Source: Roseimaritima ulvae
GTDB lineage: Bacteria > Planctomycetota > Planctomycetia > Pirellulales > Pirellulaceae
DNA: 64,000 nt
Assembly: GCF_008065135.1 (NCBI RefSeq)
Contig: NZ_CP042914.1
Coordinates: 4,259,404 to 4,323,403 of the forward strand
Direction of reading: 5' to 3'
This document shows, in pieces, positions 1 through 64,000 of this stretch. Each line of letters starts with the position of its first letter. The first letter of the stretch is position 1. The notes below the pieces were generated by a model. The model was not told the origin of the DNA, did not search any database, and saw only the letters and a list, made by a program, of their open reading frames with translations. Position numbers and translations under genes: made by a program.

Positions 1-726
1 GTCGCGGATTTCACCGATCATGATCACGTCCGGACTCTGCCGCATGCAGCCGTACAACAGGTCGGCAAAATCCAATCCCGCGCGGACGTTGACTTGGGAC
101 TGATGCATGCCGGGCAAGCGATACTCGATGGGTTCTTCCAGCGTATGGATTTTACGCTGCCCGTTATTGAGATGATTCAGGAAAGCGTACAGCGAGTTGG
201 TTTTGCCGCAGCCCGCCGGACCGGCCACCAAAATCAAGCCACTCGGCGCCGTCAACAATCGTTCCACGATCACACGTTCTTCGTCCAGGAAGCCGATGTC
301 GTCCAAGCCCACCAGACCGCGGCTGTGATCGAACAGTCGCATCGCCATGTCTTGGCCGCAAGCCGTTGGCATGACGCCGAACCGCACATCGACTTCGCGG
401 TTGCCATCGAGCAGAAAGCGAGCACGACCGTCAGCGGGGCGGGCCAGGTCGGCGATGTCGATACCGGCCAGGGCGCGGAAATGGTTCAGCAACCGGCGAC
501 CGTAGGAGCTTTGCAGTTTGCGGATCACCTTCAGCCGCCCCATCCGCCGCATGCGAATGACCGTGGCATCCATTTCATCAGAGATAAATAGATCACTGGC
601 CCGTTGTTCGGCCGCGATTTCCATCAGGGCTTGAGCAAAGGTCTCCGGAGGATTCAACTCCGGCTCGATCTGCGGAGCGTCGTCCACTTCCTCGAAGTCA
701 CCTTCTGTTGGATTTGCGTTCGCCAC
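1..726 (-). CDS. Type II/IV pilus secretion ATPase (GspE/PilB family), C-terminal part beyond window
   Basis: This is a hexameric-type ATPase that would power a type II secretion or type IV pilus machine at the inner face of the cytoplasmic membrane. I translated 242 codons from the minus strand; the frame runs off the left edge, so the C-terminus is missing. Visible motifs are Walker A GPAGCGKTNS (residues 169-178), the Asp-box region TLEEPIEY (195-202) and Walker B VIMIGE (235-240). The start is GTG at 726, chosen because GAGG lies 7 bases upstream; the frame stays open further upstream without a better signal. The N-terminal ~160 residues are shorter than the full GspE N-domain, so a PilT-like or planctomycete-specific variant is possible. 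The family is clear; the exact subfamily (GspE, PilB or PilT) is not. Confidence 0.9.
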   Translation of the reverse strand, partial: MANANPTEGDFEEVDDAPQIEPELNPPETFAQALMEIAAEQRASDLFISDEMDATVIRMRRMGRLKVIRKLQSSYGRRLLNHFRALAGIDIADLARPADGRARFLLDGNREVDVRFGVMPTACGQDMAMRLFDHSRGLVGLDDIGFLDEERVIVERLLTAPSGLILVAGPAGCGKTNSLYAFLNHLNNGQRKIHTLEEPIEYRLPGMHQSQVNVRAGLDFADLLYGCMRQSPDVIMIGEIRD

Positions 727-885
727 AGTACCGCCTCGTAATGATGGAAGAGCCGAGTTGCAAAATTGATCGTAACGCACCGGCGAGGGATTGCAAATCG
801 ACACGGCTAGGGCAGGCCGAACCGTCCCCGGCGGAGGGGGCTGCCGCAACCGTCGCCAGATGTTGGTTTTGGTGTAGGGGCGCAG

Positions 886-1016
886 CGCTGGAGTCCGGGC
901 TTAGCCGCCACAAGCGCATCGACAAAACGCCTAAAAGCTGGACTCCAACGTCCAAACTCTGGCGAGTTCGGCTACCGCTGCCTGGATCTCTCCAAACTCT
1001 AGCGAGTTCGGCTACG
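886..1016. repeat. 3'-end hairpin element cluster (two family D and two family B copies)
   Basis: Two family D units (core GGAGTCC, 886-909 and 928-949) face each other as an inverted pair. Two family B units follow (949-974 and 991-1016), each with the pattern AACTC, TGGC or TAGC loop, GAGTT, then GGCTAC. Read on the minus strand the second unit starts GTAGC, and its TAG (1012-1014) is the stop codon of the adjacent lipoprotein gene. The same families recur throughout the window. Confidence 0.85.
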
Positions 1017-2022
1017 GGGCTGCCGGGGGAGAGAGGAACTGGCTGTCGAAACAGGCTTCGGCTTGAACGTTTTCCGGTTCCACCAATCCAAGTTCCACCA
1101 GTTGCTCGACCAGCGTCTGCCAGCGCTGCAGACTCATTTGCCCTACGGTCTCCGGAGCCGCGCCGCCGGGCATGGCTAGTTCCGTCATTTGTTTGGCGCC
1201 GTATGCCAACGCTTCGGCCGTCATGCCTTGACGATTCGCTTTCAAGATCAGCTCGTTGGCCGCCTGCGGATCTTCCAGGTATTGCACCCAACCTTGTCGA
1301 GTGGCTTCGACGACTTTGCGAACCAGTTGCGGGTCTTCGGCGATCAAGCGGTCGGTCGTTACCAACACGCTGCTGTACGGATTCCAACCCAGCTCGCTGA
1401 CCATCAGCGGCGTCACCTCCACGCCCTGCTGTTCGGCCAGCAGCGGTTCGGCAAAAGAGTAGGCTTGGATGGCGATATCTTTGGACGTTACCAAGCCCGC
1501 AACCGAGCCGGTGTAGGGCACTTCTTGAACGTCATCGAGCAAGCCGCGGCGGCGCATGAATTCCAAAAACGGGCGACCGGGCTGGCGTTGCAGGGTCAGA
1601 CCGGCCAACTGATTCAGGTCCGTGATGTTGGAATCGCGGCGCACCAGGATGCAACGGGGATGGTCCTGCATGGCGGCCAACACCGCCACCACGCCGGCGC
1701 CCTGTTGACGATACAGCGCCACGTCGTCGGCATTGGCAAACGCAAACTGACAGCGACCACTTTCCAGGTCGGCCGCGACGGGTGTCGCCGGACCGCCGGG
1801 ACGAATCTCCACATCCAGCCCGGCGTCGGAATATAACTCGGACGCCAAGGCTGCGTAGGCACCACCGTGCTCGGCTTCCGCGTGCCAATTCAGCTGAATC
1901 ACAACCGGCTGTAACGCTTCGCCAGCGTCACCGGTGGCCGGTTGATGTTGCGAACACCCCAGGTGGCTGATGGCGATCAGCACGCACAGCACCACTAACG
2001 GCAAGCGGCCGGAAAGATTCAT
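1012..2022 (-). CDS. NMT1/THI5-like ABC transporter substrate-binding lipoprotein
   Basis: This is a periplasmic solute-binding protein of the NMT1/SsuA family, whose members bind pyrimidine precursors, sulfonates or nitrate for ABC uptake. The chosen ATG at 2022 gives 336 residues beginning with a lipoprotein signal peptide; the lipobox ends SHLGC with the lipidated Cys at residue 23. The mature protein opens VVIQLNWHAEAEHGGAY, the typical NMT1 first strand and ligand-loop pattern. A longer frame reaches 2175 but overlaps the desaturase gene and has no signal peptide at its start. No ABC permease or ATPase gene is next to it, so the partner transporter must lie elsewhere. The TAG stop sits inside a family B repeat. 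The substrate cannot be read from sequence. Confidence 0.88.
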   Translation of the reverse strand: MNLSGRLPLVVLCVLIAISHLGCSQHQPATGDAGEALQPVVIQLNWHAEAEHGGAYAALASELYSDAGLDVEIRPGGPATPVAADLESGRCQFAFANADDVALYRQQGAGVVAVLAAMQDHPRCILVRRDSNITDLNQLAGLTLQRQPGRPFLEFMRRRGLLDDVQEVPYTGSVAGLVTSKDIAIQAYSFAEPLLAEQQGVEVTPLMVSELGWNPYSSVLVTTDRLIAEDPQLVRKVVEATRQGWVQYLEDPQAANELILKANRQGMTAEALAYGAKQMTELAMPGGAAPETVGQMSLQRWQTLVEQLVELGLVEPENVQAEACFDSQFLSPPAAP

Positions 2023-2090
2023 GGGGTATCCGAGTTTGTATTGATCTGCAACGGAAGCTGAATCGGGCTGTAACTTGCTCAGGCCGTTGC

Positions 2091-3092
2091 TCAAGTATCC
2101 GAATCGGCGACCGATTTCGGACGGACAACGTTTTTGGCCAGCCCCATCAGTTCCAAAGCTTGGATGACTCGCCACGACATGTCAAACTCCCACCAGCGGT
2201 GACCGTGGGCAGCCGCTCGGGGTTGGGCATGATGATTGTTGTGCCAGCCTTCGCCGTGACTGGTCAGAGCCACCAGCCAATTATTGCGACTCTTATCGCG
2301 GGTTTCATAGTTCCGGTAACCGGAAACGTGTGTGATCGAATTGACCGCCCAAGTTCCATGCAACACAAACACGGTCCGCGCGGCGACGGCCCAAACCGCC
2401 CAGCTACAAGCGTATCGCAGGGCTTCGGCACCGCTGCCGCCAACCAACCAACCCACCAGAGCACCGGCGGCGGTGATCAGGATACCGTGGATCAGGAACA
2501 CAAAAAACCAACCGTCTTTGCGTTCCAGTTTTAGGTAAAACGGATCACGCAACAGGTCGCGCACGTATCGTTCATACCGACTGGTGCGATCCAGGTCGCG
2601 ATGTCGGCAAACCACCCAGCCCACGTGGGACCACAGAAAGCTTGCCAGCGGCGTGTGCGGATCGGGCTGATGGTCACTGTGCTGGTGATGCAGACGATGG
2701 ATGGCGACCCAGCGTGCGGGACTATCTTGCAGGTTACACATTCCCAAAACGGCCAGCGTATGTTCCAGCCATTTGGGACAGGTGAAACCGCGGTGCGTCA
2801 GCAAGCGGTGGTAGCCGATGGTGATGCCCATCATGCCAAACACAAAGTGCCCGGCGATGGCCAGAACCATCCCCGACCAAGTGAACAGCCAAGGCACAAA
2901 AACCATCAAAGCCACGATGTGGACCAGTGACAGGACCGCCACGTACTCCCACATCACCTGCATCGGCTGGGTGGCGTCGGGCAGCGGCAGACGCTGCGGA
3001 TCGGCAACCTCGGCTTCGCTGCTGTAACCGGGATCGAGGGCATCCAGGGAGTCGTCGTAGGTGTCCGTTTTTTCGATGTCCGAGATGCTCAT
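2091..3092 (-). CDS. Acyl-CoA / fatty acid desaturase (membrane di-iron)
   Basis: This integral membrane enzyme introduces a double bond into a fatty acyl chain using a di-iron centre, as in delta-9 stearoyl-CoA desaturases. The three histidine boxes are all present: HRLLTH (95-100), HRLHHQH (132-138) and HNNHH (284-288). Hydrophobic stretches lie around residues 49-93 and 195-250, the usual two hairpins. The 333-residue length fits the family. It is followed on the same strand by the NMT1-type lipoprotein gene after 68 bases, but no functional link is evident. The ATG at 3092 has only a weak ribosome-binding site. Confidence 0.93.
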   Translation of the reverse strand: MSISDIEKTDTYDDSLDALDPGYSSEAEVADPQRLPLPDATQPMQVMWEYVAVLSLVHIVALMVFVPWLFTWSGMVLAIAGHFVFGMMGITIGYHRLLTHRGFTCPKWLEHTLAVLGMCNLQDSPARWVAIHRLHHQHSDHQPDPHTPLASFLWSHVGWVVCRHRDLDRTSRYERYVRDLLRDPFYLKLERKDGWFFVFLIHGILITAAGALVGWLVGGSGAEALRYACSWAVWAVAARTVFVLHGTWAVNSITHVSGYRNYETRDKSRNNWLVALTSHGEGWHNNHHAQPRAAAHGHRWWEFDMSWRVIQALELMGLAKNVVRPKSVADSDT

Positions 3093-3238
3093 GGTAACCC
3101 AGGTGGAACTAGTAACGCAGGTCGCAGGGGGGATTGGTTCTGATTCTGATTAAAGTCGGAATAAGAATCCAGATCAGTTCGACGAGGACGCGTCGATTTG
3201 CCCCAGGCTGGGTGCATGACAAGCCCCCATATGGCAAT

Positions 3239-3262
3239 GGCCCGAGGTTTTCGCCTCGAGCC
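3239..3262 (-). terminator. Possible stem-loop terminator after the small basic protein gene
   Basis: GGCCCGAGG and CCTCGAGCC form a 9-bp stem (one G-T wobble) around a 6-base loop, 44 bases past the stop codon of the minus-strand small basic protein gene. No T-run follows on either side, so Rho-independent termination is only a guess; it may simply be a stabilising 3' hairpin. Confidence 0.35.
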
Positions 3263-3305
3263 ATGTGCGCGTCGGATGTTGTTGACCAGCGGGTCCGCCG
3301 CAGGC

Positions 3306-3512
3306 CTACTTCTTGTCGTCGTCTTCTTTCTTGACTTTCTTCTTCTTCTTCAACGAGACCTTAACGACGCGTACTTTGGGCATTCCGACCACGTTGCTGT
3401 CTTCGGTCCAGCGGTCGAGTTCTTGCAGACGAGCGATGCGTTCGGCACGTTTCATCACGTTCCGAGTTTTGATAGCGCCGGCCTGAACTTTGAGGCTGCG
3501 GTCCATAGTCAT
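3306..3512 (-). CDS. Small basic protein (TIGR04137-like, PVC superphylum)
   Basis: This 68-residue, strongly basic protein resembles the small basic protein family (TIGR04137) known from Chlamydiae, Verrucomicrobia and Planctomycetes. The diagnostic N-terminal pattern is visible: MDRSL near the start, then RNVMKRAERIARLQE and a Trp. The C-terminus is a Lys-rich run (VSLKKKKKVKKEDDDKK). The ATG at 3512 has AGGAG 7 bases upstream. Family members are thought to be associated with ribosomes or RNA, but I know of no firm biochemical function. It stands alone between the desaturase and manC genes. Confidence 0.85.
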   Translation of the reverse strand: MTMDRSLKVQAGAIKTRNVMKRAERIARLQELDRWTEDSNVVGMPKVRVVKVSLKKKKKVKKEDDDKK

Positions 3513-3663
3513 AGTGAAACTCCTGTATATTCGCTAATTCTTGCTCAAGGCATCCGACCGTTGAGCTATCAATGTACGAGTGGATGGGCTTGTGAAGATA
3601 GAGTTCGCGGTCGATTCTAGCAACCGCTCAATGCTGGCTGGAACGCAAAAACAGGCGAAATCG

Positions 3664-4794
3664 CTACAAATAGCGTTCAAAATCGCCCTTTTCCAGCTTT
3701 TTCACAACCTCTCTGACCCGCTGTTCGGAGGATTTTGGGGCCACCAATGTGGCTTGCGGGGTGTGCACAACCATTAGATCGTCAATATCGATGGTCACGA
3801 TGAGGTGATCTTGGCCGCCATAAACAATGCTGTCGCTGGTATCGAGTCCGAGGTGCTGGCCGAGCACGGTATTGCCCTGCTCGTCGGCCGGATTGAGCCG
3901 CGCCATAGCTTGCCAACTGCCCACATCGTCCCACTGGAAAGGGGCCTCCAGCACGACCGTATTGTCGTGGTGTTCCATCACGGCGTAGTCGATGGATTTG
4001 CCCTCAATGGCAGTGAATTCCCGCTGTAGCACCTGCTCAAACTCCTCGCTGCCGGCCGCCTGGCCGATCGTCTGCAGGCGTTTGAGCATGGCCGGTTCGT
4101 GTTCTGCCAGGGCTTCGATGATGGTCACGGCTCGCCACAAAAAGATCCCGCTGTTCCAGTAGAAGCGACCGCTGCGGAGGTATTCGGCGGCCGTGGCAGC
4201 ATCGGGTTTTTCCCGGAATCGCGTGACCTGATAAGCCGCCGTCGAACCGGACTCTATGCCGTTTTCTCCCCCACTGCCATTTTCTCCGTCGCTGGCGGTT
4301 TTGCTGTCGACGGCCTGGCCGCGTTCGATATAGCCAAACGATTCGGCCGGATAACTCGGTGCGATGCCAAAGGTGACGATCCGCCCGGGATCCGCTTCCA
4401 ACAGCTGGACACCGTGACGCACGGCGTCCTGAAAATCGCTATCGGCGCGAATCACGTGGTCGGCCGGCATAACCAGCATCGTGGCCTCGGGGTCTTCCGC
4501 CGCGATCAGCACGGCGGCCAGCCCGACGCAGGGGGCCGTGTCGCGTTTGCACGGTTCGCCGATCACCGCGGCGGCAGGCAGTTCGGGCAATTGCTGCCGC
4601 ACCGCTTCGACCAACGACTCGTTGGTGACCACCAACTTGCGAGCGTCGGGCACCAGATCGCCCAGCCGATCCGCGGTGGACTGGATCATGGTGCGGTCAC
4701 CGGACAGCCGTAGCAGCTGCTTTGGCGTTTCGCGACGGCTGGCGGGCCAAAAACGGGTTCCACTGCCACCGGCCATGATGATTGCGTGCAGCAT
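3664..4794 (-). CDS. manC: Mannose-1-phosphate guanylyltransferase
   Basis: This enzyme makes GDP-mannose from mannose-1-phosphate and GTP, feeding polysaccharide and glycoprotein synthesis. The nucleotidyltransferase signature GGSGTRFWPASR lies at residues 9-20, followed by PKQLL, and a PADHVI motif lies near residue 105. At 376 residues it has only the nucleotidyltransferase part; the cupin-like phosphomannose isomerase domain of bifunctional ManC/AlgA is absent. ATG at 4794 was chosen because GAAGG lies 8 bases upstream; a GTG 15 bases earlier overlaps that site. A short Gly/Ser/Asn-rich insert (around residues 175-190) interrupts the middle. The gene stands alone here. Confidence 0.92.
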   Translation of the reverse strand: MLHAIIMAGGSGTRFWPASRRETPKQLLRLSGDRTMIQSTADRLGDLVPDARKLVVTNESLVEAVRQQLPELPAAAVIGEPCKRDTAPCVGLAAVLIAAEDPEATMLVMPADHVIRADSDFQDAVRHGVQLLEADPGRIVTFGIAPSYPAESFGYIERGQAVDSKTASDGENGSGGENGIESGSTAAYQVTRFREKPDAATAAEYLRSGRFYWNSGIFLWRAVTIIEALAEHEPAMLKRLQTIGQAAGSEEFEQVLQREFTAIEGKSIDYAVMEHHDNTVVLEAPFQWDDVGSWQAMARLNPADEQGNTVLGQHLGLDTSDSIVYGGQDHLIVTIDIDDLMVVHTPQATLVAPKSSEQRVREVVKKLEKGDFERYL

Positions 4795-4946
4795 CCTGGG
4801 AGCCTTCACGAAGGAGGGTCAAAGTAGAAAATCATGCGAACGCCCCACACGATACTCCCCGCCGCAGCTCGCCGAAACCACGCACCCCCGTCGCCCGTCG
4901 CGTCGCCGCCCGTCGCCGCCCGTCGCCCCCCGCGTCCCCGCTCCCC

Positions 4947-5142
4947 GTAGCCGAAGTCGCCAGACTTTGGACGCGTAAGCCCTGTGGCGGTTTCCTACCG
5001 GAACCGCGAAGCGGTCAAGTACACGGGCCAGGGGCCCATGCTACGAAGCGGTCAAGTACACGGGCCGGGGGCCCATGCTACGAAGTGGTCAAGCGCACGG
5101 GCCAGGGGCCCATGCTACGGGGCGGCAACACACGGGCCAGGA
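4947..5142. repeat. 3'-end hairpin element cluster (one family B, four family A copies)
   Basis: This 334-base gap between manC and the CE15-like gene (4810-5143) holds one family B unit at 4947-4973, with an AAGTC/GACTT stem around a GCCA loop. Family A units follow between about 5022 and 5142 with the core GGGCC, 3-base loop, GGCCC. Three are complete and the last is truncated right at the esterase stop codon. On the esterase's sense strand the family A units read GTAGC first, while the distal family B unit is inverted. Confidence 0.85.
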
Positions 5143-5143
5143 A

Positions 5144-6415
5144 TTAATCTTCCAGCTGCTTGATGAATCGCATGAAATTTTGCCAGTCACTGGGTGTCAG
5201 GCCGTGGCCGCCGGTGCGAAGGTGATAGCCCGTGCGGCCGACGTAGCGGGGTTGGTCGGCGGCGGGCATCTGGCGATTGTCGATCGCTTGATGGCCCAAC
5301 AGTTGAAACACGGGCGCAGCGTGGATCAGGCTCAGATATTCGCCGCGGGGATCGGCCCAAAGGTCGTCCGTGGCGCTGGCCACATACACTGCCCGCGGCG
5401 CAAGCAGGGCAATCAACTGGTGCTGGTCAACCGGCAAATCTTGTTCCCGGTCCGCATAGGTCGCAAACCGATCGCAAAACCAATGCGGAAACGCGGTGGT
5501 GATGCGAGCGACGGTTTCCCCGAAGCGGCGGCGTGACAGCGCGGCCCCGCCGCAGCCCGAATTGTTTGAATAGGCGATCGCGATCCGGGTGTCTTCCGCG
5601 GCCGCCCAGAGTGCCGCCTTGCCGCCTCGTGAATGCCCTACCACCGCGATGCGTTCCGCATCCACCGTCGGCAAGGTCAGCAGATAATCCACCGCCCGAC
5701 TGACTCCCCAGCCCCAGGCCGACAACGCTGCCCACGCATGGGGATCCGCAGGCTTTTCGCCGGACGCTCCTGACGCTTTGGAAAGAAAACCGCGGATGCC
5801 GTCTTCAAACCGGCCGGCTTTATCGGGATCGATTTCGTGCGTCGAGACGGCCGCGGCCACAAATCCTTCGTCGCAAATGGCTCGTACCGGCCAGAATTCG
5901 CTCGATTCGTTGATCGCCGAATCCAGTGTTGGGAAGTCGCGATTGTTTAAATGCACGATCGCTGGCAATTTGGCGGCGTCCCCCGAGTTAGGCCGCCGAG
6001 GCACAAACAGCAGCAGCGAAAACGAGTACTCGCCTTCACCCGCCAACACGGTAATTTTCACCTCCCGCGCATCGACCGTACCATCGAATACACCGGAGCG
6101 TTGTGCGACGGTGGAAAACTGCACGCGGTAAGCCGTCTCGGGCCGATTGCCGTAGACATGATCGCGGAACGTTTGCAGCAACTGTTCGCGCTGTTGCGGC
6201 CAGTGCTCCGCCGTCAACGCTTGGCCCCTCGTCGTCTGCAAGGGGTCCGGTAACACGTACTGCGGCACGTCGGCTTCACGATAGTTAAACCCCCGACTGT
6301 TCTTCATTTTCGCTTCCACCAGTTTCGGATCCGCTCGCCAGGGTTCATCGGCACACGCCAATGAACACAGTCCAATCAATAAGCAGCCATAGCCCAGGCG
6401 GGTGAAACGGGACAT
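5144..6415 (-). CDS. Secreted CE15-like (glucuronoyl esterase type) alpha/beta hydrolase
   Basis: This is probably an exported carbohydrate esterase related to CE15 glucuronoyl methylesterases, which cut ester links between lignin and glucuronoxylan; in a planctomycete the target could be an algal or other acidic glycan. The N-terminus is a signal peptide (hydrophobic residues 8-20). The nucleophile motif GHSRGGKAALW (260-270, Ser262) matches bacterial CE15 proteins, which carry the same SR-x-GK pattern. Acidic residues in TDDLWADPRGE and the His in RTGGHG fit the rest of the catalytic triad. The length of 423 residues is normal. ATG at 6415 has GAGG 6 bases upstream. The substrate is inferred only from the family. 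Confidence 0.83.
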   Translation of the reverse strand: MSRFTRLGYGCLLIGLCSLACADEPWRADPKLVEAKMKNSRGFNYREADVPQYVLPDPLQTTRGQALTAEHWPQQREQLLQTFRDHVYGNRPETAYRVQFSTVAQRSGVFDGTVDAREVKITVLAGEGEYSFSLLLFVPRRPNSGDAAKLPAIVHLNNRDFPTLDSAINESSEFWPVRAICDEGFVAAAVSTHEIDPDKAGRFEDGIRGFLSKASGASGEKPADPHAWAALSAWGWGVSRAVDYLLTLPTVDAERIAVVGHSRGGKAALWAAAEDTRIAIAYSNNSGCGGAALSRRRFGETVARITTAFPHWFCDRFATYADREQDLPVDQHQLIALLAPRAVYVASATDDLWADPRGEYLSLIHAAPVFQLLGHQAIDNRQMPAADQPRYVGRTGYHLRTGGHGLTPSDWQNFMRFIKQLED

Positions 6416-6457
6416 CAGAAACCTCGTGAGGATGGATGGAAGGATGGAAGGAAGGAA

Positions 6458-6573
6458 GCAGGCCGTCGATTTAATGGTTGTGTTGGATTCGACGGTGCGA
6501 GCAATCGCCCTTGGCGGTCGGTAACGTCTTCGCCGGCGCCTTCGGCCACGGGTTAAACGACTAAATCAACAAC
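6458..6573. repeat. Imperfect palindromic intergenic element, same family as 56621-56913
   Basis: The left end GCAGGCCGTCGATTTA matches the reverse complement of the right end (GCAGGTTGTTGATTTA, 13 of 16). The right arm contains GGGTTAAACGACTAAATC. GGGTTAAACGA also occurs in the larger palindrome at 56621-56913, and GATTTAGTCG is shared on the other strand. It occupies the divergent gap between the CE15-like and DPP-IV-like genes, where promoters must also lie. Confidence 0.5.
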
Positions 6574-6697
6574 CTGCGAGAGCATGGCAAACGGTTTTTG
6601 CAGGCGCTATCTTAGTCGATTACAGGACGAGTCGTTTACAATGGCAACAAAATCGTTTTTCTTGCTACTCCACCGCTTTGAACGTGTTTCTACCGTG

Positions 6698-8914
6698 ATG
6701 ATTCAACCGCTGATTTTGTTCCGTGCCGCGTTGCTATTGACGGCCCTGTCCTGCGCCGATGCCCTGCAGGCTCAGTCCTCGGCCACCAAGCCGTCCGCCG
6801 AACCGCCACCGTTGTCCGTCAAGACGCTGTATCACCCCGAGCACAAATACGATTTTGATGGGCCTTCGCTGCCGGCCGCTCAGTGGAGTGACGCGGATCC
6901 GCAGTCGCAGTTGGCCGTGCGGCGCGGCAAGCAATGGATGCGACACAATTTGGAAACCGGCCGAGAACAGCCCTGGAAGGGCGCGGCCCCCAACAACACC
7001 GGTCTGCAACGCTTGAAAAACGGGTTGGCGATTGTGACCGCCGACGAACAAACCCAATGGATCACTCGCGATGCCCGTTCCTGGCGTCATCCGACGCTCA
7101 GTCCCGACGGGAAACATGTTGCGTTTGTCGAAGCCAACGACATGTACATCGTCGATATCGAATCCGGCCAGCGGTTGCGGGTTACGTCCAACGGTTCGGA
7201 GACCAGACTAAACGGCGTTTTAGACTGGTCGTACCAAGAGGAAATTTATGGTCGGGGGAATTTCAAAGCGTTCTGGTGGAGCCCCGACAGTCAGCGAATC
7301 GCCTTGCTGAGGTTGGATATCCGCGACCTGTATGAATACACACTCGCCGACAGCCGGACGCCCCGCGGCAGCACGTTGACGGCGCGGTATCCCAAGGTCG
7401 GCGATCCCATTCCGGTGGCTGAATTGTGGGTCACCGATTTGCAGGGCGAACTGACTCCCGTGCATCGCCCCAATGAAGACGAACGCGAGCAGTTGATCGT
7501 CCGTGTCGGTTGGCATCCGGACTCCAATCGAGTGGCTTATCAGGTCATGAACCGCGTGCAGAGTTGGCTGGAGCTGCGATTGAGTCCGGCGTTGAGCGGT
7601 GAGACGAACAATTCGGAACCGACCGAGCCGCGGGTTCTGGTCCGCGACGAAAGTGCAACCTGGGTCGAGGTTTTGGGTGAGCCGCGGTGGTTGCCCAGCG
7701 GCGATTTCCTATGGCTTAGCGACCAACCGATCGGCAGGCGGCGGGTGTGGCGAGTTTCATCCGATGGACGGTTGCGGATAGCGATTACACCAGAGGACAT
7801 GGACGTTCGCGAAATCGAATTTGTCAGCCCGGATGGGCAAACGATCTACGTCACCGCGGACCGCCAGCGGGGTTCCATCGGCCAGCAGGTGTACCGGGTT
7901 GACGTTTCGAGCGACGATTCCGAAGACGGCCGTTCCACCGCTTCGGACACGCTTCCGGCACAGCTTTCCTCGGTCACCGCCGAACCGGGCTGGCATGTGC
8001 CGACGTTCTCGCCTGACGGGCGCTGGATGCTGGATCAATTCAGTAAGCTGGAACAACCGCCGTCGCTGCGGCTGGTCGATCTGCGGCCGGATGCGGGAGC
8101 CAAAGTTGTCCGCACATTAGCCGAGCCCGGCAAATTGCGAGCAAACACGCTGCCCGTGGAGTGGTTGACGATCAATACGTCTGACGGCGTGCCGCTGCCG
8201 GCATACCTGATCCGTCCAGCCAACGTGCAGCGCGGCGGCACGCCAGTATTGATCGAAACCTACGGCGGCCCACAAGCCGCATCGGCGGTCGACCGCTGGA
8301 CCGGCCCCCGGTACTTGTACCGGCAGATGTTGGCGCAGCAGGGCATCGCCGTTTTGGTTACCGACAATCGCTCCAGTGCTGGCCGTGGAATCGCCGACAC
8401 CTGGGCGGTGCATCGCCAACTGGGCGTCGTCGAACTGCAGGATACGCTGGCTGCGGTGGGCTGGCTGAAGCAGCAGCCCTGGGTGAACGCCGACGCCATC
8501 GGTCTGCGGGGCTGGTCCTTCGGTGGTTTCTTGACCGCTTACGCGCTGACGCACTGCGATGCCTTCGCCGCGGGCGTCGCCGGTGGATCACCAACGGACT
8601 GGCGTAATTACGACGCCATCTACACCGAGCGATACATGGGTCTGCCGAGTGATAATCCGGAAGGCTACAACCAAACGTCCGTTAACCTCGCCGCCCAAGA
8701 CCTGCACGGGGCGTTGTTGTTGATTCACGGCGAGCTGGACGATAACGTGCACCCGGCCAACACGCTGCAATTGGTCCGAGCGTTGCAAGCGGCTGGCAAG
8801 CCTTTTGAAATGATGCTCTATCCAGGAGCGCAACACGGCATCCGCGATGCCGGCCAGGAGTATCACATGATGGACATGGTGACGAGGTTCCTGCACCGTC
8901 AATTGAAACCGTAG
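6698..8914 (+). CDS. Secreted dipeptidyl peptidase IV / prolyl oligopeptidase family (S9) peptidase
   Basis: This exported serine peptidase would trim N-terminal dipeptides or short peptides in the periplasm. An N-terminal eight-bladed DPP-IV-type propeller (about residues 80-480) precedes an alpha/beta-hydrolase domain. The nucleophile motif GWSFGGF has Ser607; GELDDNVHP supplies the Asp and PGAQHGIRD the His of the triad. The blade motif DWSYQEEIYGRG matches the substrate-binding Glu motif of DPP-IV enzymes, supporting aminodipeptidase activity. ATG at 6698 was chosen because it directly begins a good signal peptide (MIQPLILFRAALLLTALS); the open frame extends 38 codons upstream to 6584. 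The length of 738 residues is typical. A family E hairpin element follows the stop. Confidence 0.93.
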   Translation: MIQPLILFRAALLLTALSCADALQAQSSATKPSAEPPPLSVKTLYHPEHKYDFDGPSLPAAQWSDADPQSQLAVRRGKQWMRHNLETGREQPWKGAAPNNTGLQRLKNGLAIVTADEQTQWITRDARSWRHPTLSPDGKHVAFVEANDMYIVDIESGQRLRVTSNGSETRLNGVLDWSYQEEIYGRGNFKAFWWSPDSQRIALLRLDIRDLYEYTLADSRTPRGSTLTARYPKVGDPIPVAELWVTDLQGELTPVHRPNEDEREQLIVRVGWHPDSNRVAYQVMNRVQSWLELRLSPALSGETNNSEPTEPRVLVRDESATWVEVLGEPRWLPSGDFLWLSDQPIGRRRVWRVSSDGRLRIAITPEDMDVREIEFVSPDGQTIYVTADRQRGSIGQQVYRVDVSSDDSEDGRSTASDTLPAQLSSVTAEPGWHVPTFSPDGRWMLDQFSKLEQPPSLRLVDLRPDAGAKVVRTLAEPGKLRANTLPVEWLTINTSDGVPLPAYLIRPANVQRGGTPVLIETYGGPQAASAVDRWTGPRYLYRQMLAQQGIAVLVTDNRSSAGRGIADTWAVHRQLGVVELQDTLAAVGWLKQQPWVNADAIGLRGWSFGGFLTAYALTHCDAFAAGVAGGSPTDWRNYDAIYTERYMGLPSDNPEGYNQTSVNLAAQDLHGALLLIHGELDDNVHPANTLQLVRALQAAGKPFEMMLYPGAQHGIRDAGQEYHMMDMVTRFLHRQLKP

Positions 8915-8920
8915 TCTCAC

Positions 8921-9081
8921 GTAGCCTAGGCTTCCAGCCTGGGGACAACGCACTCGGCGCCGTCCCACGCTCTGGCGAGCGTAGCTACTCCCACGCTCTG
9001 GCGAGCGTAGCTACGGATGCGCGTCCAATCTCTGGCGAGATCGGCTACGGCAAAAATAGCTACGGCAAAAATAGTTACGGG
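8921..9081. repeat. 3'-end hairpin elements between two convergent genes (families E, C, B)
   Basis: One family E unit (8921-8945, stem around AGGCT-TCC-AGCCT) reads GTAGC first on the plus strand, behind the peptidase gene. The rest read GTAGC first on the minus strand, behind the SdrD-like gene: two family C units (ACGCTC, TGGC loop, GAGCGT as written on plus) and one family B unit with an altered but still paired stem (ATCTC/GAGAT). Two degenerate GCTACGGCAAAAATA repeats follow. Each convergent gene thus has its own correctly oriented element. Confidence 0.85.
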
Positions 9082-9085
9082 GCTG

Positions 9086-12000
9086 TTAGGCGGCGCGTTC
9101 CTCTTCTTGCGGCGGTTCTTCGTCGCTGGGTTCAGCGCCGGTGTGATACCAACCGGGCTCGTCGCGGCCATCGCCATCCCAGTCGCCAGCGATGGGCTGC
9201 GCGTCGGGATGGTCGGCGGGGATGTGCAGTCGCTGGTCGGCAGCGGTCAACTTGCGGTCGCCATTGGAATCGAGGATCCACAGATCTCCCTCGACCACGC
9301 CCAGGTCGTCGATGCCGTCTCCATTCCAGTCGCCGACAACCGGTTTGCTTCCTGGGCTGCCGAAGATGAATTCGCGGTCGTTGCCCGCCCAGCGCCCGTC
9401 TCCGTCTTCGTCCAGACGCCACACTCCAGCTCGGAACACGCCCACGGTGCCGTGAGCATCGCCGTTCCAATCCCCGGCTACCGGCGTGTCATGGTGCTGA
9501 CCGTAACGGAATACGTGATCGATCAGGTCAGCACGGATCGGCTTGCGACTGAGCTTCATTTCCCGCACGCCATCGGTCGCTTCCGGTTCCACAGGCGGGA
9601 GATTTTTGGGCCGTGAGTAGTGCCGGTTTGACGGTGCGGGCAAACCGGGATCATTGGCGATCGCTTGCGGGTCTCGCAGCCATTCGCGACCGAAAATCCC
9701 GATATCGTCTTTGCCGTCGGCATCCCAGTCGCCCACGACGGGCCGATCGAGTTCGGTCCCCAACGAGATCCATAGGTCACCGGAATCCCAGATCCCGTTG
9801 CCGTTCAAATCGACGAACCATTGACCGCCGACAAAAATCGCCACTTCATCACGACCATCGCCATCAAAGTCACCGCTTAGCGGCACCGCGCCTTCCTCGC
9901 CCAACATGATTGCGTCGGACAATTCCAATCGTTCTCCATCACGCGTCACCAACGACCAGCGTCCCTTGCGATGTTTGCTCTCATCGAAGTGCGTGTCCTC
10001 TTGCGAGCTGGCTTTTTGGACCATTCCGTTTTGTCCTTCGTCCTCACGCGGCGCACCACCGTTGATAACACTCAAGTGCCAGGAGACCGGATAGGCCAAA
10101 TCGTAAAATGCCGGACGCGGGGTGTAGAGCGGCACAGCAAAGCTGGCCACGCGATCGTACGCCGGCAGCGGTCCCGCTTCGAGTTGCGGGACTTCAGCTT
10201 GAGGGTGATCGATGGGCGGCAGCGGGGGCGGTGGCTGCAGGACGATGATTTCACTGAAGTTGTTTTCGCTGGAATGCCCGCCGGCGGTTAAAGACACATT
10301 CAAAATCGCGTCGTCGCCCGGATCCGTGGCATCACTGGCCGACAGGGTTTGCACCACAAACTGCAGTTCGATGTCATCGGGAATGTCAGCTGGATTGACG
10401 GCCACGCCTCCCGTACTTCCCGGCGTATCCAGACCGTCGATGTAGTCTTCCGGCTGGACTTCATAAACGTGGTACGTACCAGGACGAAGACCGGTGAATT
10501 CGTAATAGCCGTTGGCGTCGGTGGTAACTTGAATGAACCCGTCGCCGTAGATACCTGGAAGTGCTCGATCGGCCGTAAAGGGTTGTCCTAGTACATTCCG
10601 CAATTCAAGACGCACGTTGCCAATCGGCTTGTCGTTGGTCCCGCGAATCCCGTCGCGATAATCCCGCAGGTCCTCGGGGGCCGGCGCGGTGCCCGTCGAC
10701 AGGGCGGGCCCATCCTGGAACACGTAACCGGAGATCGTCGCGGGCGGCACTTCGGGAAAGTTGTATTCGCTGCCATGTGTCCCGCCACTGACCGTAATTT
10801 CCGTCAATAGGTCATCGTCCGCCACGGTTCCGCCCAATGAGCCGACCTTTTGTCCGCCGTGAAACAGGCCACTGGGTTGCGTTTCGCGGATGCCATACAC
10901 ACCCGGTGCCAGATCGGTGAACTCGTAAAGACCGGCGGCGTCCGTGGTGGTCCGTTGGACCACCGAACCGTTGGCATCGATCAGTTCGACCACTACCCCG
11001 GCGATCGGGTTGTCATCGTCGTCGAATGTTTGATCCAGATCCGTCTCGCTCCACACACGACCGCTTAACGAACCACCTTCCAATTCGCAGAAGTCGTAAT
11101 GAGAAAGCGTTTGACCGGGACCAATATCGATATTCCCCAGATGGTCGTCGCCCAACACTTCACCACCGCCATCGCCGACCATTTGGCCGCCTTGGTAGTA
11201 GCCTTCCGGTTGGACTTCCCGGACGCTGTAGCGGCCCGGTGCCAGGTTGTCAAAGCGGTACTGTCCGGCCGCGTTGGTGTGGGTGCGAGCCACGATCTGC
11301 CCTGCATCGTTCAACAACTGAACTTCGACACCCGCCAATGGTGGTTCGTCCGTGTCACGAACGCAATCTGCGTCGCGATCGACGTAGACCACACCGCCCA
11401 GCGACGAGGGTTCCAGTTCACAGAAGTTGTAATCCACCAAGGTTTGGCCGGGACCGAGATTAATTTGCCCGAGATGGTCGTCGCCCAGCACGATACCGCC
11501 GCCGCTGCCGACCTGCTGCCCACCCTGGAAATACCCCGCCGGTTGCAGTTCGCGGACGCTGTACTGTCCGGGCCGCAGGTTTTGGAAGCGATAGTTGCCG
11601 TCCGCGTCGGTGGTCGTGCGAGCCACAATCTCGCCGGCTTCGTTTAGCAACTGAACTTCCACACCGGCCAAGGGCGGTTCGTCGTTGTCAAACACGCAAT
11701 CGGCATCGCGGTCGACATACACAAATCCGGACAACGAGGACGGTTCCAACTCGCAGAAGTTATAGTCCGTCAGTCGATCGCCGAAGCCGATGGGAATGCC
11801 TGAAATGATATCGGCCACGGAATCATTTCCGCCCGCCGAACCGGCGCGTTGTCCCCCGTGCAGGTATCCCATTGGTTGCGTTTCGCGGACCGTATAGACA
11901 CCTGCGGGAAGATGAGAAAACGTGTAACGACCGTTTGCATCGGTGGTGGTCGTGGCCACCACTTGCCCGGCACCGTCGAGCAGGTCGACGCGCACACTGG

Positions 12001-14590
12001 CGATCGGCAGTTCGTTGGCGTCGAACACGCAGTCTTCGTCGCGGTCGGCAAATACCACACCGCTGATTTCGGCGGGAGGATGTTCACAGAAGTTGTATTC
12101 GACGGCGACTTCACCGGACCCCAAGTCCACGTCGGCGATGCGGTTCACCTGCGAGTCATCTCCGCCGGCAGAACCGGCCATCTGTCCGCCTTCGAAATAG
12201 CCTTCCGGTTGCAGTTCGATGACCGTGTAGCGACCGGGCACCAGATTCTCGAACCGATAGCGACCGTTCACGTCGGTTTGCGTTTCGGCAACCCTATTTC
12301 CGTCGCGGTCGTACAGTTGGATGACGACGCCGCTGAGCAATTCTTCGCCGGGATCGGCTATGCAGTTCTGATTCGTATCGGCGTGAACCATGCCCGACAA
12401 ACTGGCGGGGCGGAGTTCGCCAAAGTTGTACTCGACGCCGGCTTGCCCCTGTCGCAAAGCAACCAATCCGATCACATCGCCGGGGTTCTCTGCGACGCCC
12501 GTCGGTTGCCCATCCACTCGGCCGGCGGTATCGATCCCATCATAGTAGCCATCGGGCTGAGTTTCACGAATGCTGTAGGTACCCGGCAGCACATCCTCAA
12601 AGCGGTAAGACCCATCGGCGGCGGTGCGAGTCGTATCGACGACCGTACCGTTGCCGTCGACCAATTCAATGATCACATCCGCGATCGCTTCTTCACCGGA
12701 ATCGCGTTGACCGTCGTCATCCCGGTCGTGGTACACGTAACCGCTGACCGAAGCCGGAGCGGCTTCGCAGAAATCGTATTCCACCGCTTCCGCGCCGGCC
12801 GTCAGCAACAGTCGCTCGATACGTCCTCCGCCAACTCCGTCGCCAACCGTTACATTGCCAATCCGTCCGGGCATCGCCATGCCATCAAGCAAACCGGCGG
12901 GCGTGAATTCAACGACCGTGTAGTTTCCCTTGGGCAGTTGATCGAAGCGGTACTGTCCGTCCGCATCGGTAACCGTTTCGGTGATCGTTTCGCCCAGATC
13001 GTTCTGCAGCACGATCCGCACACCGGGCAGGGGCTGGTCGACGCCCGGATCATAGCCGTCACAGACTTCGCCCGGGCCCAGCAAATAGACCATCCCGGAA
13101 ATCGATCCCAAGGGCAATTCGCCAAAGTTATATTCGAGGCCTTGCTGGCTACCGGCCAGCACTACCGCGTCGATCGAATCGCCAGGGTTGTTCGCCGCAC
13201 CGACCACGATCCCGTTGACCGTCCCGGCAGTGTCCAGGCCGTCAGACAGATCGCTCGGTTGGTCGATTTGTTCGATGCGATACTGCCCGGGCGACAAATT
13301 TTCGAAACGATAGAAGCCGTTTGCATCGGTGGTCTGGATCAGCGTGGCCTGGCTGCCCAGCGTGTTTTCCGGGATCAAGCGAATGCGAATATTGCCGATG
13401 CCCGGCTCGGAAGCATCGCGGATACCATCGTCGCTGTCGTCCCGATAAACGAACCCGGAAACGCTGGCGGGAGCGGCTTCGGCGAAGTCGTACTGGACGG
13501 CATGTTGGTCGCCCTTGGGAATCAAAATGCCGGTCAGGATGTCAGCACTTAGCGATGAACCAACGGAACTGCCATCGATAAACCCGGGCACCGAACCGAC
13601 GCTGAAATATCCATCGGGCTGTGTTTGCACGACGCGGAACGTTCCCGGCATCAATCCCAAATCGGTATCGAACTGGTAGCGGCCGAGTCCGTCGGTCGTG
13701 GCTCGAAAACCGGTATCGACGAACTGCCCTGTAACGGGCTCCAACTGCAACAGCGTCAACTGCACGCCCGCCAAGCCTTCTTCATTGGCGTCGCGGAGCA
13801 AATCCAGATCGCTGTCGACCCACACGGTACCGGCGATCGAAATCGGCTTGGGCGTCTGGGTCGCACTGGCCACCGCGGCAGCTGTACGATTGGGCCGGCT
13901 ATCGACGTCATCCGATTCGTCGGCGGGCAAATCCAAACCGTACTGCGAGCCCGGATCCCCAAACTCGTTCAGGAACAGCGCGTCGGCGTGTGCCGTTTCG
14001 AAATGCGGAGCCTCGAAGGTTGCGTCCAGGATCGAGTCTTCAAACTCCTGCCCGGAATTGATCACGTCCAGTTTGCGATTAAAGGTTTCCAGGTCACTAG
14101 CGTTGCTGAGGATTTCATCCACGTCCAGGGTGAATTCCAGCCGATCGCCGGCATGAAAACCCTCCAGATGAATCACCAGTTCCTGGCCGCCGTCTTCCAC
14201 CGTGGCTTCGACCTGAACGGCATCGTCGGACACAACTTTAAAAACTTCAAAACCATGGCTACCGCGCTTACCTCGACCGCCCTGTTCGGTATCAAACATC
14301 GGGTCGCCGATCGACAGCCCATCGCCGGCCTTATCGGTGTTGATGCGAAACTCGGTCAACTCGGTGCCTTCGGCGCCGCCGGTAAACGACAGAATGAACC
14401 GGTCGGGCTGGGAATCGCTACCGACGTCTGCATCGGATTCCAGGTAGTCCGTTTCGATGTAGACGACGCCCACGTGAATCGGGTCGGCCGCCATCAACAC
14501 ACGCGGCTCCAAGGGTTCCGCCAGCATCGAGCGACGGACCATGGGAGCGGTGGGACGTTTACGGATTCGTGAAAATTTTCGGTTCCACAC
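9086..14590 (-). CDS. Giant exported protein: LEPR-type N-terminus, ten SdrD/Cna-B-like domains, FG-GAP/VCBS-like tail
   Basis: This 1834-residue protein is probably a long, stiff extracellular or cell-surface filament. The N-terminus has a basic segment then AEPLEPRVLMAAD, the LEPR motif of many exported planctomycete proteins. An unassigned globular region (about 35-230) is followed by ten B-type domains of roughly 105-130 residues, each opening like SGFVYVDRDADCVFD with Ca-binding-like acidic loops and closing YNFCE or YNFGE. The last ~300 residues hold repeats of the form GDWDGDGRDE, as in FG-GAP/VCBS propellers. Start GTG at 14590 was chosen because GGAGG lies 8 bases upstream; the longer frame to 14752 would overlap the preceding WD40 gene. 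No LPXTG or dockerin is seen. The role (adhesion or cell-cell contact) is inference. Confidence 0.88.
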   Translation of the reverse strand: MWNRKFSRIRKRPTAPMVRRSMLAEPLEPRVLMAADPIHVGVVYIETDYLESDADVGSDSQPDRFILSFTGGAEGTELTEFRINTDKAGDGLSIGDPMFDTEQGGRGKRGSHGFEVFKVVSDDAVQVEATVEDGGQELVIHLEGFHAGDRLEFTLDVDEILSNASDLETFNRKLDVINSGQEFEDSILDATFEAPHFETAHADALFLNEFGDPGSQYGLDLPADESDDVDSRPNRTAAAVASATQTPKPISIAGTVWVDSDLDLLRDANEEGLAGVQLTLLQLEPVTGQFVDTGFRATTDGLGRYQFDTDLGLMPGTFRVVQTQPDGYFSVGSVPGFIDGSSVGSSLSADILTGILIPKGDQHAVQYDFAEAAPASVSGFVYRDDSDDGIRDASEPGIGNIRIRLIPENTLGSQATLIQTTDANGFYRFENLSPGQYRIEQIDQPSDLSDGLDTAGTVNGIVVGAANNPGDSIDAVVLAGSQQGLEYNFGELPLGSISGMVYLLGPGEVCDGYDPGVDQPLPGVRIVLQNDLGETITETVTDADGQYRFDQLPKGNYTVVEFTPAGLLDGMAMPGRIGNVTVGDGVGGGRIERLLLTAGAEAVEYDFCEAAPASVSGYVYHDRDDDGQRDSGEEAIADVIIELVDGNGTVVDTTRTAADGSYRFEDVLPGTYSIRETQPDGYYDGIDTAGRVDGQPTGVAENPGDVIGLVALRQGQAGVEYNFGELRPASLSGMVHADTNQNCIADPGEELLSGVVIQLYDRDGNRVAETQTDVNGRYRFENLVPGRYTVIELQPEGYFEGGQMAGSAGGDDSQVNRIADVDLGSGEVAVEYNFCEHPPAEISGVVFADRDEDCVFDANELPIASVRVDLLDGAGQVVATTTTDANGRYTFSHLPAGVYTVRETQPMGYLHGGQRAGSAGGNDSVADIISGIPIGFGDRLTDYNFCELEPSSLSGFVYVDRDADCVFDNDEPPLAGVEVQLLNEAGEIVARTTTDADGNYRFQNLRPGQYSVRELQPAGYFQGGQQVGSGGGIVLGDDHLGQINLGPGQTLVDYNFCELEPSSLGGVVYVDRDADCVRDTDEPPLAGVEVQLLNDAGQIVARTHTNAAGQYRFDNLAPGRYSVREVQPEGYYQGGQMVGDGGGEVLGDDHLGNIDIGPGQTLSHYDFCELEGGSLSGRVWSETDLDQTFDDDDNPIAGVVVELIDANGSVVQRTTTDAAGLYEFTDLAPGVYGIRETQPSGLFHGGQKVGSLGGTVADDDLLTEITVSGGTHGSEYNFPEVPPATISGYVFQDGPALSTGTAPAPEDLRDYRDGIRGTNDKPIGNVRLELRNVLGQPFTADRALPGIYGDGFIQVTTDANGYYEFTGLRPGTYHVYEVQPEDYIDGLDTPGSTGGVAVNPADIPDDIELQFVVQTLSASDATDPGDDAILNVSLTAGGHSSENNFSEIIVLQPPPPLPPIDHPQAEVPQLEAGPLPAYDRVASFAVPLYTPRPAFYDLAYPVSWHLSVINGGAPREDEGQNGMVQKASSQEDTHFDESKHRKGRWSLVTRDGERLELSDAIMLGEEGAVPLSGDFDGDGRDEVAIFVGGQWFVDLNGNGIWDSGDLWISLGTELDRPVVGDWDADGKDDIGIFGREWLRDPQAIANDPGLPAPSNRHYSRPKNLPPVEPEATDGVREMKLSRKPIRADLIDHVFRYGQHHDTPVAGDWNGDAHGTVGVFRAGVWRLDEDGDGRWAGNDREFIFGSPGSKPVVGDWNGDGIDDLGVVEGDLWILDSNGDRKLTAADQRLHIPADHPDAQPIAGDWDGDGRDEPGWYHTGAEPSDEEPPQEEERAA

Positions 14591-14657
14591 AGTGCGCACC
14601 TCCGTGTGCGTTTCGTGTCGAGGTCGGGCCGGATCGCCAACAAAGGTGTTTTGCAGA

Positions 14658-15680
14658 TTAACGTTTAGGCGACGGCGTTTCGTCGGGTCTTTGCACCGTG
14701 CGAGGTTGTTGCAGAATCGCCTGCAAAGGCCAACGCCGGATCGTCGCGTCAAAACCGCCCGAGAATAAATATTTGCCGTTGGCTTTTAGAACCGCAATCG
14801 AACCGGTGTGCCCGGGCAACGAATGCAGGATCGTGCCGCGACTGATATCGACGATACGGACCAAATTATCGGCCCCACCAACGGCGACGCGAGTCGAATC
14901 GAGGGCGGCGACGGTAAACAGCTTGCATCCCGGCACGGGAATCGAGTGCAGCACCTCTCCACCGAGCGAATCGAACACCACCACCTTGCGATCCTCCGAC
15001 ACGGACACCATTAGGTCCGAACCGGGCATAAAAATTAGGTCCCGGATACGACCGTCGTGCAATTCAAAATGCCCCGCCGGCTGTCCGGTACCGGGATCAA
15101 ACAGGTGTGCATCGCCCGAGCGTCCCGCGGCGACCACCAATCGCATGTCATCGCTAAACGCCACCGTTCGCAGATCGTTGCAGCCGCATTCCAGCACGGG
15201 GCGCCGGGTGGTGCCGGGCTGCAGCAAGAACAACTGCGGATCAAAACCAACCGCCGCCAGGATTCCACCGACGGGCGAAAAACGGACGCACGCCATGGGC
15301 GGTGCATCCGGCATGCTTTGCTTGATCTGCCAATCGTTTTTGCGGTCCCAAACGACGACTTGGCCGTCATTGCCCGCGGAAACTAAACGACGGCCGTCGC
15401 TGCGAAAATCCAGGGTTCGAACCCAACCATAGTGTTGCCGCAGCACATATTGTTCGCTGAAAGTCGCCAAATCGATGATGCGAATCAGGTGGTCATCTCC
15501 GGCAGCTGCCAGAAACTCGCCCTCCGGATCGATCGCCAACGCCGTAATCACCGGCGATGACGGGTGGCCGTCTTGCGGTTTCAGACGCAGCACTTCAGCG
15601 GCAGGCGGAACCTGGGCGAAGGCGGCCGAAACGCTGAAAATCAGCAACAACGGCGACAGAATAGCTTTTTGCAACACCAA
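14658..15680 (-). CDS. Secreted WD40-repeat protein
   Basis: This is a 340-residue exported beta-propeller, probably a scaffold for protein contacts. A signal peptide (hydrophobic residues 6-22, ending AFAQ) is followed by about seven WD40-like blades; clear units include DDHLIRIIDLAT, NDGQVVVWDRK, SEDRKVVVFDS, DNLVRIVDIS and FDATIRRWPL. The start is TTG at 15680 or the adjacent GTG at 15677; GGAGG lies just upstream of both. The SdrD-like gene starts 67 bases downstream on the same strand, so the two are probably co-transcribed and may act together at the cell surface. No enzymatic motif is visible. Confidence 0.85.
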   Translation of the reverse strand: MVLQKAILSPLLLIFSVSAAFAQVPPAAEVLRLKPQDGHPSSPVITALAIDPEGEFLAAAGDDHLIRIIDLATFSEQYVLRQHYGWVRTLDFRSDGRRLVSAGNDGQVVVWDRKNDWQIKQSMPDAPPMACVRFSPVGGILAAVGFDPQLFLLQPGTTRRPVLECGCNDLRTVAFSDDMRLVVAAGRSGDAHLFDPGTGQPAGHFELHDGRIRDLIFMPGSDLMVSVSEDRKVVVFDSLGGEVLHSIPVPGCKLFTVAALDSTRVAVGGADNLVRIVDISRGTILHSLPGHTGSIAVLKANGKYLFSGGFDATIRRWPLQAILQQPRTVQRPDETPSPKR

Positions 15681-15812
15681 AAATTCCCTCCGTGGGCATT
15701 AGCAAACTAATGCGAGACATCGGAATTATCGGCACAACCGGTACAGTTGCTGAACGGAATTGCGCAAAGGGCCCGGAGTTATCTGCGGGGGGGGCTACGC
15801 CAGGCTGACCGA

Positions 15813-15995
15813 TCGTAGCTACCGTCGCCAGACGGTGGGGAAGGCGTCGGTCCCACGCTCTGGCGAGCGTAGCTACGGACCCCACGCTCTGGCGAGCGTA
15901 GCTACGGATGCCACGCTCTGGCGAGCGTAGCTACGGATGCCACGCTCTGGCGGGCGTAGCTACGGCGCGTCCAAATTCTGGCGAATTCGGCTACG
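15813..15995. repeat. Tandem 3'-end hairpin elements (five family C-type, one family B)
   Basis: This fills most of a 325-base gap (15681-16005). Starting from the 118-residue protein gene and reading its sense strand, there is a family B unit with stem GAATTC/GAATT around GCCA, then four family C units (CGTAGCTACGCTC, GCCA, GAGCG; one has a G-T wobble). A last unit with stem ACCGTC/GACGGT is in the opposite orientation. Outside the array, a GC-rich stretch and the promoter region of the WD40 gene show nothing further. Confidence 0.85.
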
Positions 15996-16005
15996 TGGGC
16001 TCGGC

Positions 16006-16362
16006 TTATGCGGCGCGGCGGGCGGGCGCTTCTTCGGCTGCCGGCGTCTGCTCGACCGACGTTTCGGGCTCGGAGGATTCCTCGCCGTCCGCCTCGAACA
16101 GTTTGACCGTCGGTTCGCCGGTCTCCAAGACATCCGTCTTGAACGCATGCAGCAGGCTGCCGTCGGCCTGGTAGATCTTCACCTGCTCTTCCTCCACAAA
16201 CCAGACGGCGCGGAGCGTGCCGAAGCGGAAATTCCGGCCACAGTAGAACCCGTCTCGAATCATGATCGATTCGGCGACTTCCCATGGGGCCTCTGGCTGT
16301 TGTTCCTGGTACCAGGCTCGCAGCGTTTGTCGAACGGCGGCCAGCCGTTGCGAATTCGTCAT
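16006..16362 (-). CDS. Uncharacterised 118-residue protein
   Basis: I do not recognise this protein. The first ~80 residues look like a small folded domain (RAWYQEQQPEAPWEVAES, then GRNFRFGTLRAVWFVEEEQV), and the last 30 are an acidic and Ala-rich, probably disordered tail ending APARRAA. There is no signal peptide or membrane segment, so it should be cytoplasmic. ATG at 16362 is used; an upstream in-frame TTG exists. It is divergent from the ECF sigma factor gene and could share its promoter region. The amino-acid composition and codon use match the neighbours, supporting a real gene. Confidence 0.72.
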   Translation of the reverse strand: MTNSQRLAAVRQTLRAWYQEQQPEAPWEVAESIMIRDGFYCGRNFRFGTLRAVWFVEEEQVKIYQADGSLLHAFKTDVLETGEPTVKLFEADGEESSEPETSVEQTPAAEEAPARRAA

Positions 16363-16568
16363 AATCAATTCAGCCGGAATAGGTGCAAGAGAGCGGTCAC
16401 TGAGGGTTTACTTCGGATTCCTGCAACCGTTTTCTTCGCTGCAATACCTGCGGGCGGCATTGCGTTCGCAATTTGCCTATTTTGCCAGCCGTTTGTTGTC
16501 GCAAACGCGGCTGCGTATGCTACACGTGTGGAACATCGCGACCGACCGCTTGCTATTGGGATACTCGC

Positions 16569-17156
16569 TTGACCGACTTGGAGACTCTTACCGACCGGCT
16601 TCGTCGAGGCGAGACGCGGGCGCTGGATGAACTGTGGACGCGGTTTGGCCCCGATCTGCGGCGCCGCGCCCGGACCCGCTTGCGGCAGATGGGGATCGCC
16701 AGCCAAGCCGAGTCGATGGACGTTTGCAACGCGGTGTTGGTAGACCTGGCCCGACAGGGGCAAATCCAATTGGAACGCCCGGCCGAGGTGATTCACTACC
16801 TACTGCGAGCGATCGACAATCAAGTCCGCGACACCTTCCGCACGCTCAGCCGCCAACGCCGCGATTTTCGTCGCAACGAGTCTTTGCCGGTCGAGGAGCA
16901 TCCGCTGCGAGCCATGCAGACCACGCCCAGCCAGCACTTGCTGCGGAGCGAGGTGATCAACCGCGTGCGCGAGGAACTGGGACAGCAACACGCTCCCATC
17001 GTGGATATGGTGCTGGAAAATTTCAGCTGGGCAGAGATCGGAGAACGGATGGGCATCGCGCCGGACACGGCGCGGATGCGTTATCGGCGTGCGATTCGAG
17101 TGGTGAAAGAAGCGTGGTTGGCGGGGCAAGAGAGCATCGATGACGAAGCAAATTAG
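16569..17156 (+). CDS. ECF-type RNA polymerase sigma factor
   Basis: This is a sigma-70-family factor that would redirect RNA polymerase to a small regulon. The region 2-like part is LDELWTRFGPDLRRRARTRL with an alpha-helical continuation. Region 4 contains the helix-turn-helix FSWAEIGERMGIAPDTARMR followed by a basic helix. TTG at 16569 (protein beginning TDLETLTDRLRRGE) is my preferred start, giving 195 residues; the frame is open to another TTG at 16473 but the added residues are Cys-rich and unlike the family. The kinase-like gene begins 17 bases before this stop, so the pair is translationally coupled. ECF factors linked to Ser/Thr kinases are a known planctomycete arrangement. Confidence 0.82.
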   Translation: MTDLETLTDRLRRGETRALDELWTRFGPDLRRRARTRLRQMGIASQAESMDVCNAVLVDLARQGQIQLERPAEVIHYLLRAIDNQVRDTFRTLSRQRRDFRRNESLPVEEHPLRAMQTTPSQHLLRSEVINRVREELGQQHAPIVDMVLENFSWAEIGERMGIAPDTARMRYRRAIRVVKEAWLAGQESIDDEAN

Positions 17157-18537
17157 TCCGCAACTCGATGCGGCTCGTCGCGCCGATTGGCTGCGCCGCC
17201 AACGTCTCAGCGATGTCGACACGCCGCTCCGCGTTTGGCTCAGCGACTGTCGATTGAACGACGAAGAAATTCTCGAATTGGTCTGCGTCGATATTCTATC
17301 GCGCACCCGAGCCACACGGCCCGTCGATCTGGAAGCCTACTTCACCGACTTCCCCGCTTTGGCCGAACAGCCCGAAGCGGTGCTGGACATCATCGATGCG
17401 GACATCTGTGCCCGCCGCGAACATCGCCTGCTCGTTCCCTCAACCGAATACAGCAAACGCTTTCCGGCCTTGGCAACGCGGATCGCCCGGCTGATCGAAA
17501 TCGACACACTGGAAACCTCCTTAGACGAGGGCACCGACTTTTCCTTCGACGAAGTTGCTGAACCGGGGAAAGCGCCGGCAGAACGCTCGCCAAAAAACGC
17601 GGCGGGACAGCGAGCCGAACAGGTGGGCAGCGTCGATGCAGCAACCGCGGGCGGCGAGTTCGCTCGGTACTGCAGTGTGGAGTTGCCGGCGGACGTTCGT
17701 ATCACCGGACTGCTGGCGCTGCGCGAAGACGTCGCCTGCCTGCGCGCTTCCAGTAGCGACAGCCGGGGCGTCCTCATCAAAGTGGTTTCTAAACGGCGAC
17801 TGACCGATTCATCGCTCTCTGACCGCATCGGCGATCTGCTGGAACGCTTGGCCAAGGTCACGCATCCGGCCTGGGTTCCCCCCGACGTGATCGCCGAAAA
17901 CGCTTCGCAATTGGTGATGGTGCGGCCTTGGGTTGCCGGCACCTTGCTTACCAATCGCTACCTGCAAAACTCGCCGCCGACACGAAACGCTGCCCCGCCG
18001 CCGCCCCGGTTGGGACTTAGTCCGGTGCTGCGCGAATTGGCCGACTTGGGATATGCCCTGGCCGCCTTGCACCAACAGGGGTTGTGCCACGGCGCCCTGC
18101 ATCCGGGCAATTTGTTTCGCGATCACGATGGGAACCTGCGAATCGTGGATGCCGGTTTCGGTTTCCCCGACGTCGGCACGCAGTGGGACTGGCGTCTGCC
18201 CGCGGCCCCCCTGGCAGGCGGCCAGACGACGGCCGACGATCAGGCAGGGCAGGCTTTCGATGCGGCGTCGCTGGCCAAGATCATCGCATCGGCACTGGCC
18301 CCTTACGTGTGGACGAGCGAGGCGTCGGTGGACACGCCGTTGCAGCGATTTGTGCGGTGGTGTCAAGCCAGTGGCCGCGCCGCGCCTCCGCCGCAGTGCG
18401 AGGTCAGCCGCATCGCCGACAATCTGCTGGCCCTAGCCGACGGCCGCCCGCTGAAGTTGCCCGGCTCGACCGGCGACGCAAGACATTCCTGGTGGTCGCG
18501 TTTGCGCGGCCGCGAGGAATCCGACTCTCGCGGCTGA
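17140..18537 (+). CDS. Serine/threonine kinase-like protein, probably a pseudokinase
   Basis: The C-terminal half resembles a eukaryotic-type protein kinase. Residues VLIKVVSKRR may hold the ATP-binding Lys (214). The catalytic loop reads HGALHPGN (317-324) in place of the usual HRDLKPEN, so the catalytic Asp is replaced by Ala. The DFG motif is DAG (337-339). The N-terminal ~180 residues are helical with no domain I know, and there is no transmembrane segment, unlike many planctomycete receptor kinases. It overlaps the ECF sigma gene by 17 bases, so a role as a sensor or binding partner of that sigma factor is a reasonable inference. Loss of the catalytic Asp makes phosphotransfer unlikely. 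Confidence 0.82.
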   Translation: MTKQISPQLDAARRADWLRRQRLSDVDTPLRVWLSDCRLNDEEILELVCVDILSRTRATRPVDLEAYFTDFPALAEQPEAVLDIIDADICARREHRLLVPSTEYSKRFPALATRIARLIEIDTLETSLDEGTDFSFDEVAEPGKAPAERSPKNAAGQRAEQVGSVDAATAGGEFARYCSVELPADVRITGLLALREDVACLRASSSDSRGVLIKVVSKRRLTDSSLSDRIGDLLERLAKVTHPAWVPPDVIAENASQLVMVRPWVAGTLLTNRYLQNSPPTRNAAPPPPRLGLSPVLRELADLGYALAALHQQGLCHGALHPGNLFRDHDGNLRIVDAGFGFPDVGTQWDWRLPAAPLAGGQTTADDQAGQAFDAASLAKIIASALAPYVWTSEASVDTPLQRFVRWCQASGRAAPPPQCEVSRIADNLLALADGRPLKLPGSTGDARHSWWSRLRGREESDSRG

Positions 18538-18648
18538 TCAAGAACAAGCAATTGTGGCCTGCCGCCTAGAATAAATCGGCGATTCAGTAGAGAATCCCAG
18601 TTGTTTGCCGTCATCCCGCTCCCTCGTTTCCCCCCCTTGGTACCCTTC

Positions 18649-19998
18649 ATGGCTGTTCCTCAGGTCGTCGTTGTCGGACGCCCCAACGTCGGTAAAAGCA
18701 GTCTTTTTAATTGGCTCGCGCGTCGGCGGTTGGCCATCGTGGACGATCACGAGGGTGTCACCCGCGACCGTTTGGTGACCCTGGTCGAACACGAAGAGCG
18801 TTTTTTCGAGCTGGTCGATACCGGCGGCATGGGCGTGGTTGACGTGGACGATTTGACGGCCGATGTCCGGCACCAGATCGACGTGGCGATCCAGTCCGCT
18901 GACGTGATCGTGTTTGTCGTCGATATCCGCACCGGCGTGATGCCCCTGGACGAAGAGGTCGGAGAACGGCTGCGGAGTCTGGACGTGCCGGTGATTCTGG
19001 TGGCCAACAAAGCCGACAACGAAACGCTGGACGAACGCGCCGACGAATTCTACAAACTCGGTCGCGGCCGGTTGGTCTGTGTCAGCACGCAACAAAACCG
19101 CAATCGCGATGACCTGCTGGAATTGATCATCGATCGCCTGCCCGGCGGTGGTGAAGAACGACCGCAGGCCGATCCGCAAATGAAAGTCACGATCGTGGGA
19201 CGCCGCAACGTCGGCAAGAGCACGTTCGTCAACACGCTGGCCAAAGCCGAACGGGTGATCGTCAGCGAAGTTGCCGGCACCACCCGCGACAGCGTCGACG
19301 TGCAGTTCGAACTGGACGGCCAACGTTTCATGGCGATCGACACACCGGGACTGCGGAAACGCAAAAGTGTCCGCACGGACTTGGAGTTCTACAGCACGCA
19401 CCGCGCTCAACGTTCGGTACGCCGCGCCGATGTGGTCCTGATGTTTTTTGACGCTAACGAATCGGTTAGCAAAGTCGACAAACAGCTGATGGGCTACGTG
19501 ATGGAAAACTACAAACCCTGTGTGTTTGTGATCAATAAATGGGATCAGTTGGTTGGCAAGGTCACCACGGATCGCTGGGTTCGCTATCTGCGACATCAGT
19601 TCCCCACTTTGGTCTACGCGCCGATCGCCTTTATCACCGGGCAGACGGGCAAGAACGTCAAACAATTGCTGAATCACTCGCAGATGTTGTACAAGCAAGC
19701 CCGCACGCGGGTCTCCACAGGGCAACTGAACCGCTTGGTCCACGCCGCGATCGACCAGCATCCGCCACCGATGTACCAGAATCGTCGCCCCAAGGTGTAT
19801 TACGCAACCCAGGTTTCGACCGAACCGCCGACGGTGGTGTTGATGTGCAACGAACCCAAAGCCTTCGCCAACGATTACCGGCGATACCTGCTGGGCGTGT
19901 TGCGAGACCATCTGCCGTTTGGCGAAGTGCCGATCAAGTTGTACCTGCACCGCCGCAACCGCAACGAAGAAACCCCCGAAGGCGCCGAATCACGCTAG
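18649..19998 (+). CDS. der: Ribosome biogenesis GTPase Der (EngA)
   Basis: Der is an essential double-GTPase that helps mature the 50S ribosomal subunit. The first G domain has GRPNVGKSS (P-loop), a DTGG-type G3 and NKAD (G4); the second has GRRNVGKST, DTPG and NKWD. A KH-like C-terminal domain follows, ending in a basic tail. ATG at 18649 gives 449 residues and starts directly with MAVPQVVVVGRPNVGK; the frame extends 16 codons upstream without family similarity. The length is typical of the family. The gene stands alone; family E and C hairpin elements follow its stop codon. Confidence 0.97.
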   Translation: MAVPQVVVVGRPNVGKSSLFNWLARRRLAIVDDHEGVTRDRLVTLVEHEERFFELVDTGGMGVVDVDDLTADVRHQIDVAIQSADVIVFVVDIRTGVMPLDEEVGERLRSLDVPVILVANKADNETLDERADEFYKLGRGRLVCVSTQQNRNRDDLLELIIDRLPGGGEERPQADPQMKVTIVGRRNVGKSTFVNTLAKAERVIVSEVAGTTRDSVDVQFELDGQRFMAIDTPGLRKRKSVRTDLEFYSTHRAQRSVRRADVVLMFFDANESVSKVDKQLMGYVMENYKPCVFVINKWDQLVGKVTTDRWVRYLRHQFPTLVYAPIAFITGQTGKNVKQLLNHSQMLYKQARTRVSTGQLNRLVHAAIDQHPPPMYQNRRPKVYYATQVSTEPPTVVLMCNEPKAFANDYRRYLLGVLRDHLPFGEVPIKLYLHRRNRNEETPEGAESR

Positions 19999-20005
19999 TG
20001 CCCCC

Positions 20006-20056
20006 GTAGCCTAGGCTTCCAGGCTGGGAACTGTAGCTACCGTCGCCAGACGGTGG
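20006..20056 (+). repeat. 3'-end hairpin elements (family E, then family C variant)
   Basis: Directly after the der stop are a family E unit (GTAGCCTAGGCTTCC) and a unit with stem ACCGTC/GACGGT around a GCCA loop. Both read GTAGC first in the sense direction of der. Confidence 0.8.
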
Positions 20057-20101
20057 CTCGCGCAACAAACCGTCTACCCGTCTCCCTTCCTTCACTCACC
20101 C

Positions 20102-20452
20102 ATGACGACCATTTTTCACAATCCCCGCTGCTCCAAATCACGAGCCGCCGTGGCGCTACTGGAATCCCGCGGCATCGACTTCGAGGTGGTTAAGTATCTG
20201 GAGCAACCGCCCAGCGAAAAGGAACTGCGGCGGATCGTCAAACTGTTGGGCATCAAACCCGAGCAGTTGGTTCGCAAGGGCGAGAAGTTATACAAGGAGC
20301 TGGCCCTGGGCGAGCAGACGCTGTCCGACAAACAGTGGATCGCCACCCTGGCAGCGCATCCGAAGCTGATCGAACGACCGATCGTGGTGCACGGCGACCG
20401 AGCTGCGATCGGCCGCCCCACGGAAAACATCGAGGAGTTGTTGGACAGCTAG
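20102..20452 (+). CDS. arsC: ArsC-family arsenate reductase-like protein
   Basis: This is a 116-residue ArsC/Spx-family thioredoxin-fold protein. The N-terminus IFHNPRCSKSRAAVALL contains the active-site Cys (residue 10) followed by Ser-Lys-Ser-Arg, the pattern of glutaredoxin-coupled arsenate reductases such as E. coli ArsC and YfgD. C-terminal RPIVVHGDRAAIGRP supplies the second and third conserved Arg regions. The length is slightly short, as in YfgD-type proteins. There is no arsR or arsB next to it, so arsenic resistance as its real job is uncertain; a general thiol reductase role is possible. ATG start at 20102. Confidence 0.88.
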   Translation: MTTIFHNPRCSKSRAAVALLESRGIDFEVVKYLEQPPSEKELRRIVKLLGIKPEQLVRKGEKLYKELALGEQTLSDKQWIATLAAHPKLIERPIVVHGDRAAIGRPTENIEELLDS

Positions 20453-20470
20453 CCGCGAGTTGTGCCCTCC

Positions 20471-20601
20471 CCCCGGGGCAAGCCCGGGTGGAAGCGGGAG
20501 TAAAGGCCTCCGCCGGGCTCGCCCCGGCCGGAGCCAACGACTGAGAGACTAACGCACAAACGAAAACACCCCCCGGCCTCCACCGGGGCTTGTCCCCGGG
20601 G
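20471..20601. repeat. Palindromic GC-rich intergenic element
   Basis: CCCCGGGGCAAGCCCGGGTGGA at the left is matched by its reverse complement at the right end, with one extra base and one substitution. The interior is GC-rich and contains GGAGCCAACGAC, which is repeated just outside the right end. It lies between the convergent arsC and membrane-protein genes. Confidence 0.55.
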
Positions 20602-20649
20602 AGCCAACGACGCGGCCGCGACGTGATGAGCCCCGGGATCGCAGTCCTG

Positions 20650-21027
20650 CTAGTTAGCGGGCGGCACGTAGGGGTTGTCGCTTGCCGCCGAGGATATATG
20701 GCCCCCTGGGGTATCCACGATGGCATTCGAAGCTGCCGGCCTGCGTCCGGTGAAGACGGCGACAAACACCAAGCTCAAGCCGGCGAAGTACAGCAAACTG
20801 TGCAAAATCGCAAACACGCCAAAGGCCAACGCGATCTGTTCCGGGCCGACAAACTGGCTGATCAAAACCTGCAGGGCCCAGCCCCCCATTGCGTTGATCA
20901 ATAAAAGAAGGGTCCCCAAGATCGCGAACAGCTTGGCCCTGGAACCATCGCTGGGTCGGACCGCCAGTACAATCAACACGGCCGCGTAAAACAGCAGCGA
21001 CAGTAAGGACGGAAGCGCGTACAACAT
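20650..21027 (-). CDS. Small membrane protein with C-terminal NPYVPP motif
   Basis: I do not know a function for this protein. It has 125 residues with four predicted membrane helices (approximately 5-25, 32-52, 56-72 and 80-100), followed by a hydrophilic tail ending DNPYVPPAN. Short membrane proteins with an Asn-Pro-Tyr near the end are common in planctomycetes. ATG at 21027 was preferred over the longer frame (to 21081) because GGAAGG lies 9 bases upstream and the protein then starts directly with a membrane helix. It is downstream of msrA on the same strand (76-base gap), so co-transcription is possible. Confidence 0.75.
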   Translation of the reverse strand: MLYALPSLLSLLFYAAVLIVLAVRPSDGSRAKLFAILGTLLLLINAMGGWALQVLISQFVGPEQIALAFGVFAILHSLLYFAGLSLVFVAVFTGRRPAASNAIVDTPGGHISSAASDNPYVPPAN

Positions 21028-21102
21028 AACCCGATACCTTCCGCCGGCAATGAAAGCTGGCTTTACACCATCAGCGAACAACGATCAACCAGCACCCATC
21101 CC

Positions 21103-21810
21103 CTACTGCCCGTGGCGGCTGCCGACGCCTTCGGTTCGGACTTTGTCTTCGAACAGGTTCTTGAATTTCTTGACCTTCACCGCCGCAGTCGCTCGGCAGT
21201 ACCCGTTGTACGGATTGCGGCGATAGAAGTCCTGATGGTACTCCTCGGCGTCCCACCAAGTGCCCAGCTTGGTGACTTCGGTGACGATCGGGCGACGAAA
21301 CTCGTGCTCGTCGTTCATCTTCTTGATCATCGCTTCGGCCGCAGCCTTTTCCTCGTCCGTTTTGTAGAACACGGCGCTGCGGTACTGCGGCCCGATGTCG
21401 GCACCCTGGCGGTTCAGCGTCGTCGGGTCATGGGTGTGAAAAAACACCTCCAGCAATTCGTCATAGCTTACGACATCGGGGTCGTAGTAAATCTGGATCG
21501 CTTCGGCGTGCTTGGTCAGTTTCGCACAAACCTGCTCATACGTCGGATTGGGTTTGGACTCGTCGCCGGTGTACCCCGAGACCACGTCGTTGACGCCCTT
21601 CATCCGCTCGAACACCGCTTCGGTACACCAGAAGCAGCCGCCCGCAAAGGTCGCGACCTTTTCGTTGGCCGGGACCTTCGAGGCATTGACTTCGTCAGCC
21701 GGTGAGGATTCCGCAGCAACCGGCTCGGGCGTTTGAGCTTGAGTGGTGCACCCGAACAGCCCAAAGCAGAACGCGATTGCAAACAGTTTCAGTCCCATCG
21801 AAGCGGACAT
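21103..21810 (-). CDS. msrA: Peptide methionine sulfoxide reductase MsrA, probable lipoprotein
   Basis: MsrA reduces the S-epimer of methionine sulfoxide in oxidised proteins. The active-site motif GGCFWCTEAVF is at about residues 57-67, and the family motif YHQDFYRRNP lies near residue 190. A signal peptide with a lipobox-like LFGC (Cys21) and a Pro/Glu-rich linker precede the domain, so it is probably anchored at the periplasmic face of a membrane. ATG at 21810 has GAGG 7 bases upstream. The length (235) is that of an MsrA with an export extension. The MsrB domain is absent. Thioredoxin reductase, encoded 158 bases upstream on the same strand, belongs to the same reducing pathway. Confidence 0.95.
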   Translation of the reverse strand: MSASMGLKLFAIAFCFGLFGCTTQAQTPEPVAAESSPADEVNASKVPANEKVATFAGGCFWCTEAVFERMKGVNDVVSGYTGDESKPNPTYEQVCAKLTKHAEAIQIYYDPDVVSYDELLEVFFHTHDPTTLNRQGADIGPQYRSAVFYKTDEEKAAAEAMIKKMNDEHEFRRPIVTEVTKLGTWWDAEEYHQDFYRRNPYNGYCRATAAVKVKKFKNLFEDKVRTEGVGSRHGQ

Positions 21811-21886
21811 AGATGAACCTCAGGTTAAGTCGGAAAAATTCAGCACGCGGCGATTTAGTATAGTTTAGCGGGTAGCGGCGGCGTCA

Positions 21887-21970
21887 CCAAACTCTGGTGA
21901 GTTCGGGTTCGGACTGTCCAAACTCTGGCGAGTTCGGCTACGGCGAGTTCGGGTTCGGCGAGTTCGGCTA
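21887..21970 (-). repeat. 3'-end hairpin elements (family B, partly degenerate) behind trxB
   Basis: Two family B units have AACTC/GAGTT-type stems with a TGGC or TGGT loop as written on plus, plus degenerate GCGAGTTCGG half-units. Read from trxB they begin GTAGC, and the TAG at 21968-21970 is the trxB stop codon itself. Confidence 0.8.
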
Positions 21971-23032
21971 CAGCAGGTTTTTTTCCGCCAGTAGGCGTTC
22001 GGCGTCCAGGGCGGCCATACATCCGGTACCGGCCGAGGTGATGGCTTGCCGGTAGTAGTCGTCAGCGACGTCACCGGCGGCGAACACCCCTTCGACACTG
22101 GTGGCAGTGCGGAAGGACTGGGTCCAACGGATGTAGCCCTTATCGTTCAATTCCAACTGATCGCCGACGAAGCGGGTGTTGGGGGTATGACCGATAGCCA
22201 GGAACAGTCCGCCGATATCGACCGTAGTTTCCTGGTTTTCTTTGTTCTGGATCAGCTTCAATGCGCTGACGCCCTGTTGATCGTCGCCGATCACTTCCAG
22301 CACTTCATGGTTCCAAAGGACGTCGATTTTTTCGTTATTGGTCAGGCGTTCCTGCATGATTTTGGAGGCTCGCAGCACATCGCGGCGGACGACCAAATAG
22401 ACTTTGGAAGCGAATTTGCTGAGGTACGTGGCTTCTTCGATCGCGCTATCCCCACCGCCGACGACGGCCAAGGGCTTGTTGCGGAATCGGGGCAGGGCAC
22501 CGTCGCAGACCGCACAGGCGCTGACGCCGCGGTTTTTGTACGCCGATTCGGAATCCAAGCCCAAATAATTGGCGCGGGCTCCGGTAGCGATGATCAGCGT
22601 ATGGCAGCGATGCTTGCCGTTTTCCAGCGTATCGACGGTAAACGGGTTGGAACCCAGTTCGGTAGCCGTGACGTCGTCGGTGATGACCCGCGTGCCGAAA
22701 TTGCGGGCTTGCTGCCGCATCAGGTTCATCAATTCCGGGCCGGTAACCGCGTGCGCCTCCTCTTCCGGGGGCGGCATCATATATTTTTGCTCGTCGTCGA
22801 TCGCCGAATTGAGGAACCCGGCCAATTTGCCGGAGGGGAATCCAGCGTAGTTTTCGACTTCGGTGGTCTGTGCCAACTGGCCCAGCGGAAGGGTGCCCTG
22901 CAGTCGATTTTCTTCGGTGTTTGCCCCTTCAAAAACCAGCGGTTCCAAATTGGCGCGGGCGGCGTAGATGGCTGCGGACCAGGCGGCGGGACCGCTGCCG
23001 ATGATGATCGTTTTTTCAATTTTGTCCGACAC
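21968..23032 (-). CDS. trxB: Thioredoxin-disulfide reductase
   Basis: This FAD/NADPH flavoenzyme keeps thioredoxin reduced. The FAD-binding motif [19 protein letters not shown] is at residues 9-27, the redox-active CAVCDG at 173-178 and the NADPH motif [10 protein letters not shown] near 192. The C-terminal FAD motif [11 protein letters not shown] is present. At 354 residues it is about 35 longer than E. coli TrxB; most of the excess is a hydrophilic insert around 70-97 that includes [11 protein letters not shown], replacing the usual short loop before TGPELM. Start is GTG at 23032. It is divergent from cstA with a 138-base shared upstream region. The stop codon is part of a family B repeat. 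Confidence 0.95.
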
Positions 23033-23170
23033 GTTGTATTCAACTCCGTTGACACGTGGTTTGGGGGCACTGTGGGCGAGGGGGTAATCGGCGGGTATTA
23101 TATGCAGTTATCAACAACTTCGAGTAGCTCCCCACCTCAGACTCTCCCAACTCTTCAAAGTCTTCCACGA

Positions 23171-25012
23171 ATGACAACATTGCTGGTTGCCGCCGCTTCC
23201 ATGATCGGCTTCATCGTTGCTTACAATACCTACGGTCGCTGGCTGGCGAAAAAGCTGTTTGGGCTGAGCAAGGACAATATTACGCCCAGCCATCAACTGC
23301 GCGACGACGTGGACTATGTGCCCACCCGTCGCTCGGTGATTTTTGGCCACCACTTCACTAGTATCGCCGGCACGGGACCGATCGTGGGCCCGGCGCTCGC
23401 GGTGTTCTGGGGTTGGTTGCCGGCTCTGTTATGGGTGGTGTTCGGTTCGATCCTGATCGGGGGCGTGCACGATCTGTCGGCCCTGGTGATCTCGCTGCGA
23501 AATCGCGGTCAAACCATCGGCGAAACGGCTGGTCGCCTGATTTCGCCCCGCGCCAAGTTATTGTTCTTGATCATTCTGGCGGCGGCCCTGACGATCGTGC
23601 TGGCCGTGTTCGGATTGGTAATCGCGACGGTGTTTGCGATCTATCCCGAATCGGTGTTGAGCGTTTGGGTGGCGATGCCGGTGGCCGTGGTGATCGGCCT
23701 CTGGGTGTACCGCCGCGGCGGCGGATTGCTGGCCCCCAGTCTGCTGGGGCTGGGGATTTTATATGCGGCTGTGTGGCTGGGGGCTTATTACCTGCCGATC
23801 GATTTGGCCAACCTGTTTTCACCTGAGAATCACTTCTGGAATCCCAAGGTGGTGTGGACGATCGCGTTGCTGATCTATGCCTTTGCCGCCTCGGTGCTGC
23901 CGGTCTGGCTCCTGTTGCAGCCGCGCGACTATATCAACAGCCAACAGCTCTACATCGCCCTGGGTCTGTTGGTGCTGGGACTGGCCGTGGCCTCGTTTTC
24001 CGGTTCGGCCGACATCGTGGCCGCCGCCCCGGCGATTGCCGAAACGGTGCCCGCCGGAGCCCCGCCGATGCTGCCCTTCCTGTTCATCACGATCGCCTGC
24101 GGAGCCTGCAGCGGATTCCACTGCTTGGTCAGCAGCGGCACAACCAGCAAACAGGTCAGCTGCGAAACCGATGCCCAAGCGGTGGGCTACGGAGCGATGT
24201 TGCTGGAAGGCGCCTTGGCCGTGCTGGTGATCCTCGCTTGCTGCGCCGGCGTCGGCATGGGGCCGATTACCAGAAATAACGTGGACGGAGTGATCCAGTA
24301 CGAACACGCCGTCGCCGCCGATGGCACGGCCGTGACGGGGCGAGCCGCCTGGGGCGAGTACTACCGCGCCAGTGGCCATTGGAAGGACCATAACCTGGGA
24401 CGCAAACTGGCGGCCTTTGTCGACGGCGGCGCCAACTTCATCAGCACCGTGGGCGTGCCATTGCAATTGGCCGTGGCGATCATGGCCGTGCTGGTTGCCA
24501 GCTTTGCCGCTACCACTCTGGATACCGCCACGCGTCTGCAGCGGTATGTGATCCAGGAACTGGGATCCACGCTGCACATCAAACCGCTGACCAATCGTTA
24601 TGTGGCGACCCTTGCGGCGGTGGGCGTGGCGGCGGTGATCGCATTTACCGCCGGCACCGCACCGGGCGCAGGCGGCATGATGTTGTGGCCGCTGTTTGGC
24701 GCGACCAACCAATTGCTGGCTGGACTGGCGCTGATGGTGGCCTTTTTCTACTTAACCCGGCGCGGCAAACCGCTGCTGGTGATCGGCCTGCCAATGGTCA
24801 TCATGATGCTGCTGCCCGCCTGGGCGATGTCTTACAACCTGGGCTATGACTGGTACCGCGAGGGCAACTGGTTGCTGGTCGGTTTCGGCGTCGGCATCCT
24901 GCTGTTGCAAGTCTGGATGGCGGTCGAAGGCGTGATCCTGTGGCGTTCGGCCAAGGGCGTCCTGGAACCACAACTGCCGGCGCTAAAAGTCGTACCAGAC
25001 CCCAAAGCCTAG
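23171..25012 (+). CDS. cstA: CstA-family carbon starvation membrane transporter
   Basis: CstA proteins are large inner-membrane transporters induced by carbon starvation, linked to pyruvate or peptide uptake. ATG at 23171 gives 613 residues with about 15 hydrophobic segments and family motifs such as HFTSIAGTGPIVGPALA, GGVHDLSALVISLR, CGACSGFHCLVSSGTTSKQ and LFGATNQLLA. An in-frame ATG at 23102 would add 23 Ser/Pro-rich residues and is less likely. The open frame continues far upstream through the trxB region, but that part is antisense. The last 30 bases overlap the convergent DUF1207 gene. The lack of the C-terminal CstA extension resembles the shorter forms (YjiY/BtsT-type are longer). Confidence 0.93.
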   Translation: MTTLLVAAASMIGFIVAYNTYGRWLAKKLFGLSKDNITPSHQLRDDVDYVPTRRSVIFGHHFTSIAGTGPIVGPALAVFWGWLPALLWVVFGSILIGGVHDLSALVISLRNRGQTIGETAGRLISPRAKLLFLIILAAALTIVLAVFGLVIATVFAIYPESVLSVWVAMPVAVVIGLWVYRRGGGLLAPSLLGLGILYAAVWLGAYYLPIDLANLFSPENHFWNPKVVWTIALLIYAFAASVLPVWLLLQPRDYINSQQLYIALGLLVLGLAVASFSGSADIVAAAPAIAETVPAGAPPMLPFLFITIACGACSGFHCLVSSGTTSKQVSCETDAQAVGYGAMLLEGALAVLVILACCAGVGMGPITRNNVDGVIQYEHAVAADGTAVTGRAAWGEYYRASGHWKDHNLGRKLAAFVDGGANFISTVGVPLQLAVAIMAVLVASFAATTLDTATRLQRYVIQELGSTLHIKPLTNRYVATLAAVGVAAVIAFTAGTAPGAGGMMLWPLFGATNQLLAGLALMVAFFYLTRRGKPLLVIGLPMVIMMLLPAWAMSYNLGYDWYREGNWLLVGFGVGILLLQVWMAVEGVILWRSAKGVLEPQLPALKVVPDPKA

Positions 25013-26020
25013 CTGCTGTTCGTGCTCGCGGAAGAACGAGTACTGCGGGCTTTTGCCGTTGAAGTAACTCAACCCCATCCGCAGCAATCCCGAGCGTTCG
25101 TCTCGCCGCCAGGCCCAGCCGATCTGGCCGGTGAAGTGTCCGCTGAAGTCTAATTCTTCACGGAGGTGCGCGTGGGCGGCATAAAACAATCCGCCACGGA
25201 TACCGGTTGCAAATCGCGGGGCCCGCTCAATGCCAAACATGAACTCCCATTCCTTGCTGACGTCACTGTAAAACGCCCAGCCGGTTTCGCCGTACACGCG
25301 AGTTTGCGGCGTCAACCAATACCCGCCGCCCATGTACAACACGTCGCGACTGAAATTTAACCGGTTAAACGTCGGGCGACTAAGCAGAAACTCGTCTCCC
25401 ACATGCGAACTGAGGTGGTAATAGCCCACCCGAGTATGGAAGCGACCGAATCCGAAGGAGACGGGGATTCCGGCGCGAAAGTCCACCGAGTGCAGGTCCA
25501 TGTTCTCGCCAGGCGCCAGCCGCAACTGGGCGCTGCCTTCCACGTCCACCTGCGTGCCACGCAAAAACGGACCGTCTTGCCCGCGGTTGTAACGCAGCAG
25601 CCCAAAACGCCCGCCCAAGTTTGCGTCCAGCACTTGGTCATCCCCGCCGCTCCAAATCCCTGACAATCGCGAGGACTTCAGATCGGCTAGATAGAAGGGA
25701 TAGATGGTATCGGTGGGCAATGCCTGCCAGCCGACTTCGCCGGTTTGCCAGACCGCCATGGGGTCGGAAGAGAACCAGGGGCTAGCGGCCTCGACACCTT
25801 CATACAATGTTCCGGACTGTAGTGGAACGGCTTGCAGCGGCGCCGGCTCGGACAGCTGATAGGGGTCGAAATCGGCCACCGTCTGGGCCCGCGCGGTCGT
25901 TGCGGCGCCAAACAGCAGCGGCAGCAGAAAAGCCACAGCGAAACGAGCCAGGGCATCCGGGCGGCGTTTCACCCTGCAGCGGCGGGCAACGGTAAATGTC
26001 CAATTGGTGGCTTCGTCCAT
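24983..26020 (-). CDS. DUF1207-type exported protein
   Basis: This is a 345-residue protein matching, from memory, the DUF1207 family, typical of planctomycetes; function unknown. The hallmark TIYPFYLADLKSSRLSGIW occurs near residue 105. A signal peptide lies at about residues 26-46 after a long basic n-region, so a GTG at codon 18 may be the real start. The C-terminal half alternates short hydrophobic strands with Gly and aromatic residues and ends in an aromatic Phe (GFGVWYDF), the pattern of an outer-membrane beta-barrel. Its 3' end overlaps cstA by 30 bases on the opposite strand. Confidence 0.82.
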   Translation of the reverse strand: MDEATNWTFTVARRCRVKRRPDALARFAVAFLLPLLFGAATTARAQTVADFDPYQLSEPAPLQAVPLQSGTLYEGVEAASPWFSSDPMAVWQTGEVGWQALPTDTIYPFYLADLKSSRLSGIWSGGDDQVLDANLGGRFGLLRYNRGQDGPFLRGTQVDVEGSAQLRLAPGENMDLHSVDFRAGIPVSFGFGRFHTRVGYYHLSSHVGDEFLLSRPTFNRLNFSRDVLYMGGGYWLTPQTRVYGETGWAFYSDVSKEWEFMFGIERAPRFATGIRGGLFYAAHAHLREELDFSGHFTGQIGWAWRRDERSGLLRMGLSYFNGKSPQYSFFREHEQQLGFGVWYDF

Positions 26021-26162
26021 GGAGGCGTTTTTACCGGCAACCTTTCACCAGAGCCAGAGCAGTCTGGCGGGTCCACACTGAGCTTGCATTTTGGCGGCAC
26101 TTTCCGTAGCGTCTGCCCGTGCAATTTCGCACCCTTGCCTATCCAACCTTAGGAACCCCACC

Positions 26163-26525
26163 ATGCTTACCCGCCCCCTGTCGCTGGGATTGCTTCTATC
26201 CGCTTCCGTCCTGCTGTTCGCCGCTGCACCTTCGGCCGTTGCCGCTGCCCAGCAGACCGAACAGAAAGAACAGAAGGAAGAAGTTCGCTACCGTTGCGTC
26301 GACTGGAAAACCAAGCACATCCACAAAGCCGACCAAGCCGACAAGATCGCCAAAACGCTCAAAGACTTGAAGTGCGAAGTCAAACGCGAAGAGCACGATG
26401 GCCATATCGACCTGAAATATCGCTGCCCAGACTGGCGAAAAATGACGCTCAAAACGCACGCCGACGCCCACAAGTGGGAAAACTGGCTGAAGCAGTACGG
26501 CTTCGAAACCGAACACCACCACTGA
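26163..26525 (+). CDS. Small secreted protein with a duplicated Cys/Trp/His motif
   Basis: I do not recognise the family. The protein has 120 residues: a signal peptide (residues 1-28, ending AVAAAQ), a Lys/Glu-rich linker, then two related units. Unit one is YRCVDWKTKHIHKADQADKI followed by KDLKCEV; unit two is YRCPDWRKMTLKTHADAHKW followed by KQYGFE. Each has YRC-x-DW, a His, an Ala-Asp pair and a terminal amphipathic helix, which indicates an internal duplication. The protein ends EHHH. With Cys and many His it could bind metal in the periplasm, but that is only inference. ATG at 26163; longer in-frame starts lack the signal peptide at the N-terminus. Confidence 0.78.
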   Translation: MLTRPLSLGLLLSASVLLFAAAPSAVAAAQQTEQKEQKEEVRYRCVDWKTKHIHKADQADKIAKTLKDLKCEVKREEHDGHIDLKYRCPDWRKMTLKTHADAHKWENWLKQYGFETEHHH

Positions 26526-26537
26526 TCCACACCATCC

Positions 26538-26622
26538 GTAGCATGGGCCCCCGGCCCGTGCAGACCATCCGTAGCATGGGCCCCTGGCCCGTGCAGGCAG
26601 TAGCATGGGTCCCCGGCCCGTG
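26538..26622 (+). repeat. Three family A hairpin elements
   Basis: Three GTAGCATGGG units with cores GGGCCCCCGGCCC, GGGCCCCTGGCCC and GGGTCCCCGGCCC follow the small secreted protein gene in its sense direction. They belong to a 454-base gap (26526-26979) whose remaining part holds a possible gene remnant (26633-26899) and the start region of the RND transporter. Confidence 0.85.
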
Positions 26623-26632
26623 AAACCACTAG

Positions 26633-26899
26633 GGGGCAGATTGGCTTCACGTCTCTTCGGAGGCTCGCCCTCCTGAAAAGGAAGATAAGTCAAGATGTGC
26701 CAGCGTCACCCACCGGTTCGCTGGCGGTTACGGCGGTTATTTTGGCATTCAGACCGTAGAACCTGTCGGATTAGTCTTCGCAACTGATAGCACCTTCCTC
26801 TATCCTGGCATGCTGGATGCCATTGCCGGCTCTCAGGCGTGGACCGATGATTTGGCTAGCGATACGCTAGCGAACTACCTCACTGCCCGCGTGTTTTAA
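26633..26899 (+). pseudogene. Possible 3' remnant of a lost gene
   Basis: An open frame with no upstream start codon runs from a TAG at 26630-26632 to TAA at 26897-26899. From about 26702 the translation looks protein-like: THRFAGGYGGYFGIQ, then VGLVFATDSTFLYPGMLDAI and DTLANYLTARVF at the end. I do not recognise it. The lack of any ATG, GTG or TTG before the late ATG suggests a truncated C-terminal piece of a formerly longer exported protein. It could also be chance coding-like sequence. Confidence 0.3.
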
Positions 26900-26979
26900 G
26901 GTTCCCTGTCATTACTTCGCCGCCCCCCACCAAAGAATCTTTCCTCGCCAGGCGGTCGCTGTTCGGCCGTTCCAATGCG

Positions 26980-29900
26980 TTGCTGATTCTGATTGTGATT
27001 TTTTTCTTCTTGCCGTGGGCCACCCGCGCGGCCAGGCTGAGCCTGCAGAAGACGGAAAACAACGTCAAAGATTGGTTGCCCGCCGACTTCCGCGAAACCT
27101 CTGAATTGGCTTGGTTTGGGCAATACTTCGCGGGCGAACGGTTCGTCCTGGCGACCTGGCCCGGATGCACCGAAGAGGATCAACGCCTGTCGCTGTTCGC
27201 CAACAAGCTGCGTGGCGAATCGGCTGGATCGACGCCCGCCAAGCTGCCAGCCAACTGGGAGGCGGCTCGAGCGACCGCGGAAGAGCTGCGGCTGATGCTG
27301 CCCCCCGAACAACACAAGAACTGGGGCGGACTGGAAGAAAAATGGCTGACCAGCGAGGATGGACGTTGGTATTACGTCACTCCGGACGGCAAACTTTTCC
27401 GCTGGGATGGTGAAGCCAACGTCGTGCAGTTCGCCAGCTCGACGATCAAACGCTTGGTCGGCGGGCAAAAACTAGATGGGACCTTCATCGCCGCCTTTGG
27501 TGGACGGCCCCGCGATGGCGCGGCCAACCCCTACTACAACGATCCCTCGCTGCTGACCGCTTCGCTGTTCCGGACCGTGCAGACCGGTCCGGAAGTCGCC
27601 GACAAACTGGCCGTCGAAGGCGGTCCGTTGTGGCCGGTGGATTTGACCGATCCCGACCTCAAGCCGCTGATCGCCCATCGTCGCGCCGTCGAGCGGCTGA
27701 CCGGCACCCTGTTTGCCCCGGCAGTTCCCCACGAATTCTCTTGGACCGCCCAAGCCTTTGTCAAAGCCGCCGAGGAATCCCCTACAGACGCTTCCCCACA
27801 AGTCACGGCCGCTCCTGAACAGCTCGCCGCTCCCGAACAACTTGCGGCTCCCGAACTGGCAGCTCGGTTCCAGCTGTCCATCGACCAGGTTTTGGAAGAA
27901 CACTTTCACGGCGACCTGAACAAACTGAAGCACGCCGATTCACGGCATCAGTCGGACGCTTGGTACGCCATTTTTGACGGCGCCGGAGTCGCCCCGCCGC
28001 CGCGCCAGACCTGCGTAATGGTCACCCTGACACCGCTGGGCGAACGCAACTTGCCGTTTGTCGTCGGTCGCGGCGTGATGGGCGGACCCCGTGGTCGCCT
28101 GCTGACGCTGGCCGAACAGTCGGGCCTGGAAGCCGCCCGCGTGCCCTCGTCCGCACCGCCTCCGTTTAATACAGTTGAAGCGATCGGCAGTTCCGGCCGT
28201 CCGCCGCTGCGTCTCGGAGGCCCTCCGGTCGACAACGTCACGATCGACGAAGAAGGCACGATCACGCTGTCGCGGTTGATCGGCTACAGCGTGTTGATCG
28301 GAATCGGGTTGTCGTACATCTGCTTCCGCAGCCTCAAAGTCACGATCATGGTGTTTGCCGTCGGCGGCCTGTCGGCGGTGTTGGGAATGGCCATGGTGGG
28401 CTGGAGCAATACGGCCGTCGATGCGATCCTGCTGAGCATGCCCTCTCTGGTGTATGTGTTGGGTCTATCCAGCGCGATACATGTGATCAATTACTATCGC
28501 GACGAAGTTGAATCGCATGGCGTTCAAGGCGCGGCCGGGCGAGCCCTGCGACACGCCGTGGTTCCCTGCACCCTGGCGGCCGTGACCACGGCCATCGGTC
28601 TGATGTCGCTGTACACCAGCAACATCACGCCGATTCGCAAATTTGGCTTGTTCTCGGCGCTCGGCGTAATCGGCACGATTGGCATCCTGTACGCCTACCT
28701 GCCAGCCGCCCTGGAAACGTTCGTTCCCAAGCTGGCCACCCGCGAAAAGCGTCCCCAAGGGGACATCGGCGACGGCGGCTTTTTGGGGCGTGCCTGGGAA
28801 GCGGTGGGGAACTGGATTGTCGGACGCTACCGCATCGTGGGCACCGTATGCGTGATCGGACTGCTGGCCAGCGGAGCGGGGCTGTTCAAGATTCAAACCA
28901 CCGTACAACTGCTGAAAATGTTCAGCAGCGATTCACGCATCATCAGCGATTACGCTTGGCTGGAAGACCACTTCGGGAAACTGGTGCCGATGGAATTGGT
29001 CGTCCGCGTACCGCCCGAAACGGGGTTGGTCGCCGACGATGCCACAACCGATGCAGACGCCGATGGTAACGCCGCGACCGACGGCGACGCGGAAATCGCG
29101 CACTCCTCGATGAACATGCTGGAACGCGTTGAAGCGGTGTCTCGGATTCAAACAGTGGTCGAACAGGCCTTTGGCGAACAGGGCCTGGGCGTGGTCGGAC
29201 GCGCCATGAGCACCGCCACGTTCTTGCCCGACCTGCCGCCGCCTTCGAACAGCGACCACAGTCCCACGCGGTATCGCTTTGACCAAGAACTCACGGCGGC
29301 CCGCGATGAACTCCAACAAAGCGATTATTTTCGCGTCGAACAGGAAGGCCCGCTGAAGACCAGCGACCTGTATCGCATCAGCTTGCGGGTCAGTGCGCTG
29401 TCGGACGTGGATTACGGACGGTTTATTTTCCAACTGCGGGAAGCCGTCGAGCCGGTGTTGGAAGCCTACCGCTCGGACGATCAGGTCGCGGAACTATTGG
29501 CCGAAGAGACGCGTAAAAAGCGGCTGGTCGCCGTGTTAGGCCGGCCTCAACCGGCGCACCTGGGTATTGAACCTGTTCTGCAGCCATCCGAACAACCCGA
29601 TGAAGCGGATAAGATCGATCAACGCGCGATCTATGAAACGGCCTTTGCTGATCTGCTGCGAAACCATCGACGCACCAAGGTCATCTGGCATGACCCTTCG
29701 ACTGGCGCTTTGGAAGGCAAATCGACCGCCGAAGGCTGGGGCAAGATGCTGGCTAGTGCCGACCTGGTGATCGTGATGCGCGACCACGACGACTACGACA
29801 TGCCGTTCATCAAAGAACACGCCCAGCAGTTGCTCGACGCTCGCCAAGTCGCCTTTGATCGCTCGATTCCGACCATCGTCGATGAGGTCCCGGTAGCCGA

Positions 29901-30714
29901 AAACGCCGGGCCGATTCAAGTCGTTTATACAGGCGTGATCCCCGTGGTCTACAAAGCTCAGCGGACGCTGCTGTACAGTTTGGTCGAATCGATCGCTTGG
30001 GCGTTTGTGCTGATCGCCTGCGTGATGACGCTGCTGCTGAACCCGGGCCGCCTGCCGTTTGAATTTTGGCGGCCCCGCAACCTGTCGTTTGGCCTGGCCG
30101 CAGGCATGGTGGCGATGATCCCCAATGTGTTTCCGGTGGTGGTGGTGTTCGGATTGATGTGTCATATGGGCATCAAGATCGATATCGGCACGATGATGGT
30201 GGCCTCGGTGGCCATGGGCGTGGCGGTCGACGACACGATTCACTTCCTGGCCTGGTTCCGCCAGAACTTGGATTCCGGCATGCATCGCCTGCAAGCGATC
30301 ATCGCTACTTATCGCCGTGTCGGCCCAGCGATGACCCAAACCACGGTCGTCGGCGGACTGGGGCTGTTCGTGTTCTCGCTCAGCTCCTTCACGCCTACGC
30401 AGCGATTTGGAACGCTGATGCTGGTGATGCTTTGCGCGGCACTGGTGGGCGACTTAATCTTTTTGCCGGCGTTGCTAGCCAGCCCCTTGGGGTGGCTATT
30501 TAAGGCCAGAGCCCCCAAACCGAAAAAATCCGAAACAGCCGCGGCGACCGAAAACGCGGCGACAGCGGACAGCGTGAATGTTGCCCAAGCCTCAGAGGCT
30601 CCGCATAAAAACGGTGACGTCGCAGGGAAGACGGACGCAGCTTCGGCGCGACGCCCCGGCGTCCGCAGCGATCCACCGCACGGCAGCAAACGCGACAGCT
30701 CCACCACCGCGTAA
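26980..30714 (+). CDS. RND superfamily (MMPL-type) exporter
   Basis: This large inner-membrane transporter of the RND/MMPL class would export lipids or hydrophobic molecules. The 1244 residues comprise an N-terminal helix (LILIVIFFFLPWATRAA), a large periplasmic domain, a sterol-sensing-like block of helices (about 430-600), a second periplasmic domain and a final helix block with the RND motif GVAVDDTIHFLAWFRQNL (about 1080-1100). An AAPEQL repeat (three copies near residue 290) and an Asp/Ala-rich stretch look like linkers. The start is unclear. TTG at 26980 is the first standard start; an in-frame ATT at 26911 has AAGG 9 bases upstream and would add RRSLFGRSNAL, which looks like a natural cytoplasmic N-tail. 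Family D repeats follow the stop. Confidence 0.9.
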   Translation: MLILIVIFFFLPWATRAARLSLQKTENNVKDWLPADFRETSELAWFGQYFAGERFVLATWPGCTEEDQRLSLFANKLRGESAGSTPAKLPANWEAARATAEELRLMLPPEQHKNWGGLEEKWLTSEDGRWYYVTPDGKLFRWDGEANVVQFASSTIKRLVGGQKLDGTFIAAFGGRPRDGAANPYYNDPSLLTASLFRTVQTGPEVADKLAVEGGPLWPVDLTDPDLKPLIAHRRAVERLTGTLFAPAVPHEFSWTAQAFVKAAEESPTDASPQVTAAPEQLAAPEQLAAPELAARFQLSIDQVLEEHFHGDLNKLKHADSRHQSDAWYAIFDGAGVAPPPRQTCVMVTLTPLGERNLPFVVGRGVMGGPRGRLLTLAEQSGLEAARVPSSAPPPFNTVEAIGSSGRPPLRLGGPPVDNVTIDEEGTITLSRLIGYSVLIGIGLSYICFRSLKVTIMVFAVGGLSAVLGMAMVGWSNTAVDAILLSMPSLVYVLGLSSAIHVINYYRDEVESHGVQGAAGRALRHAVVPCTLAAVTTAIGLMSLYTSNITPIRKFGLFSALGVIGTIGILYAYLPAALETFVPKLATREKRPQGDIGDGGFLGRAWEAVGNWIVGRYRIVGTVCVIGLLASGAGLFKIQTTVQLLKMFSSDSRIISDYAWLEDHFGKLVPMELVVRVPPETGLVADDATTDADADGNAATDGDAEIAHSSMNMLERVEAVSRIQTVVEQAFGEQGLGVVGRAMSTATFLPDLPPPSNSDHSPTRYRFDQELTAARDELQQSDYFRVEQEGPLKTSDLYRISLRVSALSDVDYGRFIFQLREAVEPVLEAYRSDDQVAELLAEETRKKRLVAVLGRPQPAHLGIEPVLQPSEQPDEADKIDQRAIYETAFADLLRNHRRTKVIWHDPSTGALEGKSTAEGWGKMLASADLVIVMRDHDDYDMPFIKEHAQQLLDARQVAFDRSIPTIVDEVPVAENAGPIQVVYTGVIPVVYKAQRTLLYSLVESIAWAFVLIACVMTLLLNPGRLPFEFWRPRNLSFGLAAGMVAMIPNVFPVVVVFGLMCHMGIKIDIGTMMVASVAMGVAVDDTIHFLAWFRQNLDSGMHRLQAIIATYRRVGPAMTQTTVVGGLGLFVFSLSSFTPTQRFGTLMLVMLCAALVGDLIFLPALLASPLGWLFKARAPKPKKSETAAATENAATADSVNVAQASEAPHKNGDVAGKTDAASARRPGVRSDPPHGSKRDSSTTA

Positions 30715-30716
30715 GC

Positions 30717-30917
30717 GCTGGAGTCCAGGCTTTAGCCGCCCCGAGCGCATCGCAAAGCGCGCTGGAGTCCAGGCTTTAGCCGCTCAAGCGCATAGCAAAG
30801 CGCCTAAAGGCTGGACTCCAGCGCGCATCGCAAAGCGCCTAAAGGCTGGACTCCAACACCCACGCTCTGGCGAGCGTGGCTACGGGTGCGTCCAAACTCT
30901 GGCGAATTCGGCTACGG
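30717..30917. repeat. 3'-end elements between convergent genes (families D, C, B)
   Basis: Two family D units in plus orientation (GCTGGAGTCCAGGCTTTAGC) lie behind the RND gene. Two inverted D units (GCCTAAAGGCTGGACTCC) follow, then one family C unit and one family B unit that read GTAGC first on the minus strand, behind the Tat-exported isomerase gene. Units of the D family form two nested hairpins: CTGGA/TCCAG and GGCT/AGCC. Confidence 0.85.
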
Positions 30918-30923
30918 GCGGCG

Positions 30924-31856
30924 TTACGCGGGTACGCGGGCGGCGATGCGGTCCAGCAGGGCTTTGCTCTTTTTGATGCCCTCCGATTCGCTTACCTTGC
31001 CGCCTTCGTATTCGATTCCCACGTAACCGTGGTAGCCGTGCGACAAGACGATATCCATCATCTTTTCGTAGTCGGTGTGGATCTCGTTGCCCTGATCGTC
31101 GAAGTCGTGCGTCTTGGCGCTGACGGCTTTGGCGTAAGGCATCAATTCGTCCACGCCCTGGTAGCGATCGTACACCTCGGGCTCTTTGCCACGGCTGATC
31201 GTAAAGTTGCCGAAGTCGGGCAGCGTGCCGCAATTGTCCAAGCCGACCGACTTGATCACCGAGGCCAACCATTTACCGTTGCTGCTTAATCCGCCGTGGT
31301 TTTCCACGATCACGTTCATGCCCAGCGGCTGAGCGTATTCGCTGAGCGCCCGCAGGCCGTCGGCGGCACGTTTTTGTTGTTCTTCGTAGCTGCCGCTGGA
31401 GCCGGCGTTGACGCGGATCGAATGGCAGCCCAGGAACTTGGCGGCCCGCACCCATTTGTGGTGGTTCTCGACGGCTTGTTTGCGTTTGCCTTCATCGGCA
31501 TCGCCCAAGCGGCCTTCGCCGTCGCACATGATCAACAGCGACTTGACGCCCTGGTCGTCGGCGCGTTGTTTCAGTTCGCTCAGATACTTCTTGTCTTCGG
31601 CTTTGTCTTTGAAGAACTGATTGACGTACTCGATCGCTTCGATGCCAAATTCCTGTTTGGCGGTTTTAGCGAAATCCAGGTTATCCAATTTTCCCGAACG
31701 CAGCGTTCGATGCAGCGACCACTCAGCCAGCGAAATCTTAAAGGGCGGCTGAGCCGACGCGTCTTGCTCGGCGGCCCAGCTGCGAGCCAGCACAGCGGGG
31801 ACACAGGTAGCGACGGCGGCGGCCGAAGTAACACGGAAAAAATGACGTCGATCCAT
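30924..31856 (-). CDS. Tat-exported sugar phosphate isomerase/epimerase-like protein
   Basis: This is a TIM-barrel protein of the xylose isomerase-like/AP-endonuclease-2 superfamily. The N-terminal [20 protein letters not shown] is a twin-arginine signal, so the folded enzyme is exported. Metal-ligand-type positions are visible in IVENHGG (Glu), LPDFGNF (Asp), AKTHDFD (His) and GIEYEGG (Glu). ATG at 31856 is used; the longer frame to 32117 precedes the Tat signal and is untranslated by inference. The length of 310 residues is usual. Many planctomycetes carry dozens of these with Gfo/Idh oxidoreductases; the substrate is unknown. Two cytoplasmic relatives are encoded at 41533 and 49385. Confidence 0.88.
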
Positions 31857-32055
31857 GGAGGGTTCTCGAAGGGATAGGGGAAATCGAATGAAAGTACAGA
31901 GTTGTCCCAAGGCACATATTGTAATGCGAATCGAAAGGTCCGGTTGCGGGTTTTGCGGAAAGCATGAGCCGTAGGGGGACGAATCGGGTTGGGCAAAACT
32001 TTTCGGCCGGTTGTGGTGCAATGCCGCGGGGAGGCGGCCGATTCTGTTCACTAAG

Positions 32056-32083
32056 CAGCTGGTTTCCGCTTGGGAAACCACTG
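32056..32083 (+). other. Short hairpin in the leader of the RNase H-like gene
   Basis: TGGTTTCC and GGAAACCA pair perfectly around GCTTG, and flanking CAG/CTG extend the stem past one bulged base. It lies about 55 bases before the chosen start codon of the RNase H-like gene, so it would be in the mRNA leader. A regulatory role is speculative. Confidence 0.35.
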
Positions 32084-32138
32084 GACGAACGTGTTGTTGC
32101 GGATGGATCCGAATCACTCACCGATAAGGAACCCTTTC

Positions 32139-32786
32139 GTGGTCGCATTCCGTCATTTTTCCGAAACCGATTCCGATCCCCATACCCCCTGTTCGGATTC
32201 CAGCCGAATCTCCGAATCGCTCGTCAACGAGGAACCGCAAACTCTTTCCGAATACTTGCTCGTATGTGAAGCAATTCCTGCCTCCGACACAGTCGGCAGT
32301 TGGCGATTCTCCTTGGAGACCGCTGCCGGGGAAACGCTGTTGGACGTGCGGGAGAAAGAGTTTGGTGACCCCAAACGTTTGGCGTTGTTAGCGATTGTGA
32401 GAGGCTTGGAAGCCATTGAAGGAGCCGCCAGCGTGACGCTGATTTCAACGAGCCGATATGTGATCCGCGGACTCCGCGATTCACTGCATCGCTGGCGGGA
32501 GAACGGGTTTATGTGGGAGCATTTTGGTCGCACCGTCGCCGTTGAGAACGCGGACCTGTGGCGTCGCGTGGACCGCGCGTTGCAATTCCACCAAGTGCAC
32601 GCCTGCCTGGTCTCGGCGACCAAAGTTTCGGGACATGGCGTCTCGGCCGAAAACCGCCCCGCGGCCGCCCCGCGACCGGTTTCCGGCTCCCCACCAGCGG
32701 ATCGCCTCCGCCGCTGGTTGCTGTCGCAGTGCGGCACGCAGGGCCCCAAACGTAAATACGGCCCCGCGGACCTGGCACTGGCGTAG
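32139..32786 (+). CDS. RNase H-fold protein with degenerate active site
   Basis: The middle of this 215-residue protein (about 35-150) follows the ribonuclease HI fold: [18 protein letters not shown], a helix [12 protein letters not shown] containing the expected catalytic Glu, [14 protein letters not shown] in the place of the TDSxYV strand, WRENGF, and [12 protein letters not shown]. The first catalytic Asp is missing (GSW instead of DG) and the Asp of TDS is Thr-Ser, so hydrolysis of RNA:DNA hybrids is doubtful. The last 60 residues are Pro/Arg-rich. GTG at 32139 was chosen because AAGGA lies 8 bases upstream; longer frames begin at ATG 32103 and TTG 32070. A binding-only role is possible. 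Confidence 0.72.
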
Positions 32787-32914
32787 CCCGCCACCGACAC
32801 CTCGTCCAGTCGGCGGACTTCGCAACCCTCCCCGCGAGTTCCGCCGGCTGCCCCCTTGTTAGAACCCCCTTCCACCTCTCACACTCGGGCTTAGCCCGTT
32901 GGCTACGGATTGCC

Positions 32915-35182
<2,268 letters not shown>

Positions 35183-35195
35183 GCAGCAGGCCGTC

Positions 35196-35219
35196 GTAGC
35201 ATGGGCCCCTGGCCCGTGT
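35196..35219 (+). repeat. Single family A hairpin element after glgB
   Basis: One unit with core GGGCCCCTGGCCC, starting GTAGC, in the sense direction of glgB. It is the first of several elements in the 717-base gap 35183-35899. Confidence 0.8.
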
Positions 35220-35260
35220 GCAGCGACAACACGCCTTCATACTGCGAAGCAGTTAAACAG

Positions 35261-35454
35261 AATAGCCAGGGGTAAGTGATGCGAGCGTCAGCGAGATATC
35301 ACGCCACCCCTGGTAGCGAGGCCTAAACCACGCGCCCGGCCCGCGACTTCCGGCGGCGTTGCCGCCGGAAGTCGCGGGCCGGGCAGAAACTCGTTACCGG
35401 TACCGGAGGTGGCGCCATACTCGCTGACGCTCGCATAGCTTACCACCGGCTATT
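35261..35454. repeat. 194-bp palindromic element with a perfect 24-bp central hairpin
   Basis: The outer arms pair: AATAGCC at 35261 matches GGCTATT ending at 35454, and ATGCGAGCGTCAGCGAG in the left arm has an exact reverse complement in the right arm. In the centre, 35334-35357 and 35361-35384 are perfect 24-bp inverted repeats (GCCCGGCCCGCGACTTCCGG and continuing) around the 3-base loop GTT. No gene is inside. The structure resembles a MITE or large REP-type element. Between it and the next element (35455-35669) I see no gene, only GC-rich sequence with a GTCAGGCGTCT motif also found in the element at 47574. Confidence 0.7.
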
Positions 35455-35669
35455 GTCTTCAATCGCTCCGCGATATCCCAAGGGGCTGAGGATGTTGCGA
35501 TCGCGAGTTTTAGCACGTTTCGGCAATGCTACTGAGTCAGGCGTCTGCACTTCAAGCGACTAAAGCGACAGCCTGCAAGCTCGGTGGAAGCCGAGGAGCA
35601 AGTTACGGCGGACGCCGATGCGGACGCCCGCCGGAAGAGCCGGCTGGGCAAGGAGAGTTGATTGCGAAC

Positions 35670-35896
35670 ACGGGCCGGGGGCCCAGGGCTGTAAGGGTGT
35701 CGTCAAACGTCGCTTTTCCCGGCTTTTGCAGGAAAGTCAAAAATCAAATTCTCAGATGCATGGTTGTGTTTTACGAGAAAAGGCCGTTTTCATTGTGTTT
35801 CTTACCCTTACAGCCCTGGGCCGGGGGCCCATGCTACTTTTTTACACGGGCCGGGGGCCCATGCTACTTTTTTTACACGGGCCGGGGGCCCATGCT
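35670..35896. repeat. Family A elements, some followed by T-runs, with an inverted-repeat spacer
   Basis: One family A core at 35671-35684 is fused to AGGGCTGTAAGGGT. The reverse complement ACCCTTACAGCCCT recurs at 35804-35817 and is joined to another family A core. Between them lies an AT-richer stretch. Three tandem family A units (35820-35896) end at the stop codon of the TIGR03009-type gene and read GTAGC first on its strand. On the plus strand the hairpins are followed by runs of six and seven T. Confidence 0.75.
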
Positions 35897-35899
35897 ACT

Positions 35900-36973
35900 T
35901 TAGCGTCGCAGGGCGGGGTTGGTGGCCTGCTGCAGCTGGGCTTGGCCTTCTTCGGCCGGCGGCTGATAACGCTCACGGACGATTTTCCAGTTGCTGTCCG
36001 GCTTCTCGATAAATTTGTCGACGAACTGCTGTAGACCGCCGATGATCGAGTTCTTCTTGACGCCGCTGAATTCGTAGTGGTCCCAAGCCGGTGCGGTTTT
36101 GGCGTTGAAGTTCGGGGCGTACATCAATAACGCTTGTGGCAGGAAGGTTTGCGGATCGATCACGACCTGTACCAGACGGTACTGCGAGCGGTCTTCCTGA
36201 CGTTTGGGCCAAGCTTCCACGACCACCATGTCGGGCTTGGGCGAGGGCACGGTACGCACCCAATAGCGTTGCCGGATCTTGGTCGCGTCCAAGTTAAACA
36301 CGAACGGCAAAGGGCTTTCGAAAATCTGTGTGCCCTGTAGTTCCGGCGGCAAATCCTGAACGGTGCACTTCTTCTCGCCGCGATCGTAGTCCAACAACTG
36401 CTTACCGTTGCAGGCCCAGTACTCGCCGAACATCCCATCGATGGCTTCGTACTGCGGCTTGCCTTCGTTCATGCCTTTGTAGAACTTCAATTCATTAACC
36501 CTGAACATGCCTTTGTCGGGCGCGGCGTAGCGGATTTCGCCTTTGGCCCAGGTCGCGTGCACTCCGGCCGGAGCGGCGGTCAAGTCATAGTGCCAGCGGG
36601 TGAAATCGGCTTCCAGTCGCTGCACGGTTTTGCTTTGTGTCTCCCAGGCCTGCAGCAGGCGAGTCAGTTCCTGTTCCTGAACGGGCGTCAGAGCGGGGAA
36701 GGGGGCGGCGGGAGCGACAGTCGCTTGGGCCGCCGCATTGGCGGGCCGCGCGGTGTTTTGTGCGGCGGCACCACCGGCTGCGGTGGGGTTGGCCTGCGTG
36801 GCGGCTTGCTGTCCGGCGGCACGCTGCTGCGCCAATTGGTGCTGCTGGGCCGGCGTCAACGGCTGTCCGCCGCCGGCCGCTTGGCCGCGATAGCCACCCT
36901 GAGCCGGAGCCTGCGCACTTACCGAACCGACAACCAATACAGTGGAAGCGGCAATCATTAAAAAACGCATCAT
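35900..36973 (-). CDS. TIGR03009-type exported planctomycete protein
   Basis: This protein matches, from memory, the planctomycete family TIGR03009; its function is unknown. A signal peptide (MRFLMIAASTVLVVGSVSAQ) is followed by a Gln/Ala/Gly-rich low-complexity stretch (about residues 24-95) and then the conserved domain: LTRLLQAWETQSKTVQRLEADF, a KGEIRYAAPDKGMFRV strand and EAWPKRQEDRSQYRLVQVVI. The pattern recalls LolA/LolB-like folds that bind lipoprotein acyl chains, but that is inference. ATG at 36973 was chosen because AAAGG lies 8 bases upstream; the frame extends to 37060. The length is 357 residues. Family A hairpins touch its stop codon. Confidence 0.85.
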   Translation of the reverse strand: MMRFLMIAASTVLVVGSVSAQAPAQGGYRGQAAGGGQPLTPAQQHQLAQQRAAGQQAATQANPTAAGGAAAQNTARPANAAAQATVAPAAPFPALTPVQEQELTRLLQAWETQSKTVQRLEADFTRWHYDLTAAPAGVHATWAKGEIRYAAPDKGMFRVNELKFYKGMNEGKPQYEAIDGMFGEYWACNGKQLLDYDRGEKKCTVQDLPPELQGTQIFESPLPFVFNLDATKIRQRYWVRTVPSPKPDMVVVEAWPKRQEDRSQYRLVQVVIDPQTFLPQALLMYAPNFNAKTAPAWDHYEFSGVKKNSIIGGLQQFVDKFIEKPDSNWKIVRERYQPPAEEGQAQLQQATNPALRR

Positions 36974-37156
36974 CCTTGACGCCTTTCTGGCCATCAGCCA
37001 TTCATTCGAGAGCCGTGCGAGTCGCGGATTGCCAGCTTGCAAGCCTTGCCAACTGCGCACCAGGTAAAAAAAGTGTAATACGGAAGAGAACCATCCCGCG
37101 AAAACGCACCGGGCGGGAAGCCTTCCGACCCCGCCCCGGTCCGTACTCGCCGAACC

Positions 37157-37675
37157 CTAGCCGGCCAAACGCGACAGCCGTCCGCCAGGGTGAGCCAACT
37201 CGTCAGCGGTGGGCTGATAACGATACTGCATCAGGTAAGCGTCTTCGGTGCTGTCATCGTAGAAGTCCCGCAAAACCGAGACGGCTCGGAAGCCCAACCC
37301 GCGGAAGAACAACTGGGCGTCCAGGTTCGTTTCGCGAACTTCCAACATGATCCGGTTGCGGCGATCATGCGACAGTTTGCCCATCAGTTTGCTGACCATC
37401 GACCGGCCAATGCCCTGACGCTTGGCGTCGGCAGCAACGGCAAAGTTCAAAATGTGCAAACGGTTTTTATGCAATTCGTAAATCATAAAACCCACAACGC
37501 GATCTTCTTGCTCGGCCACCATGCCGATGCAATTGCGTTGTCGCAGACAGCGAATAAAGTCCTCTTCGGACCAGGCGAATTCAAAATTCGAAGATTCGAT
37601 TTCAAGCACAGCCTGCATGTCCCGGCGGATCATCCACCGGATATGAACGCAGGTCTCTTGATCAGTGTGGCCCAT
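37157..37675 (-). CDS. rimI: GNAT acetyltransferase, probable ribosomal protein S18 N-acetyltransferase
   Basis: This enzyme transfers acetyl from acetyl-CoA, in the RimI family to the N-terminal Ala of ribosomal protein S18. The acetyl-CoA-binding motif is AADAKRQGIGRSMVSKL (about 87-103), preceded by HILNFAV and followed by LEVRETNLDAQLFFRGLGF, the standard RimI pattern. ATG at 37675 has GAAGGGAG 7 bases upstream; a TTG six codons earlier is less likely. The length of 172 residues fits. The C-terminal 25 residues (PTADELAHPGGRLSRLAG) are extra. It is divergent from the M28 peptidase gene. Confidence 0.85.
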   Translation of the reverse strand: MGHTDQETCVHIRWMIRRDMQAVLEIESSNFEFAWSEEDFIRCLRQRNCIGMVAEQEDRVVGFMIYELHKNRLHILNFAVAADAKRQGIGRSMVSKLMGKLSHDRRNRIMLEVRETNLDAQLFFRGLGFRAVSVLRDFYDDSTEDAYLMQYRYQPTADELAHPGGRLSRLAG

Positions 37676-37982
37676 CGTGGAACTCCCTTCCAACGGCTAC
37701 TGTGGATTAATCCAAGTCAGTGATTGACTGGCTGACTGCTATAACTTTCTCGCTCAGCGAACCGGCGTTTTGCGAAACCGCCTGCGGTTCGTCTGATGGG
37801 TCGGAAAATACCAGAACGTCCTACCAGGGCCAAGACAAATTTCACGCGAACCCGTTGCCCTGTTTTCCCGCGTCGCATCCCACCAGCCGGCAAGCCCCAA
37901 CGGTGGCGCGGCTGCGCCGATAAGCTATGCTAAAGCAGTTTCGCTCACGCCCCCTTCCCACCTAAACTACCAGCAAAACGCA
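37676..37982. promoter_or_regulatory. Divergent upstream region between rimI and the M28 peptidase gene
   Basis: These 307 bases contain no convincing gene. They must hold promoters for the two divergent genes. I see no clear -35/-10 pair with proper spacing. A short inverted motif (GAACCGGCG, then CCGCCTGCGGTTC at about 37759-37793) is the only structure noticed. Confidence 0.3.
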
Positions 37983-40900
37983 ATGCTTCTTCCTCGTTTG
38001 CTCCGATGGCCCTTGTTTTGCGGCCTGCTGTTTCTGACCGCTTCCCTGCCGGCGTTGGCCCAACCGTCGGACGGCGGCGAACCACCCGCGGAAGAAGCCG
38101 CAAAAACCGATCACGAATCGCAATTGCTCAGCCACACCCGGCAGCTGACCTTCGAAGGCCGCCGATCGGGAGAAGGCTATTTCAGCGCCGATGGCCAAAC
38201 GATGGTTTTCCAGAGCGAGCGCGAAGCCGGTAACCCGTTTTATCAGATCTATACGATGGATCTGGCCACCGCCGATATCACGCGGATCTCTCCCGGCCAA
38301 GGTAAAACCACCTGTGCCTGGATCCACCCCACCGATGGGCGGATCCTGTTTTCCAGCACGCACGCCGATCCGCAGGCCGTGGAGAAACAACGTGAGGAAC
38401 TGGAATTGCGGCAGGCCGGCAAACAGCGCCGTTACTCGTGGAGCTACGACCCGGAGTATGAGCTGTACGCCAAATCGCCGAGCACCGGTGAACTGACGCA
38501 GTTGACGGACGTCGAAGGCTATGACGCCGAGGGTTCCTACAGCCCCGATGGCAGCAAAATCGCCTTTGCTTCTAATCGTCAAGCGTACAGCCGCCCGCTG
38601 AGCGAGCGCGAAGCGGAATTGTTCAAACACGATCCGGCTTCGATGATGGAGATCTACATCATGGATGCCGACGGATCGAACGTGCAGCGGCTGACCACCA
38701 CGCTGGGCTACGACGGCGGCCCCTTCTTCTCGCCCGACGGTCAACGCATCTGCTGGCGGCGGTTCTCCGAAGACGGGGCGACCGCGGAGATTTACACGAT
38801 GCGAATCGACGGCAGTGACCAACGCCGCTTGACGCACTTGCAGGCGATGAGCTGGGCGCCGTTCTACCATCCCTCGGGCGACTACCTGATTTTCACCACC
38901 AACGTCCACGGCTTTGGAAATTTCGAACTGTACTTGGTCCGCGCCGATGGTCAGGGCGAACCGGTGCGCGTCACCGAAACCGAAGGCGCCGATCTGCTGC
39001 CCGTGTTTCTGCCCGACGGCAAGCGGCTGGCCTGGACCTCCACGCGGACCAGCAACAAACGCTCACAGATTTTTCTTGCCGACTGGAACGACGCCGTCGC
39101 TCGTCAATTGCTGGACATCGGATCGGAAGAACGGACCGCCGCGTTGGCTTCGGCCGACGCCACCAGCACGGATTTCACGCCCGCCGACATCGGCCGCCAC
39201 GTCGACTTCCTGACGAGGCCCGAGCTAGGCGGGCGACTGACCGGTACCGAGGGCGAACGTCGCGCGACCGCGTATGTAGCCGCCTACCTGGAAAGCCTAG
39301 GCTTTGAACCCGCAGGCACCGACGGCTCCTGGTACCAGGAATTCGAATTTCCTGCCGGTTCCGAACGTACCGATAAAAACCGCTTCGCCGCCGGCAAACA
39401 GGTCTATACCCAAGATCAACAATGGCGACCGCTGGCGTTTTCCGGCACCGGCGACTTTGATCCCGCCGAACTGGTGTTTGCCGGTTACGGTATGCAGGTG
39501 CCACCGGGCAACGATGAAGAGGAATACGACAGCTACGTGCACCTGGATGTGGCCGGCAAATGGGTCGTAGTCCTGCGAGACCTGCCGCAAGACATTACAC
39601 CAGAGCAACGTCAAAAGATGGCTCGTTATTCCGCCCCACGCCGCAAGGCGCAGGTGGCTCGTGACCTGGGAGCCCGCGGATTGATCTTTGTTACCGGGCC
39701 AACCAGTAAAGTTCGCAACGAATTGATGCGTTTCGACACCAATGCCTCCTCGGGCAGTGTCAGCATCGCCGTGCTAAGTGTCACCAACGCGGTCGCACAG
39801 CAGTGGTTCCAGGCCGCCGGCAAGGACCTCGGCAAAGTGCAGACATCGCTGGACAAAGGCGACCTGCAGATGGGCTTTGCCCTGGGCAGCGACGAAGAGA
39901 CCGAACCACTCAAACTGTCCGCAACGATTGATATCTTGCGGAAAACCGGCACCGGCCGAAACGTGCTGGGCCGTTTGCCCGCGGCGGACCAACCCACCGA
40001 GCAAATGCTGATCGTTGGCGCCCACGTCGACCACCTCGGCCGCGGTGCCGGCAGCAACAGCCTGGCCAGCGAGGACGAACAGGACCAGATCCACGCCGGT
40101 GCCGATGACAACGCCAGCGGGGTCGCCGCCATGCTAGAGGTCGCGCAAAACATCGCTTCCCAGGTTCGTAACGGAAAACTGAAACCGCAACGCGATCTGC
40201 TGGTGGCCGGCTGGTCCGGCGAAGAACTGGGCCTGTTCGGCTCCCAAGCCTTCGTGGAAGATTTTTATTCGCTGTATCCACACGCCGCCCGCGCGAACCC
40301 ACATGCTCACGCCGACCATGCTCACGCCGACCATGCTCACGCAAGTGCGGACCAAGCGCCTGCCCACGCTGCGGGAGATGCAGACGACGCAGCGAAGGCT
40401 CACGCCGCAGCGCCGGAGTCCGCGACGGATGCGCACGGCAGCTTGGACGACACGGTTGCCGATCTACCCTCGGCACCGCTGGCCCACGGCAGTGCCCCCG
40501 ATGCCGAAACGCTCACCGCCGCCGTCTCGGCTTACCTGAACCTAGACATGGTGGGACGGCTGCGGAAAAAGCTGGTGATCCAAGGCATTGGATCTTCGCC
40601 ATACTGGGACGCCGAAGTGCAACGTCGTAACGTTCCGGTGGGATTGGAATTGGAACTGGACAAAACCAGCAGCCGCTTGCCCACCGACGCCGCCTCGTTC
40701 GTTTCTCGCGGCGTGCCCATTCTGGCGTTCTTTACCGGTGCCCATGAGGACTATCACACGCCCCGCGATACGGCTGACAAGTTGAACTATGAAGGCGCCG
40801 CAAAAATCGCCAACCTGACCGCTTTGATTTCCCGCGGACTGCTGATGTCGGATCAAGCACCTACGTTCGAAATGAACGAAGGCGAACAAGCTGCCGACAC

Positions 40901-41183
40901 GCCGCGAGTGCGTTTGACGGCTTACCTGGGCACGATCCCCGACTACGCTTCGGGCGACGTTAAAGGCCTGTTGCTGTCCGGCGTGGCCAAACGTGGGCCG
41001 GCCGCTCAGGCGGGCCTGAAGGCCGGAGACCTAATCGTCGAATTGGCGGGTCGCAAGATCGAAAACATCTACGACTACACCTACGCCATCGAAGCCCTCA
41101 AGATCGGTGAAGCGGTCAAAGTTGTGGTGATCCGCGACGAGCAACGCGTCGAACTGCGAGTCACGCCCGGCTCCAGGGACTAA
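37983..41183 (+). CDS. Exported multi-domain M28 metallopeptidase with TolB-like propeller, PA-like region and PDZ
   Basis: This 1066-residue protein combines a signal peptide (1-26), a TolB/WD40-type propeller (about 45-370, with repeats such as SPDGSKIAFASNRQ and SPDGQRICWRRFS), a PA-like region (about 470-640), an M28 aminopeptidase domain (about 640-960) and a C-terminal PDZ domain (GPAAQAGLKAGDLIVELAGR). Zinc-ligand motifs are GAHVDHLG (His about 681), GADDNASG (Asp about 706), GEELGLFGS (Glu about 745) and LNLDMVGR. Between the last two sits an unusual ~65-residue insert, His/Ala/Asp-rich (HAHADHAHADHAHASAD), encoded by a short DNA direct repeat. The protein probably degrades peptides in the periplasm. 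Three family C elements follow its stop. Confidence 0.9.
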   Translation: MLLPRLLRWPLFCGLLFLTASLPALAQPSDGGEPPAEEAAKTDHESQLLSHTRQLTFEGRRSGEGYFSADGQTMVFQSEREAGNPFYQIYTMDLATADITRISPGQGKTTCAWIHPTDGRILFSSTHADPQAVEKQREELELRQAGKQRRYSWSYDPEYELYAKSPSTGELTQLTDVEGYDAEGSYSPDGSKIAFASNRQAYSRPLSEREAELFKHDPASMMEIYIMDADGSNVQRLTTTLGYDGGPFFSPDGQRICWRRFSEDGATAEIYTMRIDGSDQRRLTHLQAMSWAPFYHPSGDYLIFTTNVHGFGNFELYLVRADGQGEPVRVTETEGADLLPVFLPDGKRLAWTSTRTSNKRSQIFLADWNDAVARQLLDIGSEERTAALASADATSTDFTPADIGRHVDFLTRPELGGRLTGTEGERRATAYVAAYLESLGFEPAGTDGSWYQEFEFPAGSERTDKNRFAAGKQVYTQDQQWRPLAFSGTGDFDPAELVFAGYGMQVPPGNDEEEYDSYVHLDVAGKWVVVLRDLPQDITPEQRQKMARYSAPRRKAQVARDLGARGLIFVTGPTSKVRNELMRFDTNASSGSVSIAVLSVTNAVAQQWFQAAGKDLGKVQTSLDKGDLQMGFALGSDEETEPLKLSATIDILRKTGTGRNVLGRLPAADQPTEQMLIVGAHVDHLGRGAGSNSLASEDEQDQIHAGADDNASGVAAMLEVAQNIASQVRNGKLKPQRDLLVAGWSGEELGLFGSQAFVEDFYSLYPHAARANPHAHADHAHADHAHASADQAPAHAAGDADDAAKAHAAAPESATDAHGSLDDTVADLPSAPLAHGSAPDAETLTAAVSAYLNLDMVGRLRKKLVIQGIGSSPYWDAEVQRRNVPVGLELELDKTSSRLPTDAASFVSRGVPILAFFTGAHEDYHTPRDTADKLNYEGAAKIANLTALISRGLLMSDQAPTFEMNEGEQAADTPRVRLTAYLGTIPDYASGDVKGLLLSGVAKRGPAAQAGLKAGDLIVELAGRKIENIYDYTYAIEALKIGEAVKVVVIRDEQRVELRVTPGSRD

Positions 41184-41200
41184 CCGAGTAGCGACTCTTC

Positions 41201-41306
41201 CGTAGCTACGCTCGCCAGCGCGTGGGACGTCGTCGCCTTCCGTAGCTACGCTCGCCAGAGCGTGAGACGTCGCCGACTTTCGTAGCTACGCTCGCCAGAG
41301 CGTGGG
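41201..41306 (+). repeat. Three tandem family C hairpin elements after the M28 peptidase gene
   Basis: Three CGTAGCTACGCTCGCCAG units at 40-base spacing read GTAGC first on the peptidase's strand. The first has one stem mismatch (GCGCGT for GAGCGT). They are part of the 349-base gap 41184-41532. Confidence 0.85.
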
Positions 41307-41377
41307 AAGGCGCTCGTTATCCGCTCGCAAGAGGCAAGCAGGCTGCGGAGTTGGTCGTTTGAGCTCGATTATTCTTC

Positions 41378-41447
41378 AGCCGTTTGGGCGCTAGCCCACG
41401 GTTCCCAGGATTCACGCAATGAACCGTGGGCTAGCGCCCAAACGGCT
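41378..41447. repeat. Perfect 27-bp inverted repeat with 16-base loop
   Basis: The arm at 41378-41404 (AGCCGTTTGGGCGCTAGCCC, continuing ACGGTTC) has an exact reverse complement at 41421-41447. GGGCGCTAGCCC lies within each arm. The rest of the gap, 41307-41377 and 41448-41512, shows no gene. Confidence 0.8.
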
Positions 41448-41512
41448 GATTTATAAACGCGTTGACTCGCGTATCTCACACCGCGCGCCGGACGCCAGCC
41501 CGCGGCGCGGCT

Positions 41513-41537
41513 CCCCAGGCTGGAAGCCTAGGCTACG
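41513..41537 (-). repeat. Family E hairpin element supplying a stop codon
   Basis: This unit reads CGTAGCCTAGGCTTCCAGCC on the minus strand. The TAG at 41533-41535 within its GTAGC is the stop codon of the isomerase gene that follows. Confidence 0.8.
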
Positions 41538-42453
41538 CGGGCACGTAGTTTCTTAAAAAGGTGTGACTTTGCACCAGTGATTTCCGGCGGTCATCAAGCG
41601 TGCCCTCGTAGGCTCGGTCTTCCACTTCCACGCACACCGGTCCGTCGTACACGCTGTCGGTCAGCGCGGAAAAGAATTGCCCCCAGTCCACGTCCCCCAT
41701 GCCCGGCAACTTGGGCGTGTGGTACTCCGCTGGATGAGCCATGATGCCGACATCGTCCAGCCGTTGTCGGTCGATGCGGACGTCTTTGGCATGCACGTGG
41801 AAGAAGCGATCGGCGAACTCCCGGATCGGTTTAAGATAATCCATCTGTTGCCAAATCAGGTGCGATGGATCGTAATTCAGTCCGAAGTGAGCGCTGGGGA
41901 TGTCTGCGAACATCCGTCGCCAAATCGCCGGCGTGGTGGCCAAGTTTTTTCCGCCGGGCCACTCATCGGCCGAAAACGACATCGGACAGTTTTCGATGCC
42001 AATCCGCACGTTTCGCGACTCGGCATGCTCGATCAAAGGACGCCAAACCTCCAGAAACCGCGGCCAATTGTCGTCGACCGAGCGGCGATAATCACGTCCC
42101 ACAAAGGACGTCACACATTCGATCCCGGCAATCGCCGCGGCGTCCATGACCAGCTTTAAATGTTCCGCCGCCGCCGCGGTCGCAGCCGTGTCGGCATCTA
42201 ATAGATTGGGGTAATACCCCAACGCGCTGGCCGACACGTTAAATTCCTCGCACAAGTCCGTCAGCCGCGAAGCAGAGCCCGTGCGGACGATTTCGGCGAC
42301 GTCCACGTGCGACACGCCGGCGTACCGACGCTCCGCTTTGCCGGCTGGCCAACACATCAATTCCACACAGTCGTATCCGCATTGAGAAGCGAGCTGCAGG
42401 ACTTCTCGCAGTGACAGTTCCGGCAGAATCGCGCTGACAAATCCGAGTTTCAT
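41533..42453 (-). CDS. Sugar phosphate isomerase/epimerase (TIM barrel)
   Basis: This is a cytoplasmic xylose-isomerase-like TIM barrel of 306 residues that would interconvert a sugar or sugar acid, often a 3-keto or 2-keto intermediate made by a partner oxidoreductase. Metal-ligand-type motifs are [10 protein letters not shown] (Glu), [11 protein letters not shown] (Asp), FFHVHAKDV (His) and [11 protein letters not shown] (Glu). It starts with ATG at 42453, 20 bases after the Gfo/Idh/MocA oxidoreductase stop, so the two are one transcription unit headed by hemQ. The stop codon belongs to a family E repeat. The substrate is unknown. Confidence 0.9.
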
Positions 42454-42473
42454 GATGCACCTAGCGAATCAAA

Positions 42474-43640
42474 TTAAGTCACATCCACCCAGCCGCGGGA
42501 GCTATGGCTGTGCAGGATCGCCTCGCACACAGCTACCTCACGATGGCCTTCCGCAAACGAAGCCACCGTTGGCAGGCCACAGCCCTCGCCATCGAGCAGA
42601 TGACCATAGAAGGAAAGAAACGACTGCTTAAAACTATCGTCATAGCCCTCGTTATGACCGCCGGGATAACTGGCCACCGCGGCGGCCGGAACGGACAGCA
42701 GGGCGGGATCACGGAGCAACACGGAATTGGCCGCGTCGCGACTGCCCAACCATAATTCACACGGCTTCTCACTGTTCCAAGCCATCGCACCGGAAGCCCC
42801 AGCGATTTCATACCGCAAACAATTCTTGCGTCCGGCAGTGACCTGCGAGACCGATACCGAGCCCCGTGAACCGTCAGCAAACCGCAATAAAATATTGGCG
42901 GCGTCGTCGGTATCCACGGTCACCGCTTCGGTGGCGGCCTCCGCATCGACGCTCGCAAACGACTGCACTTCACCGCTGGGTCGATGACGTGTTGTGTACG
43001 CCGTTTGCAGGTCCGCACACACCGATTGAATCGGTTGACCGGTGATCCACTGCAGCAGGTCCATCCAATGCGTGCCGATATCCGCTACCGCACGCAGCGC
43101 ACCTCCGCGATCCGCGCGGACCCGCCAGTTGTAATCGGTCTGGTGCAGCAACCAATCTTGAACGTAGCTGCCCGTGACGTGAAACACTCTGCCCAGGGCC
43201 CCTGTGTCGATCCGTTGCCGGGCTTCGCAGCACAGCGGGTAAAACCGGATGTTGTAGTTAACGCCGGTGTGCAACTGGGGATGCTCTGCGGCCAACGCGA
43301 CCAGCTGAGCGGTTTCTTCGGCGGTCATGGCCAGCGGTTTCTCGCACAGCACATGTTTGCCGGCCAGGATCGCATCGCGCGCCATCGCGAAGTGCGTATC
43401 GTTGGGAGTCGTAATGTGCACCACATCGACTTGGGGATCCTGCAGCAACTGGTCGTAGCTCTCATACCCCACCGCTCCATAAGGTTCGGCGAAGGAGGCA
43501 CTTTTGGCGGCACTGGATCCCAACGCGCCGGCAATCCGCACGCCGATCCGGCGGAGTGCTTCGGCATGCACCCACCCCATAAATCCGGTTCCGGCGATGG
43601 CGGCGGCACAACCTGCCAGCGAGGCCTTGGCTTGCGTCAT
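42474..43640 (-). CDS. Gfo/Idh/MocA family NAD(P)-dependent oxidoreductase
   Basis: This is a Rossmann-fold sugar or inositol dehydrogenase. The nucleotide motif AIAGTGFMGWVHAEAL is near the N-terminus, the catalytic EKPLAM motif (Lys) near residue 103, and DIGTHWMDLLQW supplies the Asp/His region. ATG at 43640 gives 388 residues; its A is also the last base of the hemQ TGA stop, so translation is coupled. The longer frame (to 43808) lies within hemQ. The isomerase gene follows 20 bases downstream. The combination suggests oxidation and isomerisation of a carbohydrate, substrate unknown. Confidence 0.9.
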   Translation of the reverse strand: MTQAKASLAGCAAAIAGTGFMGWVHAEALRRIGVRIAGALGSSAAKSASFAEPYGAVGYESYDQLLQDPQVDVVHITTPNDTHFAMARDAILAGKHVLCEKPLAMTAEETAQLVALAAEHPQLHTGVNYNIRFYPLCCEARQRIDTGALGRVFHVTGSYVQDWLLHQTDYNWRVRADRGGALRAVADIGTHWMDLLQWITGQPIQSVCADLQTAYTTRHRPSGEVQSFASVDAEAATEAVTVDTDDAANILLRFADGSRGSVSVSQVTAGRKNCLRYEIAGASGAMAWNSEKPCELWLGSRDAANSVLLRDPALLSVPAAAVASYPGGHNEGYDDSFKQSFLSFYGHLLDGEGCGLPTVASFAEGHREVAVCEAILHSHSSRGWVDVT

Positions 43641-44488
43641 CAGGCTTGTTCCACGCGGCAGTGTTTGAGGATCTCTTCGGGCGTGGCACGGTAGCCGACG
43701 TAGAACGGCCCAAATTCCGCGTACACCGCGCTGGCTTCGTCGAACCGCATCCGGTACACGATTTCGCGGAGGTATTCCGGGTTGCGGCCCCACAGCGTGA
43801 CCATCCACTCCCAGTCATCCAATCCCACGCCCACGGTGATCAGTTGGCTGACCCGTCCGGCGAAGGCGATTCCGCTTCGCGCGTGTTCAGCCATCAGACT
43901 GTTACGATGAGAGAACGGTTCGGTGAACCAGTTTTTCCCCACGTCGCGACTCTTGCTCATCGGATAAAAGCACGCCGCCGGCCATTCGGGGAAATCCGGT
44001 GACAGGCGTTGCTGGTTCATGATCGGCAACCGTCGTTCGTAAGCGCTCATCTTGGCTTCGAAAGCCGGCGACCCGGCCTCTTCGCCTTCGGCCAATAAAC
44101 GCTCGCGGTAGCGTTCGACCGTGGGCACGTATTCACTGATCTCGCTCATCGAGACAAAGGACCAAGTCGGTTCGATGGCTCCGCCCAACGGTCCAGACAT
44201 GATTTGCTGGTGCACCGCATCAATTTTCAGCGGATTGGGATCCATCATCATCAAGATCCAGTCCGCCCGGTGGCCGCTGGTGATGTAGCCTTGCAGCCGT
44301 TCGGGCCGTAGGTCGTCCTGGGGATTCAGCGCCGACAAAAACGCTTCACATCCCGCCCGGCGATCCTGCGCGGACAATTGCGACAAGGCGGCGCGGTCGA
44401 AGCGGTAGCAATAGTGCGAACAATGCCAGCCCTGCGAGGGGACTACCGAAGGTTCAGGCAGCGGAGTACTGGCGGGACGCGTCGACAT
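43640..44488 (-). CDS. hemQ: Coproheme decarboxylase HemQ (chlorite dismutase-like family)
   Basis: HemQ converts coproheme III to heme b in the coproporphyrin-dependent pathway. The 282-residue protein has the family patterns HCSHYCYRF near the N-terminus, HRADWILMMMDP, the central YPMSKSRDVGKNWF, and WGRNPEYLREIVYRMRFDEASAVYAEFGPFYVG at the C-terminal ferredoxin-like half (quoted in part). The Tyr of YPMSK is the catalytic Tyr position of HemQ, and the chlorite dismutase distal Arg pattern is not obvious, favouring HemQ. ATG at 44488 has GGAG 8 bases upstream. It heads a unit with a coupled Gfo/Idh oxidoreductase, an unexpected partner for a heme gene. Confidence 0.88.
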   Translation of the reverse strand: MSTRPASTPLPEPSVVPSQGWHCSHYCYRFDRAALSQLSAQDRRAGCEAFLSALNPQDDLRPERLQGYITSGHRADWILMMMDPNPLKIDAVHQQIMSGPLGGAIEPTWSFVSMSEISEYVPTVERYRERLLAEGEEAGSPAFEAKMSAYERRLPIMNQQRLSPDFPEWPAACFYPMSKSRDVGKNWFTEPFSHRNSLMAEHARSGIAFAGRVSQLITVGVGLDDWEWMVTLWGRNPEYLREIVYRMRFDEASAVYAEFGPFYVGYRATPEEILKHCRVEQA

Positions 44489-44725
44489 GCGGGAGGCTCC
44501 ATAAATCGGTAGGACAAACGGCGGGTATCAACGGCTTATCGTAAAGCCCGCAGCGGGCAACGACGAGCCCCCGGAGGAAGCGGCCAACCGCGACAATCCG
44601 TACAGCCGCGCCACCTTGTGTGGAACTTTGAAATCGCCAGTGGAGGGATCCCCGCGGCGACTTGCCCAACCCGAGGGGCGTCGTATGCATTGCATGTCCT
44701 TTCCTACGCACCCCCTGTGACCGGC

Positions 44726-45586
44726 ATGTCGATCCGCAACGCTCTGCTCAACACCCGTCGTATTGCCTCGGGCCCCATGCGCCGCCTGCAGGTTCAACGG
44801 CTGGCCGCTCGCGGATGTGCACCGCTGTATTGCTTGTTCTATCACCGCGTCGCCGACACGCATCCCAATGACTGGACGATCAGTTGCGATCGATTCGCAC
44901 AGCACATCGATTACATGCGTTCGCAATTCGAGATGATCGGACTGGACGAACTGCAGCGACGGGTGCGACAAAAAGACAGCCATCGGCCGGCAATCGCGAT
45001 CACCTTCGATGATGGCTACGCGGAAAACAGCCGCTTCGCGCTGCCGCTGCTGATGCAACACAAAATTCCTTGCACCTACTTCGTCAGCACGCAGCATGTG
45101 CTGACCGGACGCCCCTTCGGCCACGATCAGGCAGCCGGCGTCCCGTTGCCGGTCAACACGGTGGAAGAACTGCGGGCGGCGGCCGAGGGCGGTGTGGAAA
45201 TCGGCCTGCATACCCGCACGCATGTGGACCTGGCGGGCGTGGACGACGCCGACGTGCTGCAGCGCGAGATCACCGACGCGGTCCCCGAACTGGCCGACCT
45301 GATCGGCCGCCGAATCCGCTACTTTGCCTTTCCCTACGGGCTGCCCCAACAAATCACGCAAGCCGGTGTGCAAGCCGTTTACGACGCCGGTTTGGAAGGC
45401 TTTTGTAGCGCCTTCGGAGCCTACAACCTGCCGGGCCGAGACGCCTACCACATCCGTCGCATTCACGGCGACCCTGACTTTAGCCGCTTGCGCAACTGGC
45501 TGGAATTCGACAGCCGCAAACTAAAGATTGAACCCGAGCTGCGGTATTCGCTGCCAGCGCCGCCCCAGCCGATAGCCCCCAAGTGA
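44726..45586 (+). CDS. Polysaccharide deacetylase family protein
   Basis: This is a NodB-fold carbohydrate esterase (CE4-like), which removes N- or O-acetyl groups from a polysaccharide. Motif 1 is ITFDDGY (Asp-Asp, about residue 92) and motif 2 is HTRTHVDL (two His metal ligands). FAFPYG corresponds to motif 3. No clear signal peptide is present, so it may act on cytoplasmic or lipid-linked saccharides. ATG at 44726 gives 286 residues; the open frame begins at 44618. The glycosyltransferase gene follows after 10 bases, indicating an operon for an envelope polysaccharide or glycolipid. Confidence 0.88.
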   Translation: MSIRNALLNTRRIASGPMRRLQVQRLAARGCAPLYCLFYHRVADTHPNDWTISCDRFAQHIDYMRSQFEMIGLDELQRRVRQKDSHRPAIAITFDDGYAENSRFALPLLMQHKIPCTYFVSTQHVLTGRPFGHDQAAGVPLPVNTVEELRAAAEGGVEIGLHTRTHVDLAGVDDADVLQREITDAVPELADLIGRRIRYFAFPYGLPQQITQAGVQAVYDAGLEGFCSAFGAYNLPGRDAYHIRRIHGDPDFSRLRNWLEFDSRKLKIEPELRYSLPAPPQPIAPK

Positions 45587-45596
45587 TGATACCCAC

Positions 45597-46838
45597 ATGA
45601 AGCCACTGCTCCGCCGTCTGTGGTCGTTCCGCAAACCGAAAACCCGCAACCGTCGTGGACCGTTGCGGGTGATGTTCGTGATTACCAGCATGCCGGTCGG
45701 GGGTGCGGAAACCCTGTTGGTCAGCTTGCTGGACCGCTTCGACCCGGCTCGGGTCAGCGGAGAAGTGATTTGTCTGAAACAACCGGGCCCGTTGGGCGAA
45801 CAGATCGCCGAGCGGATTCCCGTGCACGCCCATCTGTTGTCCGGGAAATGGGACTTTGCCGTGCTGTGGCGGTTGACGAAGTTACTCCGCAGCCGTCGCG
45901 CCGACGCCGTGATCACCGTGGGCGCGGGGGACAAAATGTTCTGGGGACGACTGGCCGCTTGGTTCGCCGGTGTACCGGTGATCGCCAGCGCCCTGCATTC
46001 GACGGGCTGGCCCGACGGAGTGGGCAAGTTAAATCGGATGTTAACCCCGCTGACCGATGCCTTTATTGGGGTGGCCGACAGCCATGGCGAATTCATGCGC
46101 AGTCACGAACGGTTTCCAGCCGAACGGGTGCATGTGATCCGCAACGGCGTCGATACCGATCGCTTCCAACCGGCCGTCGATGGCGGCGGACTGAATGTGC
46201 GTGAAGAACTCGGCCTGGCCAGTGACACCCCGTTGGTCGGCATTGTGGCGGCGCTCCGCAGCGAAAAGAACCATTCCATGTTCGTCGACGTGGCCGCAGC
46301 CGTGCTGACCCAAGAACCGGACACGCATTTTCTGATCGTCGGTGACGGTCCGGAACGCGCCGCCATCGAAGACCGCTGCCGGCAGTGTGGCATCACCGAT
46401 CGCGTCCACATGCTGGGCACGCGACACGATACGCCCCGCCTGGTCGCCGCGTTGGATGTCTTTTTGCTGACCTCGCACAACGAAGCCAGTCCGGTTTCGA
46501 TCCTGGAAGCCCTGGCGGCGCATGTGCCGGTAGTCAGCACCCGCGTGGGTTCGATCGCCGAATCCGTGATTCACGGTAAAACCGGATACCTGGTCGAATG
46601 TGACGACGTCCCGGCCGCTGCCGCCAGCGTGGCCGCTTTATTGGTCGACGACCACCGCAATCAGCAATTTGGCGCCGCCGGACGCGAACAGGTGCTGCGA
46701 ACCGGATCGCTGCAGTCGATGGTTGAGGGATATCAGCAATTGGTTGAAACGATCTATGATCACCAAGCCACCACCGACCGGGCTCAAGCCCATCGCCGCC
46801 CCGTGGTCGGCGCCTTCGTCAAAGACAGCGGGCGATAG
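45597..46838 (+). CDS. GT4-type glycosyltransferase
   Basis: This 413-residue GT-B fold enzyme would transfer a sugar from an activated donor to a glycan or lipid acceptor. The N-terminal domain starts with RVMFVITSMPVGGAETLL (quoted loosely), the GG-x-E motif of GT4. The C-terminal donor-binding domain has FLIVGDGPERAAIEDRC and SHNEASPVSILEALAAHVPVV, containing the conserved E-x7-E. The Arg/Lys-rich first 22 residues may associate with the membrane. It lies 10 bases behind the deacetylase and 115 bases before the acyltransferase. Confidence 0.92.
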   Translation: MKPLLRRLWSFRKPKTRNRRGPLRVMFVITSMPVGGAETLLVSLLDRFDPARVSGEVICLKQPGPLGEQIAERIPVHAHLLSGKWDFAVLWRLTKLLRSRRADAVITVGAGDKMFWGRLAAWFAGVPVIASALHSTGWPDGVGKLNRMLTPLTDAFIGVADSHGEFMRSHERFPAERVHVIRNGVDTDRFQPAVDGGGLNVREELGLASDTPLVGIVAALRSEKNHSMFVDVAAAVLTQEPDTHFLIVGDGPERAAIEDRCRQCGITDRVHMLGTRHDTPRLVAALDVFLLTSHNEASPVSILEALAAHVPVVSTRVGSIAESVIHGKTGYLVECDDVPAAAASVAALLVDDHRNQQFGAAGREQVLRTGSLQSMVEGYQQLVETIYDHQATTDRAQAHRRPVVGAFVKDSGR

Positions 46839-46953
46839 AATTTCCCCGCGGCTACGGCCCCCCGCAAAACTCCGCAGAGAGCTGCTCAAAAGCTTGGCTG
46901 GTTATCCGCAGACCGCCCTGGGAGGCCCGCATGTGGGAACGTAGAATGCGGCC

Positions 46954-47559
46954 ATGAAACTGACCGGACACGCCATCGTTCTACTTGCCAAACTGTTCAG
47001 CGGGTGCACGGTGCGCTGGGTGGATTGCCAACCCGACACCTGCCAGCGGATCTACTTCGCCAACCACACCAGCCATTTGGACGCGGTGGTGCTGTGGTCT
47101 GCGCTGCCCAAACCGCTGCGAGCGGTGACACGACCGGTGGCCGCCAAAGACTATTGGTCCAAAGGTTTCTTGCGACCTCACATCGCTGAATCGTTCAATG
47201 CTCTGCTGATTGACCGCAAGGAAATCAAGGTCCACAAAAGCCCCGTGGATATGATGATCCGGCAGATGGGAGACGTGTATTCGCTGATCGTGTTCCCCGA
47301 GGGTAGCCGGGCCAGCGGCGAGGAAATGGGGGAATTCAAAAGCGGGCTGTATTACTTGGGCAAGAAACGGCCCGATCTGGAACTGGTGCCCGTGTGCATC
47401 GACAACGTCAACCGGATTCTGCCCCGCGGTGAAGTCTTGCCGGTACCGCTGTTGAGCTGCATCACGATCGGTCCGCCGATTTTCTTGGAAACCGGCGAAC
47501 CGAAAGTGGAGTTTTTGCGACGAGCTCGAGAAGCCGTCCGCTCATTGCGTGAACGGTAA
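46954..47559 (+). CDS. 1-acyl-sn-glycerol-3-phosphate acyltransferase-like protein (PlsC family)
   Basis: This is a membrane-associated acyltransferase of the LPLAT family. The catalytic HX4D motif is HTSHLD (about residues 31-36), and the acceptor motif FPEGSRASGE is near residue 113. At 201 residues it is a minimal PlsC. An N-terminal hydrophobic stretch (about 1-22) can anchor it. It follows the deacetylase and glycosyltransferase genes on the same strand, so it may acylate a glycolipid rather than perform bulk phosphatidic acid synthesis; that is inference. ATG at 46954. Confidence 0.9.
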   Translation: MKLTGHAIVLLAKLFSGCTVRWVDCQPDTCQRIYFANHTSHLDAVVLWSALPKPLRAVTRPVAAKDYWSKGFLRPHIAESFNALLIDRKEIKVHKSPVDMMIRQMGDVYSLIVFPEGSRASGEEMGEFKSGLYYLGKKRPDLELVPVCIDNVNRILPRGEVLPVPLLSCITIGPPIFLETGEPKVEFLRRAREAVRSLRER

Positions 47560-47573
47560 GCCGGGGACCCTTC

Positions 47574-47773
47574 GGAGACGCCTGACTTAATAGCCCTGAG
47601 TTGTCATACGGCCACACTTTACCCTCCCCCTGGGAGGGTCGAGCGTCAGCGAGGGGATGGTTTTTCGGCCGCGGATAACGGCTCTGACGACCTGCAAGCC
47701 CAAGCACCCTCCCCGCTCGTTCCTCGCGACCCTCCCAGAGGGAGGGTGAAATGCCATTAAGTCAGGCGTCTCC
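47574..47773. repeat. 200-bp palindromic element with 18-bp terminal inverted repeats
   Basis: GGAGACGCCTGACTTAAT at the left end has an exact reverse complement at the right end. Inner arms also pair: ACCCTCCCCCTGGGAGGGTC on the left against a close inverted copy on the right. The interior has GAGCGTCAGCGAG, also found in the element at 35261-35454. No coding sequence is apparent. It resembles a non-autonomous mobile element. Confidence 0.7.
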
Positions 47774-47838
47774 TTTGACACAGGGTTAAAACACCAGTGT
47801 GAGTCCAAAGTAGCTGGTGGCAACAAAACACCTGTTCG

Positions 47839-48212
47839 TTAGTCTGCCAGCTTGCACAGCTCGACCCAGTGGCCGTCCGGATCGGTGACAAAGATCTGTT
47901 CCGCGCCGTCGGGCCGCGTCTTCCGCTCGGTCCGCTGCAAGCCGGGAACCTTGTCGGAACTCAGGTGCTGATCCCAGGCCTGCATGTCATCGACCTGCAT
48001 GGCGAAGTGCGTCCCGCGATGATGCGAATGAACGTCCGCCGTACGGTCGCCGATCAGGTGCAATTCCTGATCGACGCCGATGCGAAACCAAGCGCCCGGA
48101 AAATCGAACGCCGGCCGCGGCATCGGTTCCAACATCAATACATCACGGTAGAACGCGGCGCTGCGCTGCACGTCGGCAACGTGCAGCGCGACGTGATTCA
48201 GCTGCAGCGTTT

Positions 48213-48216
<4 letters not shown>
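47839..48216 (-). CDS. VOC-family (glyoxalase/dioxygenase fold) protein
   Basis: This is a 125-residue VOC protein with two beta-alpha-beta-beta-beta units. The first metal-ligand position is [11 protein letters not shown] (His), then [20 protein letters not shown], and the terminal [15 protein letters not shown] with the conserved Glu, so the metal site appears intact. The ATG at 48216 overlaps the TGA of the upstream oxidoreductase (ATGA), showing translational coupling. It is the last gene of the four-gene carbohydrate operon (51736 to 47839). It may be an epimerase or lyase step, but the reaction is unknown. Confidence 0.88.
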
Positions 48217-49343
<1,127 letters not shown>

Positions 49344-49384
49344 GCTGTTGTTTCCTGATCAGAGTGGTGGGTAGAGCGGCGCGA

Positions 49385-50428
49385 TTAAGCCTGCCAACCG
49401 TGGGCGGCTTGAACGTCCTGCATGGCGGCCAGGATTTTGTTCCAGGTATCCTGTTTCATCATCACTTCGTTGGGGAACATGCAGCCGTCCCAACAAATGT
49501 GTTGAATCGTTTTCAGCACATCGCCATGCTCGTCACGCAACCAGTATCCAGCGTCGTGAACGATATCCAGTTTGCCATTGGCGTCATCGGGCAGGCAGTG
49601 CCGACCGGTTTTGTCGTGGCTGCCGGTACCGTGCACGCTGGCATCGTTTTGGGCGACATGGAAGTCGATGGTCCAGGGACGCAGGGCGTGGGTCAGTTCT
49701 TTCAGGGCCTTGTTCTTCTTCTCGACATCCTGCCAATCAAAGTCCTCGGGCAGCAAGGCATCTTCGGGAGCGTTGTAGCCCAACAGGTACAGCAACGTGT
49801 GAGCCATGTCGGCTTGGAACCCCAGTCGTTCCGGGTGGCCGACGCGTTCGAGCAGGTCGACCATCTTGCGCCAACTCTGCATGCCGCCCCAGCAGATTTC
49901 GCCTTCGGCCGCCAAGCGTTCGTCGTACTCTTCGGCGATGTCGCAAGCGGCTTTGAAGGTGTCGGCGATTTTGGATTGATTGGCTTCCGGATCCTGCACC
50001 CAATCGGCGACCGAAGAGGCGCTATCGAGACGCACGACGCCGTAGGGACGAACGCCTAGCTCACGCAACTTCTGTCCGATCTGGCACGCTTTACGTACCT
50101 GGGTCAGGAACGCCGAGACCTCATCGGGCGATCCCATGGCGGGCCCGCCGCCGGTGGGCTCCCAGACCGGGGCCACCACCGTACCGATGTCCAAATTCCG
50201 CGATTTAACCCGGTCCGCCACGTCCTGCAATTCTTCGTCTGTGGCGTCGATGGAAATATGCGGTTCCGACAAAAAGATGTCGACGCCGTCAAACCCGCGG
50301 CCATTCACCTCGGCGGCCGCTGTCAAATCCAACATGGTGTCGAGCTCGATCACCGGATCGTTGCCCTCACCGCCCTTGCCAACGACCCCAGGCCAAGCTG
50401 CATTGTGAAGTTTCGGAAAGTTGTTCAT
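49385..50428 (-). CDS. Sugar phosphate isomerase/epimerase family protein
   Basis: This TIM-barrel enzyme of 347 residues belongs to the xylose isomerase-like superfamily. Motifs in order are GFDGVDIFLSEP, AAEGEICWGG (Glu), GFQADMAHTLLY (Asp), WTIDFHVAQND (His) and ICWDGCMFPNE near the C-terminus. The unusual GGMQSW and the long C-terminal part distinguish it from the shorter paralogue at 41533. It sits between the cupin and the oxidoreductase genes on the same strand, with 57- and 41-base gaps. ATG at 50428. Substrate unknown. Confidence 0.88.
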   Translation of the reverse strand: MNNFPKLHNAAWPGVVGKGGEGNDPVIELDTMLDLTAAAEVNGRGFDGVDIFLSEPHISIDATDEELQDVADRVKSRNLDIGTVVAPVWEPTGGGPAMGSPDEVSAFLTQVRKACQIGQKLRELGVRPYGVVRLDSASSVADWVQDPEANQSKIADTFKAACDIAEEYDERLAAEGEICWGGMQSWRKMVDLLERVGHPERLGFQADMAHTLLYLLGYNAPEDALLPEDFDWQDVEKKNKALKELTHALRPWTIDFHVAQNDASVHGTGSHDKTGRHCLPDDANGKLDIVHDAGYWLRDEHGDVLKTIQHICWDGCMFPNEVMMKQDTWNKILAAMQDVQAAHGWQA

Positions 50429-50457
50429 GGGTATCTCAATAGAAGGAAATCAATGTT

Positions 50458-50483
50458 CGTAGCCGAAGTCGCCAGACGGTGCA
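50458..50483. repeat. Hybrid family B/C element within the carbohydrate operon
   Basis: A GTAGCCGAAGTCGCCAGACG unit; the stem is a mixture of two variants (GAAGTC with GACGGT) and pairs only partly. It lies in the 57-base gap between the cupin and isomerase genes and is oriented opposite to both, an exception to the usual rule. Confidence 0.65.
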
Positions 50484-50485
50484 CC

Positions 50486-51736
50486 TCAGCTGCCGGCTTT
50501 GGGAATTTTGTCCCCGTGGACTTCGGGTCCGAAGTACCGCAAGCCCACCAGCGGCTCGGCGCCGGTGTTCTCGATCTTCACGCCTGCCGTGGCGGCTTCG
50601 TGTGAGATGAACACTTCGTCTTCGGTGTTTTCGCCAAACCGGATCATGGCGGGCGTTTGCAGATCCAGCGATCCCATCCGGCCTTTGCCTTGGACGGTGA
50701 TCCAGGAACTGGCACCGGGGTCCCGCAGCGTGCAGCTGGCACCGGGCTGGATGGTCAGCTCTTTGGCGCTGAACAATTGCTGGCCGTCTACCGTGCCGTA
50801 CACGATCCATAGGTCTTCGTAATCGTCGCCGCTGGCCGCTTCGTCGCGAATCGGTTCCAGGTAGTTGGAGTTCTTGAAGTGGGTATCGACGTTGCGATCC
50901 CAATCCAACTGGCCCACGATAAAGTCCAGGTCCTGATGTTTTTCCTCGGGCATGTCTTTGACCAACAACGACCACGGCACATAGCGGCCTTCGACGATCG
51001 ATTGGTACATCCCAAATACGTCGCTGCCCCACTGCGGTTCGTAGGTGCACAGACTGCCAGGCGCGTGCAGCACGCCCGGCGGAATCAACCACCCGGTGCC
51101 GCGTTTGAGGCGGTAGGCGCGGGACAGGTCGAGGATGCCGTTGTCGCCCGCGTTCCAGTTTTCCAAGCAGCGCCGCACGTCTTCTTGGCTGGTGCCCGGT
51201 TCCAGGCCCATAAAGGTGTACGCGAAATTGTTGTCGACGTTGTTCAGCTGCGGTGGGAAGTAATAGCTCTCCGGCTTGCCTTCTTGCCCGACCAGTTCAG
51301 CATCTTCGAAAGATTGATGCATGTGGTGGGGAATGGGCCCCATGTTATCGAAAAACTTCGAATACACCGGCCAGCGGTTGTATTTGTCATAGATGCTGGC
51401 CCCGATCAGTCGCTGACCGGCTTCTTCGACGGCGTCTTTGAGCAAGAATTTTTTGCCTTCGAACAAGCAAAAGCTCAGGCCTTCATGCCAGACGCGTCCT
51501 TCGTTGGCCGCTTCGGTGGTACTGCCGAACCAACGCTCATCGATCCCGCCACGGTCGGCGCCAAAGCGATAGTAATCGTTGGGATGCAATTTAATGCGGC
51601 GTCCGGGATGCAAAAACGAGCGAGGCACCCAGGTGGGGGTCAGCCGCAGCAGGCCTCCGCCGGCATCCAAAGCCGAATCGAGCAAGGACGCGACGCTGTC
51701 GCCTTTCACAAGCCCTTCGTCCAGAGCGATATCCAT
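50486..51736 (-). CDS. Cupin-type protein resembling class I mannose-6-phosphate isomerase
   Basis: This 416-residue double-cupin-like protein may isomerise or bind a sugar phosphate. A metal-binding cupin pattern is seen in GPIPHHMHQSFEDAEL (His-x-His and Glu) and GTGWLIPPGVLHAPGSLC (His), both arranged as in phosphomannose isomerases. A C-terminal second cupin (about 320-410) lacks obvious ligands. ATG at 51736 was chosen because AGGA lies 8 bases upstream; the frame continues to 51898 without similarity. It is the first gene of the four-gene operon, so it probably supplies or captures the operon's sugar substrate. Whether it is an isomerase or only a sugar-binding cupin cannot be decided. 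Confidence 0.75.
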   Translation of the reverse strand: MDIALDEGLVKGDSVASLLDSALDAGGGLLRLTPTWVPRSFLHPGRRIKLHPNDYYRFGADRGGIDERWFGSTTEAANEGRVWHEGLSFCLFEGKKFLLKDAVEEAGQRLIGASIYDKYNRWPVYSKFFDNMGPIPHHMHQSFEDAELVGQEGKPESYYFPPQLNNVDNNFAYTFMGLEPGTSQEDVRRCLENWNAGDNGILDLSRAYRLKRGTGWLIPPGVLHAPGSLCTYEPQWGSDVFGMYQSIVEGRYVPWSLLVKDMPEEKHQDLDFIVGQLDWDRNVDTHFKNSNYLEPIRDEAASGDDYEDLWIVYGTVDGQQLFSAKELTIQPGASCTLRDPGASSWITVQGKGRMGSLDLQTPAMIRFGENTEDEVFISHEAATAGVKIENTGAEPLVGLRYFGPEVHGDKIPKAGS

Positions 51737-51961
51737 GAAGCAATTCCTGAGGGGGATGTAGAGCAGGACCAGCGTCAATCCGGTCCGAGAAGTAGGATGC
51801 AGGACGGATGTTTTAGGCTGTCTCGGACTGTAATTCAAGTAACGAGACGGCCCCGCGAAGGCAATTCTAGCCGAACAAGGGCCCTCACGCCCCCACAACC
51901 GGACGCCTAGCGGGGGTCAGTCAGAAGATAAGTAAACCAGGTAGGCAGTGACCGCCCCCAA

Positions 51962-52048
51962 GTAGCATGGGCCCCCGGCCCGTGTAAGCAAAGCAGCATG
52001 GGCCCCCGTCCCGCGCGAGCAAAGTAGCATGGGCCCCCGGCCCGTGTG
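51962..52048. repeat. Three family A elements in the gap between the sigma factor and cupin genes
   Basis: Three GTAGCATGGG or GCAGCATGGG units lie in plus orientation, antisense to both flanking genes. The middle one has an altered right arm (CCGTCCCGCG). They sit in the 411-base gap 51737-52147, which also holds a short run of AATCTGA-type heptamers at 52111-52138 and, next to the cupin gene, its promoter region. No gene was seen. Confidence 0.8.
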
Positions 52049-52147
52049 AGCCATCCAGGCCACAAGAGCCGGAACGTCCGGCGAGAGGTGCGTGCCCCCT
52101 CACGAAGCCAAATCTGAAATCTGCTATCTGAAATCTCAGATCTTCCC

Positions 52148-53077
52148 CTATTCCATATACCGTTCGCGGGGGTCGGTCAGGCCTTCGGCCAATCGTCGCA
52201 AGGCCTCGGTTTCGATCTGGCGGACGCGTTCGCGGGTCAGTCCCAGCGTGGCCCCGATCTCTTTCAACGTGTGCGGCTCGTCCCCGGCCAGACCGAATCG
52301 CAGTTTCAGCACTGTGGCTTCGCGTTCTTCGAGGCCGTCGAGCAGATCCATGGCGTGCCGTAGGATGTCGTGGTCAAGCATCTCCTCATCGGGGCTCTTG
52401 AGCCGCTCGTCCATCACCATTTCGCCCAGTGACCAGCCGGAATCGGTCTGGTCGCTCTGCGGCGTGCTGTTGTTGATGCGGATCGCCTTTTTGATGATCG
52501 GCAGCTTCTTCTTGGGCAGCCCCAGCATGCGAGCGGTTTCTTCGTGGGTCGGGGTGCGGCCCAGTTCTTCGGTCAGCCGCGAGGTCGCTCGTCGCCATTT
52601 GCTGAGCAATTCGACCATGTAGGCGGGAATCCGGATCGTTTTGGCGCTATTGATCAGAGCCCGTTTGATCGATTGTTTGATCCAGTAGCTGGCGTAGGTG
52701 CTGAACCGCGTCCCCATCGTCGGATCAAAACCTTCCACCGCCCGCAACAGCCCCAGGTTGCCTTCTTCGATCAAATCCTGCAGGCCCAGACCTTTGCCGG
52801 TGTAGCCACGAGCGATATTGACGACTAGGCGGAGATTGGCGCGAACCATCCGGTCGCGAGCTTCGACATCGCCCTGGGCGATTCCGGCGGCCAATTCCAG
52901 TTCCTCATCCGCACTCAGCAACGCCGTTTCGTTGATCTCACGCAGATAGGTCTCCAAGGGCGACTGGGCGCCACCACGGGTTCGCGAAGCTCGCATCTGG
53001 CGGCGAGCTTCGGCCAGTTCCGCAGCCTCTAAATCCGGCAAATCGGGGGCGTCGTTTGCGATGATGGATTCTGACAT
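52148..53077 (-). CDS. RpoD-type (group 2) RNA polymerase sigma-70 factor
   Basis: This sigma factor recognises primary-type promoters. The 309 residues contain region 1.2 (SPLETYLREINETALLSADEE), region 2 with DLIEEGNLGLLRAVEGFDP and TRFSTYASYWIKQSI, region 3 and region 4 (TLKEIGATLGLTRERVRQIE). Region 1.1 is absent and the N-terminus is a short acidic segment, so it is more likely a group 2 alternative factor than the housekeeping sigma. ATG at 53077 was chosen; the frame reaches 53197. It is downstream of the regulator gene at 53224 on the same strand (146-base gap). Confidence 0.9.
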   Translation of the reverse strand: MSESIIANDAPDLPDLEAAELAEARRQMRASRTRGGAQSPLETYLREINETALLSADEELELAAGIAQGDVEARDRMVRANLRLVVNIARGYTGKGLGLQDLIEEGNLGLLRAVEGFDPTMGTRFSTYASYWIKQSIKRALINSAKTIRIPAYMVELLSKWRRATSRLTEELGRTPTHEETARMLGLPKKKLPIIKKAIRINNSTPQSDQTDSGWSLGEMVMDERLKSPDEEMLDHDILRHAMDLLDGLEEREATVLKLRFGLAGDEPHTLKEIGATLGLTRERVRQIETEALRRLAEGLTDPRERYME

Positions 53078-53223
53078 GGACAACTCTCTATCTGCTTGAT
53101 GGGGAGGACCGGTCAATGAAATAGCAAATGCCAAGACCAGTGGATCACACAAATAGAAATCGGTTGCGCAAGCTCTGCTGCCCAAAAATAAATGCAACAG
53201 GGTAAGTAAACCGGTTGTAGCGG

Positions 53224-53583
53224 TTAGGACTGGGGGGCCAAACGCTGGGTGGCCGGCCGCGCGTCGGAGACCACTCGCTGCAGTTCGTCCAGGTACTCTA
53301 GAAACCGCTGCCGGCCGATTTCGGTCAATTGCACGCTAGTCGTGCTGCCGCGGCCCTCGCCGACCTTGTCGACCACAACCAACTGGGCTTCGGCCAAAGC
53401 TCGCAAATGGCGGTTCAGATTGCCGTCGGTCAACGCACACAACTGTTTCAGCTCGGCGAATCGTAGGCCTTCGGCATTGGTCGCCAAGGAAGTCAGTATT
53501 CCCAGCCGCGCCTTCTCGTGGATCACCCGTTCCAAGCCGTCATACGCAAAACGCGCGGACTCTAGTTCTTGTCGATGACTCAT
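53224..53583 (-). CDS. Winged-helix transcriptional regulator (MarR/ArsR-like)
   Basis: This is a 119-residue DNA-binding protein of the small winged-helix type that often controls a partner membrane protein. The helix-turn-helix is LRFAELKQLCALTDGNLNRH with the recognition helix around NLNRHLRALAEAQLV, followed by a wing rich in Gly/Ser (GEGRGSTTSVQLTEIG). ATG at 53583 overlaps the stop of the upstream membrane-protein gene (ATGA), so the two are coupled. Similar regulator/membrane-protein pairs occur widely in bacteria; the regulator likely controls the pair. No metal-binding Cys motif is seen. Confidence 0.86.
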   Translation of the reverse strand: MSHRQELESARFAYDGLERVIHEKARLGILTSLATNAEGLRFAELKQLCALTDGNLNRHLRALAEAQLVVVDKVGEGRGSTTSVQLTEIGRQRFLEYLDELQRVVSDARPATQRLAPQS

Positions 53584-54191
53584 TCCTGCCGCTCCAAGTG
53601 CCAGTACAACAACCCCGCTGATAAACACTGCCCGCCCCCAAACAAAATCCCCATCCCCATTCCCGCGATGGGCATCGCTTGCGGCGCCGCCAGCAACCAG
53701 ACAGTGGCCGCCGCCGCGTAGTAGCTCCCACAGACCGACGCGATGAACGGCAACATCGGACGGGTCGCAAATATTCCCAACGCCAGACAATATGCCCACA
53801 GCGAAGGCAACATCCAACCATAGCCCGGTGCCACTCGCAGCAATCCGGCCGTCAACAAGGCCCCCACGCATAAACAGGGCGTCAACACGTTCAATACCTC
53901 ACGCGTCATCCGCCGTTGCCGCGCCGTGGGACTGGCATGATACCGCATCACCATGTCGATCACCACAAACGCCAAACTGCAGCCCGCCACCAGACTCCAC
54001 AGCCCCACGTACTGCTGCAGGTAAGCCGCATCGTCGACCGCCACCAGCCAGCGAGACTGAAAAGCCGCCGCGGCAATCGCCAGCAACCCCGATCCCAACG
54101 TCGGCAGAGCCCGGATGCCATCAAACCGCTGGGCACGCGCAACCGATTGGCGAATCCAATCGATCTCGTCCATCGCTTCCTCAATCCGCAT
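53580..54191 (-). CDS. Multi-pass membrane protein coupled to a winged-helix regulator
   Basis: This protein of 203 residues has about six hydrophobic segments after an amphipathic N-terminal helix (RIEEAMDEIDWIRQSVARAQ). I recognise no transporter or enzyme motif. The final segment, GMGMGILFGGGQCLSAGLLYW, is Gly-rich. ATG at 54191 is preferred; the frame is open to 54470 but the added residues are Ser/Gly/Arg-rich and unlike a protein N-terminus. The regulator gene follows with a four-base overlap, suggesting that the regulator responds to or controls this protein. Confidence 0.78.
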   Translation of the reverse strand: MRIEEAMDEIDWIRQSVARAQRFDGIRALPTLGSGLLAIAAAAFQSRWLVAVDDAAYLQQYVGLWSLVAGCSLAFVVIDMVMRYHASPTARQRRMTREVLNVLTPCLCVGALLTAGLLRVAPGYGWMLPSLWAYCLALGIFATRPMLPFIASVCGSYYAAAATVWLLAAPQAMPIAGMGMGILFGGGQCLSAGLLYWHLERQE

Positions 54192-54463
54192 CTCAGCTAC
54201 TTCGCTCGTACCGGACCCCAGGCCGCCTCGGTGACCCTTCCAACTGCCTCGAATCAAGGAAAACCGGCGGCTTTGCAACAGAAAGCTTAGTGTTCCGAGG
54301 CCGCCTGTCAACTTTTTTCCCGACGGTTTTTTTGAGCTTTGACCTAACGTGTCCACGGCCTGGCGAAGATACCCGCAGTGGGATTGGCTCCCACAAGGAA
54401 CTTCACCAACCCTCCCGTCTCCGCTGGAACGAGTCCGAGCGAAGACGCAGCCGAGTCCTGACG

Positions 54464-54766
54464 ATGACACAGCTACTACTATTCGATGCCCTTGATTCGT
54501 CCGCTGGATTGGCCACGCCGGTGTACCCGAGCGTGGTCGCCGAGCCCACTGGCGGGAAGTCGAACACCGCCCGGAAGTCCCCCGCCGTGACGGCCTCCAC
54601 GCCGCTGCCGCAGTTGTCGCGGAGCCTGCCGCTGTACGATCCCCAACGCGGCGAACTGCATCACTTTGGCGACCTCGCCCAAGGCGTGATCAGCCGCTAT
54701 GAGATCGTCGCCCAGCGCCGAGCCGTGTTGTTGGCCCGCGGCCCCCGCCAAGTCGCCCGAGCCTAA
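54464..54766 (+). CDS. Uncharacterised 100-residue protein
   Basis: I do not know this protein's function. It begins MTQLLLFDALDS, has a Ser/Thr/Pro-rich middle and a better ordered C-terminal half: LPLYDPQRGELHHFGDLAQG, then VISRYEIVAQRRA and a basic end. There is no signal peptide or membrane segment. The frame is open far upstream (to 53792), but that region is antisense to the membrane-protein gene. The only other support for a real gene is neighbouring-like codon use and a family A element following the stop in the sense direction. Confidence 0.6.
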   Translation: MTQLLLFDALDSSAGLATPVYPSVVAEPTGGKSNTARKSPAVTASTPLPQLSRSLPLYDPQRGELHHFGDLAQGVISRYEIVAQRRAVLLARGPRQVARA

Positions 54767-54781
54767 CAGTTCCGCTTCCGC

Positions 54782-54899
54782 GTAGCATGGGCCCCCGGCC
54801 CGTGTCCCTTTCGTAGCATGGGTCCCCGGCCCGTGTTCGCTCCTGGCCCCTCCGCCTCTTCCTGACCGATCTGCACGGGCCGGGGACCCATGCTACTTT
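54782..54899. repeat. Family A elements, last one inverted
   Basis: Two GTAGCATGGG units lie on the plus strand behind the 100-residue protein gene, followed by an inverted unit (GGGCCGGGGACCC, then ATGCTAC) that ends in TTTTT just before the sulfatase gene. Confidence 0.8.
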
Positions 54900-54983
54900 T
54901 TCGCACACGCGCATCGCCGTGCCATCTCAGTTATGCTTTAAAGCTTGCTATTCACTCATCCTCCGCATTGCGTATGAGCCGTT

Positions 54984-56561
54984 ATGCCCCAACAAGCTTT
55001 TCCGTATTCTGCATGCCGTCTGGTGTTCGTGCTGTGCCTGGTCGCCGGTTTGTCCCTTGCCCTGTGCGCGCACCGAGCCACGGCGGCGTCTCCGAATGTG
55101 ATCGTCGTGTTGGCGGACGATCTGGGCATCGGCGACGTTTCGCCGACCAACCCGGACGGCAAGATCAAAACGCCCAATCTGCAACAGTTTGCCGACCAGG
55201 GGCTGACCTTCCACGATGCGCATACGCCCAGCGCGGTGTGCACGCCCACGCGATACGGCTTGCTGACCGGGCGCTACAACTGGCGTTCGCGACTGGCTCG
55301 AGGCGTCCTGAGCGGTACCAGCGAGCACCTGATTCCTGCCGACCGGCCCACGCTGGGGCACTTAATGCGGGGTGCGGGATACCACACCGCGATGATCGGC
55401 AAATGGCACTTGGGCTGGGACTGGCCCAAGGTGGGCAAAGAGATCGATTTTACTCAACCCGTTCTTAACGGTCCCGACATCAACGGCTTCGACCACTACT
55501 ACGCTCACTGTGGTTCATTGGATATGCCGCCCTACGTCTGGGTCGATACCGGACGCGTGACCGCCCAGCCGGATCGCGTCGAGGGCGTGACCAAGAAGCA
55601 AGATCGCTACGGTTGGTACCGTAAAGGTCCTATCGGTGCCGATTTCCATATCGACGAAGTCCTGCCGCACCTGTTCGGTCAATCGATGGACTACGTCCGC
55701 AAACACGCTCCTCAAAAAGATGCCGACAAACCGTTCTTCCTGTACTTGGCATTGCCCGCTCCGCACACGCCGATCGTGCCGGTACCGCCGTTTAAAGATG
55801 CTAGCGGCATGAATCCCTATGCGGACTTTGTGATGCAGGTCGATCACCACTTCGGGGAATTAATGGCCTGCCTCAAGGAAGCTGGTATCGATGACAACAC
55901 GCTGGTCATTTTCACCAGCGACAACGGATGCTCTCCGGAAGCCAACTTTGGAGTCTTGGCCAGCCACAACCACGATCCCAGTGGCGGTTATCGCGGACAC
56001 AAGGCGGACATTTTTGAGGGCGGACATCGTGTGCCCTTACTCGCTCGCTGGCCCGAAACAATCGCCGCCGGCCGTGATACCGATCAACTGGCCTGTTTGA
56101 CCGATCTGTATGCCACGCTGGAAGCGATCACCGGCCAACCGCGTCAAGCGGTCGGTGGCGAAGACAGTTTCAGTTTGCTGCCCGTCTTCACCGGCCACAC
56201 AACCGGTCAGGACAGCCCTTCGCGAAGCACATTGATCAGCCACTCCATCGGCGGCTCCTTTGCAATTCGGCAAGGCAACTGGAAACTGTGCCTGTCGGCG
56301 GGCAGCGGCGGCTGGAGTTCGCCGCGGGAGATGGTAGCACGCGAACGAGGCCTACCGCCGATGCAACTGTTTGATCTGGAAAACGACCGCAGCGAACAAA
56401 ACAACTTGGTCCAACAACATCCTGATAAAGTCAATGAGTTGTTACGCATTCTGCGACGCGAAGTCGAACAGGGCCGCTGCACCCCCGGCGAAGCGTTGGA
56501 CAACGATCGCCAGGTCGACGCCCTGCCCGCGGGCGTTAGCTGGCCGACGCCGGAAAACTAA
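54984..56561 (+). CDS. Secreted arylsulfatase-type sulfatase
   Basis: This enzyme hydrolyses sulfate esters, in planctomycetes typically on sulfated algal or animal polysaccharides. The 525-residue protein has a signal peptide (hydrophobic 13-28, ending ATAA), then NVIVVLADDLGIGD with the metal-binding Asp pair. The sulfatase signature CTPTRYGLLTGRY has Cys86 as the residue converted to formylglycine. Further motifs are MIGKWHLGW, PFFLYLALPAPHTP and TSDNGCSPEANFG. It is an S1-family enzyme with all key residues. No maturase (FGE) or other sulfatase gene is adjacent. ATG at 54984. Confidence 0.95.
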   Translation: MPQQAFPYSACRLVFVLCLVAGLSLALCAHRATAASPNVIVVLADDLGIGDVSPTNPDGKIKTPNLQQFADQGLTFHDAHTPSAVCTPTRYGLLTGRYNWRSRLARGVLSGTSEHLIPADRPTLGHLMRGAGYHTAMIGKWHLGWDWPKVGKEIDFTQPVLNGPDINGFDHYYAHCGSLDMPPYVWVDTGRVTAQPDRVEGVTKKQDRYGWYRKGPIGADFHIDEVLPHLFGQSMDYVRKHAPQKDADKPFFLYLALPAPHTPIVPVPPFKDASGMNPYADFVMQVDHHFGELMACLKEAGIDDNTLVIFTSDNGCSPEANFGVLASHNHDPSGGYRGHKADIFEGGHRVPLLARWPETIAAGRDTDQLACLTDLYATLEAITGQPRQAVGGEDSFSLLPVFTGHTTGQDSPSRSTLISHSIGGSFAIRQGNWKLCLSAGSGGWSSPREMVARERGLPPMQLFDLENDRSEQNNLVQQHPDKVNELLRILRREVEQGRCTPGEALDNDRQVDALPAGVSWPTPEN

Positions 56562-56620
56562 GATTTTCCCGCGGCGAAGCAGCGACGCAAAACCTGCCCG
56601 CCCGCAAATCTGGAATCTCC

Positions 56621-56913
56621 TGACTCTAACGAAATCTATGTATGGGCCGTACAAAGCCGAGCAATCGTTTAACCCGTAGCCGGAGAAGGCTGCTGATTTA
56701 GTCGTGGAGCGACTGATTCAGCGGCCTCCGCAGGCGTAGGCGTCCGGACGGCCTAGCATTGAAGTCGACGCGAATGGTTCGATACCACCGACAAACACGC
56801 CAACGTTTTCGCTTGCCCTCGCCGACGCCTCCGGCTAGGGGTTAAACGATTGCTCGGTTGTCCGCAGCCTGACCAATCGTTACCGGACGCGTACATAGTT
56901 TCCGGTAGAGTCA
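56621..56913. repeat. 293-bp palindromic element between the sulfatase and esterase genes
   Basis: TGACTCTA at 56621 pairs with TAGAGTCA ending at 56913. Farther in, CCGAGCAATCGTTTAACCC (left arm) has an almost exact reverse complement in the right arm at 56830-56861. A smaller hairpin, CTGATTTAGTCG with CGACTGATTCAG, lies inside at about 56690. The arms share GGGTTAAACGA with the element at 6458. It forms the first half of the 584-base gap 56562-57145; the second half is the heptamer array. Confidence 0.65.
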
Positions 56914-56916
56914 GCA

Positions 56917-57119
56917 AACCTGAAACCTGAAACCTGAAACCTGAAACCTGAAACCTGAAACCTGAAACCTGAAACCTGAAACCTGAAACCTGAAATCTGA
57001 AATCTGAAATCTGAAATCTGAAATCTGAAATCTCAAATCTCAAATCTCAAATCTCAAATCTCAAATCTCAAATCTCAAATCTCAAATCTCAAATCTCAAA
57101 TCTCAAATCTCAAATCTCA
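56917..57119. repeat. Heptanucleotide array: 11 AACCTGA, 5 AATCTGA, 13 AATCTCA
   Basis: There are 29 uninterrupted 7-bp units (203 bp) in three homogeneous blocks, each block differing from the previous one by a single base. The array begins 3 bases after a palindromic element and ends 26 bases before the ATG of the esterase-lactonase gene, so it lies in that gene's promoter or leader. A 7-bp period is not a multiple of 3, so it changes reading frame if translated. On the minus strand it gives a false peptide of repeated Phe/Ser/Gly/Arg. Confidence 0.95.
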
Positions 57120-57145
57120 AATCTTCCAACTCCCAACTCCCAGCC

Positions 57146-59725
57146 ATGCCCCGCATCCTGCCGCTCTTACTGCTGCTGTGCCCGACTCTCCTGCCTGCCG
57201 CCGAAACCTCCGACACTGCCGATCGTACCGTCCAGTCCGATGTGCCCCAGGGCAAATTGACCAGCGGCGAGTTCTCTGACAGCCAGCTGTTCCCCGGCAC
57301 GACGCGGCAATACAGCGTTTACGTACCGGCCCAGTACCGCCCCGATCAACCCGCCGCGTTGATGGTGTTTATGGACGGTAAGAACTACGCCAAAGCGGAC
57401 GGATCGTTTCGCGTTCCCACGGTGTTCGACAACCTGATCCACCAACAAGCGATGCCGGTGACGATCGCTGTATTCGTGAATCCGGGCACGATCCCCGCTA
57501 CCAAACCCGGGGCTGCCAACCGCAGCAACCGCTCGTTCGAATACGATTCGCTGGGTGACCGCTATGCAAACTTCCTGATCGATGAATTCCTGCCTGTGGC
57601 TTTGGATGGCTTGAACGTGTCCAGCGATCCGGCGCAGCGAGCCGTGTGCGGGATTTCCTCCGGCGGGATCGCGGCCTTCACCGTCGCTTGGGAAAAACCC
57701 GAACAGTTCGGTAAAGTGCTCAGCCACATCGGCAGCTTTACCAACATCCGTGGCGGTTGGGCTTACCCGGGCCTGATCCGCAAGACCCATAACAACCCCA
57801 AGCCGATCAAGGTCTATCTGCAGGAAGGCGAAGACGACCTGAGCAACTTGCATGGCGACTGGCCTTTGGGAAACCAAGACATGGCCGCGGCGCTGCAATT
57901 TGCCGGTTACCAGTACAAGCTGGAAATGACGACCGGCGGGCACAGCGGCAAATGGGCGGGCGAAGTTCTGCCCTCGGCCCTCCGCTGGCTGTGGTCCGAT
58001 CAAGCGGAATCGACGGTGATTACAGCCACGCCGACCAAGCCGGATTGGCAACCGCATGCCGACGCCGTCCGCCGCGAAGACGTACCGCAAGGCACCGTGC
58101 ATGACATGCCACCGTGGGAGTCGGAGATTCTGGAAAACACGATTCGCGACTGGTCGATTTACGTTCCCGCTCAATACAACAAGGATCAACCGGCGGCTTT
58201 GATGGTGTTCCAGGACGGTCACTCGTTCCGCAATCCCAAGGGTCGCTGGCGGGTTCCGATCGTGTTCGACAATCTGATCGCCGACGGACACATGCCGCCC
58301 ACGATCGCCGTGTTCCTCAACCCTGGGCACGACCAAACCAAACCGCGCGGTAAACGTGGCAAACCTTCGGATCGCGGGTTGGAATACGACAGCCTGGGTG
58401 GTCGTTACTCCCGCTTCTTGATCGAAGAGATTCTTCCGGAAGTCCGGCAGCGGTACAACATCTCGCCGGACCCTGCCATGCATGCCATCGGCGGGTCGAG
58501 CAGCGGAGCGATCTGCGCGTTCACGGCCGCATGGGAACATCCAGAGGTTTTCCGCAAAGTGTTTTCCAGCGTCGGCAGCTTCACGCATCTCCGCGGCGGT
58601 AACGCTTACCCCGGTTTGGTGCGCAAAACCGAACCGAAACCGCTTCGCGTTTACATGGCCGATACCAGCGCCGACGTCGACAACGCGTTTGGCAGTTGGC
58701 CCTGGGCGAACCGGCGGATGGCATCGGCGCTGGAATACATGGGCTACGACGTACGCTTCGACTGGGCGGAGGGTTATGGCCACAATTCAGATTTTGGGGG
58801 GCTGCGTTTCCCCGATGCAATGAAATGGTTGTGGCGCAGTGAACCGCATCAGGCTGAACTGGACACCTCGGACGACCTACGTGGCGACCTGACTCTGCTG
58901 AACCTGCTGATTCCTGGGAAGGATTGGGAAGTGGTAGCGGACGACCTTGGGTTTGCCGATGCCCCGTGCAGCGATGCCGACGGCAACTTTTACTATTCCG
59001 ACATGAAGGCGCCGGCCGTGTATCGCGTCGACGCCGTGGATGGAACGCAAACCAAGATCGCGGAACAATCCGTCAGCGGCCTGGAATTCGGCCCCGACGA
59101 ATTGTTGTACGCCTGCCAGGGCAGCAAGCAGCGAGTGATTTCCATCGATCCCCAAACCGGCCAGGTCAACACGGTGGCAACCGACGTGGTGCCCAATGAT
59201 ATGGCGATCACCGCCGAGGGCACGATCTATATCACCGAAACCCGCAAACAGCAGGTCACGCGGATCGACCCCAAGACCGGCCAAGTAACGCCGGCGGACA
59301 CGGGCATTACCGCTCCCAACGGAATCGCCCTGTCCAACGACGGAGGCACCCTGGCCGTGTCGGACTACCGCGGCGAATTCGTGTGGATGTTTCGCGTCAA
59401 CGCCGACGGATCACTGGACGCCAAAATGCCCTCGATGACAATGCGGTTGCCGATCGACGAATCCGGGCAATTTAAATTCAACGAACCGCCGCCGTACCTG
59501 AGCGCAGTGAAAGGCGACGGCACGGCGGTCGACCGCCGCGGTCGGTATTACGTGACCAGCGCATTGGGCGTGCAAATTTTTGATCCCACGGGGCGCCCGT
59601 GTGGCGTCTTGCCGAAACCCCGCGAGGATCAACCGTTGACCAGTTGTGTACTGGCCGGTCCCGATCACCAGTACCTGTATGTCACCAACGGCACGTCCGT
59701 GCTGCGCCGCAAACTGACGCCGTAG
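57146..59725 (+). CDS. Exported fusion of two enterochelin-esterase-like domains and an SMP-30/lactonase propeller
   Basis: This 859-residue protein has a signal peptide (1-19), two homologous esterase D/Fes-like hydrolase domains and a C-terminal SMP-30/gluconolactonase-type beta-propeller (about 590-859). Domain one (about 35-295) has the nucleophile motif GISSGG (Ser171); domain two (about 320-575) has GSSSGA (Ser452). Both share YVPAQY, QPAALMVF and a final GH motif (TGGHSGKW; EGYGHNSDF) that supplies His. The propeller has GVFRV-type blades such as PNGIALSNDGGTLAVSDYRG. The combination suggests serial hydrolysis of a plant or algal ester or lactone in the periplasm; the substrate is unknown. 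The heptamer array lies just upstream. Confidence 0.88.
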   Translation: MPRILPLLLLLCPTLLPAAETSDTADRTVQSDVPQGKLTSGEFSDSQLFPGTTRQYSVYVPAQYRPDQPAALMVFMDGKNYAKADGSFRVPTVFDNLIHQQAMPVTIAVFVNPGTIPATKPGAANRSNRSFEYDSLGDRYANFLIDEFLPVALDGLNVSSDPAQRAVCGISSGGIAAFTVAWEKPEQFGKVLSHIGSFTNIRGGWAYPGLIRKTHNNPKPIKVYLQEGEDDLSNLHGDWPLGNQDMAAALQFAGYQYKLEMTTGGHSGKWAGEVLPSALRWLWSDQAESTVITATPTKPDWQPHADAVRREDVPQGTVHDMPPWESEILENTIRDWSIYVPAQYNKDQPAALMVFQDGHSFRNPKGRWRVPIVFDNLIADGHMPPTIAVFLNPGHDQTKPRGKRGKPSDRGLEYDSLGGRYSRFLIEEILPEVRQRYNISPDPAMHAIGGSSSGAICAFTAAWEHPEVFRKVFSSVGSFTHLRGGNAYPGLVRKTEPKPLRVYMADTSADVDNAFGSWPWANRRMASALEYMGYDVRFDWAEGYGHNSDFGGLRFPDAMKWLWRSEPHQAELDTSDDLRGDLTLLNLLIPGKDWEVVADDLGFADAPCSDADGNFYYSDMKAPAVYRVDAVDGTQTKIAEQSVSGLEFGPDELLYACQGSKQRVISIDPQTGQVNTVATDVVPNDMAITAEGTIYITETRKQQVTRIDPKTGQVTPADTGITAPNGIALSNDGGTLAVSDYRGEFVWMFRVNADGSLDAKMPSMTMRLPIDESGQFKFNEPPPYLSAVKGDGTAVDRRGRYYVTSALGVQIFDPTGRPCGVLPKPREDQPLTSCVLAGPDHQYLYVTNGTSVLRRKLTP

Positions 59726-59761
59726 TCTGCAGTCGTTGGCAGCGACCGGGGCCGAGGCTCT

Positions 59762-61480
59762 CTAACGCCGCGGATCGACGCTTTGCCAGGGTTTTGTATT
59801 GGCGACTTGAGCCGCGGTTAAACCGCCGCGACGGGCTTGCTGGATGCCATGTTTCATCACGTCCAGGCCGTCGATCGAATGCGCATCGGTGCTGATCACG
59901 ATCGGCACGCCCTGCCGAGCGGCCATCGTCAGGTGCTGCTCGTTCAAATCCAGGCGGGCCGGGTTGGCGTTCAGCTCCAGCAGTTTGCCGTGCTCGGCGG
60001 CGGCTTGTACGACGGCTTCCATATCCACGTCGTAGGGCGGACGGCGATTGATCAGCCGCCCCGTGGGATGAGCCACGATGCTGACATACGGATTGGCCAG
60101 CGCGCCGGTGATGCGATCGGTGATCTGCTGCCGCGGTTGCTTCTGGCCGTAGTGCACGCTGGCGATGATCCAGTCGCCTTCGGAGAGCACCTCGTCGTCC
60201 AGGTCCATCGAACCGTCTTCCAGGATATCGCATTCGATGCCTTTGAGGATTTCCAGCCGGCCTTCGTATTCGGGACGGATTTCGTCGATCATCGCCCATT
60301 GTTCCCGCAGGCGTTCGGCGTCCAAACCGCCGGCCATGGCAACCCGTTTGGAGTGATCGGTGATGGCGATGTATTTCAGCCCCCGCTCGATCGCCGCGTC
60401 GGCCATTTCGCGGATGGTTGCCTGCCCATCGGTGGCCGTGGTGTGCATGTGCAGATCGCCCTGGATCTGGTCCAGTGTGATCAGCTCGGGCAGCGAACCG
60501 GCGGCCGCCCATTCGAATTCAAATCGATCCTCGCGAATCTCCGGTGGAAAGCATGGCAGCTCCAACGCCGCGTACACATCCGCTTCGGTTTCGCTGGCCA
60601 GCGGTGTTTCCTCGTCGTCGGCAAACACCCCGTACTCATTGATTTTCAGTCCGCGTTTTTTTGCCAGCGAACGCAGGTGCACGTTGTGTTCTTTGGAACC
60701 GGTAAAGTACTGTAGCGCGGCCCCGAACTGATGGGACTCAACCACCCGCATGTCCACCTGAAACGAGGCACCAATCCGCATCGACACCTTGGTGTCACCT
60801 CGAGCGATGGTTTCGGATCGTCCCGCAAAGGCTTCGAAGTGATCCATCACGGCGGCCCGGTCGTCGGCCACGACCAGCAGATCCACGTCGCCGACCGTTT
60901 CCCGGCCGCGGCGATAACTGCCGGCCGGTTGCACGCGTTGGATGCCCTGGTGGCGGTTCATGTGGGCGAGCAGTTGTTGGACGATTTGGTCGGCTTCTAC
61001 CCATCGCAACCGTTCGTTGGCAGCTTCGGCGATTTCCAAACCCTGCAGAATCATCTGCTCGGTTTTGGCCGCGAAGCCTTTCAGTTTTCGGACTTGCTGT
61101 CGCTCACAGGCGTCGCGCAGTTGAGCCAGGGTGTCGATGCCGAGTTCACGATGCAACGCGGCGGCTTTTTTGGCACCCAGCCCCGGCACGCGGACCATCT
61201 GTAACACGCTGGCCGGGATTTCGGCGCGGAGGTCTTCCAGCTGGGACAGGGAACCGCTGGCCAACAGCGTTTCGGATTTTTCCGCCAGCGTCTTTCCAAT
61301 CCCGGGGACATCCGCAAGTTTGCGATTCTCATCGGCAATGATCGCGGCCACGGATTCTTCCAGTTCGCGAATCGCCTTGGAACCGTTGCGGTAGGCGCGG
61401 ACGCGGAACGGGTTTTCTCCCTTGAATTCCAGCAGATCCGCCAGTTCGTCGAAGACGTTGGCGATTTGGGCGTTGTTCAT
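59762..61480 (-). CDS. polX: DNA polymerase X family protein with PHP domain (PolX)
   Basis: Bacterial PolX fills short gaps in base-excision repair and carries a PHP 3'-5' exonuclease/phosphatase domain. The 572-residue length is exactly typical. The N-terminal 8-kDa/HhH part includes LADVPGIGKTLAEK, the palm has GDVDLLVVADD (metal-binding Asp pair) and the C-terminal PHP domain starts GDLHMHTTATDGQ, with HSKRVAMAGG, ASVHYGQ, AHPTG and STDAHS supplying the metal-ligand His/Asp set. ATG at 61480. It sits 18 bases behind the serine hydrolase gene on the same strand, so the two may be co-transcribed, although their functions are unrelated. Confidence 0.95.
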   Translation of the reverse strand: MNNAQIANVFDELADLLEFKGENPFRVRAYRNGSKAIRELEESVAAIIADENRKLADVPGIGKTLAEKSETLLASGSLSQLEDLRAEIPASVLQMVRVPGLGAKKAAALHRELGIDTLAQLRDACERQQVRKLKGFAAKTEQMILQGLEIAEAANERLRWVEADQIVQQLLAHMNRHQGIQRVQPAGSYRRGRETVGDVDLLVVADDRAAVMDHFEAFAGRSETIARGDTKVSMRIGASFQVDMRVVESHQFGAALQYFTGSKEHNVHLRSLAKKRGLKINEYGVFADDEETPLASETEADVYAALELPCFPPEIREDRFEFEWAAAGSLPELITLDQIQGDLHMHTTATDGQATIREMADAAIERGLKYIAITDHSKRVAMAGGLDAERLREQWAMIDEIRPEYEGRLEILKGIECDILEDGSMDLDDEVLSEGDWIIASVHYGQKQPRQQITDRITGALANPYVSIVAHPTGRLINRRPPYDVDMEAVVQAAAEHGKLLELNANPARLDLNEQHLTMAARQGVPIVISTDAHSIDGLDVMKHGIQQARRGGLTAAQVANTKPWQSVDPRR

Positions 61481-61498
61481 GATTGGTTCAGCGAGCGG

Positions 61499-62737
61499 TT
61501 AGAGGTAGCGTTCAAACAAATCTTCGCGGGGCCATTCTGAAACGGCGTCAACGGCGCGGTGCAGCGGCGCGTCGATCAGCGAGCATAATTGTTTGCGGTC
61601 GCGGCCGTAACGTTGGTTGAACAAGACGCACCATGCCAAATCGTCGTGACGCAACACCCATAGAGCATTGGTCCCGTCCAAGGAACCGTTGTGCCACAGA
61701 TTGTGTTTGCCGTTCTTTAAGCTTCGCACCTGCACGCCGCAACCATAATGCACGGCCTTTTCAGCGTCGACGAAGTCCGGTTTGCGGACCATCGTTTGCA
61801 TCGAAGCGGCGGACAAGGGCGCCGCCCAAACGAAGCGTCGCAGTGCCGACGCCAGACGGACCAATCCCGTGGCGGTGGCCAGCCAACCACCATGCGCGGC
61901 CATTGGTTCCAGGTGATAGTGACCGTACGGTCCGGCCACCGGCTGACGCTGCGGGGTCAGTACCGAAGGATAGGTTTTGTCTGGGCGGTCGGCGACGTAG
62001 ACGACTTCGTTCTCTGCCGCCTGGGAGCGTGCCGTTCGTCCCAATTGCATGCGACGTTCACCGCAGGGATGGAGGATTTCCCGCTGCACGAACGCTTCGT
62101 ACGCGTCCCCGCTCACACGTTCGATGACTTGGCCCAAAAGCAGATAGCCGAAGTTCGAATAGGCGTAACGGCTGCCGGGGATAAAGTCGAGCGGCCGGTC
62201 CAGCATGTAATCGACGATCGCTTGTTGCGACACGGGCAACGCAACCTGTTGGGACTTCGCAATGTCCTCGTCGCGAAACATCGGGTCGAAGCTGGCCTGA
62301 CGGTCGAACCCGCCACTGTGGTGCAGCAGATGGTCGATCGTGATCGCTGCGAAAGCCGTGTCGGTCGGACGCAACTGCAGCACGTCGACGACTCGGTCCG
62401 TTAGCTTCAGGTCCCGTCGCTGGCACAGTCGCAGGATCGCGATGGCGGTTAACGGTTTAGAGACGCTGGCGATGCGGAACCGATGCAGCGGCGTCACGGG
62501 GGTTTGCCTGTCTGGATCGGCCAGGCCATATCCAGCCGCGTGGACCAGGCGGCCGCGGCGGGTGATCGCCAGAGAAGCTCCGGTGACCGAGTGCTGCTGC
62601 ATAAAGTCCGCCATCATCGCGTCGACGGCCGGCAAGCCGACGCCCGTCACCCGCGGTGCGGCCGCAACGCAGCGGGGGACGCAAGTCGCGGTCGCAGCGG
62701 CGGCCAGGAAGTGCCTGCGGTTGAAATCACGAGTCAT
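61499..62737 (-). CDS. Tat-exported class C beta-lactamase-like serine hydrolase
   Basis: This periplasmic serine hydrolase belongs to the beta-lactamase/D-Ala-D-Ala carboxypeptidase/esterase superfamily. The signal is twin-arginine (TRDFNRRHFLAAAA). The catalytic SxxK is SVSK, YxN is YSNFGY, and the HNG triad is replaced by WHNGSLDGT, giving a complete active site. ATG at 62737 puts the Tat motif at the N-terminus; the frame extends to 62776. It has 412 residues. Activity could be peptidase, esterase or beta-lactamase; antibiotic resistance should not be assumed. The polX gene follows after 18 bases. Confidence 0.9.
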   Translation of the reverse strand: MTRDFNRRHFLAAAATATCVPRCVAAAPRVTGVGLPAVDAMMADFMQQHSVTGASLAITRRGRLVHAAGYGLADPDRQTPVTPLHRFRIASVSKPLTAIAILRLCQRRDLKLTDRVVDVLQLRPTDTAFAAITIDHLLHHSGGFDRQASFDPMFRDEDIAKSQQVALPVSQQAIVDYMLDRPLDFIPGSRYAYSNFGYLLLGQVIERVSGDAYEAFVQREILHPCGERRMQLGRTARSQAAENEVVYVADRPDKTYPSVLTPQRQPVAGPYGHYHLEPMAAHGGWLATATGLVRLASALRRFVWAAPLSAASMQTMVRKPDFVDAEKAVHYGCGVQVRSLKNGKHNLWHNGSLDGTNALWVLRHDDLAWCVLFNQRYGRDRKQLCSLIDAPLHRAVDAVSEWPREDLFERYL

Positions 62738-62770
62738 GACGTATCCACGGTGAGGGATGAGTAACCCGCC

Positions 62771-62797
62771 GTCCAAACTCTGGCGAGTTCGGCTACG
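62771..62797 (-). repeat. Family B hairpin element behind the thioesterase gene
   Basis: One full family B unit (AACTC, TGGC, GAGTT as written on plus) reads GTAGC first on the minus strand, about 24 bases past the thioesterase stop. Confidence 0.8.
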
Positions 62798-62820
62798 GGG
62801 CAGCGGCTATTGTTGGGGGG

Positions 62821-63207
62821 CTATTTGTTGAGCAGTTCTTTGGGCAAGCGGCGAGGCTTTCCGCTGCGGTCGATGCAGGCGATCGTCGATTCGGCGGTGA
62901 CGATCAAGTCGTCGTCGCGGTGGATGGTGTATTCGAAACGGACGCGGACGCCTTTGGCAGAGACCACACGGGTGGTCAGCCGCAGCAGGTCGTCAAATTC
63001 GGCGGCCGCCATGTATTTAACGTTCATCTCGGTGACCACCAGCATCAGTCCGGTCGCTTCCAGCTCTTTGTAACTGATCCCCGCGGCCCTCAACATCTCC
63101 ACGCGGCCGCGTTCGAAGTAGTTCAGGTAGTTGCCGTGGTGGACCCGTTGCTGGCCGTCGGTTTCGAAGTATTCGACGCGGAATTCGAGTATAAATTCAG
63201 TCAACAT
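62821..63207 (-). CDS. Acyl-CoA thioesterase, YbgC/FadM-like hotdog fold
   Basis: This 128-residue 4HBT-family thioesterase cleaves acyl-CoA or acyl-ACP thioesters. The active-site region is RVEYFETDGQQRVHHGNYLNYFERGRVE (quoted in part), with the family's Asp within YFETDGQ and HHGNYLNYFE; the C-terminal strand is RVRFEYTIHRDDDLIVTA. The length is usual. ATG at 63207. It is separated from the serine hydrolase by a gap containing a family B element. A specific substrate cannot be named. Confidence 0.9.
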   Translation of the reverse strand: MLTEFILEFRVEYFETDGQQRVHHGNYLNYFERGRVEMLRAAGISYKELEATGLMLVVTEMNVKYMAAAEFDDLLRLTTRVVSAKGVRVRFEYTIHRDDDLIVTAESTIACIDRSGKPRRLPKELLNK

Positions 63208-63307
63208 CAGTCCAGGGCTTGGCGAGGGGGTGGTATTTGCCAGGAAGGGGTACGAAGCCTAAACTGTCGCCGACCTTCCGCACGCACCCCCAACGATTGA
63301 GAACGCG

Positions 63308-63805
63308 ATGAGCATTGGCGAGGGATCGGACACCAATTTAAACACCATGCGAGGCCGCGATTTCCCGGCGATTCGGCAGTTTACCGTATTCATGGAGAAC
63401 CGCGTCGGCCAGCTATTAGAGGTGGTGCGACGATTTGAGGGAACCGGGATTCGGGTCGCCGCGTTATCGATCAACGATTCCGCCGAGTGCGCCTTCGTCC
63501 GGCTGGTGCTGAGCGACTGCGAGCGGGGCCGCGAGCTGCTCGAGCGCGCCGGGCTGGCGATCATCGAAACCGACCTGCTGGGCGTGGAATTGCCCGATGG
63601 CCCGCAACCGCTGCTGCGCGTCTGCACGGCGCTGTTGGCGGCCGAAATCAATATCATTCAAGCCTACCCCCTGCTGTCGCGTCCCAATGGCGAGCCCGCC
63701 GTGGCTCTGATGGTCGATAATATCGATCTGGCCATGGACACATTAAACAACAAGGGCTTTCGGATGATCACCGAGGGTGATTTGAAAGACGATTCGATCG
63801 AATAA
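63308..63805 (+). CDS. Double ACT-domain protein
   Basis: This 165-residue cytoplasmic protein consists of two ACT domains, small ligand-binding modules that usually sense amino acids. The first runs from IRQFTVFMENRVGQLLEVVR to the middle, the second from QPLLRVCTALLAAEINIIQA to the end. No enzyme domain is attached, so it probably regulates a partner protein; similar stand-alone double-ACT proteins exist in many bacteria. ATG at 63308. An in-frame ATG 13 codons later is possible but the longer form is kept. Confidence 0.86.
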   Translation: MSIGEGSDTNLNTMRGRDFPAIRQFTVFMENRVGQLLEVVRRFEGTGIRVAALSINDSAECAFVRLVLSDCERGRELLERAGLAIIETDLLGVELPDGPQPLLRVCTALLAAEINIIQAYPLLSRPNGEPAVALMVDNIDLAMDTLNNKGFRMITEGDLKDDSIE

Positions 63806-63840
63806 GGCTTTTCCCCCAGCGCGTACCAGGAACTCTTCGA

Positions 63841-64000
63841 ATGTCGACTAATTCACCCTATAGCACAGTCCCCGGCCAGCAACCCGCTCCGCCGGCCTCC
63901 AACAACACGACCAAGATCGTGTTGATCATTCTGGGGGTGTTGTTTTTGGCGTTCTTGCTGTGCGGCGGCGTAATGGTGGCCCTGTTGCTGCCGGCGGTCA
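63841..64000 (+). CDS. Short membrane-anchored protein (N-terminal part only)
   Basis: The frame starts with ATG at 63841 (AGGA nine bases upstream) and runs off the right edge after 53 codons. It has a Pro/Ser-rich N-terminus (MSTNSPYSTVPGQQPAPPAS) and one membrane helix (IVLIILGVLFLAFLLC) continuing GGVMVALLLPAV. ALLLPAV at the end of a helix is also seen in planctomycete type IV pilin-like/DUF1559 proteins, but here it follows a Pro-rich tail, so the family is unsure. It is 35 bases behind the ACT-domain gene and probably in the same unit. Confidence 0.6.
   Translation, partial: MSTNSPYSTVPGQQPAPPASNNTTKIVLIILGVLFLAFLLCGGVMVALLLPAV

Follow-up and report, generated by a model that had tools for sequence, protein, structure and literature searches.

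The protein encoded at positions 57146 to 59725 of the stretch of Roseimaritima ulvae DNA analyzed here (64,000 nucleotides, referred to as the window) carries two esterase domains and a propeller of the SMP-30/gluconolactonase (SGL) type in a single chain. Each of these domains comes from a well-known family, and no description of the whole three-domain chain was found in the literature searched. Our preferred reading, at about even odds, is that the protein is a secreted three-site hydrolase, in which two divergent serine esterases and a metal-site propeller would act on one extracellular substrate. The gene and its parts are as follows.

57146..59725, + strand: whole gene for the esterase-esterase-SGL protein, an open frame of 859 aa with an ATG start
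57146..57205, + strand: signal-peptide-like N-terminus, residues ~1-20, judged by eye (pLDDT <50 at residues 1-6 and 8-22)
57236..58021, + strand: esterase domain 1, residues 31-292, a Fes/CE1-like alpha/beta hydrolase (PF00756, 59.5 bits)
58022..58072, + strand: linker, residues 293-309, where four split relatives have a gene boundary and a second signal-peptide-like stretch
58073..58846, + strand: esterase domain 2, residues 310-567 (PF00756, 52.1 bits)
58907..59722, + strand: SMP-30/gluconolactonase-type propeller, residues 588-859 (PF08450 SGL, 92.2 bits)

The original prediction described two esterase domains and an SMP-30-type propeller in one exported protein. When each domain stretch was scanned separately, both esterase domains scored above the cut-off of PF00756 Esterase (22 bits) and the propeller above that of PF08450 SGL (26.3 bits); these matches, together with 69 copies in the same order, bear out the proposed architecture. 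The first ~20 residues resemble a Sec signal peptide by eye, and the protein is apparently exported. The two esterase domains are 49% identical to each other. A whole-protein AlphaFold2 model, for which the input alignment consisted of 35 family members, had a pLDDT of 88.6 and a pTM of 0.87. Since the propeller fills the fold-match list of the whole model, domain 1 was modelled separately, with a pLDDT of 94.6.

A one-off, chance or assembly artefact was ruled out by the 69 whole-architecture copies collected (the window's own included), which share the same domain order and are ~65-76% identical to the window protein. These copies, 59 from a scan of one genome per species and 10 from near genomes, are not all independent: L006 and L046 are apparently the same genome, drawn twice from separate collections, some of the rest are near copies, and L072, cut by the end of its contig, lacks roughly 30 N-terminal residues. 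Among the best 80 of 82 matches, the species-genome scan yielded 79 loci, which were sorted into 59 whole fused genes, seven cut by contig ends, three split, one internally shortened, six two-domain and three single-esterase forms. Record titles assign the 59 whole fused copies to planctomycetes, except for four titled just 'bacterium' (L039, L044, L064, L070). In a Gemmata bin (L099:7845-9731), the gene is shortened in frame to a hybrid in which the beginning of esterase 1 runs into the remainder of esterase 2 and the propeller; it could be either a true collapse between the repeats or an assembly effect.

The distribution of the architecture is patchy. A full-length match at E 0 was present in 10/60 near genomes and a match at E <= 1e-200 in 8/392 genomes across the phylum (R. 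ulvae itself included in both counts), while 57 of the 60 near genomes had some match at E <= 0.001. Around one relative (G048), 6/20 genomes matched, among them G451, in which the match covers residues 299-857 alone. The R. ulvae genome, a single contig of 8.2 Mb, carries the gene once, and three further matches in it cover single domains, with identities of 31-36%. Averaged across the copies, identity to the window protein was 76.7% for domain 1, 73.3% for domain 2, 67.1% for the propeller, 51.0% for the linker and 25.9% for residues 1-30; strictly invariant positions numbered 68/262 in domain 1, 70/258 in domain 2 and 50/272 in the propeller.

The literature searched, in which subscription journals were sparsely represented, contained no title or abstract describing an esterase-esterase-SGL architecture, and no reported activity was found there for any family member. 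The figure abbreviations of PMC4522959 place an SMP-30 region among the domains seen with prolyl oligopeptidases, which is a different fusion. The earlier suggestion that this domain order is not a standard architecture is in keeping with the literature searched, but the order recurs in dozens of planctomycetes.

The putative catalytic residues of the two esterase domains, each present in 69/69 copies, are listed below.

57656..57658, + strand: Ser171, putative nucleophile of domain 1, aligned with the Ser motif of ferulic acid esterase 7xrt
57836..57838, + strand: Asp231, putative acid of domain 1, from the profile alignment to 7xrt
57941..57943, + strand: His266, putative base of domain 1, from the profile alignment to 7xrt
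58499..58501, + strand: Ser452, putative nucleophile of domain 2
58673..58675, + strand: Asp510, putative acid of domain 2
58781..58783, + strand: His546, putative base of domain 2

Ser171 and Ser452 both lie within G-x-S-S-G motifs, and the intact Ser motifs originally proposed at these positions were correctly placed. With the four propeller residues discussed below (Asp605, Asn684, Asn725 and Asp791), ten putative site residues are each conserved in 69/69 copies. Judging from the profile alignment to 7xrt, this conservation and the modelled fold of domain 1, the protein has a CE1-type Ser-Asp-His set in a CE1 fold. CE1 feruloyl and acetyl xylan esterases (5vol, 7xrt, 1jjf, 6ne9, 8bbp) have the fold in common with it (Z 22-25; for domain 1, 5vol Z 24.6 and 1jt2 Z 24.0), but are 18-23% identical, and their partner modules, where PDB titles give them, are CBM48 or xylanase rather than a second esterase and an SGL propeller.

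That esterase and propeller take part in a single reaction sequence is best supported by the recurrent pairing of the same two families, as neighbouring genes, as two-domain fusions and in the three-domain chain. An SGL match was found in the flank (~1.5 kb a side) of 7/16 stand-alone-esterase loci, and none in that flank at the remaining 9/16; at L019 the SGL gene is upstream of the esterase, not downstream. At six two-gene loci with longer flanks, chosen because the pairing had already been observed there, the two genes share a strand, with the esterase first and the SGL second, in 6/6. No further gene family was common to the nine loci with longer flanks, in one of which (L121) the fused gene was missed by the gene picker. 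The Planctomycetota gene pairs (L016-L018, L021, L025) have the same two families side by side, and the Planctomycetota two-domain fusions (L014, L015, L022, L024, L104-L108) have them in one chain, but in both cases with one esterase. The two-domain fusions occupy three places on the esterase tree, and L022 carries an SGL domain from a separate lineage.

A two-domain relative of 601 aa, ~36% identical to the window protein, was also observed on Klebsiella/Shigella plasmids (L113:14896-16701, L115:9896-11701), where it adjoins a divergent LysR regulator gene. It appeared in six plasmid records, of which the two viewed were typed conjugative, and in 4/5426 E. coli genomes, always plasmid-borne.

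We then considered the propeller and its putative metal site, for which the relevant positions are given here; the fused copies number 69, and the three-domain and simpler relatives are the rows of a separate propeller alignment.

58958..58960, + strand: Asp605, at the position of the metal-ligand Glu in SMP-30 lactonases (Asp in 69/69)
59195..59197, + strand: Asn684, putative active-site residue (69/69); equivalence to xylonolactonase Asn101 inferred from motif order
59318..59320, + strand: Asn725, putative metal ligand (69/69); equivalence to Asn146 inferred from motif order
59516..59518, + strand: Asp791, putative metal ligand (69/69); equivalence to Asp196 inferred from motif order
58967-58969, + strand: Cys608, Cys in 69/69 fused copies; 15/15 three-domain vs 0/13 simpler relatives
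59114-59116, + strand: Cys657, Cys in 69/69 fused copies; 15/15 three-domain vs 5/13 simpler relatives
59600-59602, + strand: Cys819, Cys in 68/69 fused copies; 15/15 three-domain vs 1/13 simpler relatives
59645-59647, + strand: Cys834, Cys in 69/69 fused copies; 15/15 three-domain vs 1/13 simpler relatives

The structural matches of the modelled propeller were 3e5z (Z 32.1, 256 aligned, rmsd 2.5), 3dr2 (Z 31.8) and RPA3624 (8djf, Z 31.3), and the Foldseek list also included the xylonolactonase 7plb (TMt 0.70) and SMP30 3g4e (TMt 0.69). In PDB profile searches with the SGL domain, designed 'Pizza' propellers ranked high and LRP propellers were among the best matches, which we took as repeat similarity. 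The propeller has its fold and three of four site residues in common with these SMP-30/gluconolactonase lactonases; it differs from them in having Asp605 in place of the ligand Glu and in adding four near-invariant cysteines, a 13-residue insert and two fused esterases. The metal triad of the Caulobacter crescentus xylonolactonase is given in a passage of PMC9795676 as Glu18, Asn146 and Asp196. The profile position with Asp605 opens the match to 7plb (profile position 21, chain residue 18); the equivalence of Asp605 and Glu18 assumes that the 7plb chain numbering is that of the paper, and the other three equivalences were assigned by motif order alone.

The Glu/Asn/Asp metal triad of the SMP-30 type is incomplete, the Asn and Asp being kept and the Glu being Asp605 in every copy. 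In the propeller alignment of 28 rows, this position is Asp in 15/15 three-domain systems (12 fused, 3 split) but Glu in 13/13 simpler relatives (8 two-domain fusions and 5 neighbouring genes). The 15 three-domain propellers also have in common the 13-residue insert, which lies ahead of Asp791. The exchange of Glu for Asp is a conservative change, with which metal-lactonase function could still be compatible, or it may mean a weaker or altered metal site; the four cysteines and the insert may provide disulphides or a reshaped pocket. The label 'lactonase-like' that the original prediction gave to the propeller suits its fold; given Asp605 and the four near-invariant cysteines, lactonase activity is at most putative.

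The main rival to a three-site hydrolase is a propeller that merely binds. Two working esterases would then be carried on a non-catalytic propeller, serving as a binding or spacing domain for the substrate or a partner. The Asp in 69/69 copies fits such a role, as do the cysteines and the insert, which suggest remodelling. In the plasmid-borne two-domain relative (P0002), the propeller has been kept although each of the four putative metal-site positions is changed, so that a domain of this kind can evidently be retained when the site is lost. On the other hand, Asn684, Asn725 and Asp791 are invariant, Asp is a conservative ligand swap, nearly a fifth of the propeller (the 50/272 positions given above) is strictly invariant, and the SGL domains beside or fused to a single esterase retain the Glu in all 13 rows. 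We therefore consider a purely binding propeller rather unlikely, while regarding it as the alternative to be taken most seriously.

Separate homologues encoded together, as the original prediction had asked of relatives, were found both as the side-by-side esterase and SGL genes described above and as split pairs at four loci. At L092, L097 and L098, in bins titled Verrucomicrobiota, a gene for esterase 1 is followed on the same strand by one for esterase 2 plus SGL; the same split pair (products of 304 and 601 aa, counted from the farthest upstream start codons) is present at L125 in G451, a genome of the same order as the window's. Each of the two genes has its own start and signal-peptide-like stretch. 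A W-x-P-H-x-D-A stretch, close to where the mature part of the second split product begins, is kept in 67/69 fused linkers and in 3/4 split loci, L097 having a variant.

An esterase tree of 80 domains, in which 21/69 fused copies were used, grouped domain 2 with the second split esterase (support 99/93) and domain 1 with the first (80/89, rising to 100/99 when L097 was left out). Each fused domain groups with its own split partner, apart from the other, so the duplication predates the fusion. The tandem duplication envisaged in the original prediction did give two distinct conserved Ser-Asp-His sets, but a recent duplication within the gene was ruled out by the separate grouping of the domains, each with a stand-alone partner, by their 49% identity and by the adjacent genes at the four split loci.

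These results also bear on the possibility that the two esterase domains are redundant copies of the same specificity, maintained for avidity or dosage, in a fusion without sequential logic. The domains do belong to the same fold family, with the same site residues and about half of their sequence identical. However, they hold separate places on the tree across phyla, and in a comparison of six loci, five fused and one split, 11 positions are fixed differently between them (e.g., Met76/Gln356, Phe88/Trp368 and Gly228/Thr507). Both Ser-Asp-His sets are also intact in all 69 copies, and redundancy therefore seems improbable.

The history of the fusion itself is less simple. In a first concatenated tree (40/69 fused rows and three split loci) the fused rows formed one clade (SH-aLRT 93). 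When the fourth split locus, L125, was added (31/69 fused rows, with a more careful tree method), it fell among fused rows that branch early. The test for one fused clade then ended in a borderline rejection (p-AU 0.043), so that we dropped a single clean fusion event. The split esterase 1 rows of L092 and L098 nest among the fused domain 1 rows in the esterase tree, contrary to the concatenated trees, whose root is the long branch L097. It appears from these trees that the fused or split state has changed at least twice; we make no claim as to direction.

We also examined the genomic surroundings of the gene, which in the window include the following.

54984-56561, + strand: sulfatase gene upstream of the gene studied here (PF00884, 163 bits)
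59762-61480, strand opposite to the gene studied here: PolX-type PHP gene downstream

Neighbour clustering was entered with 59 loci, of which L063 and L066 were dropped because the core was missed by the gene picker, and extended over up to 7 genes and 8 kb in each direction, less on the many contigs that ended sooner. No neighbour similarity cluster spanned more than 5/57 fused loci, giving no pointer to a pathway, and operon context was dropped as a substrate clue. One of the three widest clusters looks sulfatase-like. With the window's upstream sulfatase as query, 17/535 flanking ORFs matched, in 15/57 loci (within seven genes, in varying places and on varying strands); a sulfatase lies directly upstream on the same strand in one of the 57 (L088). 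Sulfatase matches number 102 in the R. ulvae genome and 34-110 in seven relatives, and ~11 would be expected from genome density (<=16 kb a locus) vs the 17 observed, in which near copies are included. Sulfatase neighbours are thus at most in modest excess, a faint hint of a polysaccharide setting. Rfam gave 0 matches in window positions 54000-64000, and a promoter and terminator scan gave nothing above shuffles. The split pair in G451 is preceded by a gene whose start looks PHP-like by eye (L125:5008-6276); that this pair and the window gene both have a PHP-type gene nearby is probably coincidence. The split pair at L098 is adjoined on the opposite strand by a gene for a 990-aa protein with a cytochrome c domain (PF00034) near its C-terminus (L098:10691-13660), and that at L092 by a TonB receptor gene on the other strand.

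Domain 1 is similar to the enterobactin esterase Fes (PDB 3mga, 3c87, 2b20) in its PF00756 membership and its alpha/beta hydrolase fold (Z 26-27 over ~230 residues). Its best structural match is 3mga (Z 26.8, rmsd 2.5, 230 aligned), followed by 3c87 (Z 26.6). However, identity is 20-21%, the match covers only Fes residues from ~157 onward, the esterases here are tandem and propeller-fused, and the score against the NCBIfam enterochelin esterase equivalog (NF007758) is 89.7 bits, below the cut-off of 222. A siderophore-hydrolysing protein, in which Fes-like esterases would open a catecholate ester and the propeller would handle a lactone, is very improbable, for despite the Fes matches and the TonB receptor gene beside one split locus, feruloyl esterases are close in fold and top the sequence profile search, the equivalog cut-off is missed, and no neighbour family, as judged by similarity clustering, recurs in more than five of the 57 loci.

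Returning to the secreted three-site hydrolase, we infer that all three sites are catalytic and act on a common substrate, the product of one site being the substrate of another. The exported protein would encounter this substrate outside the cell, where, through the classical Ser-Asp-His acyl-enzyme mechanism, each esterase domain would cleave an ester bond of its own or, in a repeating substrate, its own position. The sequential cleavage of a di-ester or polymer raised in the original prediction may or may not be part of this. The propeller would hold a divalent metal by Asp605, Asn725 and Asp791, with Asn684 beside it, and would hydrolyse a lactone or some other ester, either part of the esterases' substrate or formed from it. 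The parts would be made from two adjacent genes (esterase and esterase-propeller) in some lineages and as one chain in others.

To our knowledge, many planctomycete hydrolases have no known substrate. We tentatively propose that the protein represents a secreted enzyme with several functions, so far undescribed, that occurs in Planctomycetota and Verrucomicrobiota. Two esterases of different specificity and a propeller with a remodelled metal site (Asp in place of Glu, four conserved cysteines) would together take apart, step by step, a single extracellular compound that is multiply esterified or contains a lactone; gene fusion and gene splitting would be two ways of holding the three sites together. 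There is a fairly clear comparative-genomic sign that an esterase and an SMP-30-type propeller act in one reaction sequence, as the pair recurs in each of the three arrangements. The pairing offers a small testable prediction for two large families, namely that the propeller would act on the product of the esterase, and the change from Glu to Asp offers a direct test of what the propeller metal site requires.
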